Assembly (NCBI GenBank): GCA_938045275.1
Contig: CALIMV010000092.1
Coordinates: 1 to 47,954, forward strand
Length of the DNA stretch: 47,954 nucleotides
Direction: 5' to 3'
Source: an uncultured Granulosicoccaceae bacterium
GTDB taxonomy: Bacteria > Pseudomonadota > Gammaproteobacteria > Granulosicoccales > Granulosicoccaceae
Shown: in pieces, positions 1-47,954 of the stretch
Numbering within the stretch: the first letter of the stretch is position 1
Layout of the letters: each line of letters opens with the position of its first letter
Notes under the pieces: model-generated
The model's input: only the letters and a program-made list of their open reading frames with translations
Database searches by the model: none
What the model was told of the DNA's origin: nothing
Translations under genes and position numbers: made by a program

Positions 1-2
1 TG

Positions 3-878
3 TTGCATGAGAATGGCCAGATGTTGGCATTTGAACCACCTGTTCTGAATACGGGAACCATTGGCGGTGTGCTGGCCTGTGCTCTGTCCGGACCCGCTAG
101 GCCATTTGCTGGCGCTGCTCGCGACTATGTGCTGGGAATGCGGGTTGTAAACGGCCAAGCTCAGACATTGCGTTTTGGTGGTGAGGTCATGAAGAACGTG
201 GCAGGTTACGATGCCGCGCGGTTACAGGTTGGTGCGTTTGGCACACTGGGTGTGCTGCTGGAAACGTCCATGAAAGTGTTGCCGGTACCAGAAACGCAGA
301 TCACTGTACAGCAAGAACTATCTCAAGCCAACGACACCACTGACATAGTGAAATACTTGCGCCAACCTTTGCCTGTTAGCGCCGCGGCTATTATCGGTAA
401 CACGCTATACATGCGATTAAGTGGTAGTGAGTCTGCTGTCAATGCCGCGGCTAAATCATGTGGAGGAGACCGTTTGAATGAGGATGCTCTTTTTTGGCAA
501 AGTGTGCGAGAGCAAAATCACGCCTTTTTCAATGACGCTCGTCCGCTGTGGCGAATTAGCGTGCCCGAGTACACTGGTGCATTGGATATAGAAGGCGAAT
601 GGTTGCTTGATTGGGCCGGGGCGCAGCGTTATTTGAAAAGCGAAGCCCCTGCAAACGAAATTTTCTCGATCGTACAGGAAGCATCGGGCCATGCCACTTG
701 CTACACCCCTGCGTTAGTATCCGACAATACGCCATTGTTCCAGCCGTTGAATGGGACAATGCAGCGTTTACAGACCAGAGTGCGCGACAGTTTTGATGTC
801 AATCGCTTGTTTAATCGAGGGCGCTTTCATCCTGAACTCGACACCGACTCACCAGCTAACGCCACAACAGAAACTTAA
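3..878 (+). CDS. glcE: Glycolate oxidase FAD-binding subunit GlcE (5' partial)
   Basis: This is the C-terminal part of the second FAD-type subunit of membrane-associated glycolate oxidase, which with GlcD and GlcF oxidises glycolate to glyoxylate. The reading frame is open to the left edge, so the start lies outside the window. The conserved PCMH-type FAD-binding features are visible: GQMLAFEPP near the first residues, the GTIGGVLACALSGPAR loop, and GGEVMKNVAGYDAARLQVGAFGTLG, which ends in the typical GTLGV turn. The 291 visible residues would leave only about 60 missing from a usual GlcE of about 350. It is followed 11 bp later by glcF on the same strand, as in the classical glcDEF operon. 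The identification is firm; only the missing start is uncertain. Confidence 0.93.
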   Translation: MHENGQMLAFEPPVLNTGTIGGVLACALSGPARPFAGAARDYVLGMRVVNGQAQTLRFGGEVMKNVAGYDAARLQVGAFGTLGVLLETSMKVLPVPETQITVQQELSQANDTTDIVKYLRQPLPVSAAAIIGNTLYMRLSGSESAVNAAAKSCGGDRLNEDALFWQSVREQNHAFFNDARPLWRISVPEYTGALDIEGEWLLDWAGAQRYLKSEAPANEIFSIVQEASGHATCYTPALVSDNTPLFQPLNGTMQRLQTRVRDSFDVNRLFNRGRFHPELDTDSPANATTET

Positions 879-889
879 GATTTTTTAGT

Positions 890-2113
890 ATGCAAACTTC
901 GATTGCTCCCGAATTGGCTAATGATCCGCGTGTCGTAGATGCTGAAAAAACGCTCAGAAAATGCGTGCATTGCGGTTTTTGTCTGGCCACATGCCCCACG
1001 TATAATTTACTTGGTGATGAGCTTGATAGCCCGCGAGGCAGAATATATTTGATCAAGCAGGTGGTTGAAGGACATAAACCAACTGCTGAAACGTTAACGC
1101 ATCTCGATCGATGTTTAACGTGTCGAAGTTGTGAAACCACTTGTCCGTCAGGCGTGGAGTACGGGCACTTACTCGACAATGGACGTTCACTGGTCGAAGA
1201 GCAAGTAGGCAGAACGTTAAGACACCGATTGCTACGAAAAGCCATTCTTGTTTTTTTGCCCTACCCAAAACGTGTTGGACCAATAGTAAAGTTGGGGCAA
1301 TGGGTACGTTCAGCATTACCGGCATCGATTGGTAATTCTGTGCCACCGAAGCAACAAGTTGGGCAGTGGCCCACAAGCGATCATCAACGGACCATGCTTG
1401 TTTTGGGCGGATGTGTGCAACCCTCAATGGCGCCAGCGACTAACGCGGCTGCCGCAAGAGTGTTGAATGCCCTGGGAATCAAGCTGATAAACACAGAGTC
1501 TGCCGGCTGTTGTGGCGCTGTTCATTTTCATCTGAACGAACAAAGCGATGCGCGCGAATTCATTAAACGAAACATTGATGCCTGGTGGCCATTTGTAGAG
1601 GCGGGGGCAGAATCAATTATCACCACCGCCAGTGGATGCGGTGTAATGGTTAAAGACTATGGGCACGTACTTAAAGACGATGTGCAATACGCTCAGAAAG
1701 CTGAACGTATCAGTAGTCTGTGCAAAGACATAGTCGAAGTATTGCAGGCGGAAGATTTATCAAAATTCAAAGCACGCGCAAGCGAGTTTGGGTCGATCGC
1801 TTTTCATCCGCCGTGCACACTCCAGCATGGCCAAAAACTGCCGATGGTAACGGAAAATCTGTTAACGACACTGGGTTTTAATTTAGTCCCGGTAAGCAAT
1901 TCGCATATCTGTTGTGGGTCTGCCGGAACTTATTCCATTTTTCAACCAAAACTCAGTCATGAGTTACGCGAAAATAAAATCGCTGCATTAACGGCAAATG
2001 AACCGGAGATTATTGCTACCGCCAACATCGGCTGTCAATTGCATTTGCAATCGGGCACGGGGAGGGTGGTGGTGCATTGGGTTGAATTGCTAGATCAAAT
2101 CCTTACTGGCTGA
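890..2113 (+). CDS. glcF: Glycolate oxidase iron-sulfur subunit GlcF
   Basis: GlcF carries electrons from the flavin subunits of glycolate oxidase towards the respiratory chain. Two ferredoxin-like [4Fe-4S] motifs are seen: C25-x2-C28-x2-C31-x3-C35-P and C75-x2-C78-x2-C81-x3-C85-P. Two cysteine-rich CCG domains follow, with SAGCCGAVHFH near residue 205 and HICCGSAGTYSIF near residue 345; these bind further cofactor or substrate in the family. The length of 407 residues is normal for GlcF. The ATG lies 11 bp after the glcE stop, so the two are co-transcribed. No hairpin with a T-tract was noticed after the stop. In this window its product glyoxylate could feed the glycerate branch represented by the kinase at 41405-42670, which is an inference. 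Confidence 0.95.
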   Translation: MQTSIAPELANDPRVVDAEKTLRKCVHCGFCLATCPTYNLLGDELDSPRGRIYLIKQVVEGHKPTAETLTHLDRCLTCRSCETTCPSGVEYGHLLDNGRSLVEEQVGRTLRHRLLRKAILVFLPYPKRVGPIVKLGQWVRSALPASIGNSVPPKQQVGQWPTSDHQRTMLVLGGCVQPSMAPATNAAAARVLNALGIKLINTESAGCCGAVHFHLNEQSDAREFIKRNIDAWWPFVEAGAESIITTASGCGVMVKDYGHVLKDDVQYAQKAERISSLCKDIVEVLQAEDLSKFKARASEFGSIAFHPPCTLQHGQKLPMVTENLLTTLGFNLVPVSNSHICCGSAGTYSIFQPKLSHELRENKIAALTANEPEIIATANIGCQLHLQSGTGRVVVHWVELLDQILTG

Positions 2114-2395
2114 AATGCCACGCTGATTCCGCAGCCTGCGATACAACCACGTTAAGGCGAATTTGAGGATTGTCACGGCAACATAAAAGTGCGCCGAATT
2201 ACCCACACTGTAGTCAGCTCGTTAGATTGTGAACACGTTCGCTATTGTCACCGGCAATAAACACAGTTCTGCGAAACAGTCTAATGACCACCGCCTGAAC
2301 CCATAGGGTTACTTTACAAATGTCTGTGCATGCCGACACCTAAGTTGTGCAAGTCTTTAACAGGTATAAAAACAGTGCAACAGTCAGGCTGTCAA

Positions 2396-3838
2396 ATGAA
2401 TCGCAAAACGACTTTTACTCGCTTGCTGTGTCTCGTGCTTGGTTTGGGTTCTCTGGCATTAGTCACTGCCTGCGGTAGTGGTGGAGGCGATGGCTCTGGG
2501 CGCGAGTCTGAAACTCCAGCTGCGCAGCTGGGTGCGGCCTTGCCAGTTGAAGGTGACTTTATCGCTATCATGCAGGAGGCCATCAGTGTTCCTGAGTCCA
2601 GTCGTGCCGGCAATGTTGTGGTTACCCGTCATGGCACAGCAGATGGTGCCAGTTCGGTTCAGTATCGTTTTGTTGCAGGGTCAGCCAGCCTGGATTCCGA
2701 CTATCGAGGTACTACAGGTACGTTAAATTGGGCTGATGGTGAAAGCGGGGATCGCACTATTGAGTTCGTGATTGAATCTGATGCAGTGGCTGAGGGAGAG
2801 GAAAGCTTTCAAATTCAATTGTTCGGTGCAACTGGAGATCATGAACTCGGCATCAATGACAGTGTAACCGTGTCGATTACCGATTCATCCTGCAATGCAA
2901 CCGTTCCAACCTCGATGACGGGTAATACGGCATTATCCGCACCGTGTTATCTATTGAGCGGCTCAGCAACGTTTGGACCGAGCGGGCAATTGAGTATCAG
3001 TCCCGGAACCACGATAATTGCAGCTGCAGGTAGTGGTATTACACTCGTCGGCACATCGACGCTAAACTCTGAAGGTACCTCTTTTTTGCCGGTTTCCATC
3101 AAAGGTGCTGACAGTAGCGCTGGCGTCTGGCGCGGGTTTGATTTGCAGAGTACCAGTGCGCTGCACCGTATCAAATACACTGAAATTCATGACGCTGAAA
3201 ACGCAGTGCATCTGCACAGTGGCGCTTTGGCTTTGTTTCAAGACAACGTGATGCGAAATATTTCAGGGGCAGGTGTGGTTTTACCCATCTCACAGGCAGA
3301 TTCAATAGCGGAGCAGAATTCGTTTATTAATACGGTTGGTGGCATTGAACTGACCGGAACCAAGATCGATGCACGCCAATCCGTTACACTGCCAGCTCAA
3401 TCTACGCACTATGTCTTGTCTAACGGTATTATCATTGAGGGCACGGTTGCGCTTTCTGCAGGTGTAGATTTGCGTATGGGAGCTGACGTCCCGGTGCTGG
3501 TGCTTGGTAACGGCGCAATCAGCGCGCTGGGGACCATTGACAACCCGATTAATATCAGCGGGCTTGAGCCCCGGCAAGGCTTCTGGAACGGCATTCAGTA
3601 TGTTTCCGCTATCAACACCGATAACCGATTCGAACATGTCACGATTGCTCATGGGGGCGGTGATCCGGCCAGGGCAGGCAATATAATTGTAGATGGACTC
3701 GACACCAATATAACAATGCAAAATTGCGCACTAAATGACAGTGCTGGCTATGGAATTGTGTACGATTCTTCGTCATTTCAAGTGGAACTTTCAGACATAT
3801 CTTTCCGCGGAAACCGATCAGGCGAACAAAGTATGTGA
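2396..3838 (+). CDS. Calx-beta / beta-helix surface lipoprotein
   Basis: A predicted outer-membrane lipoprotein of unknown function. The chosen ATG gives a short signal peptide (MNRKTTFTRLLCLVLGLG) ending in the lipobox LVTAC; an upstream alternative start at 2330 would put about 20 extra residues before it and is less likely. After a Gly/Ser-rich linker there is a Calx-beta-like domain at roughly residues 40-155 (typical pieces are GTADGASSVQYRFVAGSAS, DSDYRGTTGTLNWADGESG and AEGEESFQIQLF). The rest, about 310 residues, has short repeated strands, with phrases such as AGVWRGFDLQ and GFWNGIQYV, that look like a right-handed beta-helix. It stands alone between glcF and an RMF-like gene. Function could be adhesion or polysaccharide binding, but nothing in the sequence decides it. 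Confidence 0.75.
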   Translation: MNRKTTFTRLLCLVLGLGSLALVTACGSGGGDGSGRESETPAAQLGAALPVEGDFIAIMQEAISVPESSRAGNVVVTRHGTADGASSVQYRFVAGSASLDSDYRGTTGTLNWADGESGDRTIEFVIESDAVAEGEESFQIQLFGATGDHELGINDSVTVSITDSSCNATVPTSMTGNTALSAPCYLLSGSATFGPSGQLSISPGTTIIAAAGSGITLVGTSTLNSEGTSFLPVSIKGADSSAGVWRGFDLQSTSALHRIKYTEIHDAENAVHLHSGALALFQDNVMRNISGAGVVLPISQADSIAEQNSFINTVGGIELTGTKIDARQSVTLPAQSTHYVLSNGIIIEGTVALSAGVDLRMGADVPVLVLGNGAISALGTIDNPINISGLEPRQGFWNGIQYVSAINTDNRFEHVTIAHGGGDPARAGNIIVDGLDTNITMQNCALNDSAGYGIVYDSSSFQVELSDISFRGNRSGEQSM

Positions 3839-4018
3839 GCTAATTCCGACCAGATCGAGTCTTTGTTCAGAATTTTGCTTTAGCAAGGCGTCACTCCACT
3901 ATCAACAGAACAACTCTGCGAACCAGGTAGCTTTGTATGCATTGAACCCATGATACTTTTCGCTCCGACGTTATCGGAATTGGCCGGTAATTAAATTTGA
4001 TTGTCTGGAGCTGCCGCG

Positions 4019-4237
4019 ATGAAGCGCACCTTTGATTTTATCGGTCTGAATTCAGTGATATCTGAATCTTTCAAACCACTGCATCACGTTACCCCGTCGT
4101 CGGCCCGTAAAGCGGGTATGGATGCGGGAATGAAGGGAACGACCCCTTCAAACTGTCATCACTCGTATTTTGCGACTCAAGAACTCGAAAAAGAGTGGTA
4201 TCGAGGTTATCGAATGGGCAAGCAAAACCGGGATTAA
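4019..4237 (+). CDS. Ribosome modulation factor (RMF)-like protein
   Basis: A 73-residue protein whose C-terminal half resembles ribosome modulation factor, the small basic protein that dimerises 70S ribosomes in stationary phase. The family pattern is visible: ARKAGMDAGMKG (aligning with the AHQRGYQAGIAGR region of E. coli RMF), then a Cys-containing stretch PSNCHH, then ELEKEWYRGYRMGKQ (aligning with RSQWLGGWREAM). It has about 30 additional N-terminal residues not found in the 55-residue E. coli protein. The ATG at 4019 is preferred over an in-frame TTG at 4001 because a CTGGAG ribosome binding site lies 8 bases before it. The alignment is from memory and short, so the family call is good but the function is inferred. 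Confidence 0.66.
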   Translation: MKRTFDFIGLNSVISESFKPLHHVTPSSARKAGMDAGMKGTTPSNCHHSYFATQELEKEWYRGYRMGKQNRD

Positions 4238-4317
4238 TCGTTACCGTCGGTTGAGAGTACACAACTGAACGCTCGGAATACTTCTCATTCGCGCATTTGC
4301 CATGTAAAATTGAGCAA

Positions 4318-4668
4318 ATGAGCTGCCTAGAACTTGATGACGACGATATCTTGAAAGTGGCCAACCCGATGATGGATGACATTGTCCGGGGTTTGGCTCG
4401 TCGGGATTATAACCTTCACAGCTGCCACTTTTCGGTTAACCTGAAAAGTCATGGCAGCCCTGAAACCTTTTTGGAAATGTGTGATCAGCATGAGTCGGCG
4501 TGGGGTAGTCCGGGCCAACGCGTATTGGTCGCAATTTTCCGCAAACCCAAAAGTTTTACATTGGTATGGGACCAACAATATTCTCGTGCCGATGGACAGG
4601 TGATGGCGGTTATGACCGTTGCGTTAAAAGGTGGTCGCTATTTTGTTGACTATTTGCTGTTGCACTAA
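4318..4668 (+). CDS. Hypothetical protein, 116 residues
   Basis: Not recognised. It has a compact soluble-protein composition without signal peptide or membrane segment, an acidic N-terminus (LELDDDDILKV), and a C-terminal part with alternating hydrophobic strands (VLVAIFRKPKSFTLVWDQQ, VMAVMTVALKGGRYFVDYLL) that suggests an alpha/beta fold with a beta-sheet. The ATG at 4318 is taken as the start; the frame can be extended upstream only to a TTG at 4297. It lies 80 bp after the RMF-like gene on the same strand and could be co-transcribed. A hairpin just after the stop separates it from the convergent lipoprotein gene. Real by coding appearance and by filling the gap; function unknown. Confidence 0.6.
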   Translation: MSCLELDDDDILKVANPMMDDIVRGLARRDYNLHSCHFSVNLKSHGSPETFLEMCDQHESAWGSPGQRVLVAIFRKPKSFTLVWDQQYSRADGQVMAVMTVALKGGRYFVDYLLLH

Positions 4669-4675
4669 TAAAAAA

Positions 4676-4698
4676 AGCCTCATCTGAACGACGAGGCT
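4676..4698 (-). terminator. Rho-independent terminator for the minus-strand lipoprotein gene
   Basis: An AGCCTC/GAGGCT stem with two more pairs past one mismatch and a five-base loop is seen. On the minus strand the stem is followed by a run of seven T residues, which makes a good intrinsic terminator for the gene at 4724-6397. It lies only 7 bases after the stop of the convergent plus-strand gene and may also stop that transcript less efficiently. Confidence 0.75.
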
Positions 4699-4723
4699 AA
4701 TAGGCAGGTTCGTTACACCGGTT

Positions 4724-6397
4724 TTAATCGGCGTTTGTATTCGTGATTGGTGCCAATATGGCGGTACCGAATAGGCTGGGATTGTTCCAGCTTTCATCCT
4801 GGTTTGCGGGTGCGAACCAAGCCCACTTCGAGTCGCGATCTCCACCATCGTCATCATCATTGATTTGCACGTCCATACCGAATCGCTCTTCTAAATTCAA
4901 GCCGATGGAAGCCATGTTGATTTCAATTTCATAGATTGATCGTGTTTGACCAGCCATTTCCATTGCGCGGCTCGAACGGTAGTAGGTTTTCATGCTATCC
5001 GCCGCATGGAAGCCATCAAGAATGTTATTGCTAGCATCATGATCGTAACTAAACAGTCGATGGTAGTCGTTGTTGCCATATGAGTCTTGTTTGTCATTGC
5101 CAATATCAAAGTACAGTTCAACCGTATCGTCGTGCCAGATATCAGAAGAGTCATTTGTTCGTTCGAAAAATGGCTCATTTTCAACTGAAATCAGCACATA
5201 CAAGTTTGTGCCATCGTGCTTTGCACGCCAAAAACTGCTATTGCTGATCACTTGCCAGTCAGTACTGGCTGTACCATCTTCGAGTAAACCGGTGTTGTCG
5301 ATCATCAAGTGGTTAATGTTCAAGTAATTTCCGCGATTATCAGATCTTCCCGCGTCGCTCCATTCCCACCAACCATACGCACCATCAATAGTCGGAATGC
5401 GGGTTGAGAACGGTATTCCAACGATGGCATTGTCTTGATAATCTGGAATACCGTTGTTGTCATCATCCAAATCTTCTTCGTCGCCAACACCATCACCATC
5501 GGCATCAGAGTGCTCCAGTGCGTTGTAAGGAAAAGCATCTTCCAGGTCACGAAAACCGTCTCCATCGGAATCTTCGTTACCAGTTATGTTGGGATTAGAC
5601 GGTTGCGGATCTTCCAAGTCGATTGTACCGTCGCCATCATCATCAAGATCTAAACTATTGCCTACACCGTCCAGATCAAGATCAAGGCTCTCGTTAGCGT
5701 CGAGGGGGAATTTATCGTCCACGTCGAGAATAGAATCGTTGTCGTCATCGCGGTCGCGGTTGTCACCGATGCCGTCGCCATCTGTATCAACACCCTCGGA
5801 GGCGTCGAGTGGAAAGGCGTCGTACGCGTCGGCTATTCCATCATTATCGTCATCAGAATCGGATTCGTTTGGGATACCGTCGCCGTCAAAGTCTTCGGTT
5901 TGTAGTCGCGGTTCCGAACCACGCTCAATCTCGGATATATTGTCAAATCCATCGCTATCATCGTCTATATCCACACTAAACAGCTGTTGCGGTATTGCCA
6001 GCGGCACCAACGCAGCATCAGTACGCACGGTTGTTTGAGCAGATGCCAGAAGCAGCCCATCTTCGGACCGCTGAGCTGCCAGAAATACGGCGTATTCACG
6101 CTCTAGCGGTAGATTTACATCGAGCGTGTAGAGATCACCGGATTTATCCATGGTCAGGGTTTCACCACTGATGGTTGTGACAATATCGACTGGTATGCCA
6201 AGATTCATCATTCTTTGTGGCAGTCGAACTTCCAACGATACGGTTGAGCTGGGTAATGCCTGTTGCTCTTCGCTGGTTCGTACTGATGGGTCAACAGCAT
6301 TATTGCCGGAGCCGCTACAAGCGGTTAGCACAAGCGCTGATACTGAAATGGCAAGACCCATTGTGGATTTGCGAAAAATTTTAGGACGGAATGTCAT
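4724..6397 (-). CDS. Lipoprotein with thrombospondin type 3 repeats and CBM9-like domain
   Basis: A predicted surface lipoprotein with a signal peptide ending in the lipobox VLTAC, supported by an AAGGA ribosome binding site 7 bases before the ATG. Residues about 30-140 form an unassigned domain. Residues about 145-330 hold a series of calcium-binding thrombospondin type 3 repeats (for example DTDGDGIGDNRD, DSDGDGFRDLED, DADGDGVGDEED) with the usual FPLDASE/FPYNALE spacers. Residues about 330-550 resemble a family 9 carbohydrate-binding module: PTIDGAYGWWEWSDAG, NLYVLISVENEPF, SSDIWHDDTVELYFD and a WAWFAPANQ end. CBM9 modules commonly accompany GH10 xylanases, and a GH10 gene lies 1.2 kb away, so binding of xylan or related glycans is a reasonable inference. 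No catalytic domain is seen. Confidence 0.85.
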   Translation of the reverse strand: MTFRPKIFRKSTMGLAISVSALVLTACSGSGNNAVDPSVRTSEEQQALPSSTVSLEVRLPQRMMNLGIPVDIVTTISGETLTMDKSGDLYTLDVNLPLEREYAVFLAAQRSEDGLLLASAQTTVRTDAALVPLAIPQQLFSVDIDDDSDGFDNISEIERGSEPRLQTEDFDGDGIPNESDSDDDNDGIADAYDAFPLDASEGVDTDGDGIGDNRDRDDDNDSILDVDDKFPLDANESLDLDLDGVGNSLDLDDDGDGTIDLEDPQPSNPNITGNEDSDGDGFRDLEDAFPYNALEHSDADGDGVGDEEDLDDDNNGIPDYQDNAIVGIPFSTRIPTIDGAYGWWEWSDAGRSDNRGNYLNINHLMIDNTGLLEDGTASTDWQVISNSSFWRAKHDGTNLYVLISVENEPFFERTNDSSDIWHDDTVELYFDIGNDKQDSYGNNDYHRLFSYDHDASNNILDGFHAADSMKTYYRSSRAMEMAGQTRSIYEIEINMASIGLNLEERFGMDVQINDDDDGGDRDSKWAWFAPANQDESWNNPSLFGTAILAPITNTNAD

Positions 6398-6627
6398 AGT
6401 GTGTTCCTTAAGCTGTTCTGTATTCGAAGAATGCGATCTCGAATAAAGTGATTACAGTTTGGCTGGAATAGGTACGTCAGGCATGACAATTACACCTGTG
6501 TAAACCGGTAATAATGCCTACGTTGACTAGTTGACTGGCTGGCGAATGTTAAAACGACTTTACGTTTTACCAGCAAATAATTACGCGCCATTGGAATGCT
6601 GACCGTAGCGGCTTTTTTTGCAAGAAG

Positions 6628-6666
6628 CTGTTTGCTATTACTGTTTGCTATTACTGTTTGCAATTA
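6628..6666. repeat. Three tandem copies of a 13-bp unit
   Basis: The unit CTGTTTGCTATTA occurs twice exactly and a third time with one change (CTGTTTGCAATTA), directly head to tail. It lies about 90 bases upstream of dsbB. It could be a simple slippage repeat or a set of binding sites; the 13-bp period does not match a helical turn. Confidence 0.85.
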
Positions 6667-6714
6667 ATAGTGGCGGCAAATGGCCTAGTTGCGGCAGATG
6701 ATGTACAGGCAGAC

Positions 6715-6720
6715 TATAAT
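6715..6720 (+). promoter_or_regulatory. Candidate -10 box for dsbB
   Basis: A perfect TATAAT hexamer lies 31 bases before the dsbB ATG. The best upstream partner, TTGCGG at 6689-6694, is at a non-ideal 20-base spacing, so the promoter is plausible but its -35 element is unclear. Confidence 0.45.
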
Positions 6721-6751
6721 GTGAACTTTAAACTTCTTCTGGCTATAAGCG

Positions 6752-7285
6752 ATGAATGATAATTTGACATGGCAAGCACCGCCAACACAATCCAGGTGGA
6801 TTTGGTTGTTTGTTTTGATTGCCGTCGCCTGCCTGCTCGGGTATGGCTACTACTTGCAGTACGTAAAATACCTCGACCCGTGTCCGTTGTGCATGACCCA
6901 ACGCTTTTTTTATTACTGCCTCGGTATCAGTGCGCTTGTTGGTATTTTCAGCTTTCGTTCATGGATAGGGCAGCGCTCTGCAGCCGTTTTGGCATTTTTA
7001 TCGACCGTCGGTGGCATCGCTACCGCCGGGCGACAAGTCTGGTTACAGCACTTGCCTGCAGATGAGGTACCAGCCTGTGGCCCTGGTTTGATTTTCTGGA
7101 TGGAGAATATGCCTTGGTTAAAAACACTTGAATTATTGTTTAAAGGCGATGGTAACTGTGCTGAAGTTAACTGGCGATTTTTGGGGTTAAGTATTGCTGA
7201 GTGGTCGCTTGCCTGGTTTGTGTTATTTGCAATAATTGCATTATGGGTTATGTTTACACGCAAAAAAAGTGTAGTTACTGGATAG
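6752..7285 (+). CDS. dsbB: Disulfide bond formation protein DsbB
   Basis: DsbB is the inner-membrane enzyme that reoxidises periplasmic DsbA and passes electrons to quinone. The 177-residue length matches the family. Four membrane helices are visible, beginning at about residues 16-36, 50-68, 76-94 and 148-170. The first periplasmic loop carries the redox pair C44-P-L-C47 followed by MTQR, and the second loop carries C109 (ACGPG) and C136 (GNC), which are the expected two disulfides. A conserved Arg follows the first pair, consistent with quinone interaction. The next gene, a small cysteine-rich protein, starts 7 bases after the stop, so they are probably co-transcribed. Confidence 0.95.
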   Translation: MNDNLTWQAPPTQSRWIWLFVLIAVACLLGYGYYLQYVKYLDPCPLCMTQRFFYYCLGISALVGIFSFRSWIGQRSAAVLAFLSTVGGIATAGRQVWLQHLPADEVPACGPGLIFWMENMPWLKTLELLFKGDGNCAEVNWRFLGLSIAEWSLAWFVLFAIIALWVMFTRKKSVVTG

Positions 7286-7292
7286 AGTTTAT

Positions 7293-7511
7293 GTGGAATT
7301 GACTGACGAACTCAACTCAATGGATTCACTAAAATGGATGGTCATTTCTTGCCCGTATTGTGGTGAGAGACTGGATGTGTCAGTAGATTGTTCCGTGGAC
7401 TATCAGCAATACATAGAAGACTGCCAGGTATGTTGTCGACCGATGGAATTGTCGGTCAGCGTTGATGAGCATAATGAGGCGCGAGTCAACGTTCGTCATG
7501 AGAACGAATAG
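7293..7511 (+). CDS. Small CPXCG-motif zinc-ribbon-like protein
   Basis: A 72-residue cysteine-rich protein of the CPXCG family of unknown function. The motif CPYCGERLDV is near residue 20 and a second pair CQVC is near residue 45, which together would make a single zinc site of the C-x2-C ... C-x2-C kind. The start is either GTG at 7293 or ATG at 7320; the motif is downstream of both. It follows dsbB by 7 bases. The pairing with dsbB may be only positional, since the protein lacks a signal peptide and is expected in the cytoplasm. Confidence 0.8.
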   Translation: MELTDELNSMDSLKWMVISCPYCGERLDVSVDCSVDYQQYIEDCQVCCRPMELSVSVDEHNEARVNVRHENE

Positions 7512-7523
7512 CGCGTGAAAAAG

Positions 7524-7548
7524 GTGGTACTCATTCTTTAAGTACCAC
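7524..7548 (-). terminator. Hairpin terminator between convergent genes
   Basis: A perfect 8-bp stem GTGGTACT/AGTACCAC with a 9-base loop lies between the plus-strand dsbB pair and the minus-strand xylanase gene. On the minus strand it is followed by CTTTTTC, so it fits best as the xylanase terminator, but it probably works in both directions. Confidence 0.65.
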
Positions 7549-7586
7549 ACTTTCAGCTTCGATTACCAAGAGTTCTAGTCTATATG

Positions 7587-9637
7587 CTAGTTCTCGCTGA
7601 GCCGCTGTTGCACTGCCGTGTATGCCGGTTTGACTTGATACGCTCTGTCCAGGTACAGCGGGTTAAGGCTGCGTCGCCATGAATACTGATCTGTAAAGCC
7701 CCAAGTTTGCATGCCTTTACAACGCGGCTGTCTGAGGCAAATATCCAGTACGCGTTTGTACACTTCCGCTTGCTGCTCTTCCGTTTCTCCTTCTTCTTCT
7801 CTAATGGACACGTCCAACTCTGTGATATATACGTTTAGATCCATGTCGGCTGCTTTTTGAAAGTTCGATTCAACCTCGTCAAAAAGATCAAAGTCTGCAT
7901 AGAGGTGCATTTGAAAACCAACTCCGTCTAGAGGAACATCACGATCTTTGAGCGATTGCAACATAGCAAACATAGCGCTGGATTTCGGACCATTCCAAGC
8001 AACATCGAGTCATTGTAGAGAAGCCGAGCGTTGGGCGCAGATTCACGAGCTTGTCGAAACGCAATTTCAATATATTGCTCCTGCATTCCTTCGTACCAAA
8101 CGCTATTTCGATATTCGCCGTTGTCTTCAAATACTTCGTTAACTACGTCCCAAACAGGTACTCGATCAGAATAGCGTTTAAGCATACGATCAATAAACTC
8201 ACGCATGTGTGTCTCACGATCTTCAACATCTGAGAATTTAATCCAGTTTGGTAATTGTCGATGCCAAACTAATGTATGGCCATGTACCTCCATACCATTA
8301 GTCCGAGCAAAGCTAACTAAATTATCTGCAGCCGCCCAACGATACCGGCCAGGCAGCGGATTAATAAAACTCCATTTAAACGAATTTTCAGGGGTTACAG
8401 AATTAAACTCCTGGGCTGCCGTTCGGGCATATAGTGCGCCGTCGGGTCTGTAGTAGAAGTCTTTCACCGATGCATAACCTAAACGAAAATTTCGTGCCGT
8501 TGCCAATGAAAGTAGTGATGCACCTTCGCGTATAAAATCGCTGGCAGGTCGCACGTCGATGTTTAGATTGGTTTCTCCGGTGCTGCTGGGGTCAATTGCA
8601 TCTCGCGCAATAACATTGATGCTTACCAGACCGGTTGTGGTTGGAATGAATCTGAGCACACTGATATCCGGTTCACTATGGTGTGAAACCAGTGTTGCAC
8701 CAGGAGGCAGATTTAACACCTCCAGAGTAGGAACTGTACCGTTAGGGTCAGTGCCTCTGATTTGAATAACCACTGGGTCGTTTACCTGAACTGTATGATC
8801 TCGCACAGCATTAATAGCAGGTGGAAGGTTCTCAATGCCAGACTGATCTGCCGGTAATAGCACGCGAATACGTATGGTGTGCTGTGAACGAAATTCGGGT
8901 TCATCTGCGTCAACGGCTGTCACGGTAAAATTGCGTATGCCGACATCAGGTTGCAACGGACGCCATCGAACTGTTTTCGTGCCATTAAGGTTGTCTATGT
9001 ACTGTGCGCCCACTGGGAGTAGTTCCGGAAACATACCAGGTAGATTGCCATCCTGGTCAACCGGCTTCAGCAAAATGTCGAGTTGTTCTCCAGCGTATAC
9101 CGTTTGATTAACCAGTCCTTCAAAATAGGGTGGGCTATTGGTTGTTGTATCCACGTTGGTGGGGTTGATTATGATTGGCGGTAGCGGCCCCTGCTCATAG
9201 TCGGCATCGGTTAAGGCTCCGGCTGTATCCTCAGGTAACTTTCCGTCAGGGTCTCTCACTAAAAAATATTCCGTTACGGTGCTAACTGGACCTGAAATTG
9301 GAACGGGTTCATCGGCAGCGGATGGCGCTGGCGTCAATGGTGGTGCCGGAAGTGCTGAGAGCACAATGGGGTCGTAGTCAAGAGGTTGAATATTATTGCT
9401 TAATGTTGTTCCCGCATCCTGTCCGTTAGTCCCGTTAGTCCCGTTTGATTCCGGCATGGTACTGCCAGTAGAGTCGTTGGTATTCGGATTGCCATCAGCC
9501 GTGGTTACCACATCATTGTTGCTTGAGTCGGTATTTGAACCACTGCATGCGCTGATCAACGTGATGCTGCATGTCAGGAAAAAAACAATCGTGCTACGTT
9601 TGCATGAAATTGGTGCAGTGGTGTTGCTGAATGTCAT
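7587..9637 (-). pseudogene. GH10 xylanase lipoprotein gene interrupted by a frameshift
   Basis: The gene encodes a lipoprotein (signal peptide ending LISAC, start chosen at the ATG with AGGAC before it), a Ser/Thr/Asn-rich linker, two Ig- or cadherin-like domains, and a family 10 glycoside hydrolase. The catalytic acid/base lies in WDVVNEVFEDNG (Glu codon 8135-8137) and the nucleophile in VYITELDVSI (Glu codon 7818-7820). They are in different frames: after LLYNDSMLL the frame changes near position 7998. Restoring one base there gives MLL followed by WNGPKSSAMFAML and a continuous GH10 domain. The long frame otherwise runs to a stop at 7928. Both catalytic residues, the rest of the fold and the C-terminus are intact, so this is either a very recent mutation or a sequencing error. 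An active enzyme would cleave xylan at the cell surface. Confidence 0.88.
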
Positions 9638-9970
9638 TTGTTGTCCTGTTGCCCGTCGAATATTGCTTTGTTGCACTTTAAGATCATCCTGGATGGTGAA
9701 AGCAAGGTCTTGCATTTATACTGTTAAGTATATTTACCTATGGTCTGTTTATGGCAAAAATTTAAGTGCGTGATTAACCTATCGATTATATAGCTAACTA
9801 TTAACACCCACGGTAGTCTCAATTGTAAAAACCGCTACGATCGTACCGTTTTCAGGGTGCTGAAAGGTGGAACTTTGTGAACAGGCGCAAACCGCGAACC
9901 AGATGTTAATGCGTATGATGGTAACTAAAGTAAAACGTTAGTTTTGTTATCAAAATTGGGTAATTTCGTT
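9638..9970. other. Divergent intergenic region upstream of xylanase gene
   Basis: About 330 bases between the minus-strand GH10 gene and the plus-strand unknown gene. A frame continuous with the xylanase extends to 9715 but has no signal-peptide character. The region is AT-rich near 9715-9800 (TATACTGTTAAGTATATTTA), as expected for promoters. No RNA gene or clear operator was recognised. Confidence 0.45.
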
Positions 9971-10324
9971 ATGGGTGATGTTCATCAATTAGGTATTAGC
10001 AAAGCTTCGCATGCACGCTTATTAGAGCAATGGATTGTTGAAACCATATCGCAACACCCTGACAAAGCAGTGGCGAAGCGTTGGTCAGAAATGGCCAGAG
10101 AAACAGCGGTTAAATTTCCTGGACCCCCAACGCCCAGTCAGACCGAAATTAACCTAGACGGTTTGCAGTCTCTTTCAATTGACGATAAAGAGGTCGTACT
10201 CGATGAGCTGGAGCGTTTTATTGGTAGTTATTTTGATGATGTACGGCACCAGTTGATTCAGGTGCATGCAGAGCTGCTTGGATTACAAAAAAAACTTGCT
10301 GAGTTGGAGGTTGGTAAGGAATAA
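9971..10324 (+). CDS. Hypothetical protein with C-terminal coiled coil
   Basis: Not recognised. The 117-residue product (ATG at 9971; a TTG at 9944 would add nine residues) is soluble and acidic. Its N-terminal half contains HARLLEQWIVETISQHPDKAV and AKRWSEMARETA, its middle is a Pro-rich turn (KFPGPPTPSQTE), and its C-terminal 50 residues form a long amphipathic helix with heptads (LDELERFIGSYFDDVRHQL, then LLGLQKKLAELE) that should be a coiled coil. It is a single-gene transcript ending at a hairpin. A structural or regulatory role is possible, but nothing specific is seen. Confidence 0.65.
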   Translation: MGDVHQLGISKASHARLLEQWIVETISQHPDKAVAKRWSEMARETAVKFPGPPTPSQTEINLDGLQSLSIDDKEVVLDELERFIGSYFDDVRHQLIQVHAELLGLQKKLAELEVGKE

Positions 10325-10371
10325 GCAGCGAACAACACTCCTGGATAAAATCCAGTTCAGTCTCCATATTA

Positions 10372-10388
10372 CCGGCTCGGCCGGCTTT
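10372..10388 (+). terminator. Rho-independent terminator
   Basis: A short GC-rich stem CCGGC/GCCGG with a TCG loop is followed by CTTTTAATT on the plus strand. A second perfect small hairpin, CTGGAT-AAA-ATCCAG, lies just upstream at 10341-10355. The pair probably ends the transcript of the preceding unknown gene and lies directly beside the 3' end of the convergent rnhA. Confidence 0.6.
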
Positions 10389-10391
10389 TAA

Positions 10392-11228
10392 TTAGCCAGA
10401 TCGCAGCGACAGAATTTCATCGATGTCCAGTGGATTGGGATACAAACTAAACTCCGGATTACGCTGTTGTATCGCAAATATAGACATTCTATCTGCCAGT
10501 TCATTACCTTCGACACCAACGTGTCCGTTTACATGCAGCACATTGACCTTATCTTTAATCGACTGATGTAGGGCAAACATTTCTTTTATAATTTCGAGAT
10601 TTTTAATTTCACCTCCGCTTTTGGTCCATTTGTTCTTTTGCCAATTTACTGCCCATTGTGTTACACACTGAATAGCGTACTTAGAGTCGCAAAGAATACT
10701 GACACTGCGTTTGTTCTTTAATTCATTTTTTGCTATCAGCAGTGCCTGAAGCAACGCATTTAATTCGGCTGTGTTGTTTGTGCCATTTGGGTTGTAAAGG
10801 CCGTACCACAGTTCATCAATTTTCCCATTCCGGTAGATGGCCAGGCCGGAACCGGCTTCGCCGGGATTTGGTTCGCATCCACCATCAGTATAAATGAGCG
10901 TGTCGTCAGTAAGCGTGGCAATCTCTTGCACACTCCAGGTATTGATAGCATTTGGACTGACAGGTTTCGTTACCGATCGCGTTACTGAACTTGACGATTT
11001 TTTGTCAGTGGGATTAGAGTCAGGCGTACTGCCTTCGGTGCGGTTACCGGGAGTAGCACTTTTTTGGGACGGTCCGTTTTTGAATGCAACTTCAGCTTCT
11101 TCCCTGGTGGGAAATGATTTGTATTTTGCGCCAGCGACACCCAGAACTTGTTTACTGCAGGTCGCCCAATCAGTAAAAACGCCTGTTTGATGTCCTGCCC
11201 AGACAACGTAAAACTTTTTTTTAGCCAC
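10392..11228 (-). CDS. rnhA: Ribonuclease HI with N-terminal hybrid-binding domain
   Basis: RNase HI cuts RNA in RNA-DNA hybrids. From a TTG at 11243 the product would be 283 residues; the GTG at 11228 is preferred because the conserved domain begins only two or three codons later. The first 50 residues (KKFYVVWAGHQTGVFTDW ... YKSFPTREEAEVAF) form the hybrid-binding (caulimovirus viroplasmin-like) domain. A charged Ser-rich linker of about 60 residues follows, then the catalytic domain. In the 283-residue numbering the active site is D120 (IYTDGGCEPNPG), E160 (NNTAEL), D186 (ILCDSKYA) and D251 (GNELADRMS), with H241 in the NGHVGVEGNELAD loop. The two-domain form is typical of eukaryotic RNase H1 and of some bacteria. 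It is longer than the 155-residue E. coli enzyme. Confidence 0.92.
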   Translation of the reverse strand: MAKKKFYVVWAGHQTGVFTDWATCSKQVLGVAGAKYKSFPTREEAEVAFKNGPSQKSATPGNRTEGSTPDSNPTDKKSSSSVTRSVTKPVSPNAINTWSVQEIATLTDDTLIYTDGGCEPNPGEAGSGLAIYRNGKIDELWYGLYNPNGTNNTAELNALLQALLIAKNELKNKRSVSILCDSKYAIQCVTQWAVNWQKNKWTKSGGEIKNLEIIKEMFALHQSIKDKVNVLHVNGHVGVEGNELADRMSIFAIQQRNPEFSLYPNPLDIDEILSLRSG

Positions 11229-11319
11229 AGATTGTTTTCTCAAAGCACACGGCTGCTGAGCTTTGTGCTTGCTCTAAACCAAGTGAACTTATTTTTAATG
11301 CGCACAATAATCGAATTGA

Positions 11320-12507
11320 TTAAAAAAAGTAGCCTAACTCCAGCTGTATGTAATCTTCCTGCTGAAATTGACCAAGAAATGGATCGTTGTCAGCATTTGC
11401 CCAAATGAGTGCTTCAATTTGAAGTTTGAACTTGTCACCGATTCTGCGGCTGGCTTCAGCTGAAAACAAATCACCACCTCCATCAAGGTCGGTAATAACG
11501 CCTACCAGCGCTTCAGAAGATTGTTCGTCATTTAGCGCGAATCGTAAAGCCACCAGTAAATCATTTTGAAACACCGTATTGGCCTGGTCAGTTAAGTCAT
11601 CGTACAACCATTCTGTTACAACGCCGATATCAATATCTGATTCTGCAACGCCATAGAAACTATATTCAACACCGCTGACCAACTGCATATGGTCGTTTAT
11701 TCGGCTCCCGGATTTGTGTACAGCTTCTGTTTTTAATAGCCAGCTTTCCAGTGTAGCTTGCACATCAATGCCAACCTGGGTGAGTTGATAGTAGAATGGC
11801 GTCGCATCGATGAAACTGATCAGTGGTTCTCTTGCGGTGCCGTTAAAAACATGAAAACCTAAATCCCATTCGTTAATAACGCCGCTTATTCGACCAGCTA
11901 CATCAATGTGATTCTGTTCATTGTCGGATTCATAGCGTGCATTGTCTGTGTCGATCGCTGAAAATCCACGTGGTCTGCCGTCTTTACTGGCGAAAGTGCG
12001 TTCTCGAAAACCGGGCAATACAAACAAACTGATTTCCCCCCAATCTTTGAGCAGCAACAGGTTTATCATCGGTTGGCCCAGTTTGTGTTCAGGGCTGTTG
12101 CCTTCGATGGCGTCTTTCTGATTGATGATATCTACAATATTATTTGATTCGGCCACGCCCCAAAACACTTTTCCCAAACCAACGTTAACTTCCCATGTGT
12201 CACCGCTGTGTCGATATATAAACTCTCTTAAGTCTACGTGAGAGCGTGAATCATCATGTTGATCAACGCGAAAGAATGGACTAATCGTCAGGTTTCCATT
12301 TTCGCCAATTTCTCGATTAAATTCAGCATTGCCAGATACGGACAGGTTCGACGACTGTGTCGCAGTGTGAAGTGCGGTGTCTGTAAATGCCTGAAATTGA
12401 AACTTAAGGTCGCCACGTTTCGCCCATTCGGCATTGACGGAGTCGGTCAATGCCAGGGTTGATATGAGAATCAGTGGGTACAACGTTCTCATTGCATTCA
12501 GCCTCAT
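11320..12507 (-). CDS. Outer-membrane beta-barrel protein of an MMPL/LolA-like cassette
   Basis: A 395-residue protein with a signal peptide (ending near DSVNA/EWAKRG) and the alternating strands, aromatic girdles and terminal aromatic residue (LELGYFF) of an outer-membrane beta-barrel. Phrases such as VDLREFIYRHSGDTWEVNVGL and GKVFWGVAESNNIVDIINQ recall alginate-export-like or DUF1302-type porins. It overlaps the preceding LolA-like gene by 4 bases (ATGA), so the two are translationally coupled. The likely role is the outer-membrane partner in export or insertion of a lipid or hydrophobic substrate handled by the RND pump upstream. The exact family name is not certain. Confidence 0.8.
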   Translation of the reverse strand: MRLNAMRTLYPLILISTLALTDSVNAEWAKRGDLKFQFQAFTDTALHTATQSSNLSVSGNAEFNREIGENGNLTISPFFRVDQHDDSRSHVDLREFIYRHSGDTWEVNVGLGKVFWGVAESNNIVDIINQKDAIEGNSPEHKLGQPMINLLLLKDWGEISLFVLPGFRERTFASKDGRPRGFSAIDTDNARYESDNEQNHIDVAGRISGVINEWDLGFHVFNGTAREPLISFIDATPFYYQLTQVGIDVQATLESWLLKTEAVHKSGSRINDHMQLVSGVEYSFYGVAESDIDIGVVTEWLYDDLTDQANTVFQNDLLVALRFALNDEQSSEALVGVITDLDGGGDLFSAEASRRIGDKFKLQIEALIWANADNDPFLGQFQQEDYIQLELGYFF

Positions 12508-13295
12508 CGAAGCTTTTTCAATGAATTGCTGCTGAAGTCCTTGTCAGTCATGCCTGTAGCGAACTTGTAATCTGAAAATTCAAGTATTGTGCTCTTTTTA
12601 GTTTGGGCATTAATCATTTCCATCCGTGCTGGGCGCCAGTTTTTATCATCATGATGAACATAATCAGACAGGGTCAATGTTTTTAACAGCACGTCTTTAC
12701 GATCATAAAATTCTGTTTTCAGACTGACCAGCCTTTCCTGATCGATATAGCTGATAAGACGCGTGTATCCGGAGTATTTGTACGTTGGGTAGGCCTCTAT
12801 TTTATGCACCGCAATGCCGTCAAGTTGTTCTTCTGAAAGATACTTGTATGTGTACTTTTCAACTTCCTGCGAACCGATATCTTCGAATGCAAACTCACTT
12901 CCCATAAAAGCGCCTGTCTTATTTTTTGAAGAAATACGTTTGACTCGCTTGAGTGCTGGTAGGTACAGCCATTGCTCATCAGCTTCTTTGGTGTGAGAGT
13001 AGGTTAATGTTGCCGTGCCTTTAACGTCTGCGGGTTCGTCAAATATAGTCATGCTTTTATCCCCATCGTTTGCCACTTCCAGGGTTTTGGCTCGCATGCG
13101 ACGAACACTTTTTTTGCCAGATCGGTTGATCAGAGTCATGGTCATAGAAGCTGTAGAGTCCTGAAAACCATCGTTTTGAGCACTGACTTGCTCAAAAATT
13201 TCCAGTCCACGTTCTTCAGCTGTTTGGGCGTAGGATGGCGTCGTAATGCTAAGCGTTAGAGCAACTGTTGCTGATGTGAGTAATGCTGCTTTCAT
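12504..13295 (-). CDS. LolA-like outer membrane lipoprotein-sorting protein
   Basis: A periplasmic protein of the LolA-like superfamily usually annotated as outer membrane lipoprotein-sorting protein. A signal peptide ends at PSYA/QTAEERG. The body has the expected run of beta strands that build a half-barrel with a hydrophobic groove: TASMTMTLINRSGKKSVR, SMTIFDEPADVKGTATLTY, EQWLYLPALKRVKRISSKN, and the conserved FMGSEFAFEDIG. It lies between the MMPL exporter (26 bp upstream) and the beta-barrel gene (4-bp overlap). Two adjacent ATG codons are present; the second fits better with GGAG at 6 bases. By position it would accept a lipid-like substrate from the pump; this is not the classical LolA of the Lol pathway. 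Confidence 0.85.
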   Translation of the reverse strand: MKAALLTSATVALTLSITTPSYAQTAEERGLEIFEQVSAQNDGFQDSTASMTMTLINRSGKKSVRRMRAKTLEVANDGDKSMTIFDEPADVKGTATLTYSHTKEADEQWLYLPALKRVKRISSKNKTGAFMGSEFAFEDIGSQEVEKYTYKYLSEEQLDGIAVHKIEAYPTYKYSGYTRLISYIDQERLVSLKTEFYDRKDVLLKTLTLSDYVHHDDKNWRPARMEMINAQTKKSTILEFSDYKFATGMTDKDFSSNSLKKLR

Positions 13296-13321
13296 CATTG
13301 TCTCCTAAATTTAAATTTAAT

Positions 13322-15706
13322 TCACGCTGGTTGAGGTGCAGATGTCAGCTTGTCGGTATCTTGAGCTGATTTCTCAGATTTATCTTTATCGACCAGCATG
13401 AGAAAAGCTGGCAGAAACGTAAAGTCTACGATTAGAGCTATGACTATGGTGATGGCTGTCATCAGGCCCATTTGAGAGTTAAGCAAGAAGTTTGATTGGG
13501 CTAGAACCATAAAGCCGCATGCCAGTACTATCGTAGTGACAACCAATGCCACACCTACCGTATTGAAGGCGTATCGAACCGCAGCCTCCGGCGACATGCC
13601 GCGTTCTCGCCGTGCCCGCAGGTACTTGCTTAAATAGTGAATGGTGTCGTCTACAACTATTCCCAGCGTCATTGCTACCACAACAGATACAGCAAGACTC
13701 ACTTCGCCAACCAGCAAAGCCCACACGCCGAACCCCATCAGTGCCGGTACGATGTTCGGAATTAAACTGATTATTCCAAACTTGATTGACCTTAGTGCAA
13801 ATAGGAGGATAAGACTGATTAGCACCAAGGCAATACTGGTGCCACCTAACATACTAATAATGTTACGCATACTGATGTGCGTGAACATACTGGTCGCGCC
13901 CGTTGTTGGTGCAGCTATTGCGGGCGTATTCTCTTGCATCCATTTCATGGTCTGGGCTTCAAATTCAAGCACCTGCTGAGTAGAGCGGGTTTCCATGGTT
14001 ACCGCTAAGCGTGTTTTGGATTTGTCTTGGTTGATTTGATTGGTTAAGTCCAACCCTTGTGGCAAAGACATTTCGTAGAACAGTAAGTATTGTGCCGACA
14101 TGGGGCGGTCTTCTGGCAATTTATAAAAGTTGTCATCGTCGCCGTTCATGCTGCGGTTGAGTCGTCGCATTGTTTCAGTGATCGAGCTTACATGCTGTAC
14201 ACCGTCTAGTGTTTCCACATAACGTTCAAATTTTTCCACATCTTTTAAGAATTCTGGATTACTCACACCACCTTCTTCTCCGGAGTCCAAATCAAATTCG
14301 AGAATATACAATCCCGATAACTTGTCTGTCACTTCGTCAGTGGCAACACGGAAGGGTACTGTTCGATCAAAATAATTTACAAAAATGTCGTTGAGTTCAT
14401 TCTTCGGGGCCATAAAAGAGAACCCAATCATGATCGCAGCCATAGCCCACAACAGAAGCTTTTGTTTCGCGATGACAAAATCGGCATATTTTTCCATCAA
14501 CGTGGCTTTATTGCTTGTGCGAACAGACGCTTTGACCGGTAATACAGACATAAGAGCCGGCAGGAAGAATACCGATAGCACGAAGGCATAACCTACTCCA
14601 AGTGCGACTATGTTTCCCAGGTCGTGAAAAGGTGGGGAGTCACTGAAATTCATGCTTAAAAAGCCGATAGCGGTAGTTACAGAGGTAAGAAATATGGGTG
14701 TGAAGTTGACGCGAAGGCTCTCTACTATTGCTTCGTTTTTCGGCATTTTGTTGCGCATGTTTTGCAACATCGTAACCAGAAAGTGAACACAATCGGCCAC
14801 GGCAAGAGTGAGTATTACTGTTGGGGCTGAGGCCGCTGGAGGCGTTAACATTATGCCCAGCCAGCCAGCCGAACCCATGGCCAACAGAATAGAAAATAAT
14901 ACAACGAGCACAGTTCCGACCATACTCCAAACGTTTCGTAGGAATAGCAGCACTCCAACAATGACTACCAGGAATGCCATCGGCAGTAACGACTTCGCGT
15001 CCGCTTCAATGGCTTCCGGGAACGCCTGGTTCATTGCCACAATACCTGTGGTTTGGAAGTTAATCTCCGGATAGTCGGCTTCGAATCCAGTCACCATTTC
15101 TCTGGTGAAATCCATAGCTGTAGCCAGGGCGATATTGGGGTCGATTAGATCGCGTTCTTCTTTGGAGAGTAACTTTGACTCTTCAGTTAGCGGGGACGGC
15201 AGTTCCACGGTAATGTTAATGCCGGTGACCTGACCATTGCTGGAAACCAGTTTATTAACCAGTTGAGGTTGTTCCAACGCAACCGACTTAATGTTGGCTA
15301 TTGCCTCCGGTTCGAGTAACTCAGGCTCCTCAATAAGGTCTTGTACAAAAACATCGTCGCCTTCGGAAATCGTGTGTTGATAATTGCTAATGGAGTCGAC
15401 GCGAATGGAGTAGGGTACTTGCCAGGAGCGTTCAGTGATGTCAACGATGGCCTGCATCGTGGCCGTATCAAAGACAGTGCCGCTTTTGGGCTCCATCATA
15501 ATGAACAAATTGTCGCTTTTGGTGTATGTCTCCTGCAGGTCTTCAAAGGCAATTAACTGTGGGTTGTCTGGTCCGAAAAATACGCGATAATCGTTGGTGA
15601 ATACCAGAAATCGACCACCGGATGCGAGCCCTAAAGTAAGCAGGACGGTAATAGCAATGGCGGCCCACCGAAATTTGAGCAGTGTTTTTGCATATGTCGT
15701 AATCAT
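13322..15706 (-). CDS. MMPL-family RND exporter
   Basis: A 794-residue inner-membrane transporter of the MMPL/HpnN-like branch of the RND superfamily. The topology is duplicated: one helix near the N-terminus (FRWAAIAITVLLTLGLASGG), a large periplasmic domain, five helices with sterol-sensing-like character at about 225-390, another helix near 415, a second periplasmic domain, and a final five-helix bundle from about 630 to 770. The motif GIVVDDTIHYLSKYLRARRERG in the second half and the matching AVADCVHFLVTM in the first carry the acidic residues expected for proton coupling. It is followed by LolA-like and barrel genes and preceded by a TetR regulator in the same direction. Substrates are likely to be lipids, but none can be named. 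Confidence 0.9.
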   Translation of the reverse strand: MITTYAKTLLKFRWAAIAITVLLTLGLASGGRFLVFTNDYRVFFGPDNPQLIAFEDLQETYTKSDNLFIMMEPKSGTVFDTATMQAIVDITERSWQVPYSIRVDSISNYQHTISEGDDVFVQDLIEEPELLEPEAIANIKSVALEQPQLVNKLVSSNGQVTGINITVELPSPLTEESKLLSKEERDLIDPNIALATAMDFTREMVTGFEADYPEINFQTTGIVAMNQAFPEAIEADAKSLLPMAFLVVIVGVLLFLRNVWSMVGTVLVVLFSILLAMGSAGWLGIMLTPPAASAPTVILTLAVADCVHFLVTMLQNMRNKMPKNEAIVESLRVNFTPIFLTSVTTAIGFLSMNFSDSPPFHDLGNIVALGVGYAFVLSVFFLPALMSVLPVKASVRTSNKATLMEKYADFVIAKQKLLLWAMAAIMIGFSFMAPKNELNDIFVNYFDRTVPFRVATDEVTDKLSGLYILEFDLDSGEEGGVSNPEFLKDVEKFERYVETLDGVQHVSSITETMRRLNRSMNGDDDNFYKLPEDRPMSAQYLLFYEMSLPQGLDLTNQINQDKSKTRLAVTMETRSTQQVLEFEAQTMKWMQENTPAIAAPTTGATSMFTHISMRNIISMLGGTSIALVLISLILLFALRSIKFGIISLIPNIVPALMGFGVWALLVGEVSLAVSVVVAMTLGIVVDDTIHYLSKYLRARRERGMSPEAAVRYAFNTVGVALVVTTIVLACGFMVLAQSNFLLNSQMGLMTAITIVIALIVDFTFLPAFLMLVDKDKSEKSAQDTDKLTSAPQPA

Positions 15707-15799
15707 TATGCTTTTCCCTATCCCAATAGTTTTAAAACTGTTGCATTAACCCGGCATTGTCACAACCAAATAGATTGGCGACTAAATAAAATACAGGGT

Positions 15800-16537
15800 C
15801 TATTGCTTGTCGATTTCAGCATCTTGTTTTAGCTCGTCGACAAACAATTCTGTGTTAAATTTTTTGAGCAATTTTTTAAACTGTGCTTCGCTGTGCAGTG
15901 GTTGCCAATGCAGACCGTCGAGTACAACATTGAGCATTCTTAGTAACGACATATCGGCGTTTGAAACGCCAAAATCCTCTAATGGTAGGTCTGACTGTTG
16001 CAGCATTTGGCCTCCAGAGTTCAGTGACCAGATGCCGAACACAATTTCTGCAGGTTGCAAGTGTTTCTGTTTTGGCAATTCACCGTTATCAATGGCCTGT
16101 TGAACCATACGATTGACCAATCCAACCAGATTCTGTTCAAGCTCGTCGTGTTGTTGCAGGCTACGCTCAGTCACTTTTTCACGCACACCGTGCATAGATA
16201 AATGCATGAGCATATCGGTACGATTGTTACCAGTGCGAGACCACACTTGGTGGGCATAAAAAGCAGCGATAATTCGGTCGCGCTGTGTGCCGTCGAACTG
16301 TTCAGCGCTTACGAACAATTTATTCAGTTGTGTCATGCATTTAATGCAAAGTTGAATAAGTATTTCTTCCTTGCAGGTGAAATGCTGGTAAACCGTGCCT
16401 TTCGAGTACTCGGCTACCTCGGCAATTCGCTCCATAGACAACAAGTGAAAGCCTTCATCAGCCAATATACTCTCGGCAATCTCAAGAAATAATGCATGCC
16501 GATTGGCAATTTCACGTTGTTTGCGAGACATAGACAT
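15800..16537 (-). CDS. TetR-family transcriptional regulator
   Basis: A 245-residue repressor-type protein. The N-terminal TetR DNA-binding domain is clear, with the helix-turn-helix in MERIAEVAEYSKGTVYQHF and the following KEEILIQL. The C-terminal ligand-binding domain is helical and unassigned. It is the first gene of the minus-strand cassette and precedes the MMPL exporter by 93 bases. Two identical-architecture palindromes overlap its probable promoter (see 16558-16592), which fits self-repression and control of the whole cassette. The inducer is unknown; by analogy it is likely to be hydrophobic or a lipid. Confidence 0.9.
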   Translation of the reverse strand: MSMSRKQREIANRHALFLEIAESILADEGFHLLSMERIAEVAEYSKGTVYQHFTCKEEILIQLCIKCMTQLNKLFVSAEQFDGTQRDRIIAAFYAHQVWSRTGNNRTDMLMHLSMHGVREKVTERSLQQHDELEQNLVGLVNRMVQQAIDNGELPKQKHLQPAEIVFGIWSLNSGGQMLQQSDLPLEDFGVSNADMSLLRMLNVVLDGLHWQPLHSEAQFKKLLKKFNTELFVDELKQDAEIDKQ

Positions 16538-16557
16538 GAACTGAGTTTAGACGATGC

Positions 16558-16592
16558 GTCAGAAAATGACAATCAGTATGTCAAAAAATGAC
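16558..16592 (-). promoter_or_regulatory. Candidate TetR operator pair and promoter
   Basis: Two palindromes with the same design, GTCA-GAAAA-TGAC at 16558-16570 and GTCA-AAAAA-TGAC at 16580-16592, have centres exactly 22 bp apart, which is two helical turns. On the minus strand a promoter-like pair TTGACG (16602-16597) and CATACT (16580-16575), 16 bases apart, overlaps the second palindrome. The site lies 20-55 bases before the TetR gene. A further GTCA half-site is at 16598-16601. Binding of the TetR protein is inferred. Confidence 0.55.
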
Positions 16593-16667
16593 TAAGCGTC
16601 AAAAAAAATGGTTAATGACGGGCTTCTAGATTATTGAATATTGGTTATGTTATTTGATGGTTATCGA

Positions 16668-17450
16668 CTAAAAATCAGTTTCATCGAAAGATTTGAAATC
16701 GGAAAATCCGATTCGACCTACTGCAGGCATTTTTATCGCTGGCGGCCATAGATCAATGCCAGCCGTAAGCCCTAACAGGTTAATTTCCAAGCCTTCTTCA
16801 GCGCCGACCAATACCGATGCATAGCCTTTTAATGAAATTTGGCCACCTAACCCTGAAGGGCTAGTGCTCACGAATTGATGCCATGGCAAGTAATCTTTAC
16901 CTATGGCGGTACTTGGTAATTCAAGTTGCAGCTCCGGCACAGCGCGCGCCAGATAGGCGGTAAAGGTATTGCTGTTGGGCCCCGGCCAGACATGATATTC
17001 GTCATTATAGGGATAGGACTCTGCGGTCGAGTGTAAGCGATCTATCAAGGCGTCCACCGCATCGTGGCCACGAATATCTCGCAGTAAGGTGGGCCGGTTT
17101 CCGAACCAATACCCGTCTGGCGAGCCACGCCGTATTCTTACCGCGTCGCGACCCCAGGCAACCGAGTAGCCAATCACCTCCATTCGCGTGTAATGCGCCT
17201 CATCTGATCGCTTTGTAGCAATCCAGGTATGTACGCCAAAAGAGCCTTTCCAGCGTGCTGCTCGCGCCGCGTATACTTGAATAACAGCCTGGTCAGTGTC
17301 TTCAGCTACTGGGGCCTGCTCACTGCTGTCGCGCCGTAATTCCCACCACGATTGGTGCTGCTGGGTGACTGAGTGTTGGGCAAACATGCAGCCGGCAGGA
17401 AGCAGGTAAAACAGGAAAATAATTCCCAAAATTTTCAATATCCAGCTCAT
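16668..17450 (-). CDS. DUF3750 family protein
   Basis: A 260-residue protein of the uncharacterised DUF3750 family. The start at 17450 gives a signal sequence or membrane anchor (MSWILKILGIIFLFYLLPAG). The domain that follows shows the conserved aromatic-rich blocks: AARAARWKGSFGVHTWIATK, YSVAWGRDAVRIRRGSPDGYWFGN, YPYNDEYHVWPGPNSNTF and DYLPWHQFVSTSPSGLGGQISLKGY. A frame extending to 17477 would add nine residues before the hydrophobic segment. It is a single gene divergent from the sugar-acid operon. Function is unknown; the fold and position suggest a membrane or periplasmic protein. Confidence 0.85.
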   Translation of the reverse strand: MSWILKILGIIFLFYLLPAGCMFAQHSVTQQHQSWWELRRDSSEQAPVAEDTDQAVIQVYAARAARWKGSFGVHTWIATKRSDEAHYTRMEVIGYSVAWGRDAVRIRRGSPDGYWFGNRPTLLRDIRGHDAVDALIDRLHSTAESYPYNDEYHVWPGPNSNTFTAYLARAVPELQLELPSTAIGKDYLPWHQFVSTSPSGLGGQISLKGYASVLVGAEEGLEINLLGLTAGIDLWPPAIKMPAVGRIGFSDFKSFDETDF

Positions 17451-17567
17451 TTGCAAGCCTATTGATTGGATGTGCATAGTAATACTGAGAATTCTTGTCT
17501 GTAAAGCGGTGCTTGTGTATCGTAATGGGTTGTCATCGGTGAACTTAAAAATCAGGATATTAGTCGT

Positions 17568-18413
17568 ATGAAGCTTTTGCGTTTTGGCCCAGTTGGCGCC
17601 GAGAAACCGGGTGCCTTGGATTCAGCAGGTGTTGTTCGAGACCTTTCTGACCATGTTTCCGACATTGGATACGAACAATTAGACGATAGTTCCATTGAAA
17701 AATTGCGTCAAATTGACCTGCAAACCTGCCCAGAGGTCGATTCCTCGGTACGGCTTGGTCAACCTGTGTCTAATATACGTACAGTCGTGTGTATTGGTTT
17801 GAACTATTCTGATCATGCGGCTGAATCCGGCATGGCAATTCCAGATGAACCGGTGATATTCATGAAAGCAGACACATCACTCGCTGGGCCAAATGATGAC
17901 GTTATCATGCCCGCTGGTGACTGCAAACTCGATTGGGAAGTCGAACTCGGCGTCGTTATCGGTAAGACGGCTCGTAATGTATCCATTGACAACGCATTGG
18001 AATATATTGCCGGCTTCTGCGTGGTCAATGATGTTTCGGAGCGGGCGGCTCAGCTGGAAGGCACAGGACAATGGGTAAAAGGCAAAAGCCAGGACACGTT
18101 TTGTCCATTCGGTCCTGTATTATCGACTAAAGACGAAGTGGCCGACGTGCAAGCGCTTGACCTTTGGTTGGATATTGACGGCGAGCGAGTCCAGACCGGT
18201 AACACTCGTACAATGATATTCAGCGTGGCGCACATCGTTAGTTATGTAAGCCACCATATGACGTTACGGGCCGGTGATCTTATTCCAACAGGCACTCCAC
18301 CTGGTGTCGGACTTGGGTTTAACCCGCCTCGGTTTCTGGCAGTTGGTCAAAAAATGAGCCTCGGTATACAAGGGCTTGGGCAAATATCACAAACTGTGGT
18401 TGCAAACGCTTAA
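17568..18413 (+). CDS. Fumarylacetoacetate hydrolase family protein
   Basis: A 281-residue C-C bond hydrolase of the FAH family. The N-terminal small domain is followed by the catalytic domain with VCIGLNYSDHAAESGM, FMKADTSLAGPNDDV, the metal-binding acidic cluster LDWEVELGVVIGKTA and DVSERAAQLEG, then QWVKGKSQDTFCPFGP and LIPTGTPPGVG. This matches the subgroup that splits 2,4-diketo-3-deoxy sugar acids to pyruvate and a hydroxy acid (L-lactate from rhamnonate or fuconate, glycolate from pentonates). Ureidoglycolate lyase is another annotation used for this subgroup. It is the first gene of the sugar-acid operon, 8 bases before the IlvD/Edd dehydratase. Confidence 0.88.
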   Translation: MKLLRFGPVGAEKPGALDSAGVVRDLSDHVSDIGYEQLDDSSIEKLRQIDLQTCPEVDSSVRLGQPVSNIRTVVCIGLNYSDHAAESGMAIPDEPVIFMKADTSLAGPNDDVIMPAGDCKLDWEVELGVVIGKTARNVSIDNALEYIAGFCVVNDVSERAAQLEGTGQWVKGKSQDTFCPFGPVLSTKDEVADVQALDLWLDIDGERVQTGNTRTMIFSVAHIVSYVSHHMTLRAGDLIPTGTPPGVGLGFNPPRFLAVGQKMSLGIQGLGQISQTVVANA

Positions 18414-18421
18414 CAAACACC

Positions 18422-20143
18422 ATGACAAAAAAATTACGCAGTACCGAATGGTTCGGCCGTCAGGATAAAGATGGTTTTGCTTATAGAAGCTGGATGAAGA
18501 ATCAAGGTTTGCCGCATCACCTGTTCGATGGCCGGCCGGTCATTGGCATCTGTAATACGTGGTCTGAACTAACGCCTTGCAATGCTCATCTTCGTGGTAT
18601 CGCTGAAAAAGTGAAGCGTGGTGTATACGAGATGGGTGGTTTTCCGGTTGAATTTCCGGTCACATCGCTGGGTGAAACACTCATGCGACCAACAGCGATG
18701 TTGTTCCGAAACCTGGCCAGCATGGATGTGGAAGAGAGCATTCGAGCTAACCCTCTCGACGCAGTTGTGTTGTTAGTTGGGTGTGACAAGACTACGCCGT
18801 CATTATTGATGGGTGCTGCCAGCTGCGACTTACCAACCTTGGTTGTTTCTGGTGGACCAATGTTGAACGGTCGGTTTCGCGGCGAACGCATCGGTTCCGG
18901 GACGCACGTGTGGCAATTTGATGCAATGGTTAAAGCTGGAGAGCTAAGCAAAGAAGAATTTATGGAGTCAGAAGCCTGCATGTCGCGTTCTGTTGGTCAC
19001 TGCATGACAATGGGAACCGCTTCGACTATGGCTTGCATGGTTGAAGCGCTGGGTATGGGGCTGCCTGGCAATGCCGCAATACCGGCTGCTGATTCACGAC
19101 GGCAGGTTTTGGCCCATATGGCTGGTCGCCGCATTGTGGAAATGGTGGCTGAAGATTTGAAACCATCTGACATCCTAACCAAGTCGGCATTTGAAAATGC
19201 AATTCGAGCCAATGGTGCCATCGGTGGTTCAACCAATGCAGTTATACATCTATTAGCCATAGCAGGGCGTGTTGGCGTAGAACACAGCCTGGATGATTGG
19301 GATGATATTGGACGCGATGTGCCTTGTTTGGTAAACCTGATGCCGTCCGGTGACTATTTAATGGAAGACTTCTACTATGCTGGAGGATTGCCGGTGGTAT
19401 TAAAACAGCTGGGTAATGCAGGTCTATTGCATAAAGAGGCGATGACAGTAAATGGAAAATCCCAGTGGGACAACGTAAGTGCTGCACAAATATATGAAAA
19501 GGACGTTGTGTATGAGTTTGACAAGCCGTTTAAGGCGCAAGGAGGTTTGGTTGTTTTACGTGGCAATCTTGCACCTGATGGGGCGATATTGAAACCCTCT
19601 GCAGCATCGCCTGACTTACTACAACATACCGGCCGAGCCGTGGTGTTTGAGGATATTGAAGACTACAAGGCGCGGATCGATCAGGACGATCTAGACATAG
19701 ATGCCAGTTGCATTATGGTATTAAAAAACTGCGGGCCACGTGGTTATCCAGGAATGGCCGAAGTAGGAAACATGGCATTACCAGCGAAATTATTGAAACA
19801 AGGAGTAACAGACATGGTGCGTATTTCAGATGCGCGCATGAGTGGCACCGCCTACGGCACAGTTGTTTTACACGCAGCTCCTGAGGCTGCCGTTGGTGGA
19901 CCACTAGCTTTGGTGCAATCGGGCGATGAAATAACGCTGGATACTAAAGGGCGTCAACTTAGCTTGAATGTTGATGAAGCAACACTCAAAGCAAGAAGAG
20001 AAGCATGGAAGCCGGTACACCCTCAATCGGATCGCGGGTACGTCAAACTTTATCAGCAAACAGTGATGCAGGCCGACAAAGGCGCGGATCTGGATTTTCT
20101 TCAAGGTGGCAGCGGCGCACCTGTTCCGCGCGACAGCCATTAG
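18422..20143 (+). CDS. IlvD/Edd family sugar-acid dehydratase
   Basis: A 573-residue dehydratase that turns an aldonate into a 2-keto-3-deoxy acid, using an iron-sulfur cluster and Mg2+. Cluster cysteines are recognisable in ICNTWSELTPCN, LLVGCDKTTPSLLMGA and SVGHCMTMGTASTMAC. The end shows MVRISDARMSGTAYGTVVLH, including the conserved Ser that acts as base. The opening (RSTEWFGRQDKDGFAYRSW) and length match the L-arabonate/D-xylonate/galactonate branch rather than true dihydroxy-acid dehydratase IlvD. It lies between a FAH hydrolase and a 3-hydroxyacid dehydrogenase, which supports sugar-acid catabolism. The substrate cannot be fixed from sequence alone. Confidence 0.9.
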   Translation: MTKKLRSTEWFGRQDKDGFAYRSWMKNQGLPHHLFDGRPVIGICNTWSELTPCNAHLRGIAEKVKRGVYEMGGFPVEFPVTSLGETLMRPTAMLFRNLASMDVEESIRANPLDAVVLLVGCDKTTPSLLMGAASCDLPTLVVSGGPMLNGRFRGERIGSGTHVWQFDAMVKAGELSKEEFMESEACMSRSVGHCMTMGTASTMACMVEALGMGLPGNAAIPAADSRRQVLAHMAGRRIVEMVAEDLKPSDILTKSAFENAIRANGAIGGSTNAVIHLLAIAGRVGVEHSLDDWDDIGRDVPCLVNLMPSGDYLMEDFYYAGGLPVVLKQLGNAGLLHKEAMTVNGKSQWDNVSAAQIYEKDVVYEFDKPFKAQGGLVVLRGNLAPDGAILKPSAASPDLLQHTGRAVVFEDIEDYKARIDQDDLDIDASCIMVLKNCGPRGYPGMAEVGNMALPAKLLKQGVTDMVRISDARMSGTAYGTVVLHAAPEAAVGGPLALVQSGDEITLDTKGRQLSLNVDEATLKARREAWKPVHPQSDRGYVKLYQQTVMQADKGADLDFLQGGSGAPVPRDSH

Positions 20144-20204
20144 ATAAAACACGAAGTATAAATATTAAGGTGGTTACTAAACGTAACTGCCGAGGAGAAT
20201 AGTT

Positions 20205-21098
20205 TTGGCAAATGAATTATCCCGAGTAGGCTTTATTGGTTTGGGTGCAATGGGTGTTGGCATGGCGGCCAATGTGTCCAAGGCAGGTTACCCGTTGGTG
20301 GTTATGGGTAACACACGGCGTGAGCCGGTTGAAAGACTGGTTGCAATGGGCGCCACTGAGGTAGCTACCCCAGCTGAACTGGTTGCGCAGGTCGATGTGG
20401 TCATATTATGTGTTACTACTTCCTCTGTTGTTGAGGAAATTGTATACGGAGACAATGGGTTGCTGAAGGGCATGCAACACCCTTTCATGCTCATTGACTG
20501 TGGCACATCTGAACCTGAATCAACGCTAAAAATTGGCGCTGAGCTTGAATCACGCGGTTGCAGTATGTTGGATGTGCCGTTAGGACGTTCTGCTGCGGCG
20601 GCTGAGTCAGGCACGCTGAACATGATGGCCGGTGGAAGCAAAGCCCATTTTGAAGAAGCTACCCCACTGCTAAAAACCATGTCTGAAAACTTGTTTCATG
20701 TTGGCGACTTAGGCGTTGGCCATAAACTCAAGCTGATCAACAATGGCTTCTCCATGTCGGTAGCCTGCTTGATTGCGGAAGCAGTAAACACGGCGGAGAA
20801 GTCAGGTGTTGACTTAAAGTTGCTGTATGACGTGATGGCTGCAGGTCCGAATCGTAGCGATTTCTTCGATTGGTTTATGGCAGGCCCACTAACCGGAGAC
20901 GAAACCAAATTGCAGTTTTCACTGGCAAATGGGAACAAAGACATAGGTTATTTTAATAGCATGGCCAAAGCGTACGGCGCTTCAGGGTTATTGCCAACGC
21001 AAGCACAAGGCATGATGCAAAAAATAGTTGATGCCGGGCACGGCGACGATTTTATTCCCAGTTTAGCCAGGCACTGGAAAGAACAGGATGGCGCATGA
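20205..21098 (+). CDS. 3-hydroxyisobutyrate dehydrogenase family oxidoreductase
   Basis: A 297-residue beta-hydroxyacid dehydrogenase. The Rossmann motif GFIGLGAMGVGMA starts at residue 9, and the catalytic Lys is in the family motif GHKLKLINNGFSMS near residue 170; the substrate-binding DVPLGRSAAAAESGTL is also clear (a variant of the usual DAPVSGG). The start is TTG, since GAGGAGA lies 6 bases upstream and the next ATG falls inside the Rossmann fold. Relatives include tartronate semialdehyde reductase and L-threonate dehydrogenase. It overlaps the UxaA-type gene by 4 bases (ATGA), so the two are coupled. Confidence 0.88.
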   Translation: MANELSRVGFIGLGAMGVGMAANVSKAGYPLVVMGNTRREPVERLVAMGATEVATPAELVAQVDVVILCVTTSSVVEEIVYGDNGLLKGMQHPFMLIDCGTSEPESTLKIGAELESRGCSMLDVPLGRSAAAAESGTLNMMAGGSKAHFEEATPLLKTMSENLFHVGDLGVGHKLKLINNGFSMSVACLIAEAVNTAEKSGVDLKLLYDVMAAGPNRSDFFDWFMAGPLTGDETKLQFSLANGNKDIGYFNSMAKAYGASGLLPTQAQGMMQKIVDAGHGDDFIPSLARHWKEQDGA

Positions 21099-22645
21099 GT
21101 GATGATGTCACACCAATTGTATGGATGAACGATGATGCAATTCGAAACCCGGCTCTGCAATTGTCTGGCGATGATAATGTCGGCGTTGCTCTCAGAACGC
21201 TAAAAGAATCAGAGCAGGTCAATGACATAACCTGTAATCAGCTTATCCCGAAAGGTCATAAGCTTGCTTTGAGGCCAATTGCTGCAGGAGAGCGGGTATT
21301 GAAGTATGCGCAAACGATAGGCGTGGCCAGAACCGACATTGCAGCCGGAGATCATATTCATACCCATAACCTGGATTTTCAAAATAATGATGCTACTCAT
21401 GAATTCTGCAAAGATATCCCTGAACTCGTTGTAAGAGAAACAGACGTATTTCAAGGCTATCCACGAAATGATGGACGTACCGGTACGCGCAATTTTATTG
21501 CCGTACTGAGTAGTGTTAATTGTTCTGCAACCGCGGTGCATCACATAGTGCGATCAATTGGCGATGAAGTTCTGGCGCAATATCCAAATGTTGACGGCAT
21601 TGCTGCCTTTACACACGGCACGGGCTGCGGCATGGCAACCCAAGGTGAGGGTTGGGACAATTTGCAGCGCGTATTAGCGGGGTACGCAACACACCCTAAT
21701 ATTGGCGGAGTGCTGTTTGTTGGGCTTGGTTGTGAAGCAAGTCAAATCCAAACTACCTTATCTGAGCATTCATTATCACGTGGTCCTTTGCTTTGTACGA
21801 TGAACATACAAACCTCAGGTGGTCATAAAAAAACCGTTGAGCAAGGTCGACAACATTTAATGACGATGCTACCCGAGGTAAATAAAATTGCGCGTAGTTC
21901 GTGTCCGGTATCATCATTGATGCTGGCTTTGCAATGTGGTGGATCAGATGCCTGGTCTGGCATTACGGCTAACCCGGCCTTGGGTTATGCATCCGATTTA
22001 TTGGTTGCACAAGGCGGTACCGCTGTATTGGCAGAAACACCGGAGATTTATGGCGCTGAACACCTGCTTACGCGACGCGCTGTTAATAACTCAGTTGCTC
22101 AGAGCCTGATGGAGCGTATAGCGTGGTGGCAGGATTACGTGGAGAGAAACAATGGCAGTTTGGACAACAACCCATCACCAGGTAATAAGTTGGGTGGTTT
22201 GACAACCATTCTTGAAAAGTCGCTTGGTGCAGTGGCAAAAGGTGGAACAAGCCCGCTTGCTGGCGTTTTTCAATACGCACAAACTGTTGACTGTCGCGGA
22301 TTTGTGTTTATGGATTCCCCGGGATACGACCCTGCATCTGTTACTGGTCAAGTTGCCGGTGGTTGTAATCTCGTCTCATTTACCACTGGCAGAGGTTCCA
22401 CTTTCGGTTGTAAACCAGCGCCAAGTCTAAAAATCGCAACCAACACCGATATGTATTCGCAGCTCGAGGATGATATGGATATCAATGCCGGTAGTATTGT
22501 CAGTGATGGCCAGTCTGTCGCCGATGTGGGACAACAGATTTATGACAAATTGTTGCGAGTCGCGTCTGGTGAGAAAACGCTCAGCGAGCAGCATGGTCTT
22601 GGTGATAACGAGTTTGTACCCTGGCAGATTGGCGCGACTATGTAG
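21095..22645 (+). CDS. UxaA-family (altronate/galactarate) dehydratase with SAF domain
   Basis: A 516-residue single-chain enzyme of the altronate/galactarate dehydratase family. An N-terminal SAF domain (residues about 45-95, LIPKGHKLALRPIAAGERV and VARTDIAAGDHIHTHNLDF) is followed by the catalytic region with YPRNDGRTGTRNFIAVLSSVNCSA, FTHGTGCGMA, LFVGLGCEASQI and ALQCGGSDAWSGITANPALGYA, and a C-terminal FTTGRGSTFGCKPAPSLKIATN block. Cysteines in these motifs probably bind iron. It produces a 2-keto-3-deoxy acid. Having both an IlvD-type and a UxaA-type dehydratase in one operon suggests that two different sugar acids enter one route. Confidence 0.9.
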   Translation: MSDDVTPIVWMNDDAIRNPALQLSGDDNVGVALRTLKESEQVNDITCNQLIPKGHKLALRPIAAGERVLKYAQTIGVARTDIAAGDHIHTHNLDFQNNDATHEFCKDIPELVVRETDVFQGYPRNDGRTGTRNFIAVLSSVNCSATAVHHIVRSIGDEVLAQYPNVDGIAAFTHGTGCGMATQGEGWDNLQRVLAGYATHPNIGGVLFVGLGCEASQIQTTLSEHSLSRGPLLCTMNIQTSGGHKKTVEQGRQHLMTMLPEVNKIARSSCPVSSLMLALQCGGSDAWSGITANPALGYASDLLVAQGGTAVLAETPEIYGAEHLLTRRAVNNSVAQSLMERIAWWQDYVERNNGSLDNNPSPGNKLGGLTTILEKSLGAVAKGGTSPLAGVFQYAQTVDCRGFVFMDSPGYDPASVTGQVAGGCNLVSFTTGRGSTFGCKPAPSLKIATNTDMYSQLEDDMDINAGSIVSDGQSVADVGQQIYDKLLRVASGEKTLSEQHGLGDNEFVPWQIGATM

Positions 22646-22699
22646 CATGCGAAAAATTGCTTATGCGCTATATCTAAGCCCGTTCGGAAAAGCTAAACA

Positions 22700-24013
22700 A
22701 TGAACAACAACGTTGACGCCATCATTATTGGGGCGGGTGTAATTGGTGCCTGTACAGCTTACGAACTGACTAAGTTGGGTTATCGGACACTGTCTGTTGA
22801 TAAATTGCCGCAGGCGGGGTACGGCTCCACTTCCGGGTCGTGCGCGATTATCCGTACCTACTATTCGACCATAGAATCCTGTGCGTTGGCTTACGAGGGA
22901 TGGCATCACTGGAAGAGTTGGGCAAAGTATCTTGGCAATATGGTCAGTGGCGCCGACTTGGTTGAATACCACAACACTGGATGTCTGGTTGCAAAGACAA
23001 CGCTAAATAACCACCTTCAGAAAGTTTGTGCGGTGATGGATAAACTTGGGTGTCCCTACGAACACGTCAGTAATGACGAAATAAATCGCTATTTGCCTGG
23101 TGTTGATAAACGGCTTTATTATCCTGCTAAAACCATTGACGATGATGCGTTTGGTAAGCCAACAGGGGGCGAGCTCAGTGGCTCTGTGTTTTTCCCTAAC
23201 GGTGGCTACGTTAGCGACCCAATGCAATCAGCAGTTAATGTGCAAGTGGCGGCAGAGAGTCTGGGTGCGATATTTAAATTCAACTCAACGATAACCAGAA
23301 TAGTTATAAAACAGGATAGGGTGGCCGGTGTCGAATTGTCTGACGGTAGCGTTGTCAGCGCACCGGTTGTAATTAACGTTGGCGGCCCTCATTCATCTGT
23401 GATAAACAAGATGGCTGGTGTTAGTGACAACATGCTGATGAGCACAAGGGCATTGCGGCATGAAGTTGCCCATGTAGATGCGCCTGAGTCATTTAATAAT
23501 GTGAAACGAATAATTACATCAGACAGTGATGTACAGGTATACACACGGCCCTCCAGTGCAAACGGCAAGGGTTTTCTAATTGGTTCTGAAGATCCTCAAT
23601 GTGATGTGCGAGAGTGGGTGGATGATCCCGACCGCTTTAATGCCGATTTTTCAGCCCAGTGGAAAACACTGGTCATGCGTTTGGCACAACGCATTCCCGA
23701 CTTAAGTATCCCTGATACGGCACGCGGTGTTGTTGCGCTATACGATGTCACTGAAGATTGGATGCCGATCTATGACAAAAGTGATTTGCCTGGTTTTTTT
23801 ATGGCCTGCGGCACAAGTGGAAATCAATATAAAAATGCGCCAGTTGCCGGAAAAATCATGGCAAAACTTGTACAGACAACTGATGCTGGTCACGATCATG
23901 ATTCCGAGCCAGTGCAATTTCATTTGGAGAACATTGATTTTACTGTTTCTCTTGACGCTTACTCGCGTAATCGAACAATCAATGAAGATTCGAGTTTTTC
24001 AGTTATCGGATAG
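22700..24013 (+). CDS. FAD-dependent oxidoreductase (DAO/sarcosine oxidase-like)
   Basis: A 437-residue flavoprotein of the D-amino acid oxidase superfamily. The dinucleotide-binding motif IIGAGVIGACTAYEL is at residues 10-24, with the acidic residue ending the second strand at SVDK. SGSCAIIRTYYS supplies the second FAD-contacting block, and NVGGPHSSVINKMAG plus ACGTSGNQYKNAPVAG are typical of the C-terminal half. The family oxidises C-N or C-O bonds of glycine derivatives, amino acids or hydroxy acids. It follows the UxaA-type gene by 54 bases in the same operon, so oxidation of a hydroxy-acid intermediate is possible. Substrate not determined. Confidence 0.87.
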   Translation: MNNNVDAIIIGAGVIGACTAYELTKLGYRTLSVDKLPQAGYGSTSGSCAIIRTYYSTIESCALAYEGWHHWKSWAKYLGNMVSGADLVEYHNTGCLVAKTTLNNHLQKVCAVMDKLGCPYEHVSNDEINRYLPGVDKRLYYPAKTIDDDAFGKPTGGELSGSVFFPNGGYVSDPMQSAVNVQVAAESLGAIFKFNSTITRIVIKQDRVAGVELSDGSVVSAPVVINVGGPHSSVINKMAGVSDNMLMSTRALRHEVAHVDAPESFNNVKRIITSDSDVQVYTRPSSANGKGFLIGSEDPQCDVREWVDDPDRFNADFSAQWKTLVMRLAQRIPDLSIPDTARGVVALYDVTEDWMPIYDKSDLPGFFMACGTSGNQYKNAPVAGKIMAKLVQTTDAGHDHDSEPVQFHLENIDFTVSLDAYSRNRTINEDSSFSVIG

Positions 24014-24031
24014 TCTGGATGGTTGTGTTAA

Positions 24032-24502
24032 ATGCCTAAGGTTAGCTCAGTTAAATTACCGAGTCGGAGTCATCTTCATCAGCGTATTGCATCTGCTGAT
24101 TTTATTGACTGCTATCGCGTGCAATCCAATTTACGGCCTCGCCCGGCAGCTGAAATTATCACAAATTTTCCAGCTTGGGTACAAGTGCTTCTAAACTTTC
24201 GCGGTATCGTCACAGCGCCATTTGGCTTGTTAAAGGAGGGCTTGGATGATGTTAATAAGCTCGGCCCATTTCCTGTGGAATCTGAAAACCCATACGAACT
24301 CATTGCAGGCTTTAACGACAAGCATTTGAATTTTAGAATCGGTGTAATTTCAGATGATGGCTATGTTTATTTAGCAACATGGGTGCACCCTCACAATACA
24401 GGTGGCAAGCTGTATCTTAAAAGCATAATGCCATTTCATATTTTAATAGCGCGTGATGCGCTGAAGCGAGTTGGCAGTTGTACAGATTCTGTTAGTCAGT
24501 AA
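24032..24502 (+). CDS. DUF2867 family protein
   Basis: A 156-residue protein of the uncharacterised DUF2867 family. Visible conserved parts are the opening segment with DFIDCYRV, the LNFRGIVTAPFGL stretch, LNFRIGVISDDGYVYLATWVHPHN, and the C-terminal LYLKSIMPFHILIARDALKRV. It starts 18 bases after the FAD oxidoreductase and is probably the last gene of the sugar-acid operon, although it could simply be carried along. No signal peptide or membrane segment is present. Confidence 0.75.
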   Translation: MPKVSSVKLPSRSHLHQRIASADFIDCYRVQSNLRPRPAAEIITNFPAWVQVLLNFRGIVTAPFGLLKEGLDDVNKLGPFPVESENPYELIAGFNDKHLNFRIGVISDDGYVYLATWVHPHNTGGKLYLKSIMPFHILIARDALKRVGSCTDSVSQ

Positions 24503-24538
24503 GAATCAAGCTGAATAACATCAGACAGAAACATTGGG

Positions 24539-24919
24539 TTAATACTGAATGCGGCCCAAAAAAATTAAAATAATAACAACGGCGGTTAATGCCCATAGTG
24601 CAATAATGAGCAGAGCTGCTATCCAGTTGCTTGATGGCTTTATCATAGCTTTTGCATCTTGTCGGAACGCAGCCATCAGCTCTGGTGGAATGAGTCGAAC
24701 GATTAGTGCGATCCCTGCAGGTACAATAAGAAAATCATCGACGAGCCCGAGTACAGGAATAAAATCTGGGATGAGATCAATAGGGCTAAACGCGTAAGCT
24801 GCCACGCCTACAGCGAGTAGCTTTGCCATACGTGGAGTACGAGTATCTTTTGATGCAATGTAGATGGCAATAATTTCCAGCTTGAGTTTACGTGCCCATC
24901 GGTTGATTTTATCTAGCAT
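24539..24919 (-). CDS. DUF1232 (YkvA-like) membrane protein
   Basis: A 126-residue inner-membrane protein of the DUF1232 family. The diagnostic segment is FSPIDLIPDFIPVLGLVDDF around residue 55. Hydrophobic helices lie at about 40-60, 68-85 and 102-122. Its ATG overlaps the end of the upstream GH10 gene by 11 bases, so it is probably co-transcribed or translationally coupled with it, an unusual pairing. Function of the family is unknown. Confidence 0.85.
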   Translation of the reverse strand: MLDKINRWARKLKLEIIAIYIASKDTRTPRMAKLLAVGVAAYAFSPIDLIPDFIPVLGLVDDFLIVPAGIALIVRLIPPELMAAFRQDAKAMIKPSSNWIAALLIIALWALTAVVIILIFLGRIQY

Positions 24920-25958
24920 TGGTAAGATAACATTCCAACCATTTCATCGCTGGGCGCTTACTACCATCGGCATTAATCAAATGCGAGTCAGCTTGCCAAA
25001 TCTGATTTTCCCGAAACCCCCAGAACGTAATGCCTTTTACGTATTGGGATGAATAAAACAACGGAAATATTTCTTGCACCCGAGTAAGTTGCAGTTGGTC
25101 ATCGGCTATGTTGAGATCAAATTCAGAAATATATACTGGCAAGCCAGTTGACCCAAGTTTGTTCAGGTTCGAACGTATGTTCTCTACACTGGTTTCTTCG
25201 AGAAAATGGCCCTGCAGACCAATACCGTCGATTAGGTCGTTAGCTTGTAGCAGGGTGATGATTTCAAGATAGCTATTAGTGTTTTTATTGTTTTTCAGAA
25301 TGTTGAAATCATTCAGCAGTAGTTCACTGTTTGGAAAAACCGTTCGGGCTTTAGCAAATGTATTTATCACCCATGCCCAGGATGTGGTTGTTGCTTGCGT
25401 GTTACCAAATTGGTTCAAAGCATCAATGTAGGCAGGTGGGGCGTGTAATGGTTCGTTGACAACATCAATCTGTTGCATATTCGGGAAGCGTTGAGCTATT
25501 TGGGTCATCCACTGCTCAATTTCAACAATTTGCAACTCGGTAGATAAATTGTTTAGCCACTGCGGTTGATTCGCACCCCATACAAGCGTATGGAATTTAT
25601 AGTCAATGTTGTTGTTTTGAGAGAAGGCGACAGCGGCGTCGAGACGCTCCCATTGCATTTCATCGCGAACGCGTTCCACTTCACCCCATTTACCCGCGTT
25701 CTCCGCTGTCAACTGATTCCATAGCTGCAAAAACTGCATATCATTATCGACTTCTTCGCGCCAGATATTCCCAACGTAGCGAACACTGGATTGATCAGGC
25801 GCAAGTTTCGCAACTGCTTCGCACTCGTTATTCTGTTCCGCCTCAGAACCAGTGAATGTAACTGCCGGGGCATTGGTAGGACCGTTGTTATTTGGTGTGC
25901 ATGCGCAGATGCCAATGGTCATTCCGACGCTGAGCATTATTTTGTAAAGGCCTATCAT
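24909..25958 (-). CDS. GH10 endo-1,4-beta-xylanase lipoprotein
   Basis: An intact secreted family 10 glycoside hydrolase. The start at 25958 gives a lipoprotein signal (MIGLYKIMLSVGMTIGICAC); a longer frame to 26042 places a second hydrophobic stretch before it and is less likely. The GH10 barrel is complete: FLQLWNQLTAENAGKWGEVE, YKFHTLVWGANQPQWL, the acid/base in IDVVNEPLHAPP (Glu codon 25452-25454), LLLNDFNIL, IGLQGHFLEE and the nucleophile in VYISEFDLNIADD (Glu codon 25122-25124), then GITFWGF. No binding module is attached. It would hydrolyse xylan or xylo-oligosaccharides in the periplasm or at the outer membrane, and may replace the broken GH10 gene at 7587-9637. Confidence 0.93.
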   Translation of the reverse strand: MIGLYKIMLSVGMTIGICACTPNNNGPTNAPAVTFTGSEAEQNNECEAVAKLAPDQSSVRYVGNIWREEVDNDMQFLQLWNQLTAENAGKWGEVERVRDEMQWERLDAAVAFSQNNNIDYKFHTLVWGANQPQWLNNLSTELQIVEIEQWMTQIAQRFPNMQQIDVVNEPLHAPPAYIDALNQFGNTQATTTSWAWVINTFAKARTVFPNSELLLNDFNILKNNKNTNSYLEIITLLQANDLIDGIGLQGHFLEETSVENIRSNLNKLGSTGLPVYISEFDLNIADDQLQLTRVQEIFPLFYSSQYVKGITFWGFRENQIWQADSHLINADGSKRPAMKWLECYLTNAR

Positions 25959-26213
25959 GATTCGCTGTGTTATCGGGAAGATGTTAACTTGATTTAACAT
26001 AATATAAAACGCGCACTGCATAATTATCGTGCGTAATAGCAATAATGGAGTCGGTCAGGGTACATCGCAGGCAAATAGCTGTAAACAGGTTATGGCTGTC
26101 TTGGAGACTGGACAGTTGTGGATAGATAACTATGCTTTAGTAAGCGCCAAGTATTTATCGTTCAAGGCGCATACGATTTGATTGATATTTAAGCATGGTG
26201 GAGTAAGCGTACA

Positions 26214-26741
26214 GTGACTACATTAAGTGTGACTGATGCATCACGAAAGGCAGGTGTGTCGCGGCAAACCATTTACGATCAGGTTAAACGTGGTGAGATT
26301 AAGCGTTCATCGGCTGGTATTGAACTGGTCGAATTAATGCGCGTGTATCCGCGCATCGCGTCCCCATCGATAGATAATTCAGTAAGCGGACAGGCTCAAA
26401 AATCTGCTGACTATTCTCATTTGACAAGCCAGTCAGATCAACAGGAATTCACTCCTGAACCTCAGGGTAAAACGCTGGATAATGAGGAAAACATCATGGT
26501 AAAAACAATTCAACAGGCTGGCACTGTCGAATTGTTGGTGCGAGAGCTTGAATGGAACAAAGAGTTGCTTGAGCAGACCAATAAACAGATGGCGCGACAA
26601 TTGGCTGAACAGCCATCTTTAATAGCAGATCAAGCGCGTCGTTTAGATGAAAAAGATCGATTTTGGGCAAGGCAAGTTGAAATTGCTCAGTCCCTGCTGC
26701 CTGCGCCAACACCACGAAAGAAATTCTTAGGGCTTTTCTAA
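26214..26741 (+). CDS. HTH and coiled-coil protein resembling plasmid replication accessory proteins
   Basis: A 175-residue DNA-binding protein. Residues 1-45 form a helix-turn-helix (TLSVTDASRKAGVSRQTIYDQ, then VKRGEIKRSSAGIELVELMR). A polar linker follows, then a long coiled coil from about 95 to 160 (LLVRELEWNKELLEQTNKQM, DQARRLDEKDRFWARQVEIA) and a short C-terminal tail ending in RKKFLGLF. This arrangement recalls the plasmid replication DNA-binding proteins found next to rep genes in Acinetobacter-type plasmids, but no rep, par or origin sequence is nearby. GTG start supported by GGTGGAG 10 bases before. The role here is unknown. Confidence 0.65.
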   Translation: MTTLSVTDASRKAGVSRQTIYDQVKRGEIKRSSAGIELVELMRVYPRIASPSIDNSVSGQAQKSADYSHLTSQSDQQEFTPEPQGKTLDNEENIMVKTIQQAGTVELLVRELEWNKELLEQTNKQMARQLAEQPSLIADQARRLDEKDRFWARQVEIAQSLLPAPTPRKKFLGLF

Positions 26742-26837
26742 TTTGAATTGATTGTATTACAGGCAGTACTGCACTCTCACGGTATAATGGCTAAATCAGC
26801 TAGTTAAAACCAATAGCGCCAGTTACCCGCGGATGCC

Positions 26838-27722
26838 GTGTCTGAATACTTGACCACCAGCGAAGTAGCCAATCTGCTTCGAATTAAAGAACGCAAAGTG
26901 TATGACCTGGCGTCTTCTGGTGATTTGCCGTGCAACAAAGCCATAGGTAAGTTGCTTTTCCCTCGCGATCAAATAGATGCCTGGTTAGCTGCTCATGCCG
27001 AGCATGTCATCGAGCCTTTGCAGCAGCGACCAGGCGTATTTTTAGGCAGCCACGATCCTCTTTTAGAATGGGCTCTGCGCGAGTCTCAATCTGGATTGGC
27101 CATGTTATTTGATGGCAGCAATGATGGCTTGCAGCGCTTTAATCTGCGTGAAGGTGTTGCTGCCGGACTGCACATATTGGATGAAAAATCACAGAGTTGG
27201 AACGTGCGTGCGATTGAGCAGCATTGCGCGCATAGTTCTGTGGTATTGATTGAATGGGCGGTCAGACAACGTGGGCTAATTGTTTGTTCCAAACACCAAA
27301 ATAAAATTAACTCACTCGACGATCTTGCCGGACTCAAGATCGTGCCACGGCAACGCCAAGCCGGTGCTCAGAGTTTGTTTACACAATTGCTTGAGAAGAG
27401 CCAAATCAAGCTAAGTGATTTAACTTTCGTTGATGCCGCCAGAACTGAAACTGATGTTGCTGTGGTGGTTAGCTCAGGGGCTGCAGATGCGGGCTTCGGT
27501 TTGGCCAGTGTTGCCGCGAGTTATAACTTGCATTTTGTCCCTCTGGTGAAGGAGCGTTTCGATTTACTTGTAGACCGGCAACATTATTTTGAAAAGCCTC
27601 TTCAGTCTTTGTGGGCGTTTTGCCAAACCGAACGTTTTGCGCAATATGTAGAGTCAATAACTGGTTACGATACATCGAATTTGGGTATTGTTCGGTATAA
27701 CAGCGACGCTCAATCAGTTTAG
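26838..27722 (+). CDS. HTH-PBP regulator, probably tungstate/molybdate responsive
   Basis: A one-component regulator made of an excisionase/MerR-like helix-turn-helix (residues 1-55, YLTTSEVANLLRIKERKVYD and LPCNKAIGKLLFPRDQIDAW) joined to a periplasmic-binding-protein-like domain of the COG1910 type (residues about 65-285, GSHDPLLEWALRESQSGLAM, KIVPRQRQAGAQSLFTQLLE, SGAADAGFGLASVAASY). The binding domain has no signal peptide, so it senses a ligand in the cytoplasm. It converges on the tupBCA-type genes with a 9-base gap, which makes tungstate or molybdate the likely ligand; similar regulators near tungstate transporters are known. A TATAAT hexamer lies at 26783-26788. Confidence 0.82.
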   Translation: MSEYLTTSEVANLLRIKERKVYDLASSGDLPCNKAIGKLLFPRDQIDAWLAAHAEHVIEPLQQRPGVFLGSHDPLLEWALRESQSGLAMLFDGSNDGLQRFNLREGVAAGLHILDEKSQSWNVRAIEQHCAHSSVVLIEWAVRQRGLIVCSKHQNKINSLDDLAGLKIVPRQRQAGAQSLFTQLLEKSQIKLSDLTFVDAARTETDVAVVVSSGAADAGFGLASVAASYNLHFVPLVKERFDLLVDRQHYFEKPLQSLWAFCQTERFAQYVESITGYDTSNLGIVRYNSDAQSV

Positions 27723-27731
27723 AAATATCGT

Positions 27732-28550
27732 TTATTTTGCATTAGGGTAAAAAAGCTGCTCTCCATCGACCGCAAATGCGGCAATTGATTGCTGGGTTTT
27801 TTTCGATAAAAGCCAATCAATAAACTGTTGTGCACTGTGCTGAGAAACCGATGGGCATTTTTCTGGATTCACAAGAGTGACGCCATATTGGTTAAATAAC
27901 TTCGGATCACCTTGAAACTGAATTTTAAAATCGTCTTTATTTTTAAAACTAATCCAGGTGGCTCGATCAGTCAGTGTGTAAGCACCAAGACCAATTGCTG
28001 TGTTAATCGTTGCGCCCATGCCAGAGCCCGTTGAACGGTACCAGCTTGGCTTGACGGCCTCGGTATTAATGTTTATCGCATGCCACAAGGATTGTTCTTT
28101 TTTGTGTGTCCCTGAATTGTCGCCTCTCGATGCAAATAAGGCATTCACAGTCGAGATATTTTTCAATGCGTTGTGTATGTCAGATTGCTTTGACACATTG
28201 GCGGGGTCCCCTGCAGGGCCTATGATGACAAAATCGTTATACATTAAATCAAAGCGCTCCACACCAAATCCGTCGGCAACGAAAGCATCCTCTGCCGCTT
28301 TTGCATGAACCAACAATACATCAGCGTCGCAGTTTCGTGCGTTGCGAATGGCCTGACCTGTACCAACGGCTACGACATTTACCTTTATACCTGTTTGTGT
28401 TTCGAACATTGGTAGCAGGTATTTATAAAACCCGGAGTTAGCTGTGGACGTAGTTGATTGAACAAGAATTTGTTTGGAATCAGCAACCACTACCGAACTG
28501 AATAAGGTGACGATAAGCAATAATAAGCTTGTACAGCTAAAAATTTTCAT
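27732..28550 (-). CDS. tupA: Tungstate ABC transporter substrate-binding protein TupA
   Basis: A 272-residue periplasmic oxyanion-binding protein. A signal peptide ends near SSVVVA/DSKQIL. The TupA ligand motif is seen as VQSTTSTANSGFYKYLLP just after maturation, and the domain continues with VVAVGTGQAIRNARNCDADVLLVHA, FGVERFDLMYNDFVIIGPAG and SRGDNSGTHKKEQ. These features separate TupA/WtpA-like tungstate proteins from ModA. It is the third gene of the transporter operon, 15 bases after the ATPase gene, and ends 9 bases from the convergent regulator gene. Confidence 0.88.
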   Translation of the reverse strand: MKIFSCTSLLLLIVTLFSSVVVADSKQILVQSTTSTANSGFYKYLLPMFETQTGIKVNVVAVGTGQAIRNARNCDADVLLVHAKAAEDAFVADGFGVERFDLMYNDFVIIGPAGDPANVSKQSDIHNALKNISTVNALFASRGDNSGTHKKEQSLWHAININTEAVKPSWYRSTGSGMGATINTAIGLGAYTLTDRATWISFKNKDDFKIQFQGDPKLFNQYGVTLVNPEKCPSVSQHSAQQFIDWLLSKKTQQSIAAFAVDGEQLFYPNAK

Positions 28551-28565
28551 TGACCTGAAACGAAT

Positions 28566-29351
28566 TTATTGATGATGCAGTCGGCCTTCAAGATAGGCTG
28601 TAGCGGCTTGTGATATTGGGGCATTGAAGAATTGCTCAGCGCTAGCGTATTCGGTGATTTGACCTGCATCCATAAATACCACTTCATCTGCAATTCTTGC
28701 GGCTTGTGCTGCATCATGGGTCACCATGATGAACTTGGTACCCAAAGCAGCCTCGTCACTGACAATTTGCTCGATTATGGCGCTAGAGGCCGGATCCAGG
28801 CTCGCTGTGGCTTCATCAAGAAACACGATATCTGGTTGGCACGCCAATGCACGTGCCAGCGCAAGTCGTTGTTGTTCGCCACCAGAAAGCAAGCGTGCAG
28901 GCTGTGATGCCTTATTCGCCAAACCCACTTTAACTAACAGTGCGTTTCGGAGCGCTGGTTTGTGTGTCCCTCTTTGTTTTATAACGAAATCAATATTGGC
29001 TTTAGCCGAGCGTCTGAGTAGTACCGGTTTCTGAAATACCATTGATTGAGTAAGCCGGTGCTTAGCGTCGCTCGGTTGTTGGTTCCATAGTACGGTGCCA
29101 GTTGTTGGCTTTAGTATTCCGTGCATGATTTTTAGCAATATGCTTTTGCCAGCGCCATTGAATCCCATGATGGCGGTAATGCCTTGTGGTGGTAAATTCA
29201 ACTTTATGTTTTGCAATATCCGTTTACCGTTTACGCTGTAGCTGATGTTGTTCAACTCAAGTTTTGATCGTCGCGAGGGTTGTGCCTTGGTGGGCAAGCG
29301 CGTTGTACCTACCACTGGCTTATTGGCATTGATGTCAATCACGTTATGCAT
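28566..29351 (-). CDS. tupC: Tungstate ABC transporter ATP-binding protein TupC
   Basis: A 261-residue ABC ATPase that energises oxyanion uptake. The Walker A motif is GFNGAGKS, the signature LSGGEQQRLALARALA, and Walker B DIVFLDEATASLDPA, with the switch His in MVTHDAAQAARIA. About 30 extra N-terminal residues (VVGTTRLPTKAQPSRRSK) precede the nucleotide-binding fold, and there is no C-terminal TOBE domain of the ModC kind. Its start overlaps the permease gene by 8 bases, which indicates translational coupling. Confidence 0.87.
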   Translation of the reverse strand: MHNVIDINANKPVVGTTRLPTKAQPSRRSKLELNNISYSVNGKRILQNIKLNLPPQGITAIMGFNGAGKSILLKIMHGILKPTTGTVLWNQQPSDAKHRLTQSMVFQKPVLLRRSAKANIDFVIKQRGTHKPALRNALLVKVGLANKASQPARLLSGGEQQRLALARALACQPDIVFLDEATASLDPASSAIIEQIVSDEAALGTKFIMVTHDAAQAARIADEVVFMDAGQITEYASAEQFFNAPISQAATAYLEGRLHHQ

Positions 29352-30045
29352 AGGCTTGTCGTCTTGCTGAGATATTCAGACTTGAAAGCAAAATGTTAAT
29401 AAGTAATGCGAGTGATAACAGTATCAGGCCTAGTGCTAAAGCTAGAGCCAAATCACCCTTGGAAGTTTCCAGTGCGATTGCCGTTGTCATGACTCGGGTT
29501 AAATGCTCAATATTTCCACCCACGATGATCACTGCACCCACTTCAGATAATGCACGCCCAAGCCCTGCCAGAGCAACTGTGAGGAGCGAGTAGCGCGCAT
29601 CCCAAAGCAGAGCTTTCATTCTTTGCGGCCGTGTTAGCTGCAGAGATAGAAATTGTTCTCTGTATTCGTTATACAAATCTTCAATAACCTGCCTGGAAAG
29701 AGCTGCAACCAGCGGTGTAATAAGCATGGTTTGGGCGATAATCATGGCCGTGGGCGTGTACAGCAAACCTAACCAACCCAAAGGCCCTGAACGCGATATT
29801 GCCAGGTATACAAACAAGCCTACAACCACCGGTGGCATGCTCATTAATGCGTTGATCAAAACGTTAATGAGCTGACGACCCCGGAAATGATCGGTCGCCA
29901 GGAAAGCGCCGAGTGAAAGTCCGAAAACTAACGATAGCACCACAGAACTCAGACTCACTCGAAGTGATAGGCCAATGATCTCGAATAGATCAGGGTTGGC
30001 ACTAATAATGAGCTGCACAGCTAAGTTGATTGCAGATTCCTGCAT
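29344..30045 (-). CDS. tupB: Tungstate ABC transporter permease TupB
   Basis: A 233-residue inner-membrane permease with about five helices and the conserved cytoplasmic loop ALSEVGAVIIVGGNIEHLTR, a TupB/WtpB version of the EAA motif. The first helix (LSLRVSLSSVVLSLVFGLSLG) and PPVVVGLFVYLAISR are also typical. It is the first gene of the minus-strand tup operon, about 200 bases from the divergent VIT gene. Its promoter should lie in 30046-30261, where A-rich CGAAA-type repeats (CGAAATACGAAAAATCCGAAAA at most partly regular) are the only feature noticed. Confidence 0.86.
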   Translation of the reverse strand: MQESAINLAVQLIISANPDLFEIIGLSLRVSLSSVVLSLVFGLSLGAFLATDHFRGRQLINVLINALMSMPPVVVGLFVYLAISRSGPLGWLGLLYTPTAMIIAQTMLITPLVAALSRQVIEDLYNEYREQFLSLQLTRPQRMKALLWDARYSLLTVALAGLGRALSEVGAVIIVGGNIEHLTRVMTTAIALETSKGDLALALALGLILLSLALLINILLSSLNISARRQAYA

Positions 30046-30261
30046 AATTTACGAAATACGAAAAATCCGAAAATAATGACACTAGATTGCCGGAAACTGC
30101 CTTTTGAATCAAGTCGTCATTTTGGAATCAAAGTACCTATAAAAGTACAATTTAACAATACATTAAGAGCAATAATATTGAGTAATTTCAACTTTGGTTG
30201 ATGAAAATAATTCTTTATTGGAATCTCTGTTTACCCGTTATGAATACAATTGGAGACTACG

Positions 30262-31510
30262 GTGAAAAATTACGTACGAAATTCCTGCGCAGTATTAGCT
30301 ATTGTGCTGACAACAGCTGCAGGCATAGCGACTTCGGGTACTGTCGCGGCGGCTGGGTTAATGATGCCTGCAGGGGCAAATGCCACTGCGCTCACCATCC
30401 GATCGCACCAAGTCAACGTTGTTATTGAGGATGGCTACGCAATAACGCAGGTCGATCAGGTGTTTAGCAACCCCGGAGCCCACGACCTGGAAGCAACGTA
30501 CCGATTTCCGGTGCCAGACAAAGCAGCAGTATCAGAATTCACTGTGTGGATAGATGGGCAGCCTGTTGTAGGCGAGGTATTAAAAAAGGACGAGGCCCGG
30601 AAAGTTTATCAGGAAGAAAAGGCGATCGGTCGTGATGCTGGTATCGCCGAACAAAATAAACACTATAACTTTGAAATAAAAGTATCTCCCGTTCGTGCTG
30701 GTCAAGATACCCGTATACGGAATGAGGCAATACGATGTTCGACTGTTTACCGCTGTGATGGGTAACGGTGCGAATACGCCGCTACTCGAAGCCATGACAG
30801 AGGTATCAAATGGTTTTGCCGTTAGCGTGTCCAACAGTGACGATATTGTGGGTAAGCTGATGGAATTTACCAGCAAGGCAACTCACCAAGCGTTGCATGA
30901 TATTGAACTAAAATTTAAAGGAATACAGGTGTCGAATCTAACACCTGAAGTCACCACCAGTTTGTATCGAGGTGAGCTGTTGACTGTGTTTGGCCACTAT
31001 CACGGAGCAGGTGAGGCTATCGTTTCCTTATCAGGAAAAGTGTCGGGTGAAGATAAGTTGTACAAAACAACATTTGATTTTCCGGATATCAGTCAGCGTA
31101 ATCCGGAAATCAAACGATTGTGGGCGTATGCAAAAACTCAGGATATACATCATATGATTGATTATTTAGGTGATGATTCTGAGTATAAGGATGCCATTAC
31201 AGATATCGCTGTCAACAATGGGCTGGTTACAGAACATACTTCCATGGTTGTCATGCATGACGAACAGTTTGCAGCACGCGGCATTGAGCGCAAGAACAAG
31301 CAGCGCCGCGCAGAGGAGACCGCGGCTCAAAGTGTGCGTTTTTCCCAACCTGTACAAAGTAGCCGAGTGGATGTACAACAACCGGCATTTGGCAACAAGC
31401 CCCGTGCAAATTATTCTGGCGGGAATGGCGGTGGCGCATTTTCCTTCGAGTTTTTACTGCTGCTACCTTTTATTTTACTGGCGGGACTGCGCAGATTAAG
31501 AATCCAGTGA
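30262..31510 (+). pseudogene. VIT/vWA surface protein gene with internal deletion and frame loss
   Basis: The gene starts at GTG 30262 (GGAGA 5 bases before) with a signal peptide, then a VIT domain (NVVIEDGYAITQVDQVFSNP, LEATYRFPVPDKAAVSEFTV, GEVLKKDEARKVYQEEKA, NFEIKVSPVRAGQDTRIR). The usual following region and the vWA domain with its MIDAS motif are absent. A different frame continues at once with the last part of a vWA domain (YDVRLFTAVMGNGANTPLLE, FAVSVSNSDDIVGKLMEF) and the C-terminal part, so roughly 250 or more residues and the frame are lost near 30720. The first frame stops at 30765. The C-terminus GGGAFSFEFLLLLPFILLAG then LRRLR looks like a GlyGly-CTERM-type sorting tail. Intact relatives are secreted or surface proteins of about 650-700 residues. 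Confidence 0.8.
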
Positions 31511-31521
31511 TAAAACAGCCA

Positions 31522-31539
31522 CGGGGCAGGGAAGCCCCG
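31522..31539. terminator. Candidate hairpin between convergent genes
   Basis: A CGGGGC/GCCCCG stem with an AGGGAA loop lies between the VIT pseudogene and serA, which converge. The following bases are GGACGTTT on the plus strand, so the T-tract is weak. It may terminate one or both transcripts. Confidence 0.45.
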
Positions 31540-31557
31540 GGACGTTTGGCAGATTTA

Positions 31558-33147
31558 CTATTGCACCGGAAAATGCAAATACTCGACATTATTAATACTA
31601 GGTATAGCCCGCAATGCTTCTAAGTCTTCAGCTGCAACCACAGCATCCACCTCTAGTAAGGCAATTGCACTTGGCTGATCGCTGTGTCTGCCAAGGTGTA
31701 AATTTGCGATATTAATGCCTTTGTCTCCGGCTGCTGTGCCAATTGCTCCGATGACACCAGGCGTGTCGTCGTTGGTGAAATACAACATGTGTTCACCAAG
31801 CTCTGACTCCAGTGAGATGCCTTTAACATCAATAACGCGAGGTTTGTTGCCGATCAATGTGCCAGCAACGCTGCGTTGCATTTTTTCAGTTTCAATTTCA
31901 ACCGTAATACGACACTGGTATTCATCTTTGCCATCGTTCTTGGCGTCGACTACGGTGATGTTGCGCTCTCTGGCTATTTCTCTTGCGTTAACCGAATTCA
32001 CAGTGGCGCTATGGTGAATTAATAAAGATTTCAATACTTCGGTGGACAGAGGCTCAGTGTTGTAGCCCGTGACATCCCCCGCGTAGGTTATTGTCAATTT
32101 TTTAATTGGATCGTGGGTCAGTTGTCCAACAAAGGAACCAAGCTGCTCGGCAAGATTTAGATAGGGTTTAAGTTGACGTGCTTCTTCGGCACTGAGGCTA
32201 GGCGCGTTCAATGCATTGGTTATAGCACCAGTTATCAGGTAATTGCTCATCTGTTCGGCTACCTGAACGGCTACCTTTTCCTGAGCTTCGGATGTTGATG
32301 CACCCAGATGAGGAGTGCAAATTACGTTTGGCATACCAAACAGTACATTCTCTTTGGCAGGCTCGACTTCAAAAACATCAAGGGCAGCACCACGCACATG
32401 CCCTGACTCCAGAGCGACTTTCAATGCTAATTCGTCTACCAACCCACCTCTTGCGCAGTTGATGAGCAGACTGCCTTTTTTCATTTTGTTCAACGCGGTT
32501 GCGTTGATGATGTTAGCCGTTTCGTCTGTTTTTGGAACGTGTAGCGAGATGATATCGCTGCGTTCCAGCAGCTCATCTAATTCGAGCTTGGTTACGCCAA
32601 GCTGATCAGCACGTTCACCGGTCAGAAACGGATCGTACGCGAGTACATGCAGCCCGTACCCTAAAGCCTTTTGGGCCACAATTGAACCGATATTTCCTGC
32701 ACCAATAATCCCAAGATGCTTGCCAGTGAGTTCGATACCCATAAACTTAGACTTTTCCCATTTACCAGCATGCGTTGATTGACTGGCTTGCGGGATATGA
32801 CGAGCCAAAGAGAGCATCATAGCCATGGCGTGCTCAGCCGTGGTTATCGCATTGCCAAATGGGGTGTTCATAACGACCACACCGTTGGCTGTGCAGGCCC
32901 TAACATCGATATTGTCAACGCCGATACCGGCTCGACCCACTACCTTGAGTCGTTTCGCTTTTTCCAGCAATTCCGGGGTGACATTGGTTGAAGAGCGCAT
33001 GGCCAAGCCATCGAAATCACCAATTGTGTCCATCAATTCCTCAACAGAGAGTTTTGCAGATTGCACGACTTCGACACCGCGTTCCTCAAAAACACCAACC
33101 GCCAGTGAAGACATGGAATCAGAAATTAATACGCGTGGTTTAGTCAT
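31558..33147 (-). CDS. serA: D-3-phosphoglycerate dehydrogenase SerA
   Basis: First enzyme of serine synthesis, oxidising 3-phosphoglycerate to 3-phosphohydroxypyruvate. The 529 residues match the long form with an intervening domain and a C-terminal ACT domain. Visible motifs are GRAGIGVDNID, the NAD-binding GIIGAGNIGSIVAQKA, the catalytic Arg in LLINCARGGLVDELAL, the Glu in DVFEVEP, and His in TPHLGAST. The ACT domain (FTNDDTPGVIGAIGTAAGDK, INIANLHLGR) at about 455-525 should bind serine for feedback control. It follows serC with a 4-base overlap, so the two are translationally coupled. Confidence 0.96.
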   Translation of the reverse strand: MTKPRVLISDSMSSLAVGVFEERGVEVVQSAKLSVEELMDTIGDFDGLAMRSSTNVTPELLEKAKRLKVVGRAGIGVDNIDVRACTANGVVVMNTPFGNAITTAEHAMAMMLSLARHIPQASQSTHAGKWEKSKFMGIELTGKHLGIIGAGNIGSIVAQKALGYGLHVLAYDPFLTGERADQLGVTKLELDELLERSDIISLHVPKTDETANIINATALNKMKKGSLLINCARGGLVDELALKVALESGHVRGAALDVFEVEPAKENVLFGMPNVICTPHLGASTSEAQEKVAVQVAEQMSNYLITGAITNALNAPSLSAEEARQLKPYLNLAEQLGSFVGQLTHDPIKKLTITYAGDVTGYNTEPLSTEVLKSLLIHHSATVNSVNAREIARERNITVVDAKNDGKDEYQCRITVEIETEKMQRSVAGTLIGNKPRVIDVKGISLESELGEHMLYFTNDDTPGVIGAIGTAAGDKGINIANLHLGRHSDQPSAIALLEVDAVVAAEDLEALRAIPSINNVEYLHFPVQ

Positions 33148-34340
33148 GCTGGTACCTCAGAACTTAGTACAGTGGATTTGAATTGATCATAAGCCCAGTC
33201 AAGCCAGACGGTTAATGCTTCTATGTCGGATGCTTCAACAGTTGCGCCCCCCCAAACACGAAAGCCAGGGGGCGCGCTTCGGTAGTTGGCGATGTCAAAA
33301 GCCACGCCTTCATCAGCCAACCAGCCAATCATGGTTTTTACACCTCGCTGTTGTTCCTCAAGATTCAGAGACTGAAAGGCGTTGTCTGTAATCGTCAGAC
33401 ACATTGAAGTGCTGGAGCGCGTGTTTTCGTTTTCCGCCAGCCAATTCACCCAATCAGTATTCGAAACCCAGGTGTCCATCGCTGTAAAATTGGCGTTAGA
33501 ACGATCATGTAAGCTTGTTAGCCCGCCCAGTTGCTCAGCCCAATCCAATGCGGAATGCAGGTCAGCAACAGCAAGCATGCTGGGTGTATTGATGGTTGCG
33601 CCAGTAAATATGCCTTCTATCAATTCCTGCTTTTTTGTCAGTGAAAAAATCTTAGGCAGAGCTCTTGGTGCTGGTGTATTTTCGAGTCGTTGCACTGCGC
33701 GTGGGCTAAGCGCAAGCATGCCGTGGGCTGCTTCACCGCCCAGTGCTTTTTGCCACGACCAAGTCAGCACATCCACTTTTCTGTAGTCAATCGCCATTGC
33801 ATAGGCGGCCGACGTGGCATCACACATCACTAAACCCTCCCGATCATCAGAAATCCAATCAAGGTTCGGTACGCGCACACCGCTGGTAGTGCCGTTGTAT
33901 ACAAATACGGTATCGTTGTGAGGTGATGCAGTATCCAGGTTTGGCAGTTTCCCGTAATCTGCTTCGTGAATGTTTAAGCCAGGTAGCTCGAGCTTTCCCA
34001 AATCTTTAGCCCAATCCGATGAGAAACTTTCCCACACATAAGCATCCACTGCTTTGGGTCCAAGCATTGACCACATGGCCATCTCGAAAGCACCGGTATC
34101 AGAGGCGGGCACAATACCAAGACGCCAGTCTGACGGTAGACCCAATAATGCAGCTGAGCGGTCTATTGCCGATTTCAAGTGGGATTTGGGATTCGCAGCG
34201 CGATGACTGCGGCCAAGATGTTCAGTATTTAGAGCCGCTATAGACCAGCCAGGGTGTTTCCGACAGGGGCCGGAAGAGAAGCGCGGGTCAATAGGGCGCA
34301 CGAGCGGGCGCGCATTCGCGCCAGATGCGGTAACGTTCAC
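33144..34340 (-). CDS. serC: Phosphoserine aminotransferase SerC
   Basis: Second enzyme of serine synthesis, a PLP-dependent class V aminotransferase. At 398 residues with FSSGPCRKHPGW near the start, the PLP lysine in DVLTWSWQKALGGEAAHGML, and FVYNGTTSGVRVPNLDW, it belongs to the alternative SerC group common in Alphaproteobacteria and methanogens rather than the E. coli type. The start is taken as GTG 34340, which directly follows an inverted repeat; an AGAGG ribosome binding site lies 7 bases before it. Translation is probably controlled by the leader fold listed at 34341-34395. It heads a serC-serA operon, an order opposite to numbering in the pathway. Confidence 0.93.
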   Translation of the reverse strand: MNVTASGANARPLVRPIDPRFSSGPCRKHPGWSIAALNTEHLGRSHRAANPKSHLKSAIDRSAALLGLPSDWRLGIVPASDTGAFEMAMWSMLGPKAVDAYVWESFSSDWAKDLGKLELPGLNIHEADYGKLPNLDTASPHNDTVFVYNGTTSGVRVPNLDWISDDREGLVMCDATSAAYAMAIDYRKVDVLTWSWQKALGGEAAHGMLALSPRAVQRLENTPAPRALPKIFSLTKKQELIEGIFTGATINTPSMLAVADLHSALDWAEQLGGLTSLHDRSNANFTAMDTWVSNTDWVNWLAENENTRSSTSMCLTITDNAFQSLNLEEQQRGVKTMIGWLADEGVAFDIANYRSAPPGFRVWGGATVEASDIEALTVWLDWAYDQFKSTVLSSEVPA

Positions 34341-34395
34341 GGTATAACCTCTAGTTATGGGTGGTTTGCTCCACCAGGCTCGATCAGGTTATACC
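34341..34395 (-). promoter_or_regulatory. Structured serC leader that can hide the ribosome binding site
   Basis: On the minus strand, GGTATAACCT (34395-34386) and AGGTTATACC (34350-34341) form a perfect 10-bp outer stem, and GGTGG/CCACC (34375-34371 with 34364-34360) forms an inner stem with a six-base loop. The two are joined by unpaired stretches of 10 and 9 bases. The AGG of the serC ribosome binding site lies inside the outer stem, whose last base touches the GTG. A TATAAT at 34489-34484 would give a leader of about 135 bases. This suggests ligand- or protein-controlled translation. The serC RNA motif known from Alphaproteobacteria is the natural comparison, but I cannot confirm a match. 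Confidence 0.65.
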
Positions 34396-34625
34396 GCGCA
34401 GGCTTTTGGTGCAAGTATCCGACGAGATAAAGCTGCCATGAACGGTTGACACTAATGCAGCCGTAAGTTCTGCATTGGTTGGCATTATATCTCTTGGTCT
34501 CAAAGCACTATTAATCGAGAAAAGATTAGGCGCTTGGATTCGGTTTTAACAGAATCAATCAGCTAAATTTACGTTCACGTTTTGAAGAAGATTTAACACA
34601 TACAGATTCGGTCCGATCAGATAAT

Positions 34626-35027
34626 TTAATCGGACATAGTGTGCTGTGGTAGGCCATCAGTAATCTCATAGTAGTCACCTTTGAATTTGGTAAAAATATG
34701 ACTAATGGTTTTCAGTTCTGTGGGTGTTTCGAGAGAGCCTGCCATGACCGCTAGCGTATCGGTATTGATTCGTTTCCAGAACAATACCGAACCACAGTGT
34801 TTACAGAAACCGCGCGTTGCATCGTCACTTGCGCAATACCAAGTGAGATGCTCCTCACCGCTGAGCTCAATGCTGTTGTCGTGAATGCGGGTGGCCGCTA
34901 CAAGATGCCCGGTCTGTTTTCGGCACTGTTGGCAGTGGCACATAACAACGTCTCGTAAAAGTTCGGCAATCTTGAAATTTACTTTGCCGCAAAGACAACT
35001 ACCGCTAACAGGATGGTCTGCTTTCAT
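34626..35027 (-). CDS. GFA-family (Mss4-like) zinc protein
   Basis: A 133-residue protein of the GFA family (glutathione-dependent formaldehyde-activating enzyme-like, CENP-V type). Zinc ligands are seen in SCLCGKVNFKI, MCHCQQCRKQTGHLV and GFCKHCGSVLFWKR, the standard three cysteine sets. The start at 35027 is preferred over 35042 because GGAG lies 9 bases before it. Most members are not shown to be true formaldehyde-glutathione synthases, so the activity should not be assumed. It is a single gene between serC and the DEAD-box helicase gene. Confidence 0.88.
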   Translation of the reverse strand: MKADHPVSGSCLCGKVNFKIAELLRDVVMCHCQQCRKQTGHLVAATRIHDNSIELSGEEHLTWYCASDDATRGFCKHCGSVLFWKRINTDTLAVMAGSLETPTELKTISHIFTKFKGDYYEITDGLPQHTMSD

Positions 35028-35075
35028 GCGTATATTCTCCATTGCTGTGTAGGCCGCGGCCGCATCGACTGGATT

Positions 35076-37001
35076 TTAGTCTATGTTCTCCGGTCTCTTG
35101 CCTTTATTTTTATTTTTCGCTTTTTTCTTTTTCTTGAGTTTCGCTTTATTTGTTTTTGCAGTAACAGAGTTTGGTTTTTTCTCTTTTTTAGGTTTTTGTT
35201 TTTGTGGGTTGTCCGAATTTTTGGCAGGGCTTTTGCCATTGCTTAGGCGTGAAATCTTAAGCGGTACGCCGCATACGCGGGTTTTTTTTAGATCGGAAAA
35301 AATCTCTTTTGGCATTCCGACCGGTAAGTCAATAATACTGTGCTCCGCTTCGATAATTATCTGGCCAATATACTGGCTGTCTATGCCAGCTTCATTGGCA
35401 ATTGCACCAACGATGTTGCCAGGTTTTACATCGTTTATCGAACCAACTTCAAGTCTGAATCGCTCCATGCCTTTGTCTATAGGTCGCATAGGCTGGTGGC
35501 GTGGCTTGTCGATTTCACTTTGATCAGATGGCTTGCTAAGTTCCTTCTTTAGAAAGTCACTGTCACTTGAAAACTGTTGAGCTCGTTGACGCTTGGAATC
35601 TCTATTGCTGCGACTTGGTGCTTGTTGATCACTATCGAATCTCGGTGAATCATGTTTGTTTGGTGCTTTTCGAGGTGGTTTACCCATATACAGAAATGGT
35701 GTGTCACCTTGTACCATTTGAGCAAGTGCTGCAGCTATCGCTGGGTAAGGTATGCCATGCTCTTTATGATAAGTATCGATCATTTCCTCAAAAAAAGACA
35801 AGTTGTCTGAGTTGAGCGAGTCAGTAATGCGCTGCTTGAAACGTGTGATTCGTTTTTCGTTTATCAGCTCGTTGGTGGGTAAATCCATCGGTTCAATGGT
35901 TTTGCCGGTGGCTTTCTCAATAGCATATTGCAGGCGGCGCTCGCGTGGCGCTACAAAGAGGATCGCATCTCCATGGCGCCCGGCACGGCCAGTTCTACCA
36001 ATACGGTGAATATAAGCCTCAATGTCGGTAGGAATATCAAAATTAATGACATGGCTGATGCGCGGAACATCCAATCCGCGTGCGGCAACATCTGTAGCCA
36101 CGATAATATCTATCTTGCCATTTTTTAAATGCTCTACAGTGCGTTCACGCTGATTCTGCGCGATATCGCCGTTCAATGCAGAACAAGCGTAACCACGAGC
36201 TTCAAGCTTTTCAGACAGTTCAATGGTTGACGTTTTGGTTCGCACAAATACCAGCATGGCATCAAACGCCTCGGCTTCTAGTATGCGTGTAAGCGCTTCA
36301 AGTTTACGAGCACCACTAACGCTCCAGAAACGCTGACGAATAGTGCTGGCCGTACTGGTTGCGCTTTTGATCGTGACATGTTCTGGACTGTGTAAGTATT
36401 TGGTTGCAATTCGTCTAATTTGCGCTGGCATAGTGGCGGAGAACAGAGCGATTTGTCTTTTTGCAGGTGTTTTGTCAAGAATCCATTCAACATCGTCAAT
36501 AAATCCCATACGCAGCATTTCGTCAGCTTCATCGAGGACTAACGTACTCAGCCGGTCAAGCTTTAAAGTACCACGACGCATGTGGTCCATTACGCGACCT
36601 GGTGTACCAACTACAACATGAACGCCGCGCTCAAGCGCTCGTAATTGAGTTCGGTAGTCCTGTCCGCCATAGATGGGCAAGACGTGAAAACCTTTCATAT
36701 TTTTAGCGTATTTTTGGAATGCCTCAGCGACTTGAATTGCTAATTCTCGAGTCGGCGTCAGCACCAGTATTTGTACTGGTTTAACGGATAAATCGAGCCT
36801 TGAGAGTATTGGCAGTGCAAAAGCTGCTGTTTTGCCCGTGCCGGTCTGTGCCTGGCCCACTAAGTCTAAACCCTGCAGCATAAGCGGTATGGTTTGCGCC
36901 TGTATTGGAGATGGGGTTTCGTAACCCACATCGGCAATTGTCTGAAAAACAGGTGGGCTCAGGTTCAGATCTTGAAAGGTTATAGGGTCGCTAGTAGTCA
37001 T
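35076..37001 (-). CDS. deaD: DEAD-box ATP-dependent RNA helicase (DeaD/CsdA type)
   Basis: A 641-residue RNA helicase of the DeaD/CsdA group, acting in ribosome assembly, mRNA turnover and cold adaptation. All motifs are present: the Q motif (FQDLNLSPPVFQTI, then SPIQAQTIPL), Walker A AQTGTGKT at 51-58, PTRELA, TPGRVMDHM, DEAD at 157-160, SAT at 188-190, VATDVAARGLDVPRISHV and HRIGRTGRAG. A DbpA-like RNA-binding domain follows (RFRLEVGSINDVKPGNIVGA, VGMPKEIFSDLKKTRVCGVPL), and the last 50 residues are very rich in Lys and Asn. The Lys-rich tail should add non-specific RNA contact. The symbol deaD is by similarity of architecture. Confidence 0.93.
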   Translation of the reverse strand: MTTSDPITFQDLNLSPPVFQTIADVGYETPSPIQAQTIPLMLQGLDLVGQAQTGTGKTAAFALPILSRLDLSVKPVQILVLTPTRELAIQVAEAFQKYAKNMKGFHVLPIYGGQDYRTQLRALERGVHVVVGTPGRVMDHMRRGTLKLDRLSTLVLDEADEMLRMGFIDDVEWILDKTPAKRQIALFSATMPAQIRRIATKYLHSPEHVTIKSATSTASTIRQRFWSVSGARKLEALTRILEAEAFDAMLVFVRTKTSTIELSEKLEARGYACSALNGDIAQNQRERTVEHLKNGKIDIIVATDVAARGLDVPRISHVINFDIPTDIEAYIHRIGRTGRAGRHGDAILFVAPRERRLQYAIEKATGKTIEPMDLPTNELINEKRITRFKQRITDSLNSDNLSFFEEMIDTYHKEHGIPYPAIAAALAQMVQGDTPFLYMGKPPRKAPNKHDSPRFDSDQQAPSRSNRDSKRQRAQQFSSDSDFLKKELSKPSDQSEIDKPRHQPMRPIDKGMERFRLEVGSINDVKPGNIVGAIANEAGIDSQYIGQIIIEAEHSIIDLPVGMPKEIFSDLKKTRVCGVPLKISRLSNGKSPAKNSDNPQKQKPKKEKKPNSVTAKTNKAKLKKKKKAKNKNKGKRPENID

Positions 37002-37171
37002 TGATGTCTTTTGGGTCTAGCCCGTTGAATCTGCCAGCCGGAACTCGGTGGTCAGTGGAGCAGCAGCACCCTAACGCATTGCCAGGAGTTTGACCACTAT
37101 AAACGCATTTGCACGGGTTGCAGTAGTGATATTTATTACCCGTTTCCTGGCGTGGTTCAAGTCTTGAACGC

Positions 37172-38098
37172 TTATAAGGTACTGACTCGGTATCCAACTC
37201 GTGGAAAGTGGACCACAACGTCGCCGCAAAGAGCATCTTTTCGAGCCAACGCGATGCGATCTCTGCAAAGCGCTAGAACCTTGCCTTTTACACCAGATTC
37301 GCCACTGTTGGTTAAAGGCGCTACGCTGACTTCCATCCCAGGTCGGAGTCCTTGTGGGTCCGCGGCATCTGTTTTCTCGATGGTCTCAGGAGTGGCGTTG
37401 TTGGCGACTGCAAGTGCCTGTTCGGGTGTCATCGTATCAAAGGTTCCATGGCCAATGGCATCCATTTTCGTCGACCATGCGAGAACACTGGGAAATTCCG
37501 ACAAAAGCTGAGCCGAATCGCTGAATCGTCCCTTAACGAACCACACGACCGTCCAGACGAGTAGGTCGCTCAAGCTGGGATTTCGACCATGTAAATACGG
37601 ACTATTTCCAATGAGCTGGTCTTCTATCCAGCCAAGTTGTGCTCTTAGCTGTGACAAGGTGTGCGGTATATCTTTCGCTTCAGCGGCCATGTCGCCTTCA
37701 GGGCCGAAATATAGGCGCGTACGATCGGTGATAAGCTCTGGTGGCAAGGAATCAGCTACAGGCGCAAACGCCACCTTAACGCCAAGTTCAAAAAAAGATG
37801 AATCGGTCCAGCGTGATAGCCCATAGCTCAGTCCGGCATTGCCATTGGGGTGGAAACTGGGATTAGGGAAACGCTTTTCCAACTCTCTGAAAATGCATTG
37901 CGTATCACAGTAAATGTCTGCTCCAATTTGCATTACTGGAATGCGCCGATACCCGCCAGTCATGGCAAATAACTCTGGTCTGTCGGGCAAACGATTTTGC
38001 TCAACTGATTTCCAGGTTAATTTCTTGAGTCCCAGGGCCACGCGGATTTTTTCTGACACTGGAGAGGGCGGGTAGTGATGTAAGATAATGTCTGACAT
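37172..38098 (-). CDS. GST-like protein with extra C-terminal domain
   Basis: A 308-residue protein. Residues 1-80 form a thioredoxin-fold GST N-terminal domain (LHHYPPSPVSEKIRVALGLK, YRRIPVMQIGADIYCDTQCI) and residues about 85-215 an all-helical GST C-terminal domain (FSDSAQLLSEFPSVLAWSTK). The last 65 residues (GLRPGMEVSVAPLTNSGESG, VKGKVLALCRDRIALARKDA, GDVVVHFPRVGYRV) look like a small beta-barrel of SH3 type and are absent from ordinary GSTs of 200-230 residues. A Ser near the start of the fold could be catalytic. The substrate is unknown. It is not closely linked to its neighbours. Confidence 0.8.
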   Translation of the reverse strand: MSDIILHHYPPSPVSEKIRVALGLKKLTWKSVEQNRLPDRPELFAMTGGYRRIPVMQIGADIYCDTQCIFRELEKRFPNPSFHPNGNAGLSYGLSRWTDSSFFELGVKVAFAPVADSLPPELITDRTRLYFGPEGDMAAEAKDIPHTLSQLRAQLGWIEDQLIGNSPYLHGRNPSLSDLLVWTVVWFVKGRFSDSAQLLSEFPSVLAWSTKMDAIGHGTFDTMTPEQALAVANNATPETIEKTDAADPQGLRPGMEVSVAPLTNSGESGVKGKVLALCRDRIALARKDALCGDVVVHFPRVGYRVSTL

Positions 38099-38189
38099 TG
38101 AACAAGTCCACTAGCGCTTTTTTTTGAATTTGCATAGTGTAAGCGATTATTATCATCTGGTCTTTGAATACAATAGGAGCTTTAGCGCT

Positions 38190-39173
38190 ATGCCGTCGAA
38201 TAATCCCACTTTTCTTATCACAGGCACCATGGGCTGTATTGGTGCGTGGGTGTTACGCAATTTGCTGAATGATGGCGCAAATATCATTGCCACCGATATT
38301 AATACTACAGTCACTCGACCGGGGCTGTTGCTGAACGATGCGCAAATCGACTCGATAAATTGGGAAAGACTCGATGTTACTGATGCTACGGCTGTTCACG
38401 CCATGTTCGAAAAACATCAGCCAACGCACGTGGTGCATCTTGCTGGTTTGCAAATTCCGTTTTGCAAGGCCGACCCGTCTATGGGTGCCATGGTGAATGT
38501 AGTAGGTACTGCCAATGTTTTTGAAGCCGCAAGAAAACACGAAGTCCGCGGCCTTTGTTACGCGAGTTCAGTTGCTGTATTAGGGGCGATCGAGCACTAC
38601 CCAAACCGCCCACTTACAGAACGCGATTTACCATTACCCAACAACTTATATGGGGTTTACAAAACCGCTAATGAGAACGCCGCCAAAGTCTATTGGCAGG
38701 ATTGGCAGGTGGGTAGCATTGGTCTACGACCTTATACGGTGTATGGCGTTTGCCGAGATCAAGGTATGACCGCTGACATTGCGAAAGCCTGTTTGGCGGT
38801 AGCTGCTAATGAACCCTTTCATATTCGATTCGATGGTCCGATAACAGTGCAACATGCAAACGATGTGGCACGCATATTTATCGACAGCGCATTGGCCGAG
38901 TATCAGGGGGCTGATGTTTTTAATCTTCGAAATGATGTAATTGAGGTGGCTGAATTTGTTGCCAGTTTAGAGCAACTATTTCCTGAATCTCAAGTTACTT
39001 TTGAGAAGAACAATCCGTTGCCTTTTCCGTCAGACTTTGATGATGCCGGTATTCAGGGTGTATTAAGTACTGTAGCTCACACACCATTGAAAAAGGCAAT
39101 TCAATCAGATGTTGATCAATTTGCTGCATTACTTAAAAGCGGTAAGCTTACAACCGAATCGTTACGTAACTGA
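38190..39173 (+). CDS. NAD(P)-dependent epimerase/dehydratase (extended SDR)
   Basis: A 327-residue extended short-chain dehydrogenase. The start at 38190 is set by AGGAG 10 bases before and places the nucleotide-binding motif TGTMGCIGAWVLRNLL at the N-terminus. The Asp of the second strand is in IIATDINT, the catalytic Ser in CYASSVAVLG, and the Tyr-Lys pair in YGVYKTANE. The domain matches sugar-nucleotide epimerases, but a close match to GalE, RmlB or similar is not claimed. Uronate dehydrogenases and related sugar-acid enzymes also have this fold. It is a single plus-strand gene, divergent from the GST-like gene. Confidence 0.85.
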   Translation: MPSNNPTFLITGTMGCIGAWVLRNLLNDGANIIATDINTTVTRPGLLLNDAQIDSINWERLDVTDATAVHAMFEKHQPTHVVHLAGLQIPFCKADPSMGAMVNVVGTANVFEAARKHEVRGLCYASSVAVLGAIEHYPNRPLTERDLPLPNNLYGVYKTANENAAKVYWQDWQVGSIGLRPYTVYGVCRDQGMTADIAKACLAVAANEPFHIRFDGPITVQHANDVARIFIDSALAEYQGADVFNLRNDVIEVAEFVASLEQLFPESQVTFEKNNPLPFPSDFDDAGIQGVLSTVAHTPLKKAIQSDVDQFAALLKSGKLTTESLRN

Positions 39174-39424
39174 TATTAATATTGAACCCACGTGAACTCG
39201 CACAGTTACTTACGTCGCAAAATAATGTTTACAAATGCTGGTGCGATAGTGGCTAATCGAAATATTTGGCTATAGACATCACAGAATTTCTGCCGTAGTT
39301 GTGGTGAGTAACACAAAATTTAGGATAAGAACAAGGCTTTCTATGGCCATTAAAGTAACCAGGCTATCCACCGTTAATATTCTTAAACCTGAAGCGGCGG
39401 TAAATCGCCTGCCAATGAGGAAGA
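39174..39424. other. Intergenic stretch after the epimerase gene
   Basis: About 250 bases before the possible small gene and 525 bases in total before the next sure gene. A frame with a GTG start at 39301 exists, but its Arg/Thr/Ser-rich product does not look like a protein. No hairpin with a T-tract, RNA gene or clear repeat was seen here. Confidence 0.4.
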
Positions 39425-39607
39425 ATGTTACGATCAGAGCCACAGAAACTTGCCAAACTATTACACGATTTATACGTGATGCTGCCGGTTATTCAAGAGC
39501 ACGAAAGTCAACAGTCAGTTGAAAAACACCTGATGATAATCGAACACTACCAATGTAAGCTCGACGAAGCAGTGGCTCACTGGAGTTACCCGGACAAGGC
39601 TGCATAA
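39425..39607 (+). CDS. Possible small hypothetical protein, 60 residues
   Basis: An unrecognised short frame. Its product (LRSEPQKLAKLLHDLYVMLP and VEKHLMIIEHYQCKLDEAVA) would be two amphipathic helices, a composition more protein-like than that of other short frames here. GAGG lies 4 bases before the ATG, which is closer than normal. It stands alone in a 525-base gap. It could be a small regulator-like protein or a chance frame. Confidence 0.35.
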   Translation: MLRSEPQKLAKLLHDLYVMLPVIQEHESQQSVEKHLMIIEHYQCKLDEAVAHWSYPDKAA

Positions 39608-39652
39608 ACGTTCGCCAATAGCATGTTTACAAAATAAAAATCGAACAATACA

Positions 39653-39695
39653 TTATCGCTAGTACAACTAAAAGCACTGTTTGGTTATCGCTAGT
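39653..39695. repeat. Direct repeat of 11 bp
   Basis: TTATCGCTAGT occurs at 39653-39663 and again at 39685-39695, 32 bp apart (about three helical turns). It lies at the 3' end of the minus-strand peroxidase-like gene. Its role is unknown. Confidence 0.7.
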
Positions 39696-39699
39696 CCAA

Positions 39700-41199
39700 T
39701 TATTTTGGAAATTGTGTTGGTGCATAGCGGGCAAGGCTCGGGTCATACAAAGCAGTTGTCAGAAATGTGGTCAGCTCATTGACTTCACGAATACTCAAAT
39801 TCAAGGGGGTAAATCGAGCGTCCAGACTACCCGCAGCACTTGCGTTTTGTGGCACGCCCGTGTTTTTGTAGTTCACCACGTCTTTGATCGAAGAAAAACT
39901 AGCCCCGTGACCGAATACTTGAGTATCTACAAGGTTGTATAGTTGTGGCACTTTAAATTGATAGTTCTGATCTGGGTTTTGCGTGAATCCGCCGCGGCCT
40001 AATCGAGCGTTCTGTTCAATCACACCATGAATGGCGACTTTATTGTTATCGAAATCGGCAAACCCGACTGCGAAAAACAACTCACTTTCTAAAGCGCCGA
40101 CGCGTGAACTTAGTGCTGGTCCCTGATGGCAAGCTGAGCATCCAGCTTTACCAAAGAATAGATTCGCACCAGCCAGTTCAGATTCATTCAGAGTGTCACT
40201 CTCACCACGAAGCCAACGTTGAAATGGTGCCTGGTTGGCAAGCACCGTGCGTTCGAAAGCTGCGATCGCTTTGCCGACATCAACTGCGATGTCAACCGAG
40301 CCACCAGGATAGGCTGCATTCCACAAGTTTTGATAAGCTGGTATGTGTTGTAGTGGTGAATTTTCATTGAATCTAAGCCTGTGTATGGATTGCCCAGCAA
40401 TTGCTTGAGATTCAATTCCAGCCAGCTGATGCGCGTTTACGCTCGCAGGGAGTTGATCTGGCACAAGTGTTGATTCTGGCAGGTGGCTGTTAATCAAGCC
40501 GTTGCTGGCATTTCCTAATTGACCATTCCACAAAACCACTTCCTGAAAAGCCACATTCAACATTGACGGAACTGCAATCGGCTGCATGTCTGGTCTATTG
40601 GTCGCGCCGTCAACAGCGTTTGGGTCAAACCCGAATTCCAGGCGTCGTTCAACACCAATGCCTGTTCCGCCTTCACCAATACCTTGTGGGATGCCGGGTT
40701 TAAAACCTGTGGCAACCGTGTGGCAAGTAGAACATGACCAACTTGGTGATTGTTCAGAGAATCCATCCAGTCCAAATCGATCGTCATGAAAGAACAGTTT
40801 GCCAATAGCGACTTTTTCATCGGTAATCGGATTTTGCGGATCTTGTGGAATGGCCGCATAGTCTTGGCTATCGGGCAATATAAAGGCATTTAGGCCAAGA
40901 CCAGCTGACTGAGCATTTAAGGCAGACCGCAGTGATTCTTCCAGTTTTTGCTTTTCACTTGGCTGTGTATTTGATTCATTTGGTCTGATAGTGGTTGAGC
41001 CGCAACCAGCCTCAAGGCAGTCTGTGAAGTTGCATGCTGAATCACTTAAACCGGCGCTATTACAGCTCTGTGATTGTGAAGAGCCTGGTGTACTGCCAGT
41101 CTCGGTTCCCGGACCACACGCAATCAGCACCGAACAGCAACTCAACATGGTGAGAAATTTCGCTAAAGACTGGTTTGATCGCATGACAAATATTTGCAT
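39700..41199 (-). CDS. Di-haem cytochrome c peroxidase / MauG-like lipoprotein
   Basis: A secreted di-haem protein. A lipobox signal (MLSCCSVLIAC) and a Ser/Thr/Asn-rich linker precede the cytochrome c peroxidase-like region. The two haem sites are C-S-T-C-H (PSWSCSTCHTVATGFK) near residue 160 and C-S-A-C-H (KAGCSACHQGPALSS) near residue 355. The conserved ITDEKVAIGKLFFHDDRFGL stretch, VPSMLNVAFQEVVLWNGQLG and PQLYNLVDTQVFGHGASF fit the family. A start at 41184 is also possible and would shorten the leader. Members reduce hydrogen peroxide or modify partner proteins; which applies here is not visible. No partner gene for the MauG-type modification is adjacent. Confidence 0.88.
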   Translation of the reverse strand: MQIFVMRSNQSLAKFLTMLSCCSVLIACGPGTETGSTPGSSQSQSCNSAGLSDSACNFTDCLEAGCGSTTIRPNESNTQPSEKQKLEESLRSALNAQSAGLGLNAFILPDSQDYAAIPQDPQNPITDEKVAIGKLFFHDDRFGLDGFSEQSPSWSCSTCHTVATGFKPGIPQGIGEGGTGIGVERRLEFGFDPNAVDGATNRPDMQPIAVPSMLNVAFQEVVLWNGQLGNASNGLINSHLPESTLVPDQLPASVNAHQLAGIESQAIAGQSIHRLRFNENSPLQHIPAYQNLWNAAYPGGSVDIAVDVGKAIAAFERTVLANQAPFQRWLRGESDTLNESELAGANLFFGKAGCSACHQGPALSSRVGALESELFFAVGFADFDNNKVAIHGVIEQNARLGRGGFTQNPDQNYQFKVPQLYNLVDTQVFGHGASFSSIKDVVNYKNTGVPQNASAAGSLDARFTPLNLSIREVNELTTFLTTALYDPSLARYAPTQFPK

Positions 41200-41321
41200 C
41201 ACTATGAGTAGGCGCTTGAACTAGTGAAAGATAAGCAATACTTTGCCATTATCGGTATGCAGTAACCGGAGAAGTTTGACGCTTTGTAAGCGGTAGTTTT
41301 ACCGTTGAATATTATCTAAGC

Positions 41322-41421
41322 TTTATGTGATGGATTGATTGTATGTGATGAGTTGTTTATGTGATAAATGGTTTACGTGAGATATGGTCTACGTGATAAA
41401 TGGTTTACGTGATAAGGATGG
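41322..41421. repeat. Tandem repeat array of a 16-bp unit
   Basis: A degenerate 16-bp unit close to TTTACGTGATAAATGG is repeated head to tail: TTTATGTGATAAATGG (41356), TTTACGTGAGATATGG (41372), TCTACGTGATAAATGG (41388) and a final copy from 41404, with two more diverged copies from 41322 to 41355. The last copy covers the stop codon and C-terminal codons of the glycerate kinase gene, so the array has probably grown from the gene end. Confidence 0.85.
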
Positions 41422-42670
41422 CGCGAAAATCATTTACGTTAGTGTGTGTTGCACCCGTGGTAATCAATCCGCCAGCGGCATTGAAAAATGACCATGCATC
41501 ATTGTTGTCAAGATAGGTCGAGAATTTTAATGCCTGATTAGAGGCAGAGCGTGCTACTTCCGGGCTCCATATAACACCCGCATTATCCTCGGTACCATCA
41601 ATGCCGTCGGTGTCAGCTGCCAGTGCGTAGATATTGTCATAACCCGCTACCGACTCGGCAAACCCCAATAAAAATTCAGCATTTCGCCCACCTCTGCCAC
41701 CTTTTTTTCTAACCGTTACAGTCGTTTCTCCACCTGAAATCAGCAACGCAGGTTTTTCTGCAGGCTGGCCGTATTGGTGCACCTGTTTCGCGATGCCAGC
41801 CATGACTTTGCCAACCTCACGTGCTTCACCTTCTATTGCATCACCCAGAATTATGGTGTTTATTCCGTGTTTTCTTGCAAGGGTGGCGGCTGACTCTAAA
41901 GACTGTTGTGGCTTGCAAACAAGGTGTGCGCTGACTCGCGACATAGACTTATCAGTTGCCGATGGTGTATCGGCGTCAGAACTATTAAGAAGGTTGAACA
42001 CATTGTCTGGCAAGCTAATGTTGTAACGTGCAACAATATCAAGTGCTTGTTCTCGCGTACTGTTGTTCGGCACCGTCGGACCTGATGCAATCACCGACAT
42101 ATCGTCACCTGGCACATCGGATATTGCCAGTGTAACAATTTGAGCCGGGTAAGCTGCTGCGGCGAGTCGACCACCTTTAATGCCAGATAGATGCTTCCGC
42201 ACGCAATTCATTTCATCAATTGCGGCTCCACTTTTTAATAGCGCTGAATTTACGTGTTGCTTATCGGCCAAAGAAATGCCTTTTCCTGGCAAGCTTAGTA
42301 GGGCAGAACCGCCACCCGATATCAAACTCAAAACAAGGTCGTCTTCGCCAAGATCGCTAAGTAATTCGAGCATACGTTGTGCGGCCGTTTCGCTTGCCGC
42401 GTCTGGTACGGGGTGGCTGGCTTGTACTATTTCAATATGGGCGCAAACCGGGTGTGGGCCGTGCGGAACGACAACTAGCCCGGATTTTGCGCAGTCCCAG
42501 TAAGTCTCTACTGCTTGGGCCATTGCCGCCGATGCTTTTCCGGCACCAACCACCACAGCTCGGCCAATTGGCTGTTCCGGCAGAAACGCTTCAATATTGT
42601 GAACCGGTAGAGCGGCATGAACGGCCGTATCGAATAGATCGGCTAACAGTTGAGTAGGGCTAATCTGCAT
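41405..42670 (-). CDS. gckA: Glycerate 2-kinase (MOFRL family)
   Basis: A 421-residue glycerate kinase that phosphorylates D-glycerate to 2-phosphoglycerate. The N-terminal DUF4147 domain shows AVVVGAGKASAAMAQAVE, LVVVPHGPHPV, DLVLSLISGGGSALLSLPG and CVRKHLSGIKGGRLA; the C-terminal MOFRL domain shows LLISGGETTVTVRKKGGRGG, RNAEFLLGFAE and ALAADTDGIDGTEDNAGVI. The ATG at 42670 is chosen since the frame upstream offers only a TTG at 42739. The name ttuD is used for the same family. With glyoxylate- and hydroxypyruvate-type enzymes nearby it fits the glycerate route out of glyoxylate. Its stop lies inside a tandem repeat array. Confidence 0.93.
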   Translation of the reverse strand: MQISPTQLLADLFDTAVHAALPVHNIEAFLPEQPIGRAVVVGAGKASAAMAQAVETYWDCAKSGLVVVPHGPHPVCAHIEIVQASHPVPDAASETAAQRMLELLSDLGEDDLVLSLISGGGSALLSLPGKGISLADKQHVNSALLKSGAAIDEMNCVRKHLSGIKGGRLAAAAYPAQIVTLAISDVPGDDMSVIASGPTVPNNSTREQALDIVARYNISLPDNVFNLLNSSDADTPSATDKSMSRVSAHLVCKPQQSLESAATLARKHGINTIILGDAIEGEAREVGKVMAGIAKQVHQYGQPAEKPALLISGGETTVTVRKKGGRGGRNAEFLLGFAESVAGYDNIYALAADTDGIDGTEDNAGVIWSPEVARSASNQALKFSTYLDNNDAWSFFNAAGGLITTGATHTNVNDFRAILIT

Positions 42671-42871
42671 GTAATTTGCTTGGATTTGGAAGAATTTGTG
42701 TCGTAATGACGCAATTATGACATTAGTCTTACCGATCAAATTGCGATTGTAACGTTGAGCAGGTACGATTCACAGGTGAGCTGGGTGGAGACTATACCTA
42801 CTGTACCCGGTTTGCTTAGTCATGCTCGGCTAATAACCGGTTAACCAGTGGTCCTTGGAGGAAAGTATTAA

Positions 42872-43978
42872 ATGAAAGAAACAACTAATCGTCGTAAATT
42901 TTTGAAGGGTTCAGCGCTGGCGGCAACAGCCACAGCAGCAGGTACCATTGCAGCTCCTTCTATCGTGAAGGCGGCTCCTGTCACCATGAAAATGCAAGCA
43001 GCCTGGGGTGGTGGTATTTTCCTGGAAAACGCGCAGTCTTATGTCAAGCGCGTAAATGATATGGCTGGCGACGCGCTCCAAATTGAGTTGCTGCCGGTCG
43101 ATTCGGTTGTAAAAACCAGCCAAATGCAAGACGCGGTTCACCGTGGTGTACTTGATGCGGCGCACTATGTACCTGCCTACTGGTACTCAAAATCTCCTGT
43201 TGCATCGCTATTCGGAACAGGCCCCTGTTTTGGTTGGTCTAGCCAGGAAGTATTGGGCTGGATTCACTATGGCGGTGGTCAAGAGTTGTTTGATGAACTC
43301 ATGGGCAAACTGGGTCTGAATTTGGTCAGCTTCTTTAACAGCCCAATGCCTGCTCAGCCACTGGGTTGGTTCAAAGAAGAAATCAAAGATGCAGAGCAAA
43401 TGAAAGGCTTGAAGTATCGAACAGTAGGCCTGGCTGCAGACGTGTTGCTCGAAATGGGCATGTCAGTCGTTCAGTTACCTGGTGGCGAAATACAGCCAGC
43501 CATGAAATCTGGCCTGATCGATGCGGCAGAATTCAACAACCCGACGTCAGATCGTGACTTTGGTATGCAGGATGTTTCAAAACACTACCATCTTGCCAGT
43601 TTCCATCAGTCTCAAGAATTCTTCGAGTGTACTTTTAATAAAGAGAAGTACGACGCGCTGCCAGCTGAGCTGCAAGCAATACTGAAGTACGCTTCAGAAG
43701 CTGAAAACTCGAACTTCTACTGGAACAACACACGTCGCTACGCTGACGATCTTGTTACATTGCGTGATGAGCAGGAAGTCAATGTTTACCGCACACCAGA
43801 CAGCGTTATGGCTGCGCAGCTTGCTGCATGGGATAAAGTAGTAGAGCGTATGTCCGGCGAAGATGAGTTTTTCGCTAAGGTCATTGATTCTCAAAAAGTT
43901 TACGCAGAAAGCGTAATGAACTATCTGAACCTGAATCAGCCTGACTATAAATTGGCCTACGCGCACTACTTTGGCTAA
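42872..43978 (+). CDS. dctP: TRAP transporter substrate-binding protein DctP, Tat-exported
   Basis: A 368-residue periplasmic binding protein of a TRAP transporter. The signal peptide is of twin-arginine type (TNRRKFLKGSALAATATAAG), so it is folded before export. The mature domain has the DctP pattern: MKMQAAWGGGIFLENAQSYV, GVLDAAHYVPAYWYSKSPVA, the conserved Arg in KGLKYRTVGLAADVLLEMGM, and GLIDAAEFNNPTSDRDFGMQ. This is the branch that binds 2-oxo acids or chloroaromatic-type acids (TakP-like). A strong GGAGG lies before the ATG. It is the first gene of a dctPQM operon and is followed by a strong terminator. Confidence 0.92.
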   Translation: MKETTNRRKFLKGSALAATATAAGTIAAPSIVKAAPVTMKMQAAWGGGIFLENAQSYVKRVNDMAGDALQIELLPVDSVVKTSQMQDAVHRGVLDAAHYVPAYWYSKSPVASLFGTGPCFGWSSQEVLGWIHYGGGQELFDELMGKLGLNLVSFFNSPMPAQPLGWFKEEIKDAEQMKGLKYRTVGLAADVLLEMGMSVVQLPGGEIQPAMKSGLIDAAEFNNPTSDRDFGMQDVSKHYHLASFHQSQEFFECTFNKEKYDALPAELQAILKYASEAENSNFYWNNTRRYADDLVTLRDEQEVNVYRTPDSVMAAQLAAWDKVVERMSGEDEFFAKVIDSQKVYAESVMNYLNLNQPDYKLAYAHYFG

Positions 43979-44005
43979 GCTTATTTTTAGTATGCAGTAA
44001 CCTGG

Positions 44006-44031
44006 ACGGGAACCCCGATTGGGGTTCCCGT
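44006..44031 (+). terminator. Strong hairpin between dctP and dctQ
   Basis: A perfect 11-bp stem ACGGGAACCCC/GGGGTTCCCGT with a GATT loop is followed by TTTGCCTTT. It lies 28 bases after dctP and just before dctQ in the same direction, so it should act as a partial terminator or 3' mRNA stabiliser that lets the binding protein be made in excess over the membrane subunits. Confidence 0.8.
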
Positions 44032-44062
44032 TTTGCCTTTGTGTACCCATTGGAGAGCTAGC

Positions 44063-44656
44063 GTGACAAAACTGGTTTATGCCATTGAAAGTTTAAGTAT
44101 CTGGGTTGGACGAGCCTTTGGCTGGTGCATTCTGATTCTTACCCTGTCAGTGACGTATGAAGTAATTATGCGCTATGAGTTCTGGGGGTTAAAAGATCCT
44201 GCTCCCACGCTATGGGCGTTCGATATGATGGTGCAAATGTATGGCGCGTTGTTTTTGATGGCAGGACCTTATGCACTTGCACAAGATGGCCACGTTCGCG
44301 GCGATGTTTTATACCGACTTTTTCCTACACGCATGCAGGCAAGCTTGGATTTTTTGTTGTATCTGCTGTTTTTCTTCCCTGGAATGCTGGCCTTGTTCTG
44401 GTATGGCTGGGAAATAGCCTCCGACTCCTGGCGCTACAAAGAAGTGAGCTGGAATAGCCCGGCACGCATACAAATATATTTTTTCAAAACGCTTATTCCG
44501 CTTGCTGGATTTCTATTGATTTTGCAAGGCTTTGCCGAGCTAATTCGATGTTGGAAGGCCATGCGAACAGGAGTTTGGATGGCGCGACTGGATGATGTGC
44601 GTGAAACTGAAGATGCACTGATTGCAGACCCGACGCAATTGAAAACCGAGCAATAG
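44063..44656 (+). CDS. dctQ: TRAP transporter small permease DctQ
   Basis: A 198-residue inner-membrane subunit with four helices, beginning at about residues 17, 60, 96 and 140 of the longer frame. It starts at GTG 44063, which has TTGGAGAG 6 bases before it; the longer frame to 44033 overlaps the upstream terminator and is rejected. Characteristic are YEVIMRYEFWGLKDPAPTLW and MVQMYGALFLMAGPYALAQD, GHVRGDVLYRLFPTRMQ. DctQ joins with DctM in the sodium-driven permease. It lies between dctP and dctM. Confidence 0.9.
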   Translation: MTKLVYAIESLSIWVGRAFGWCILILTLSVTYEVIMRYEFWGLKDPAPTLWAFDMMVQMYGALFLMAGPYALAQDGHVRGDVLYRLFPTRMQASLDFLLYLLFFFPGMLALFWYGWEIASDSWRYKEVSWNSPARIQIYFFKTLIPLAGFLLILQGFAELIRCWKAMRTGVWMARLDDVRETEDALIADPTQLKTEQ

Positions 44657-44712
44657 TTCAAGCTTAAGCTTACCGATTGGCATCCGAAACAAACTACTGA
44701 GTAAATTGCACC

Positions 44713-46080
44713 GTGACTAATCCACAAGTTGCCATTTTCATGTTGTGCCTCTTCATCTTTCTGGTGATGCTTGGCTTTCCTATCGCATTTACATTGCTGG
44801 CAATGGGAGTTGGTTTTGGTTACTACGCTTATTATCAGGCTGGTTCCATAGAGAGTTTGGGGGATGTATTCGACAATCAGATTTTCTATTTGTTGAATCA
44901 AAACACCTATTCGGTAATGGAGAATGACACGCTTGTTGCTATCCCGCTGTTTCTATTCATGGGGTATGTGGTTGAGCGTGCAAATATCGTAAACCGGTTG
45001 TTTTCATCTCTGAATCTTGCGGCTAGAAACCTGCCTGGCTCAATGGCCATAGCCGCGCTGGTTACTTGTGCCGTATTCTCAACTGCTAGCGGTATTGTTG
45101 GTGCTGTTGTGACATTGATGGGGCTGCTGGCTTATCCGGCAATGGCCGATGCTAATTATCGTAAAGATTTTGCTTCGGGTGTTATCTGTGCAGGTGGAAC
45201 ACTGGGAATACTGATTCCACCATCAATTATGCTAATTGTTTATGCTGCAATTGCCGAGTTATCACCATTGCGGCTGTATGCAGCCGCGGTTTTCCCCGGC
45301 CTGTTGCTTGCCGGTATGTACATTGTCTACGTTATTGTACGTGTGTACTTTAATCCTTCAATTGCGCCTAAGCCGGTTGTTGATTCCACTGTGACTCGCG
45401 GCCAAATTTATTGGCAACTGCTCACTTCATTCTTGCCACTGACGCTACTCATTATGCTGGTGTTGGGCACTATCCTTGGTGGGTTTGCAACGCCAGCGGA
45501 AGCTGCGGCCATGGGAGCGATGGGTGGGTTGTTGCTTGCTGCCCTGTACAGATCGCTTACCTGGACAAAGTTGAAAGAGTCTGTGTATTTAACAGCCAAA
45601 GCTACTGCTATGGTCTGTTGGTTGTTTGTGGGGTCTTGGACATTCGCTTCAATTTTTTCGTATTTGGGTGGACACGACATCATTGAGCATTGGGTGCTGG
45701 CAATGGATTTACAGCCGTGGCAGTTTTTGGTGCTTGCCCAGCTCATTATATTCTTGCTTGGTTGGCCACTGGAATGGTCTGAGATACTGATTATATTTGT
45801 CCCTATATTTTTACCAATGCTCGACACTTTCGGTGTTAATCCATACTTCTTCGCTATGCTAATTGCATTGAATCTGCAAACTTCTTTTCTGACACCGCCA
45901 ATGGCAATGTCGGCTTATTATTTGAAAGGGGTATTGAAAAATCAGATTGAACTCATGGATATATTCAAAGGCATCATGCCGTATTTGGGCATTGTAATAT
46001 TCTGTATGGTGTTGATGTATATGTTCCCAGGCATAGCCCTTTGGTTACCAGACAAACTATTCGGTGAATACATACCATAG
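44713..46080 (+). CDS. dctM: TRAP transporter large permease DctM
   Basis: A 455-residue permease that forms the transport pathway of the TRAP system. It has 12 or more hydrophobic segments. Family motifs include PIAFTLLAMGVGFGYYAY, TLVAIPLFLFMGYVVERANI, the CAVFSTASGIVGAVVTLMGL segment, CAGGTLGILIPPSIMLIVYA and ATPAEAAAMGAMGGLLLA. The start is GTG 44713 with only a weak ribosome binding site. Together with dctP and dctQ this is a complete sodium-dependent carboxylate uptake system. The next gene, an amidase, follows after 11 bases and may be in the same operon. Confidence 0.93.
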   Translation: MTNPQVAIFMLCLFIFLVMLGFPIAFTLLAMGVGFGYYAYYQAGSIESLGDVFDNQIFYLLNQNTYSVMENDTLVAIPLFLFMGYVVERANIVNRLFSSLNLAARNLPGSMAIAALVTCAVFSTASGIVGAVVTLMGLLAYPAMADANYRKDFASGVICAGGTLGILIPPSIMLIVYAAIAELSPLRLYAAAVFPGLLLAGMYIVYVIVRVYFNPSIAPKPVVDSTVTRGQIYWQLLTSFLPLTLLIMLVLGTILGGFATPAEAAAMGAMGGLLLAALYRSLTWTKLKESVYLTAKATAMVCWLFVGSWTFASIFSYLGGHDIIEHWVLAMDLQPWQFLVLAQLIIFLLGWPLEWSEILIIFVPIFLPMLDTFGVNPYFFAMLIALNLQTSFLTPPMAMSAYYLKGVLKNQIELMDIFKGIMPYLGIVIFCMVLMYMFPGIALWLPDKLFGEYIP

Positions 46081-46091
46081 ACATAAGCGTT

Positions 46092-47450
46092 ATGAGTGCG
46101 ATGAATAAGGTGACTGCTGACGACAAGCTCGAAGCTAATACAGTTCGACAGTGCGTGGAACACATCGCAAGCGGTGCGTTAACCTCAGTGGAGTTAGTGC
46201 AACATAGCTTTGATATTATTGAAAAGAATGAGCCAGAAATTCGTGCCTGGGCAAGCCTTGACAAGCAACAAGCATTGGCACATGCCAATATGCTCGATGA
46301 TGTTCGCCGGCGGGGGCAACCACTAGGCGCTTTACATGGTGTTCCTGTTGGTCTTAAAGATATTTACGACACCTCAGATTTTCCGACCTCGTATGGTAGT
46401 GCTATTTATGCGAACAGACGTCCTGCCAAAGACTGTCGAGTAGTGGAAAAGCTCAAGGAAGCTGGTGCCCTAATCATGGGGAAAACGGTAACAACGGAGT
46501 TTGCGTTTATGCACCCGTCGATTACTTGTAATCCACACAACACACTGTACAGCCCGGGTGGGTCTTCCAGTGGTTCGGCTGCGAGTGTTGCAGCTGGGCA
46601 TGTGCCATTGTCTTTGGGTTCGCAAACCAATGGCTCAGTAATAAGACCAGCCTCATTTTGTGGCGTTTATGGTTATAAACCATCAGCCGGAATAATATCT
46701 CGACAAGGTGTTCTGGAAACTTCAGCAACATTAGATCAGGTTGGTGTTTTTGGTCGCGATGTTGCCGATATTGCTTTATTGGCGGATAGCCTGGCAGGAT
46801 ACGATCGAAACGATAGTGCCAGTTATCTTGCACCGAAACCAGCGATGCTCAAAGGCTATCTATCCGAAGTGCCAGTATCGCCAACTATTGCTTGGATAGA
46901 TATGCCGTACGCTGACCGTTATTCAACAGATGCAGCAGAGGGTTTTGAAGAACTTATCGCTGCAATGGGTGGTTCTATAGAAAGGCTAAGTGCGCCACAA
47001 TCGTTCGCCGCGTTGCTGCCATGCCATAAAATCATTCATGAGTACGAACTGGTACGCGCTCTAAAGGAGCCGATTGACAGTCATTGGGACAGTATCAGCG
47101 ACACCATAAAGCCGACTTTACTGGCGGCAAAAAATCACACTGACGAGCAATACCATGAGGCTTTGGAGATTCGTTCAGCGGCAATTGAATGGTTTGCAGA
47201 ATTTTTTAACGACTACGATGCAATCCTCACGCCCTCAGCTGTGTCTGAGGCCCCGCTGATGGGTAGCACTGGCGATCCCGTATGCTGCACAATATGGACG
47301 CTGTGTGGATTGCCATGCTTGAGTATGCCGCTGCTGGAGGGTGCCAATGGACTACCAATTGGTGTTCAATTGGTTGGAGCAGCGCGCCAAGACGATAGAC
47401 TGCTACGTACAACCCGGTATGTGTTGGGTCAATTACACGAAAAAGATTAA
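46092..47450 (+). CDS. Amidase signature family amidohydrolase
   Basis: A 452-residue enzyme of the amidase signature family, with the Ser-cisSer-Lys triad: Lys89 in GVPVGLKDIYDT, the cis-Ser near residue 158 in GGSSSGSAASVAAGH, and the nucleophile Ser182 in SQTNGSVIRPASF. The triad assignment is by memory of the family pattern. It is too short and lacks the context to be GatA with certainty; a stand-alone amidase is more likely. It directly follows the TRAP genes, so it may hydrolyse an amide taken up by that transporter. No signal peptide, hence cytoplasmic. Confidence 0.9.
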   Translation: MSAMNKVTADDKLEANTVRQCVEHIASGALTSVELVQHSFDIIEKNEPEIRAWASLDKQQALAHANMLDDVRRRGQPLGALHGVPVGLKDIYDTSDFPTSYGSAIYANRRPAKDCRVVEKLKEAGALIMGKTVTTEFAFMHPSITCNPHNTLYSPGGSSSGSAASVAAGHVPLSLGSQTNGSVIRPASFCGVYGYKPSAGIISRQGVLETSATLDQVGVFGRDVADIALLADSLAGYDRNDSASYLAPKPAMLKGYLSEVPVSPTIAWIDMPYADRYSTDAAEGFEELIAAMGGSIERLSAPQSFAALLPCHKIIHEYELVRALKEPIDSHWDSISDTIKPTLLAAKNHTDEQYHEALEIRSAAIEWFAEFFNDYDAILTPSAVSEAPLMGSTGDPVCCTIWTLCGLPCLSMPLLEGANGLPIGVQLVGAARQDDRLLRTTRYVLGQLHEKD

Positions 47451-47460
47451 GGGATAAAAA

Positions 47461-47670
47461 ATGGTATCTCGAACAATGAATATTATTACCGGCTTAATCG
47501 CACTGGCATTGGTTGGTACGTTCACTATTGGATTAACGCAAAGTATCTCAAAAGGTTCTGCCGGGTTTTTCGGTTGGGGCGGGGGCGTGATCATTGCCAT
47601 CATCGTCGGGTTTGTTCTATTACTGGCCGCTTATGATTTGTATGATACGGCCGTTCGCAAAAAGAAATAA
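47461..47670 (+). CDS. Small membrane protein, 69 residues
   Basis: Not recognised. Two hydrophobic segments (IITGLIALALVGTFTIGL, then GGGVIIAIIVGFVLLLAAYD) and a basic C-terminus (TAVRKKK) predict a small inner-membrane protein with a hairpin topology. It starts 10 bases after the amidase stop with AAGGGAT before the ATG, and 33 bases before the hydroxyacid dehydrogenase gene, so it is probably part of the same transcript. Confidence 0.7.
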   Translation: MVSRTMNIITGLIALALVGTFTIGLTQSISKGSAGFFGWGGGVIIAIIVGFVLLLAAYDLYDTAVRKKK

Positions 47671-47702
47671 AGGCACAACACATTTAAGGTATATCACATT
47701 CA

Positions 47703-47954
47703 ATGAGCAAACCTCGATTGTGGATAACGCGAAAGTTATCCAATAACACAGAGGCACGTGCACAGCGTGATTATGATGTTGTTTTAAATCCAACAGACAA
47801 GCCAAGCTCCACTGACGACATTGTGCGTATAAGCGCTGAGGTAGATGCCATTCTGCCATGTCATTCGGAGCACTTTGATGCCGCTACGGTGTCTCAGCTG
47901 AATCCTCGACTAAAAATTATTGCCAATCATTCCGTCGGCGTCGACCATTGCGAT
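47703..47954 (+). CDS. D-isomer specific 2-hydroxyacid dehydrogenase (3' partial)
   Basis: The first 84 codons of a gene that leaves the window at the right edge. The translated product opens with SKPRLWITRKLSNNTEARAQ and continues with DAILPCHSEHFDAATVSQLN and LKIIANHSVGVDHCD, the last being the conserved substrate-domain element (typically ISNYAVGYDNID-like) of glyoxylate/hydroxypyruvate reductases. AAGG lies about 13 bases before the ATG. If it is a glyoxylate or hydroxypyruvate reductase, its product glycerate would be the substrate of the kinase at 41405-42670. The catalytic half is beyond the window. Confidence 0.82.
   Translation, partial: MSKPRLWITRKLSNNTEARAQRDYDVVLNPTDKPSSTDDIVRISAEVDAILPCHSEHFDAATVSQLNPRLKIIANHSVGVDHCD

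Follow-up and report, generated by a model that had tools for sequence, protein, structure and literature searches.

The serC-serA operon on the minus strand of the window (the whole stretch of 47,954 nt analysed here, from an uncultured Granulosicoccaceae bacterium) raises the question of whether expression of serC is controlled by a structured leader RNA and, if so, by which fold. The initial annotation had proposed a leader of about 135 bases, started by a TATAAT, in which a perfect stem of 10 bp locks up the serC ribosome binding site. Comparison with relatives bears out a structured serC-serA leader covering the ribosome binding site, but the covering helix is the small hairpin P2 rather than the 10-bp stem, and the conserved leader is predicted to be about 39 nt long rather than about 135 (Table 1).

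The serC gene of the window is of the alphaproteobacterial type and scores only 40 bits with TIGR01364, and the serA frame overlaps its 3' end by 4 bases. Among the 27 genomes in the genus of G000 (class Gammaproteobacteria), 13 possess the alphaproteobacterial-type serC and 11 others the E. coli-type serC, with TIGR01364 scores of at least 297 bits that exceed the cut-off in 7 of the 11; the match in G008 consists of two adjacent pieces. Neither type was found in three of the 27 genomes, several of which are incomplete (G003, G007 and G013 lack both), and no genome has both. This either-or distribution within the genus looks like lineage-wise replacement. Elsewhere in the window, two overlapping frames are found on the plus strand at 30250-31510, the first with a VIT domain (PF08487) and the second with a Gly-rich stretch, a hydrophobic tail at its end and no Pfam match; together they are possibly one surface-protein gene that is interrupted or shortened.

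Table 1. Positions of the genes, leader elements and predicted signals of the serC-serA operon in the window.
Feature	Positions	Strand	Remarks
serA, phosphoglycerate dehydrogenase	31558..33147	(-)	TIGR01327 644 bits (cut-off 454); ORF coordinates
serC, alphaproteobacterial-type phosphoserine transaminase	33144..34340	(-)	TIGR01365 511 bits (cut-off 448)
serC start codon GTG	34338..34340	(-)	GTG/ATG 0-5 nt after P2 in 20/20 leaders
10-bp stem	34341..34395	(-)	perfect: GGTATAACCT (34395-34386) pairs with AGGTTATACC (34350-34341), directly before GTG 34340; present, not conserved, without support in 20 leaders
Hairpin P2	34344..34358	(-)	AUAACU 34358-34353, loop AGA 34352-34350, GGUUAU 34349-34344
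Ribosome binding site AGAGG	34348..34352	(-)	assigned by letters and place; last two G in P2 stem
Hairpin P1	34360..34375	(-)	GGUGG 34375-34371, loop AGCAAA 34370-34365, CCACC 34364-34360
Predicted transcription start	34379	(-)	7 nt after -10-like element; G in 20/20 leaders
-10-like TAACCT (TAnnCT in relatives)	34386..34391	(-)	coincides with the six inner bases of the 10-bp stem's 5' arm
-35-like TTGCAC	34409..34414	(-)	17 nt upstream of -10-like element; moderately conserved position in 19 leaders
TATAAT	34484..34489	(-)	not conserved: none of six -10-like hexamers tried at this distance in 7 relatives

Two conserved hairpins before the serC start codon

Leaders were collected from whole-genome loci and genome_contigs with a pattern of partly fixed letters, which matched 16 of the 17 loci L001-L017 and 15 of the 16 loci L050-L065. 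The two loci missed (L004 and L053) begin inside the gene, and every locus of the SerC group with readable upstream sequence was matched. Two distant homologues with 25% identity (L018 and L019) and the 3' part of a gene (L020) were left out, and removal of same-contig copies and of one identical element (L060, the same as L058) left 20 distinct leaders. Although most hairpin letters are fixed in the pattern, it does not force compensation, because each varying strand position varies independently.

In alignments A1 and A2, a nearly invariant block of about 39 bases ends at the start codon. Its identity to seven relatives is 87-95%, and identity further upstream, including the TATAAT region, is 23-44%, which is near random (31-36% for shuffled sequences). 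The conserved leader is predicted to begin at about 34379 and to consist of 5'-GCY, hairpin P1, a short linker and hairpin P2. AGAG of the assigned ribosome binding site is invariant in all 20 leaders. The start codon that follows the leader of L013-L016 shares the reading frame of serC and extends the protein by an N-terminal stretch.

The leaders share this two-hairpin element, and both hairpins contain compensatory changes. All P1 cells are paired (100%); one P1 pair has a double change (G-C to A-U in L003), one varies with G-U and three are invariant. P2 has 95.8% paired cells, its outermost pair being broken in 5 of the 20 leaders, and double changes at three pairs, spread over several separate lineages: C-G to U-A twice, in L052 and in L061, and further A-U to U-A, U-A to C-G and U-A to A-U. 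Taken together, the 11 pairs of P1 and P2 are 97.7% standard, compared with 93.3% after shuffling, and double changes, amounting to 10 cells, occur at four of them (1.4 when shuffled; 2 of 500 shuffles as high), while five never vary. The covariation score is 0.181 versus 0.103 for shuffled alignments (0 of 500 as high), and at most 0.071 when the partners are slid. One of the five measures, the number of further pair types, shows no excess in P1 and P2 (7 versus 6.5 shuffled; 250 of 500 as high). The initial annotation had suggested alignment of serC leaders for compensatory changes as a check on its stem, and it is P1 and P2 that pass this check, whereas the 10-bp stem fails it.

The support for P1 and P2 comes from comparison, because the stability of the fold itself is ordinary: the 42-nt RNA (34379-34338) folds into both hairpins at -9.4 kcal/mol, which is not unusual (z -0.78, with 41 of 200 shuffled sequences equally stable or better). 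When the RNA extends from 34379 as far as 34300, P1 is predicted with a probability of 0.92 and P2 with 0.66. The last two G of AGAGG in the window leader are unpaired with probabilities of 0.14 and 0.02, and in 18 of the 20 leaders they are predicted to be mostly paired across the ensemble; their cover is weaker in L052 and L061 (0.33-0.54 unpaired), and P2 is absent from the minimum fold of L003 and L058. The ordinary fold energy of the 42-nt RNA and the only partial formation of P2 with coding sequence present would fit an unregulated leader, whose hairpins only stabilise the mRNA at its 5' end or keep translation at a low, constant rate. This explanation is nevertheless unlikely, as the P1 loop and the 5' GC remain near-invariant among SerC proteins whose identity falls to about 61% and compensation is kept around the ribosome binding site.

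A promoter-like element and the 10-bp stem

A promoter-like element lies at a fixed distance upstream of the hairpins. TAnnCT has its first T, its A and its last T in 19 of 19 leaders and the fifth C in 18, and the first four bases of the -35-like hexamer are kept as T in 14, T in 10, G in 9 and C in 13 of the same 19 leaders, which exclude L012 (cut off) and the copy L060. The promoter and the start site are predicted from conservation and position only, because a consensus promoter scan of 34300-34640 had no hit, either at the TAACCT site or at TATAAT. With a start at 34379, the RNA would lack the 5' arm of the 10-bp stem, which would then belong to the promoter DNA. A scan for an intrinsic terminator found none. 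Serine attenuation by a leader peptide was also considered and rejected: the 39-nt leader contains no ATG, and the one tiny frame seen by eye further upstream is without serine codons.

The 10-bp stem described in the initial annotation is real as a set of letters. It encloses the hairpin GGTGG-AGCAAA-CCACC, which is P1, between unpaired sides of 10 (34385-34376) and 9 (34359-34351) bases, as claimed, and the letters TATAAT are also present. The 149-nt fold that contains the stem has -44.9 kcal/mol, compared with -36.5 kcal/mol for shuffled sequences (2 of 200 as good), and its z of -2.4 places the stem above chance in this single sequence. In the 20 distinct leaders, the stem has 67.7% paired cells versus 68.1% shuffled (355 of 500 as high) and a covariation of 0.089 versus 0.102 (388 of 500 as high), and the stem was rejected as a functional fold, its pairing and covariation being at the level of shuffles. 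A long duplex at this place, of 13 pairs counting G-U, is found in the window alone among the 20 leaders. The longest duplex has 4-7 pairs in 18 of the remaining 19, of which L012 is cut off upstream, and L002 has one of 11 pairs, counting G-U, elsewhere. Relatives can mostly form the inner six pairs as well, without sign of covariation, which we put down to retention of TAnnCT as a putative promoter element. These pairs occur where TAACCT, the -10-like element, is complementary to AGGTTA, a conserved strand of P2.

Could the long leader nevertheless be the one that matters, with a start at TATAAT, a length of about 135 nt and a 10-bp stem that locks both the ribosome binding site and the GTG, perhaps as an extra layer specific to the window and served by an upstream promoter? 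In its favour, the stem has no mismatch and prevails in RNAs long enough to contain it: those from 34400 or 34479 are predicted to form the long stem instead, with probabilities of 1.0 and 0.99, and the z of the 149-nt fold points the same way. Against it, the relatives show neither covariation nor excess pairing, the 5' arm coincides with the conserved -10-like position, the upstream region is not conserved in seven relatives and TATAAT, which is not at the conserved promoter position, received no hit in the promoter scan. We consider the long leader very improbable. The stem is probably absent from the main serC transcript, because its 5' arm falls on the positionally conserved -10-like element. 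It is a cautionary case, as the 10 perfect pairs, seen in one genome, came about where a promoter element and a conserved strand happen to be complementary.

Distribution of the leader and a proposed mechanism

A covariance model of the leader (R1) was used in scans at E up to 0.001, with stricter filters above 40 genomes, of genus, order, class and phylum samples that overlap. In the genus, 13 of 27 genomes matched: G018 weakly, at 21.2 bits, and the other 12 with no less than 59.7 bits; these 12 are the 13 genomes with the alphaproteobacterial-type serC minus G017, in which the contig begins inside the gene. Matches were found in 17 of 48 genomes of the order (16 strong and the weak G018), in 6 of 229 genomes of the class (G000 and G364 strong, four at no more than 25.5 bits) and in 17 of 398 genomes of the phylum (G000 strong, 16 at no more than 24 bits). 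In all the genomes scanned, matches of at least 57 bits are found only at serC leaders and once per genome, the next best genome match having 25.5 bits, and strong matches precede only the alphaproteobacterial-type serC, mostly in Granulosicoccaceae. In the raw sequence of four weak matches (L132-L135) among those of 20-25.5 bits from the class and phylum, no serC start was seen by eye. Applied to the window and 36 loci, R1 gave 32 matches, copies included, all at 57 bits or more; the matching loci labelled other than Granulosicoccaceae are L058 and L060 (Proteobacteria), L061 (Thiotrichaceae) and L062 (Gammaproteobacteria). In a quick tree of 84 SerC sequences, those with R1 form one branch (20/20, SH-aLRT 100).

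We propose that R1 is a short translational OFF leader of the serC type, divergent from the alphaproteobacterial serC motif (RF00517) and governed by an effector, a reading that we consider likely. We infer that transcription would start at about 34379 and yield an RNA that opens with GCCUGGUGG. The recognition part may consist of P1 and its loop of 6 nt together with the invariant 5' GC, and P2 may serve as the expression platform, which, when formed, would hold part of AGAGG and end 3 nt before the GTG. The effector, which could be a small molecule or else a protein and would be at hand when serine supply is ample, would stabilise P1 stacked on P2 and thereby reduce translation of serC and also, by way of the 4-base overlap, of serA.

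A related explanation, which overlaps with this one, is a protein-binding operator instead of a metabolite riboswitch, in which an RNA-binding protein would recognise the near-invariant P1 and control P2. In favour of such an operator, the sequence of P1 and its loop is short and hardly varies, and the changes in P2 are compensated. A protein was also suggested for the alphaproteobacterial element after seven compounds were without effect, according to Corbino et al. (PMC1273637). We regard this explanation as possible while leaning somewhat against it. For the proposed OFF leader, an RNA of about 42 nt would be easily synthesised and suits the same ligand panel as the serC motif.

Comparison with known serC leaders

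The serC motif was reportedly updated by Greenlee et al. (2018; RNA Biol 15:377). Our literature search, which did not extend to the text of that work, had no description of this leader in Gammaproteobacteria among the matches listed. As characterised in its original report, RF00517 consists of two stems, the second with the ribosome binding site, before serC-serA, with a promoter directly upstream and a start codon no more than 11 nt further on (Corbino et al. 2005, PMC1273637). The same report states that L-serine, L-threonine and five PLP-related compounds had no effect on the element in in-line probing (PMC1273637).

R1 likewise comprises two hairpins upstream of serC-serA, the second holding the ribosome binding site. 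In both, the first loop has 6 nt with CA (mostly CAA), the second hairpin, whose purine-rich loop lies at the ribosome binding site, is closed mostly by C-G then U-G, and the start codon follows within 11 nt, at 3 nt in the window and 0-5 nt in the 20 R1 leaders. The promoter of RF00517 lies directly upstream and is near consensus; R1 fits this by position, with TAnnCT conserved there, and the consensus scan gave no hit. The letters differ: R1 has GGUGG/CCACC in P1, the loop AGCAAA where RF00517 has CCCAAC, 5' GCY instead of GGG, a linker of 1-2 nt and, in all 20 leaders, an AGA triloop at the place of the GNRA tetraloop. R1 does not have the conserved letters of RF00517 (5' GGG, CCC of the first loop, CUG..AGG of the second hairpin) and also differs in sitting in Gammaproteobacteria. 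The likeness to the alphaproteobacterial motif that the initial annotation pointed to holds for the layout and the gene context and fails for the letters.

In searches for known families, no Rfam family matched the window at gathering, RF00517 (35 bits) was found neither there nor in G000, and RF00517 at E up to 10 matched neither 34200-34640 nor any of 16 loci (the window's own and 15 relatives). A model built from 29 RF00517 members (R2) matched 14 of 64 other serC leaders but, with E up to 10, no leader in the 21 loci of R1 type; eight further matches, with E of at least 0.21, lie elsewhere in those loci. R1 found no serC leader in 93 other loci (best 14.1 bits, elsewhere). Of 150 genomes of the phylum, 29 contain RF00517, and none of these is labelled with the class of the window. 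In L168, L169 and L170, the model matched a short part: the first hairpin is of the RF00517 type, with GGG and CCCAAC, and the second was not recognised. The likeness of the second hairpins UAUCUGGAAGGAUA and UAACUAGAGGUUA, together with CA(A) in the first loops, suggests that R1 and RF00517 may share descent.

A third leader type (R3) was found within about 100 bases before serC in the Rhodobacterales group, where one pattern matched 13 loci and two more (L108 and L124) were located after being added by eye, giving 15 (L077, L085, L086, L092, L093, L094, L097, L100, L106, L108, L109, L110, L115, L121 and L124). A model built from 13 of these loci finds all 15, 14 at 70.9 bits or more and L121 at 29.9 bits; it matched none of 372 alphaproteobacterial genomes, a result that is uninformative because none of them is known to carry R3, and four R3 loci had no Rfam match at E up to 1. 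The 15 loci constitute one 15-row SerC branch, and the labels R1, R2, R3 and none require 10 changes on the SerC tree versus 41 when shuffled, L108 and L124 being labelled none in this count. Like R1, R3 is short, near the start codon and followed by the same SerC family, but its letters and layout are different. In its helix S2 (GGGYGA/UCRCCC), one pair exchanges U-A for C-G (7 and 6 of 13) and the rest are invariant, and the variable S1 pair is A-U, C-G, G-C or G-U in 13 of 13 (by eye, with the gap shifted two columns where present). The helices are interleaved and possibly form an H-type pseudoknot.

Similar pairings can be drawn, speculatively, for the other two leaders. In RF00517 the 5' GGG might pair with CCC of the loop; this combination is invariant in 89 of 90 rows and GGG/UCC in one (60 lower-scoring matches from 126 R2-matching genomes plus 30 loci, with at least two records doubled, L069/L171 and L078/L173), and covariation is unjudgeable in these rows because GGG/CCC is invariant. 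In R1 the 5' GC might pair with GC of the P1 loop, as both pairs are possible in 19 of 20 leaders, without support from covariation (G-C in 20 of 20, C-G in 19 of 20 and a third pair, U-A, in 6 of 20). It is a rather doubtful idea that R1, RF00517 and R3 are separate or far-diverged receptors of one serine-pathway signal that serve one SerC family, each a small H-type pseudoknot at the extreme 5' end of its mRNA. If it were true, 5' GCY of R1 would pair with AGC of the loop as GGG would with CCC in RF00517, and R1 would constitute a separate orphan class of riboswitch in Gammaproteobacteria.

The glycine riboswitch likewise precedes serine genes, including serC/serA, in some bacteria, as mentioned in two reports (PMC9481103, PMC3766115), but is a different RNA. 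With RF00517, the comparison is closer: R1 as a shorter and divergent version in another class shows which features are kept, namely two hairpins, CA in the first loop and a covered ribosome binding site, and which are free.
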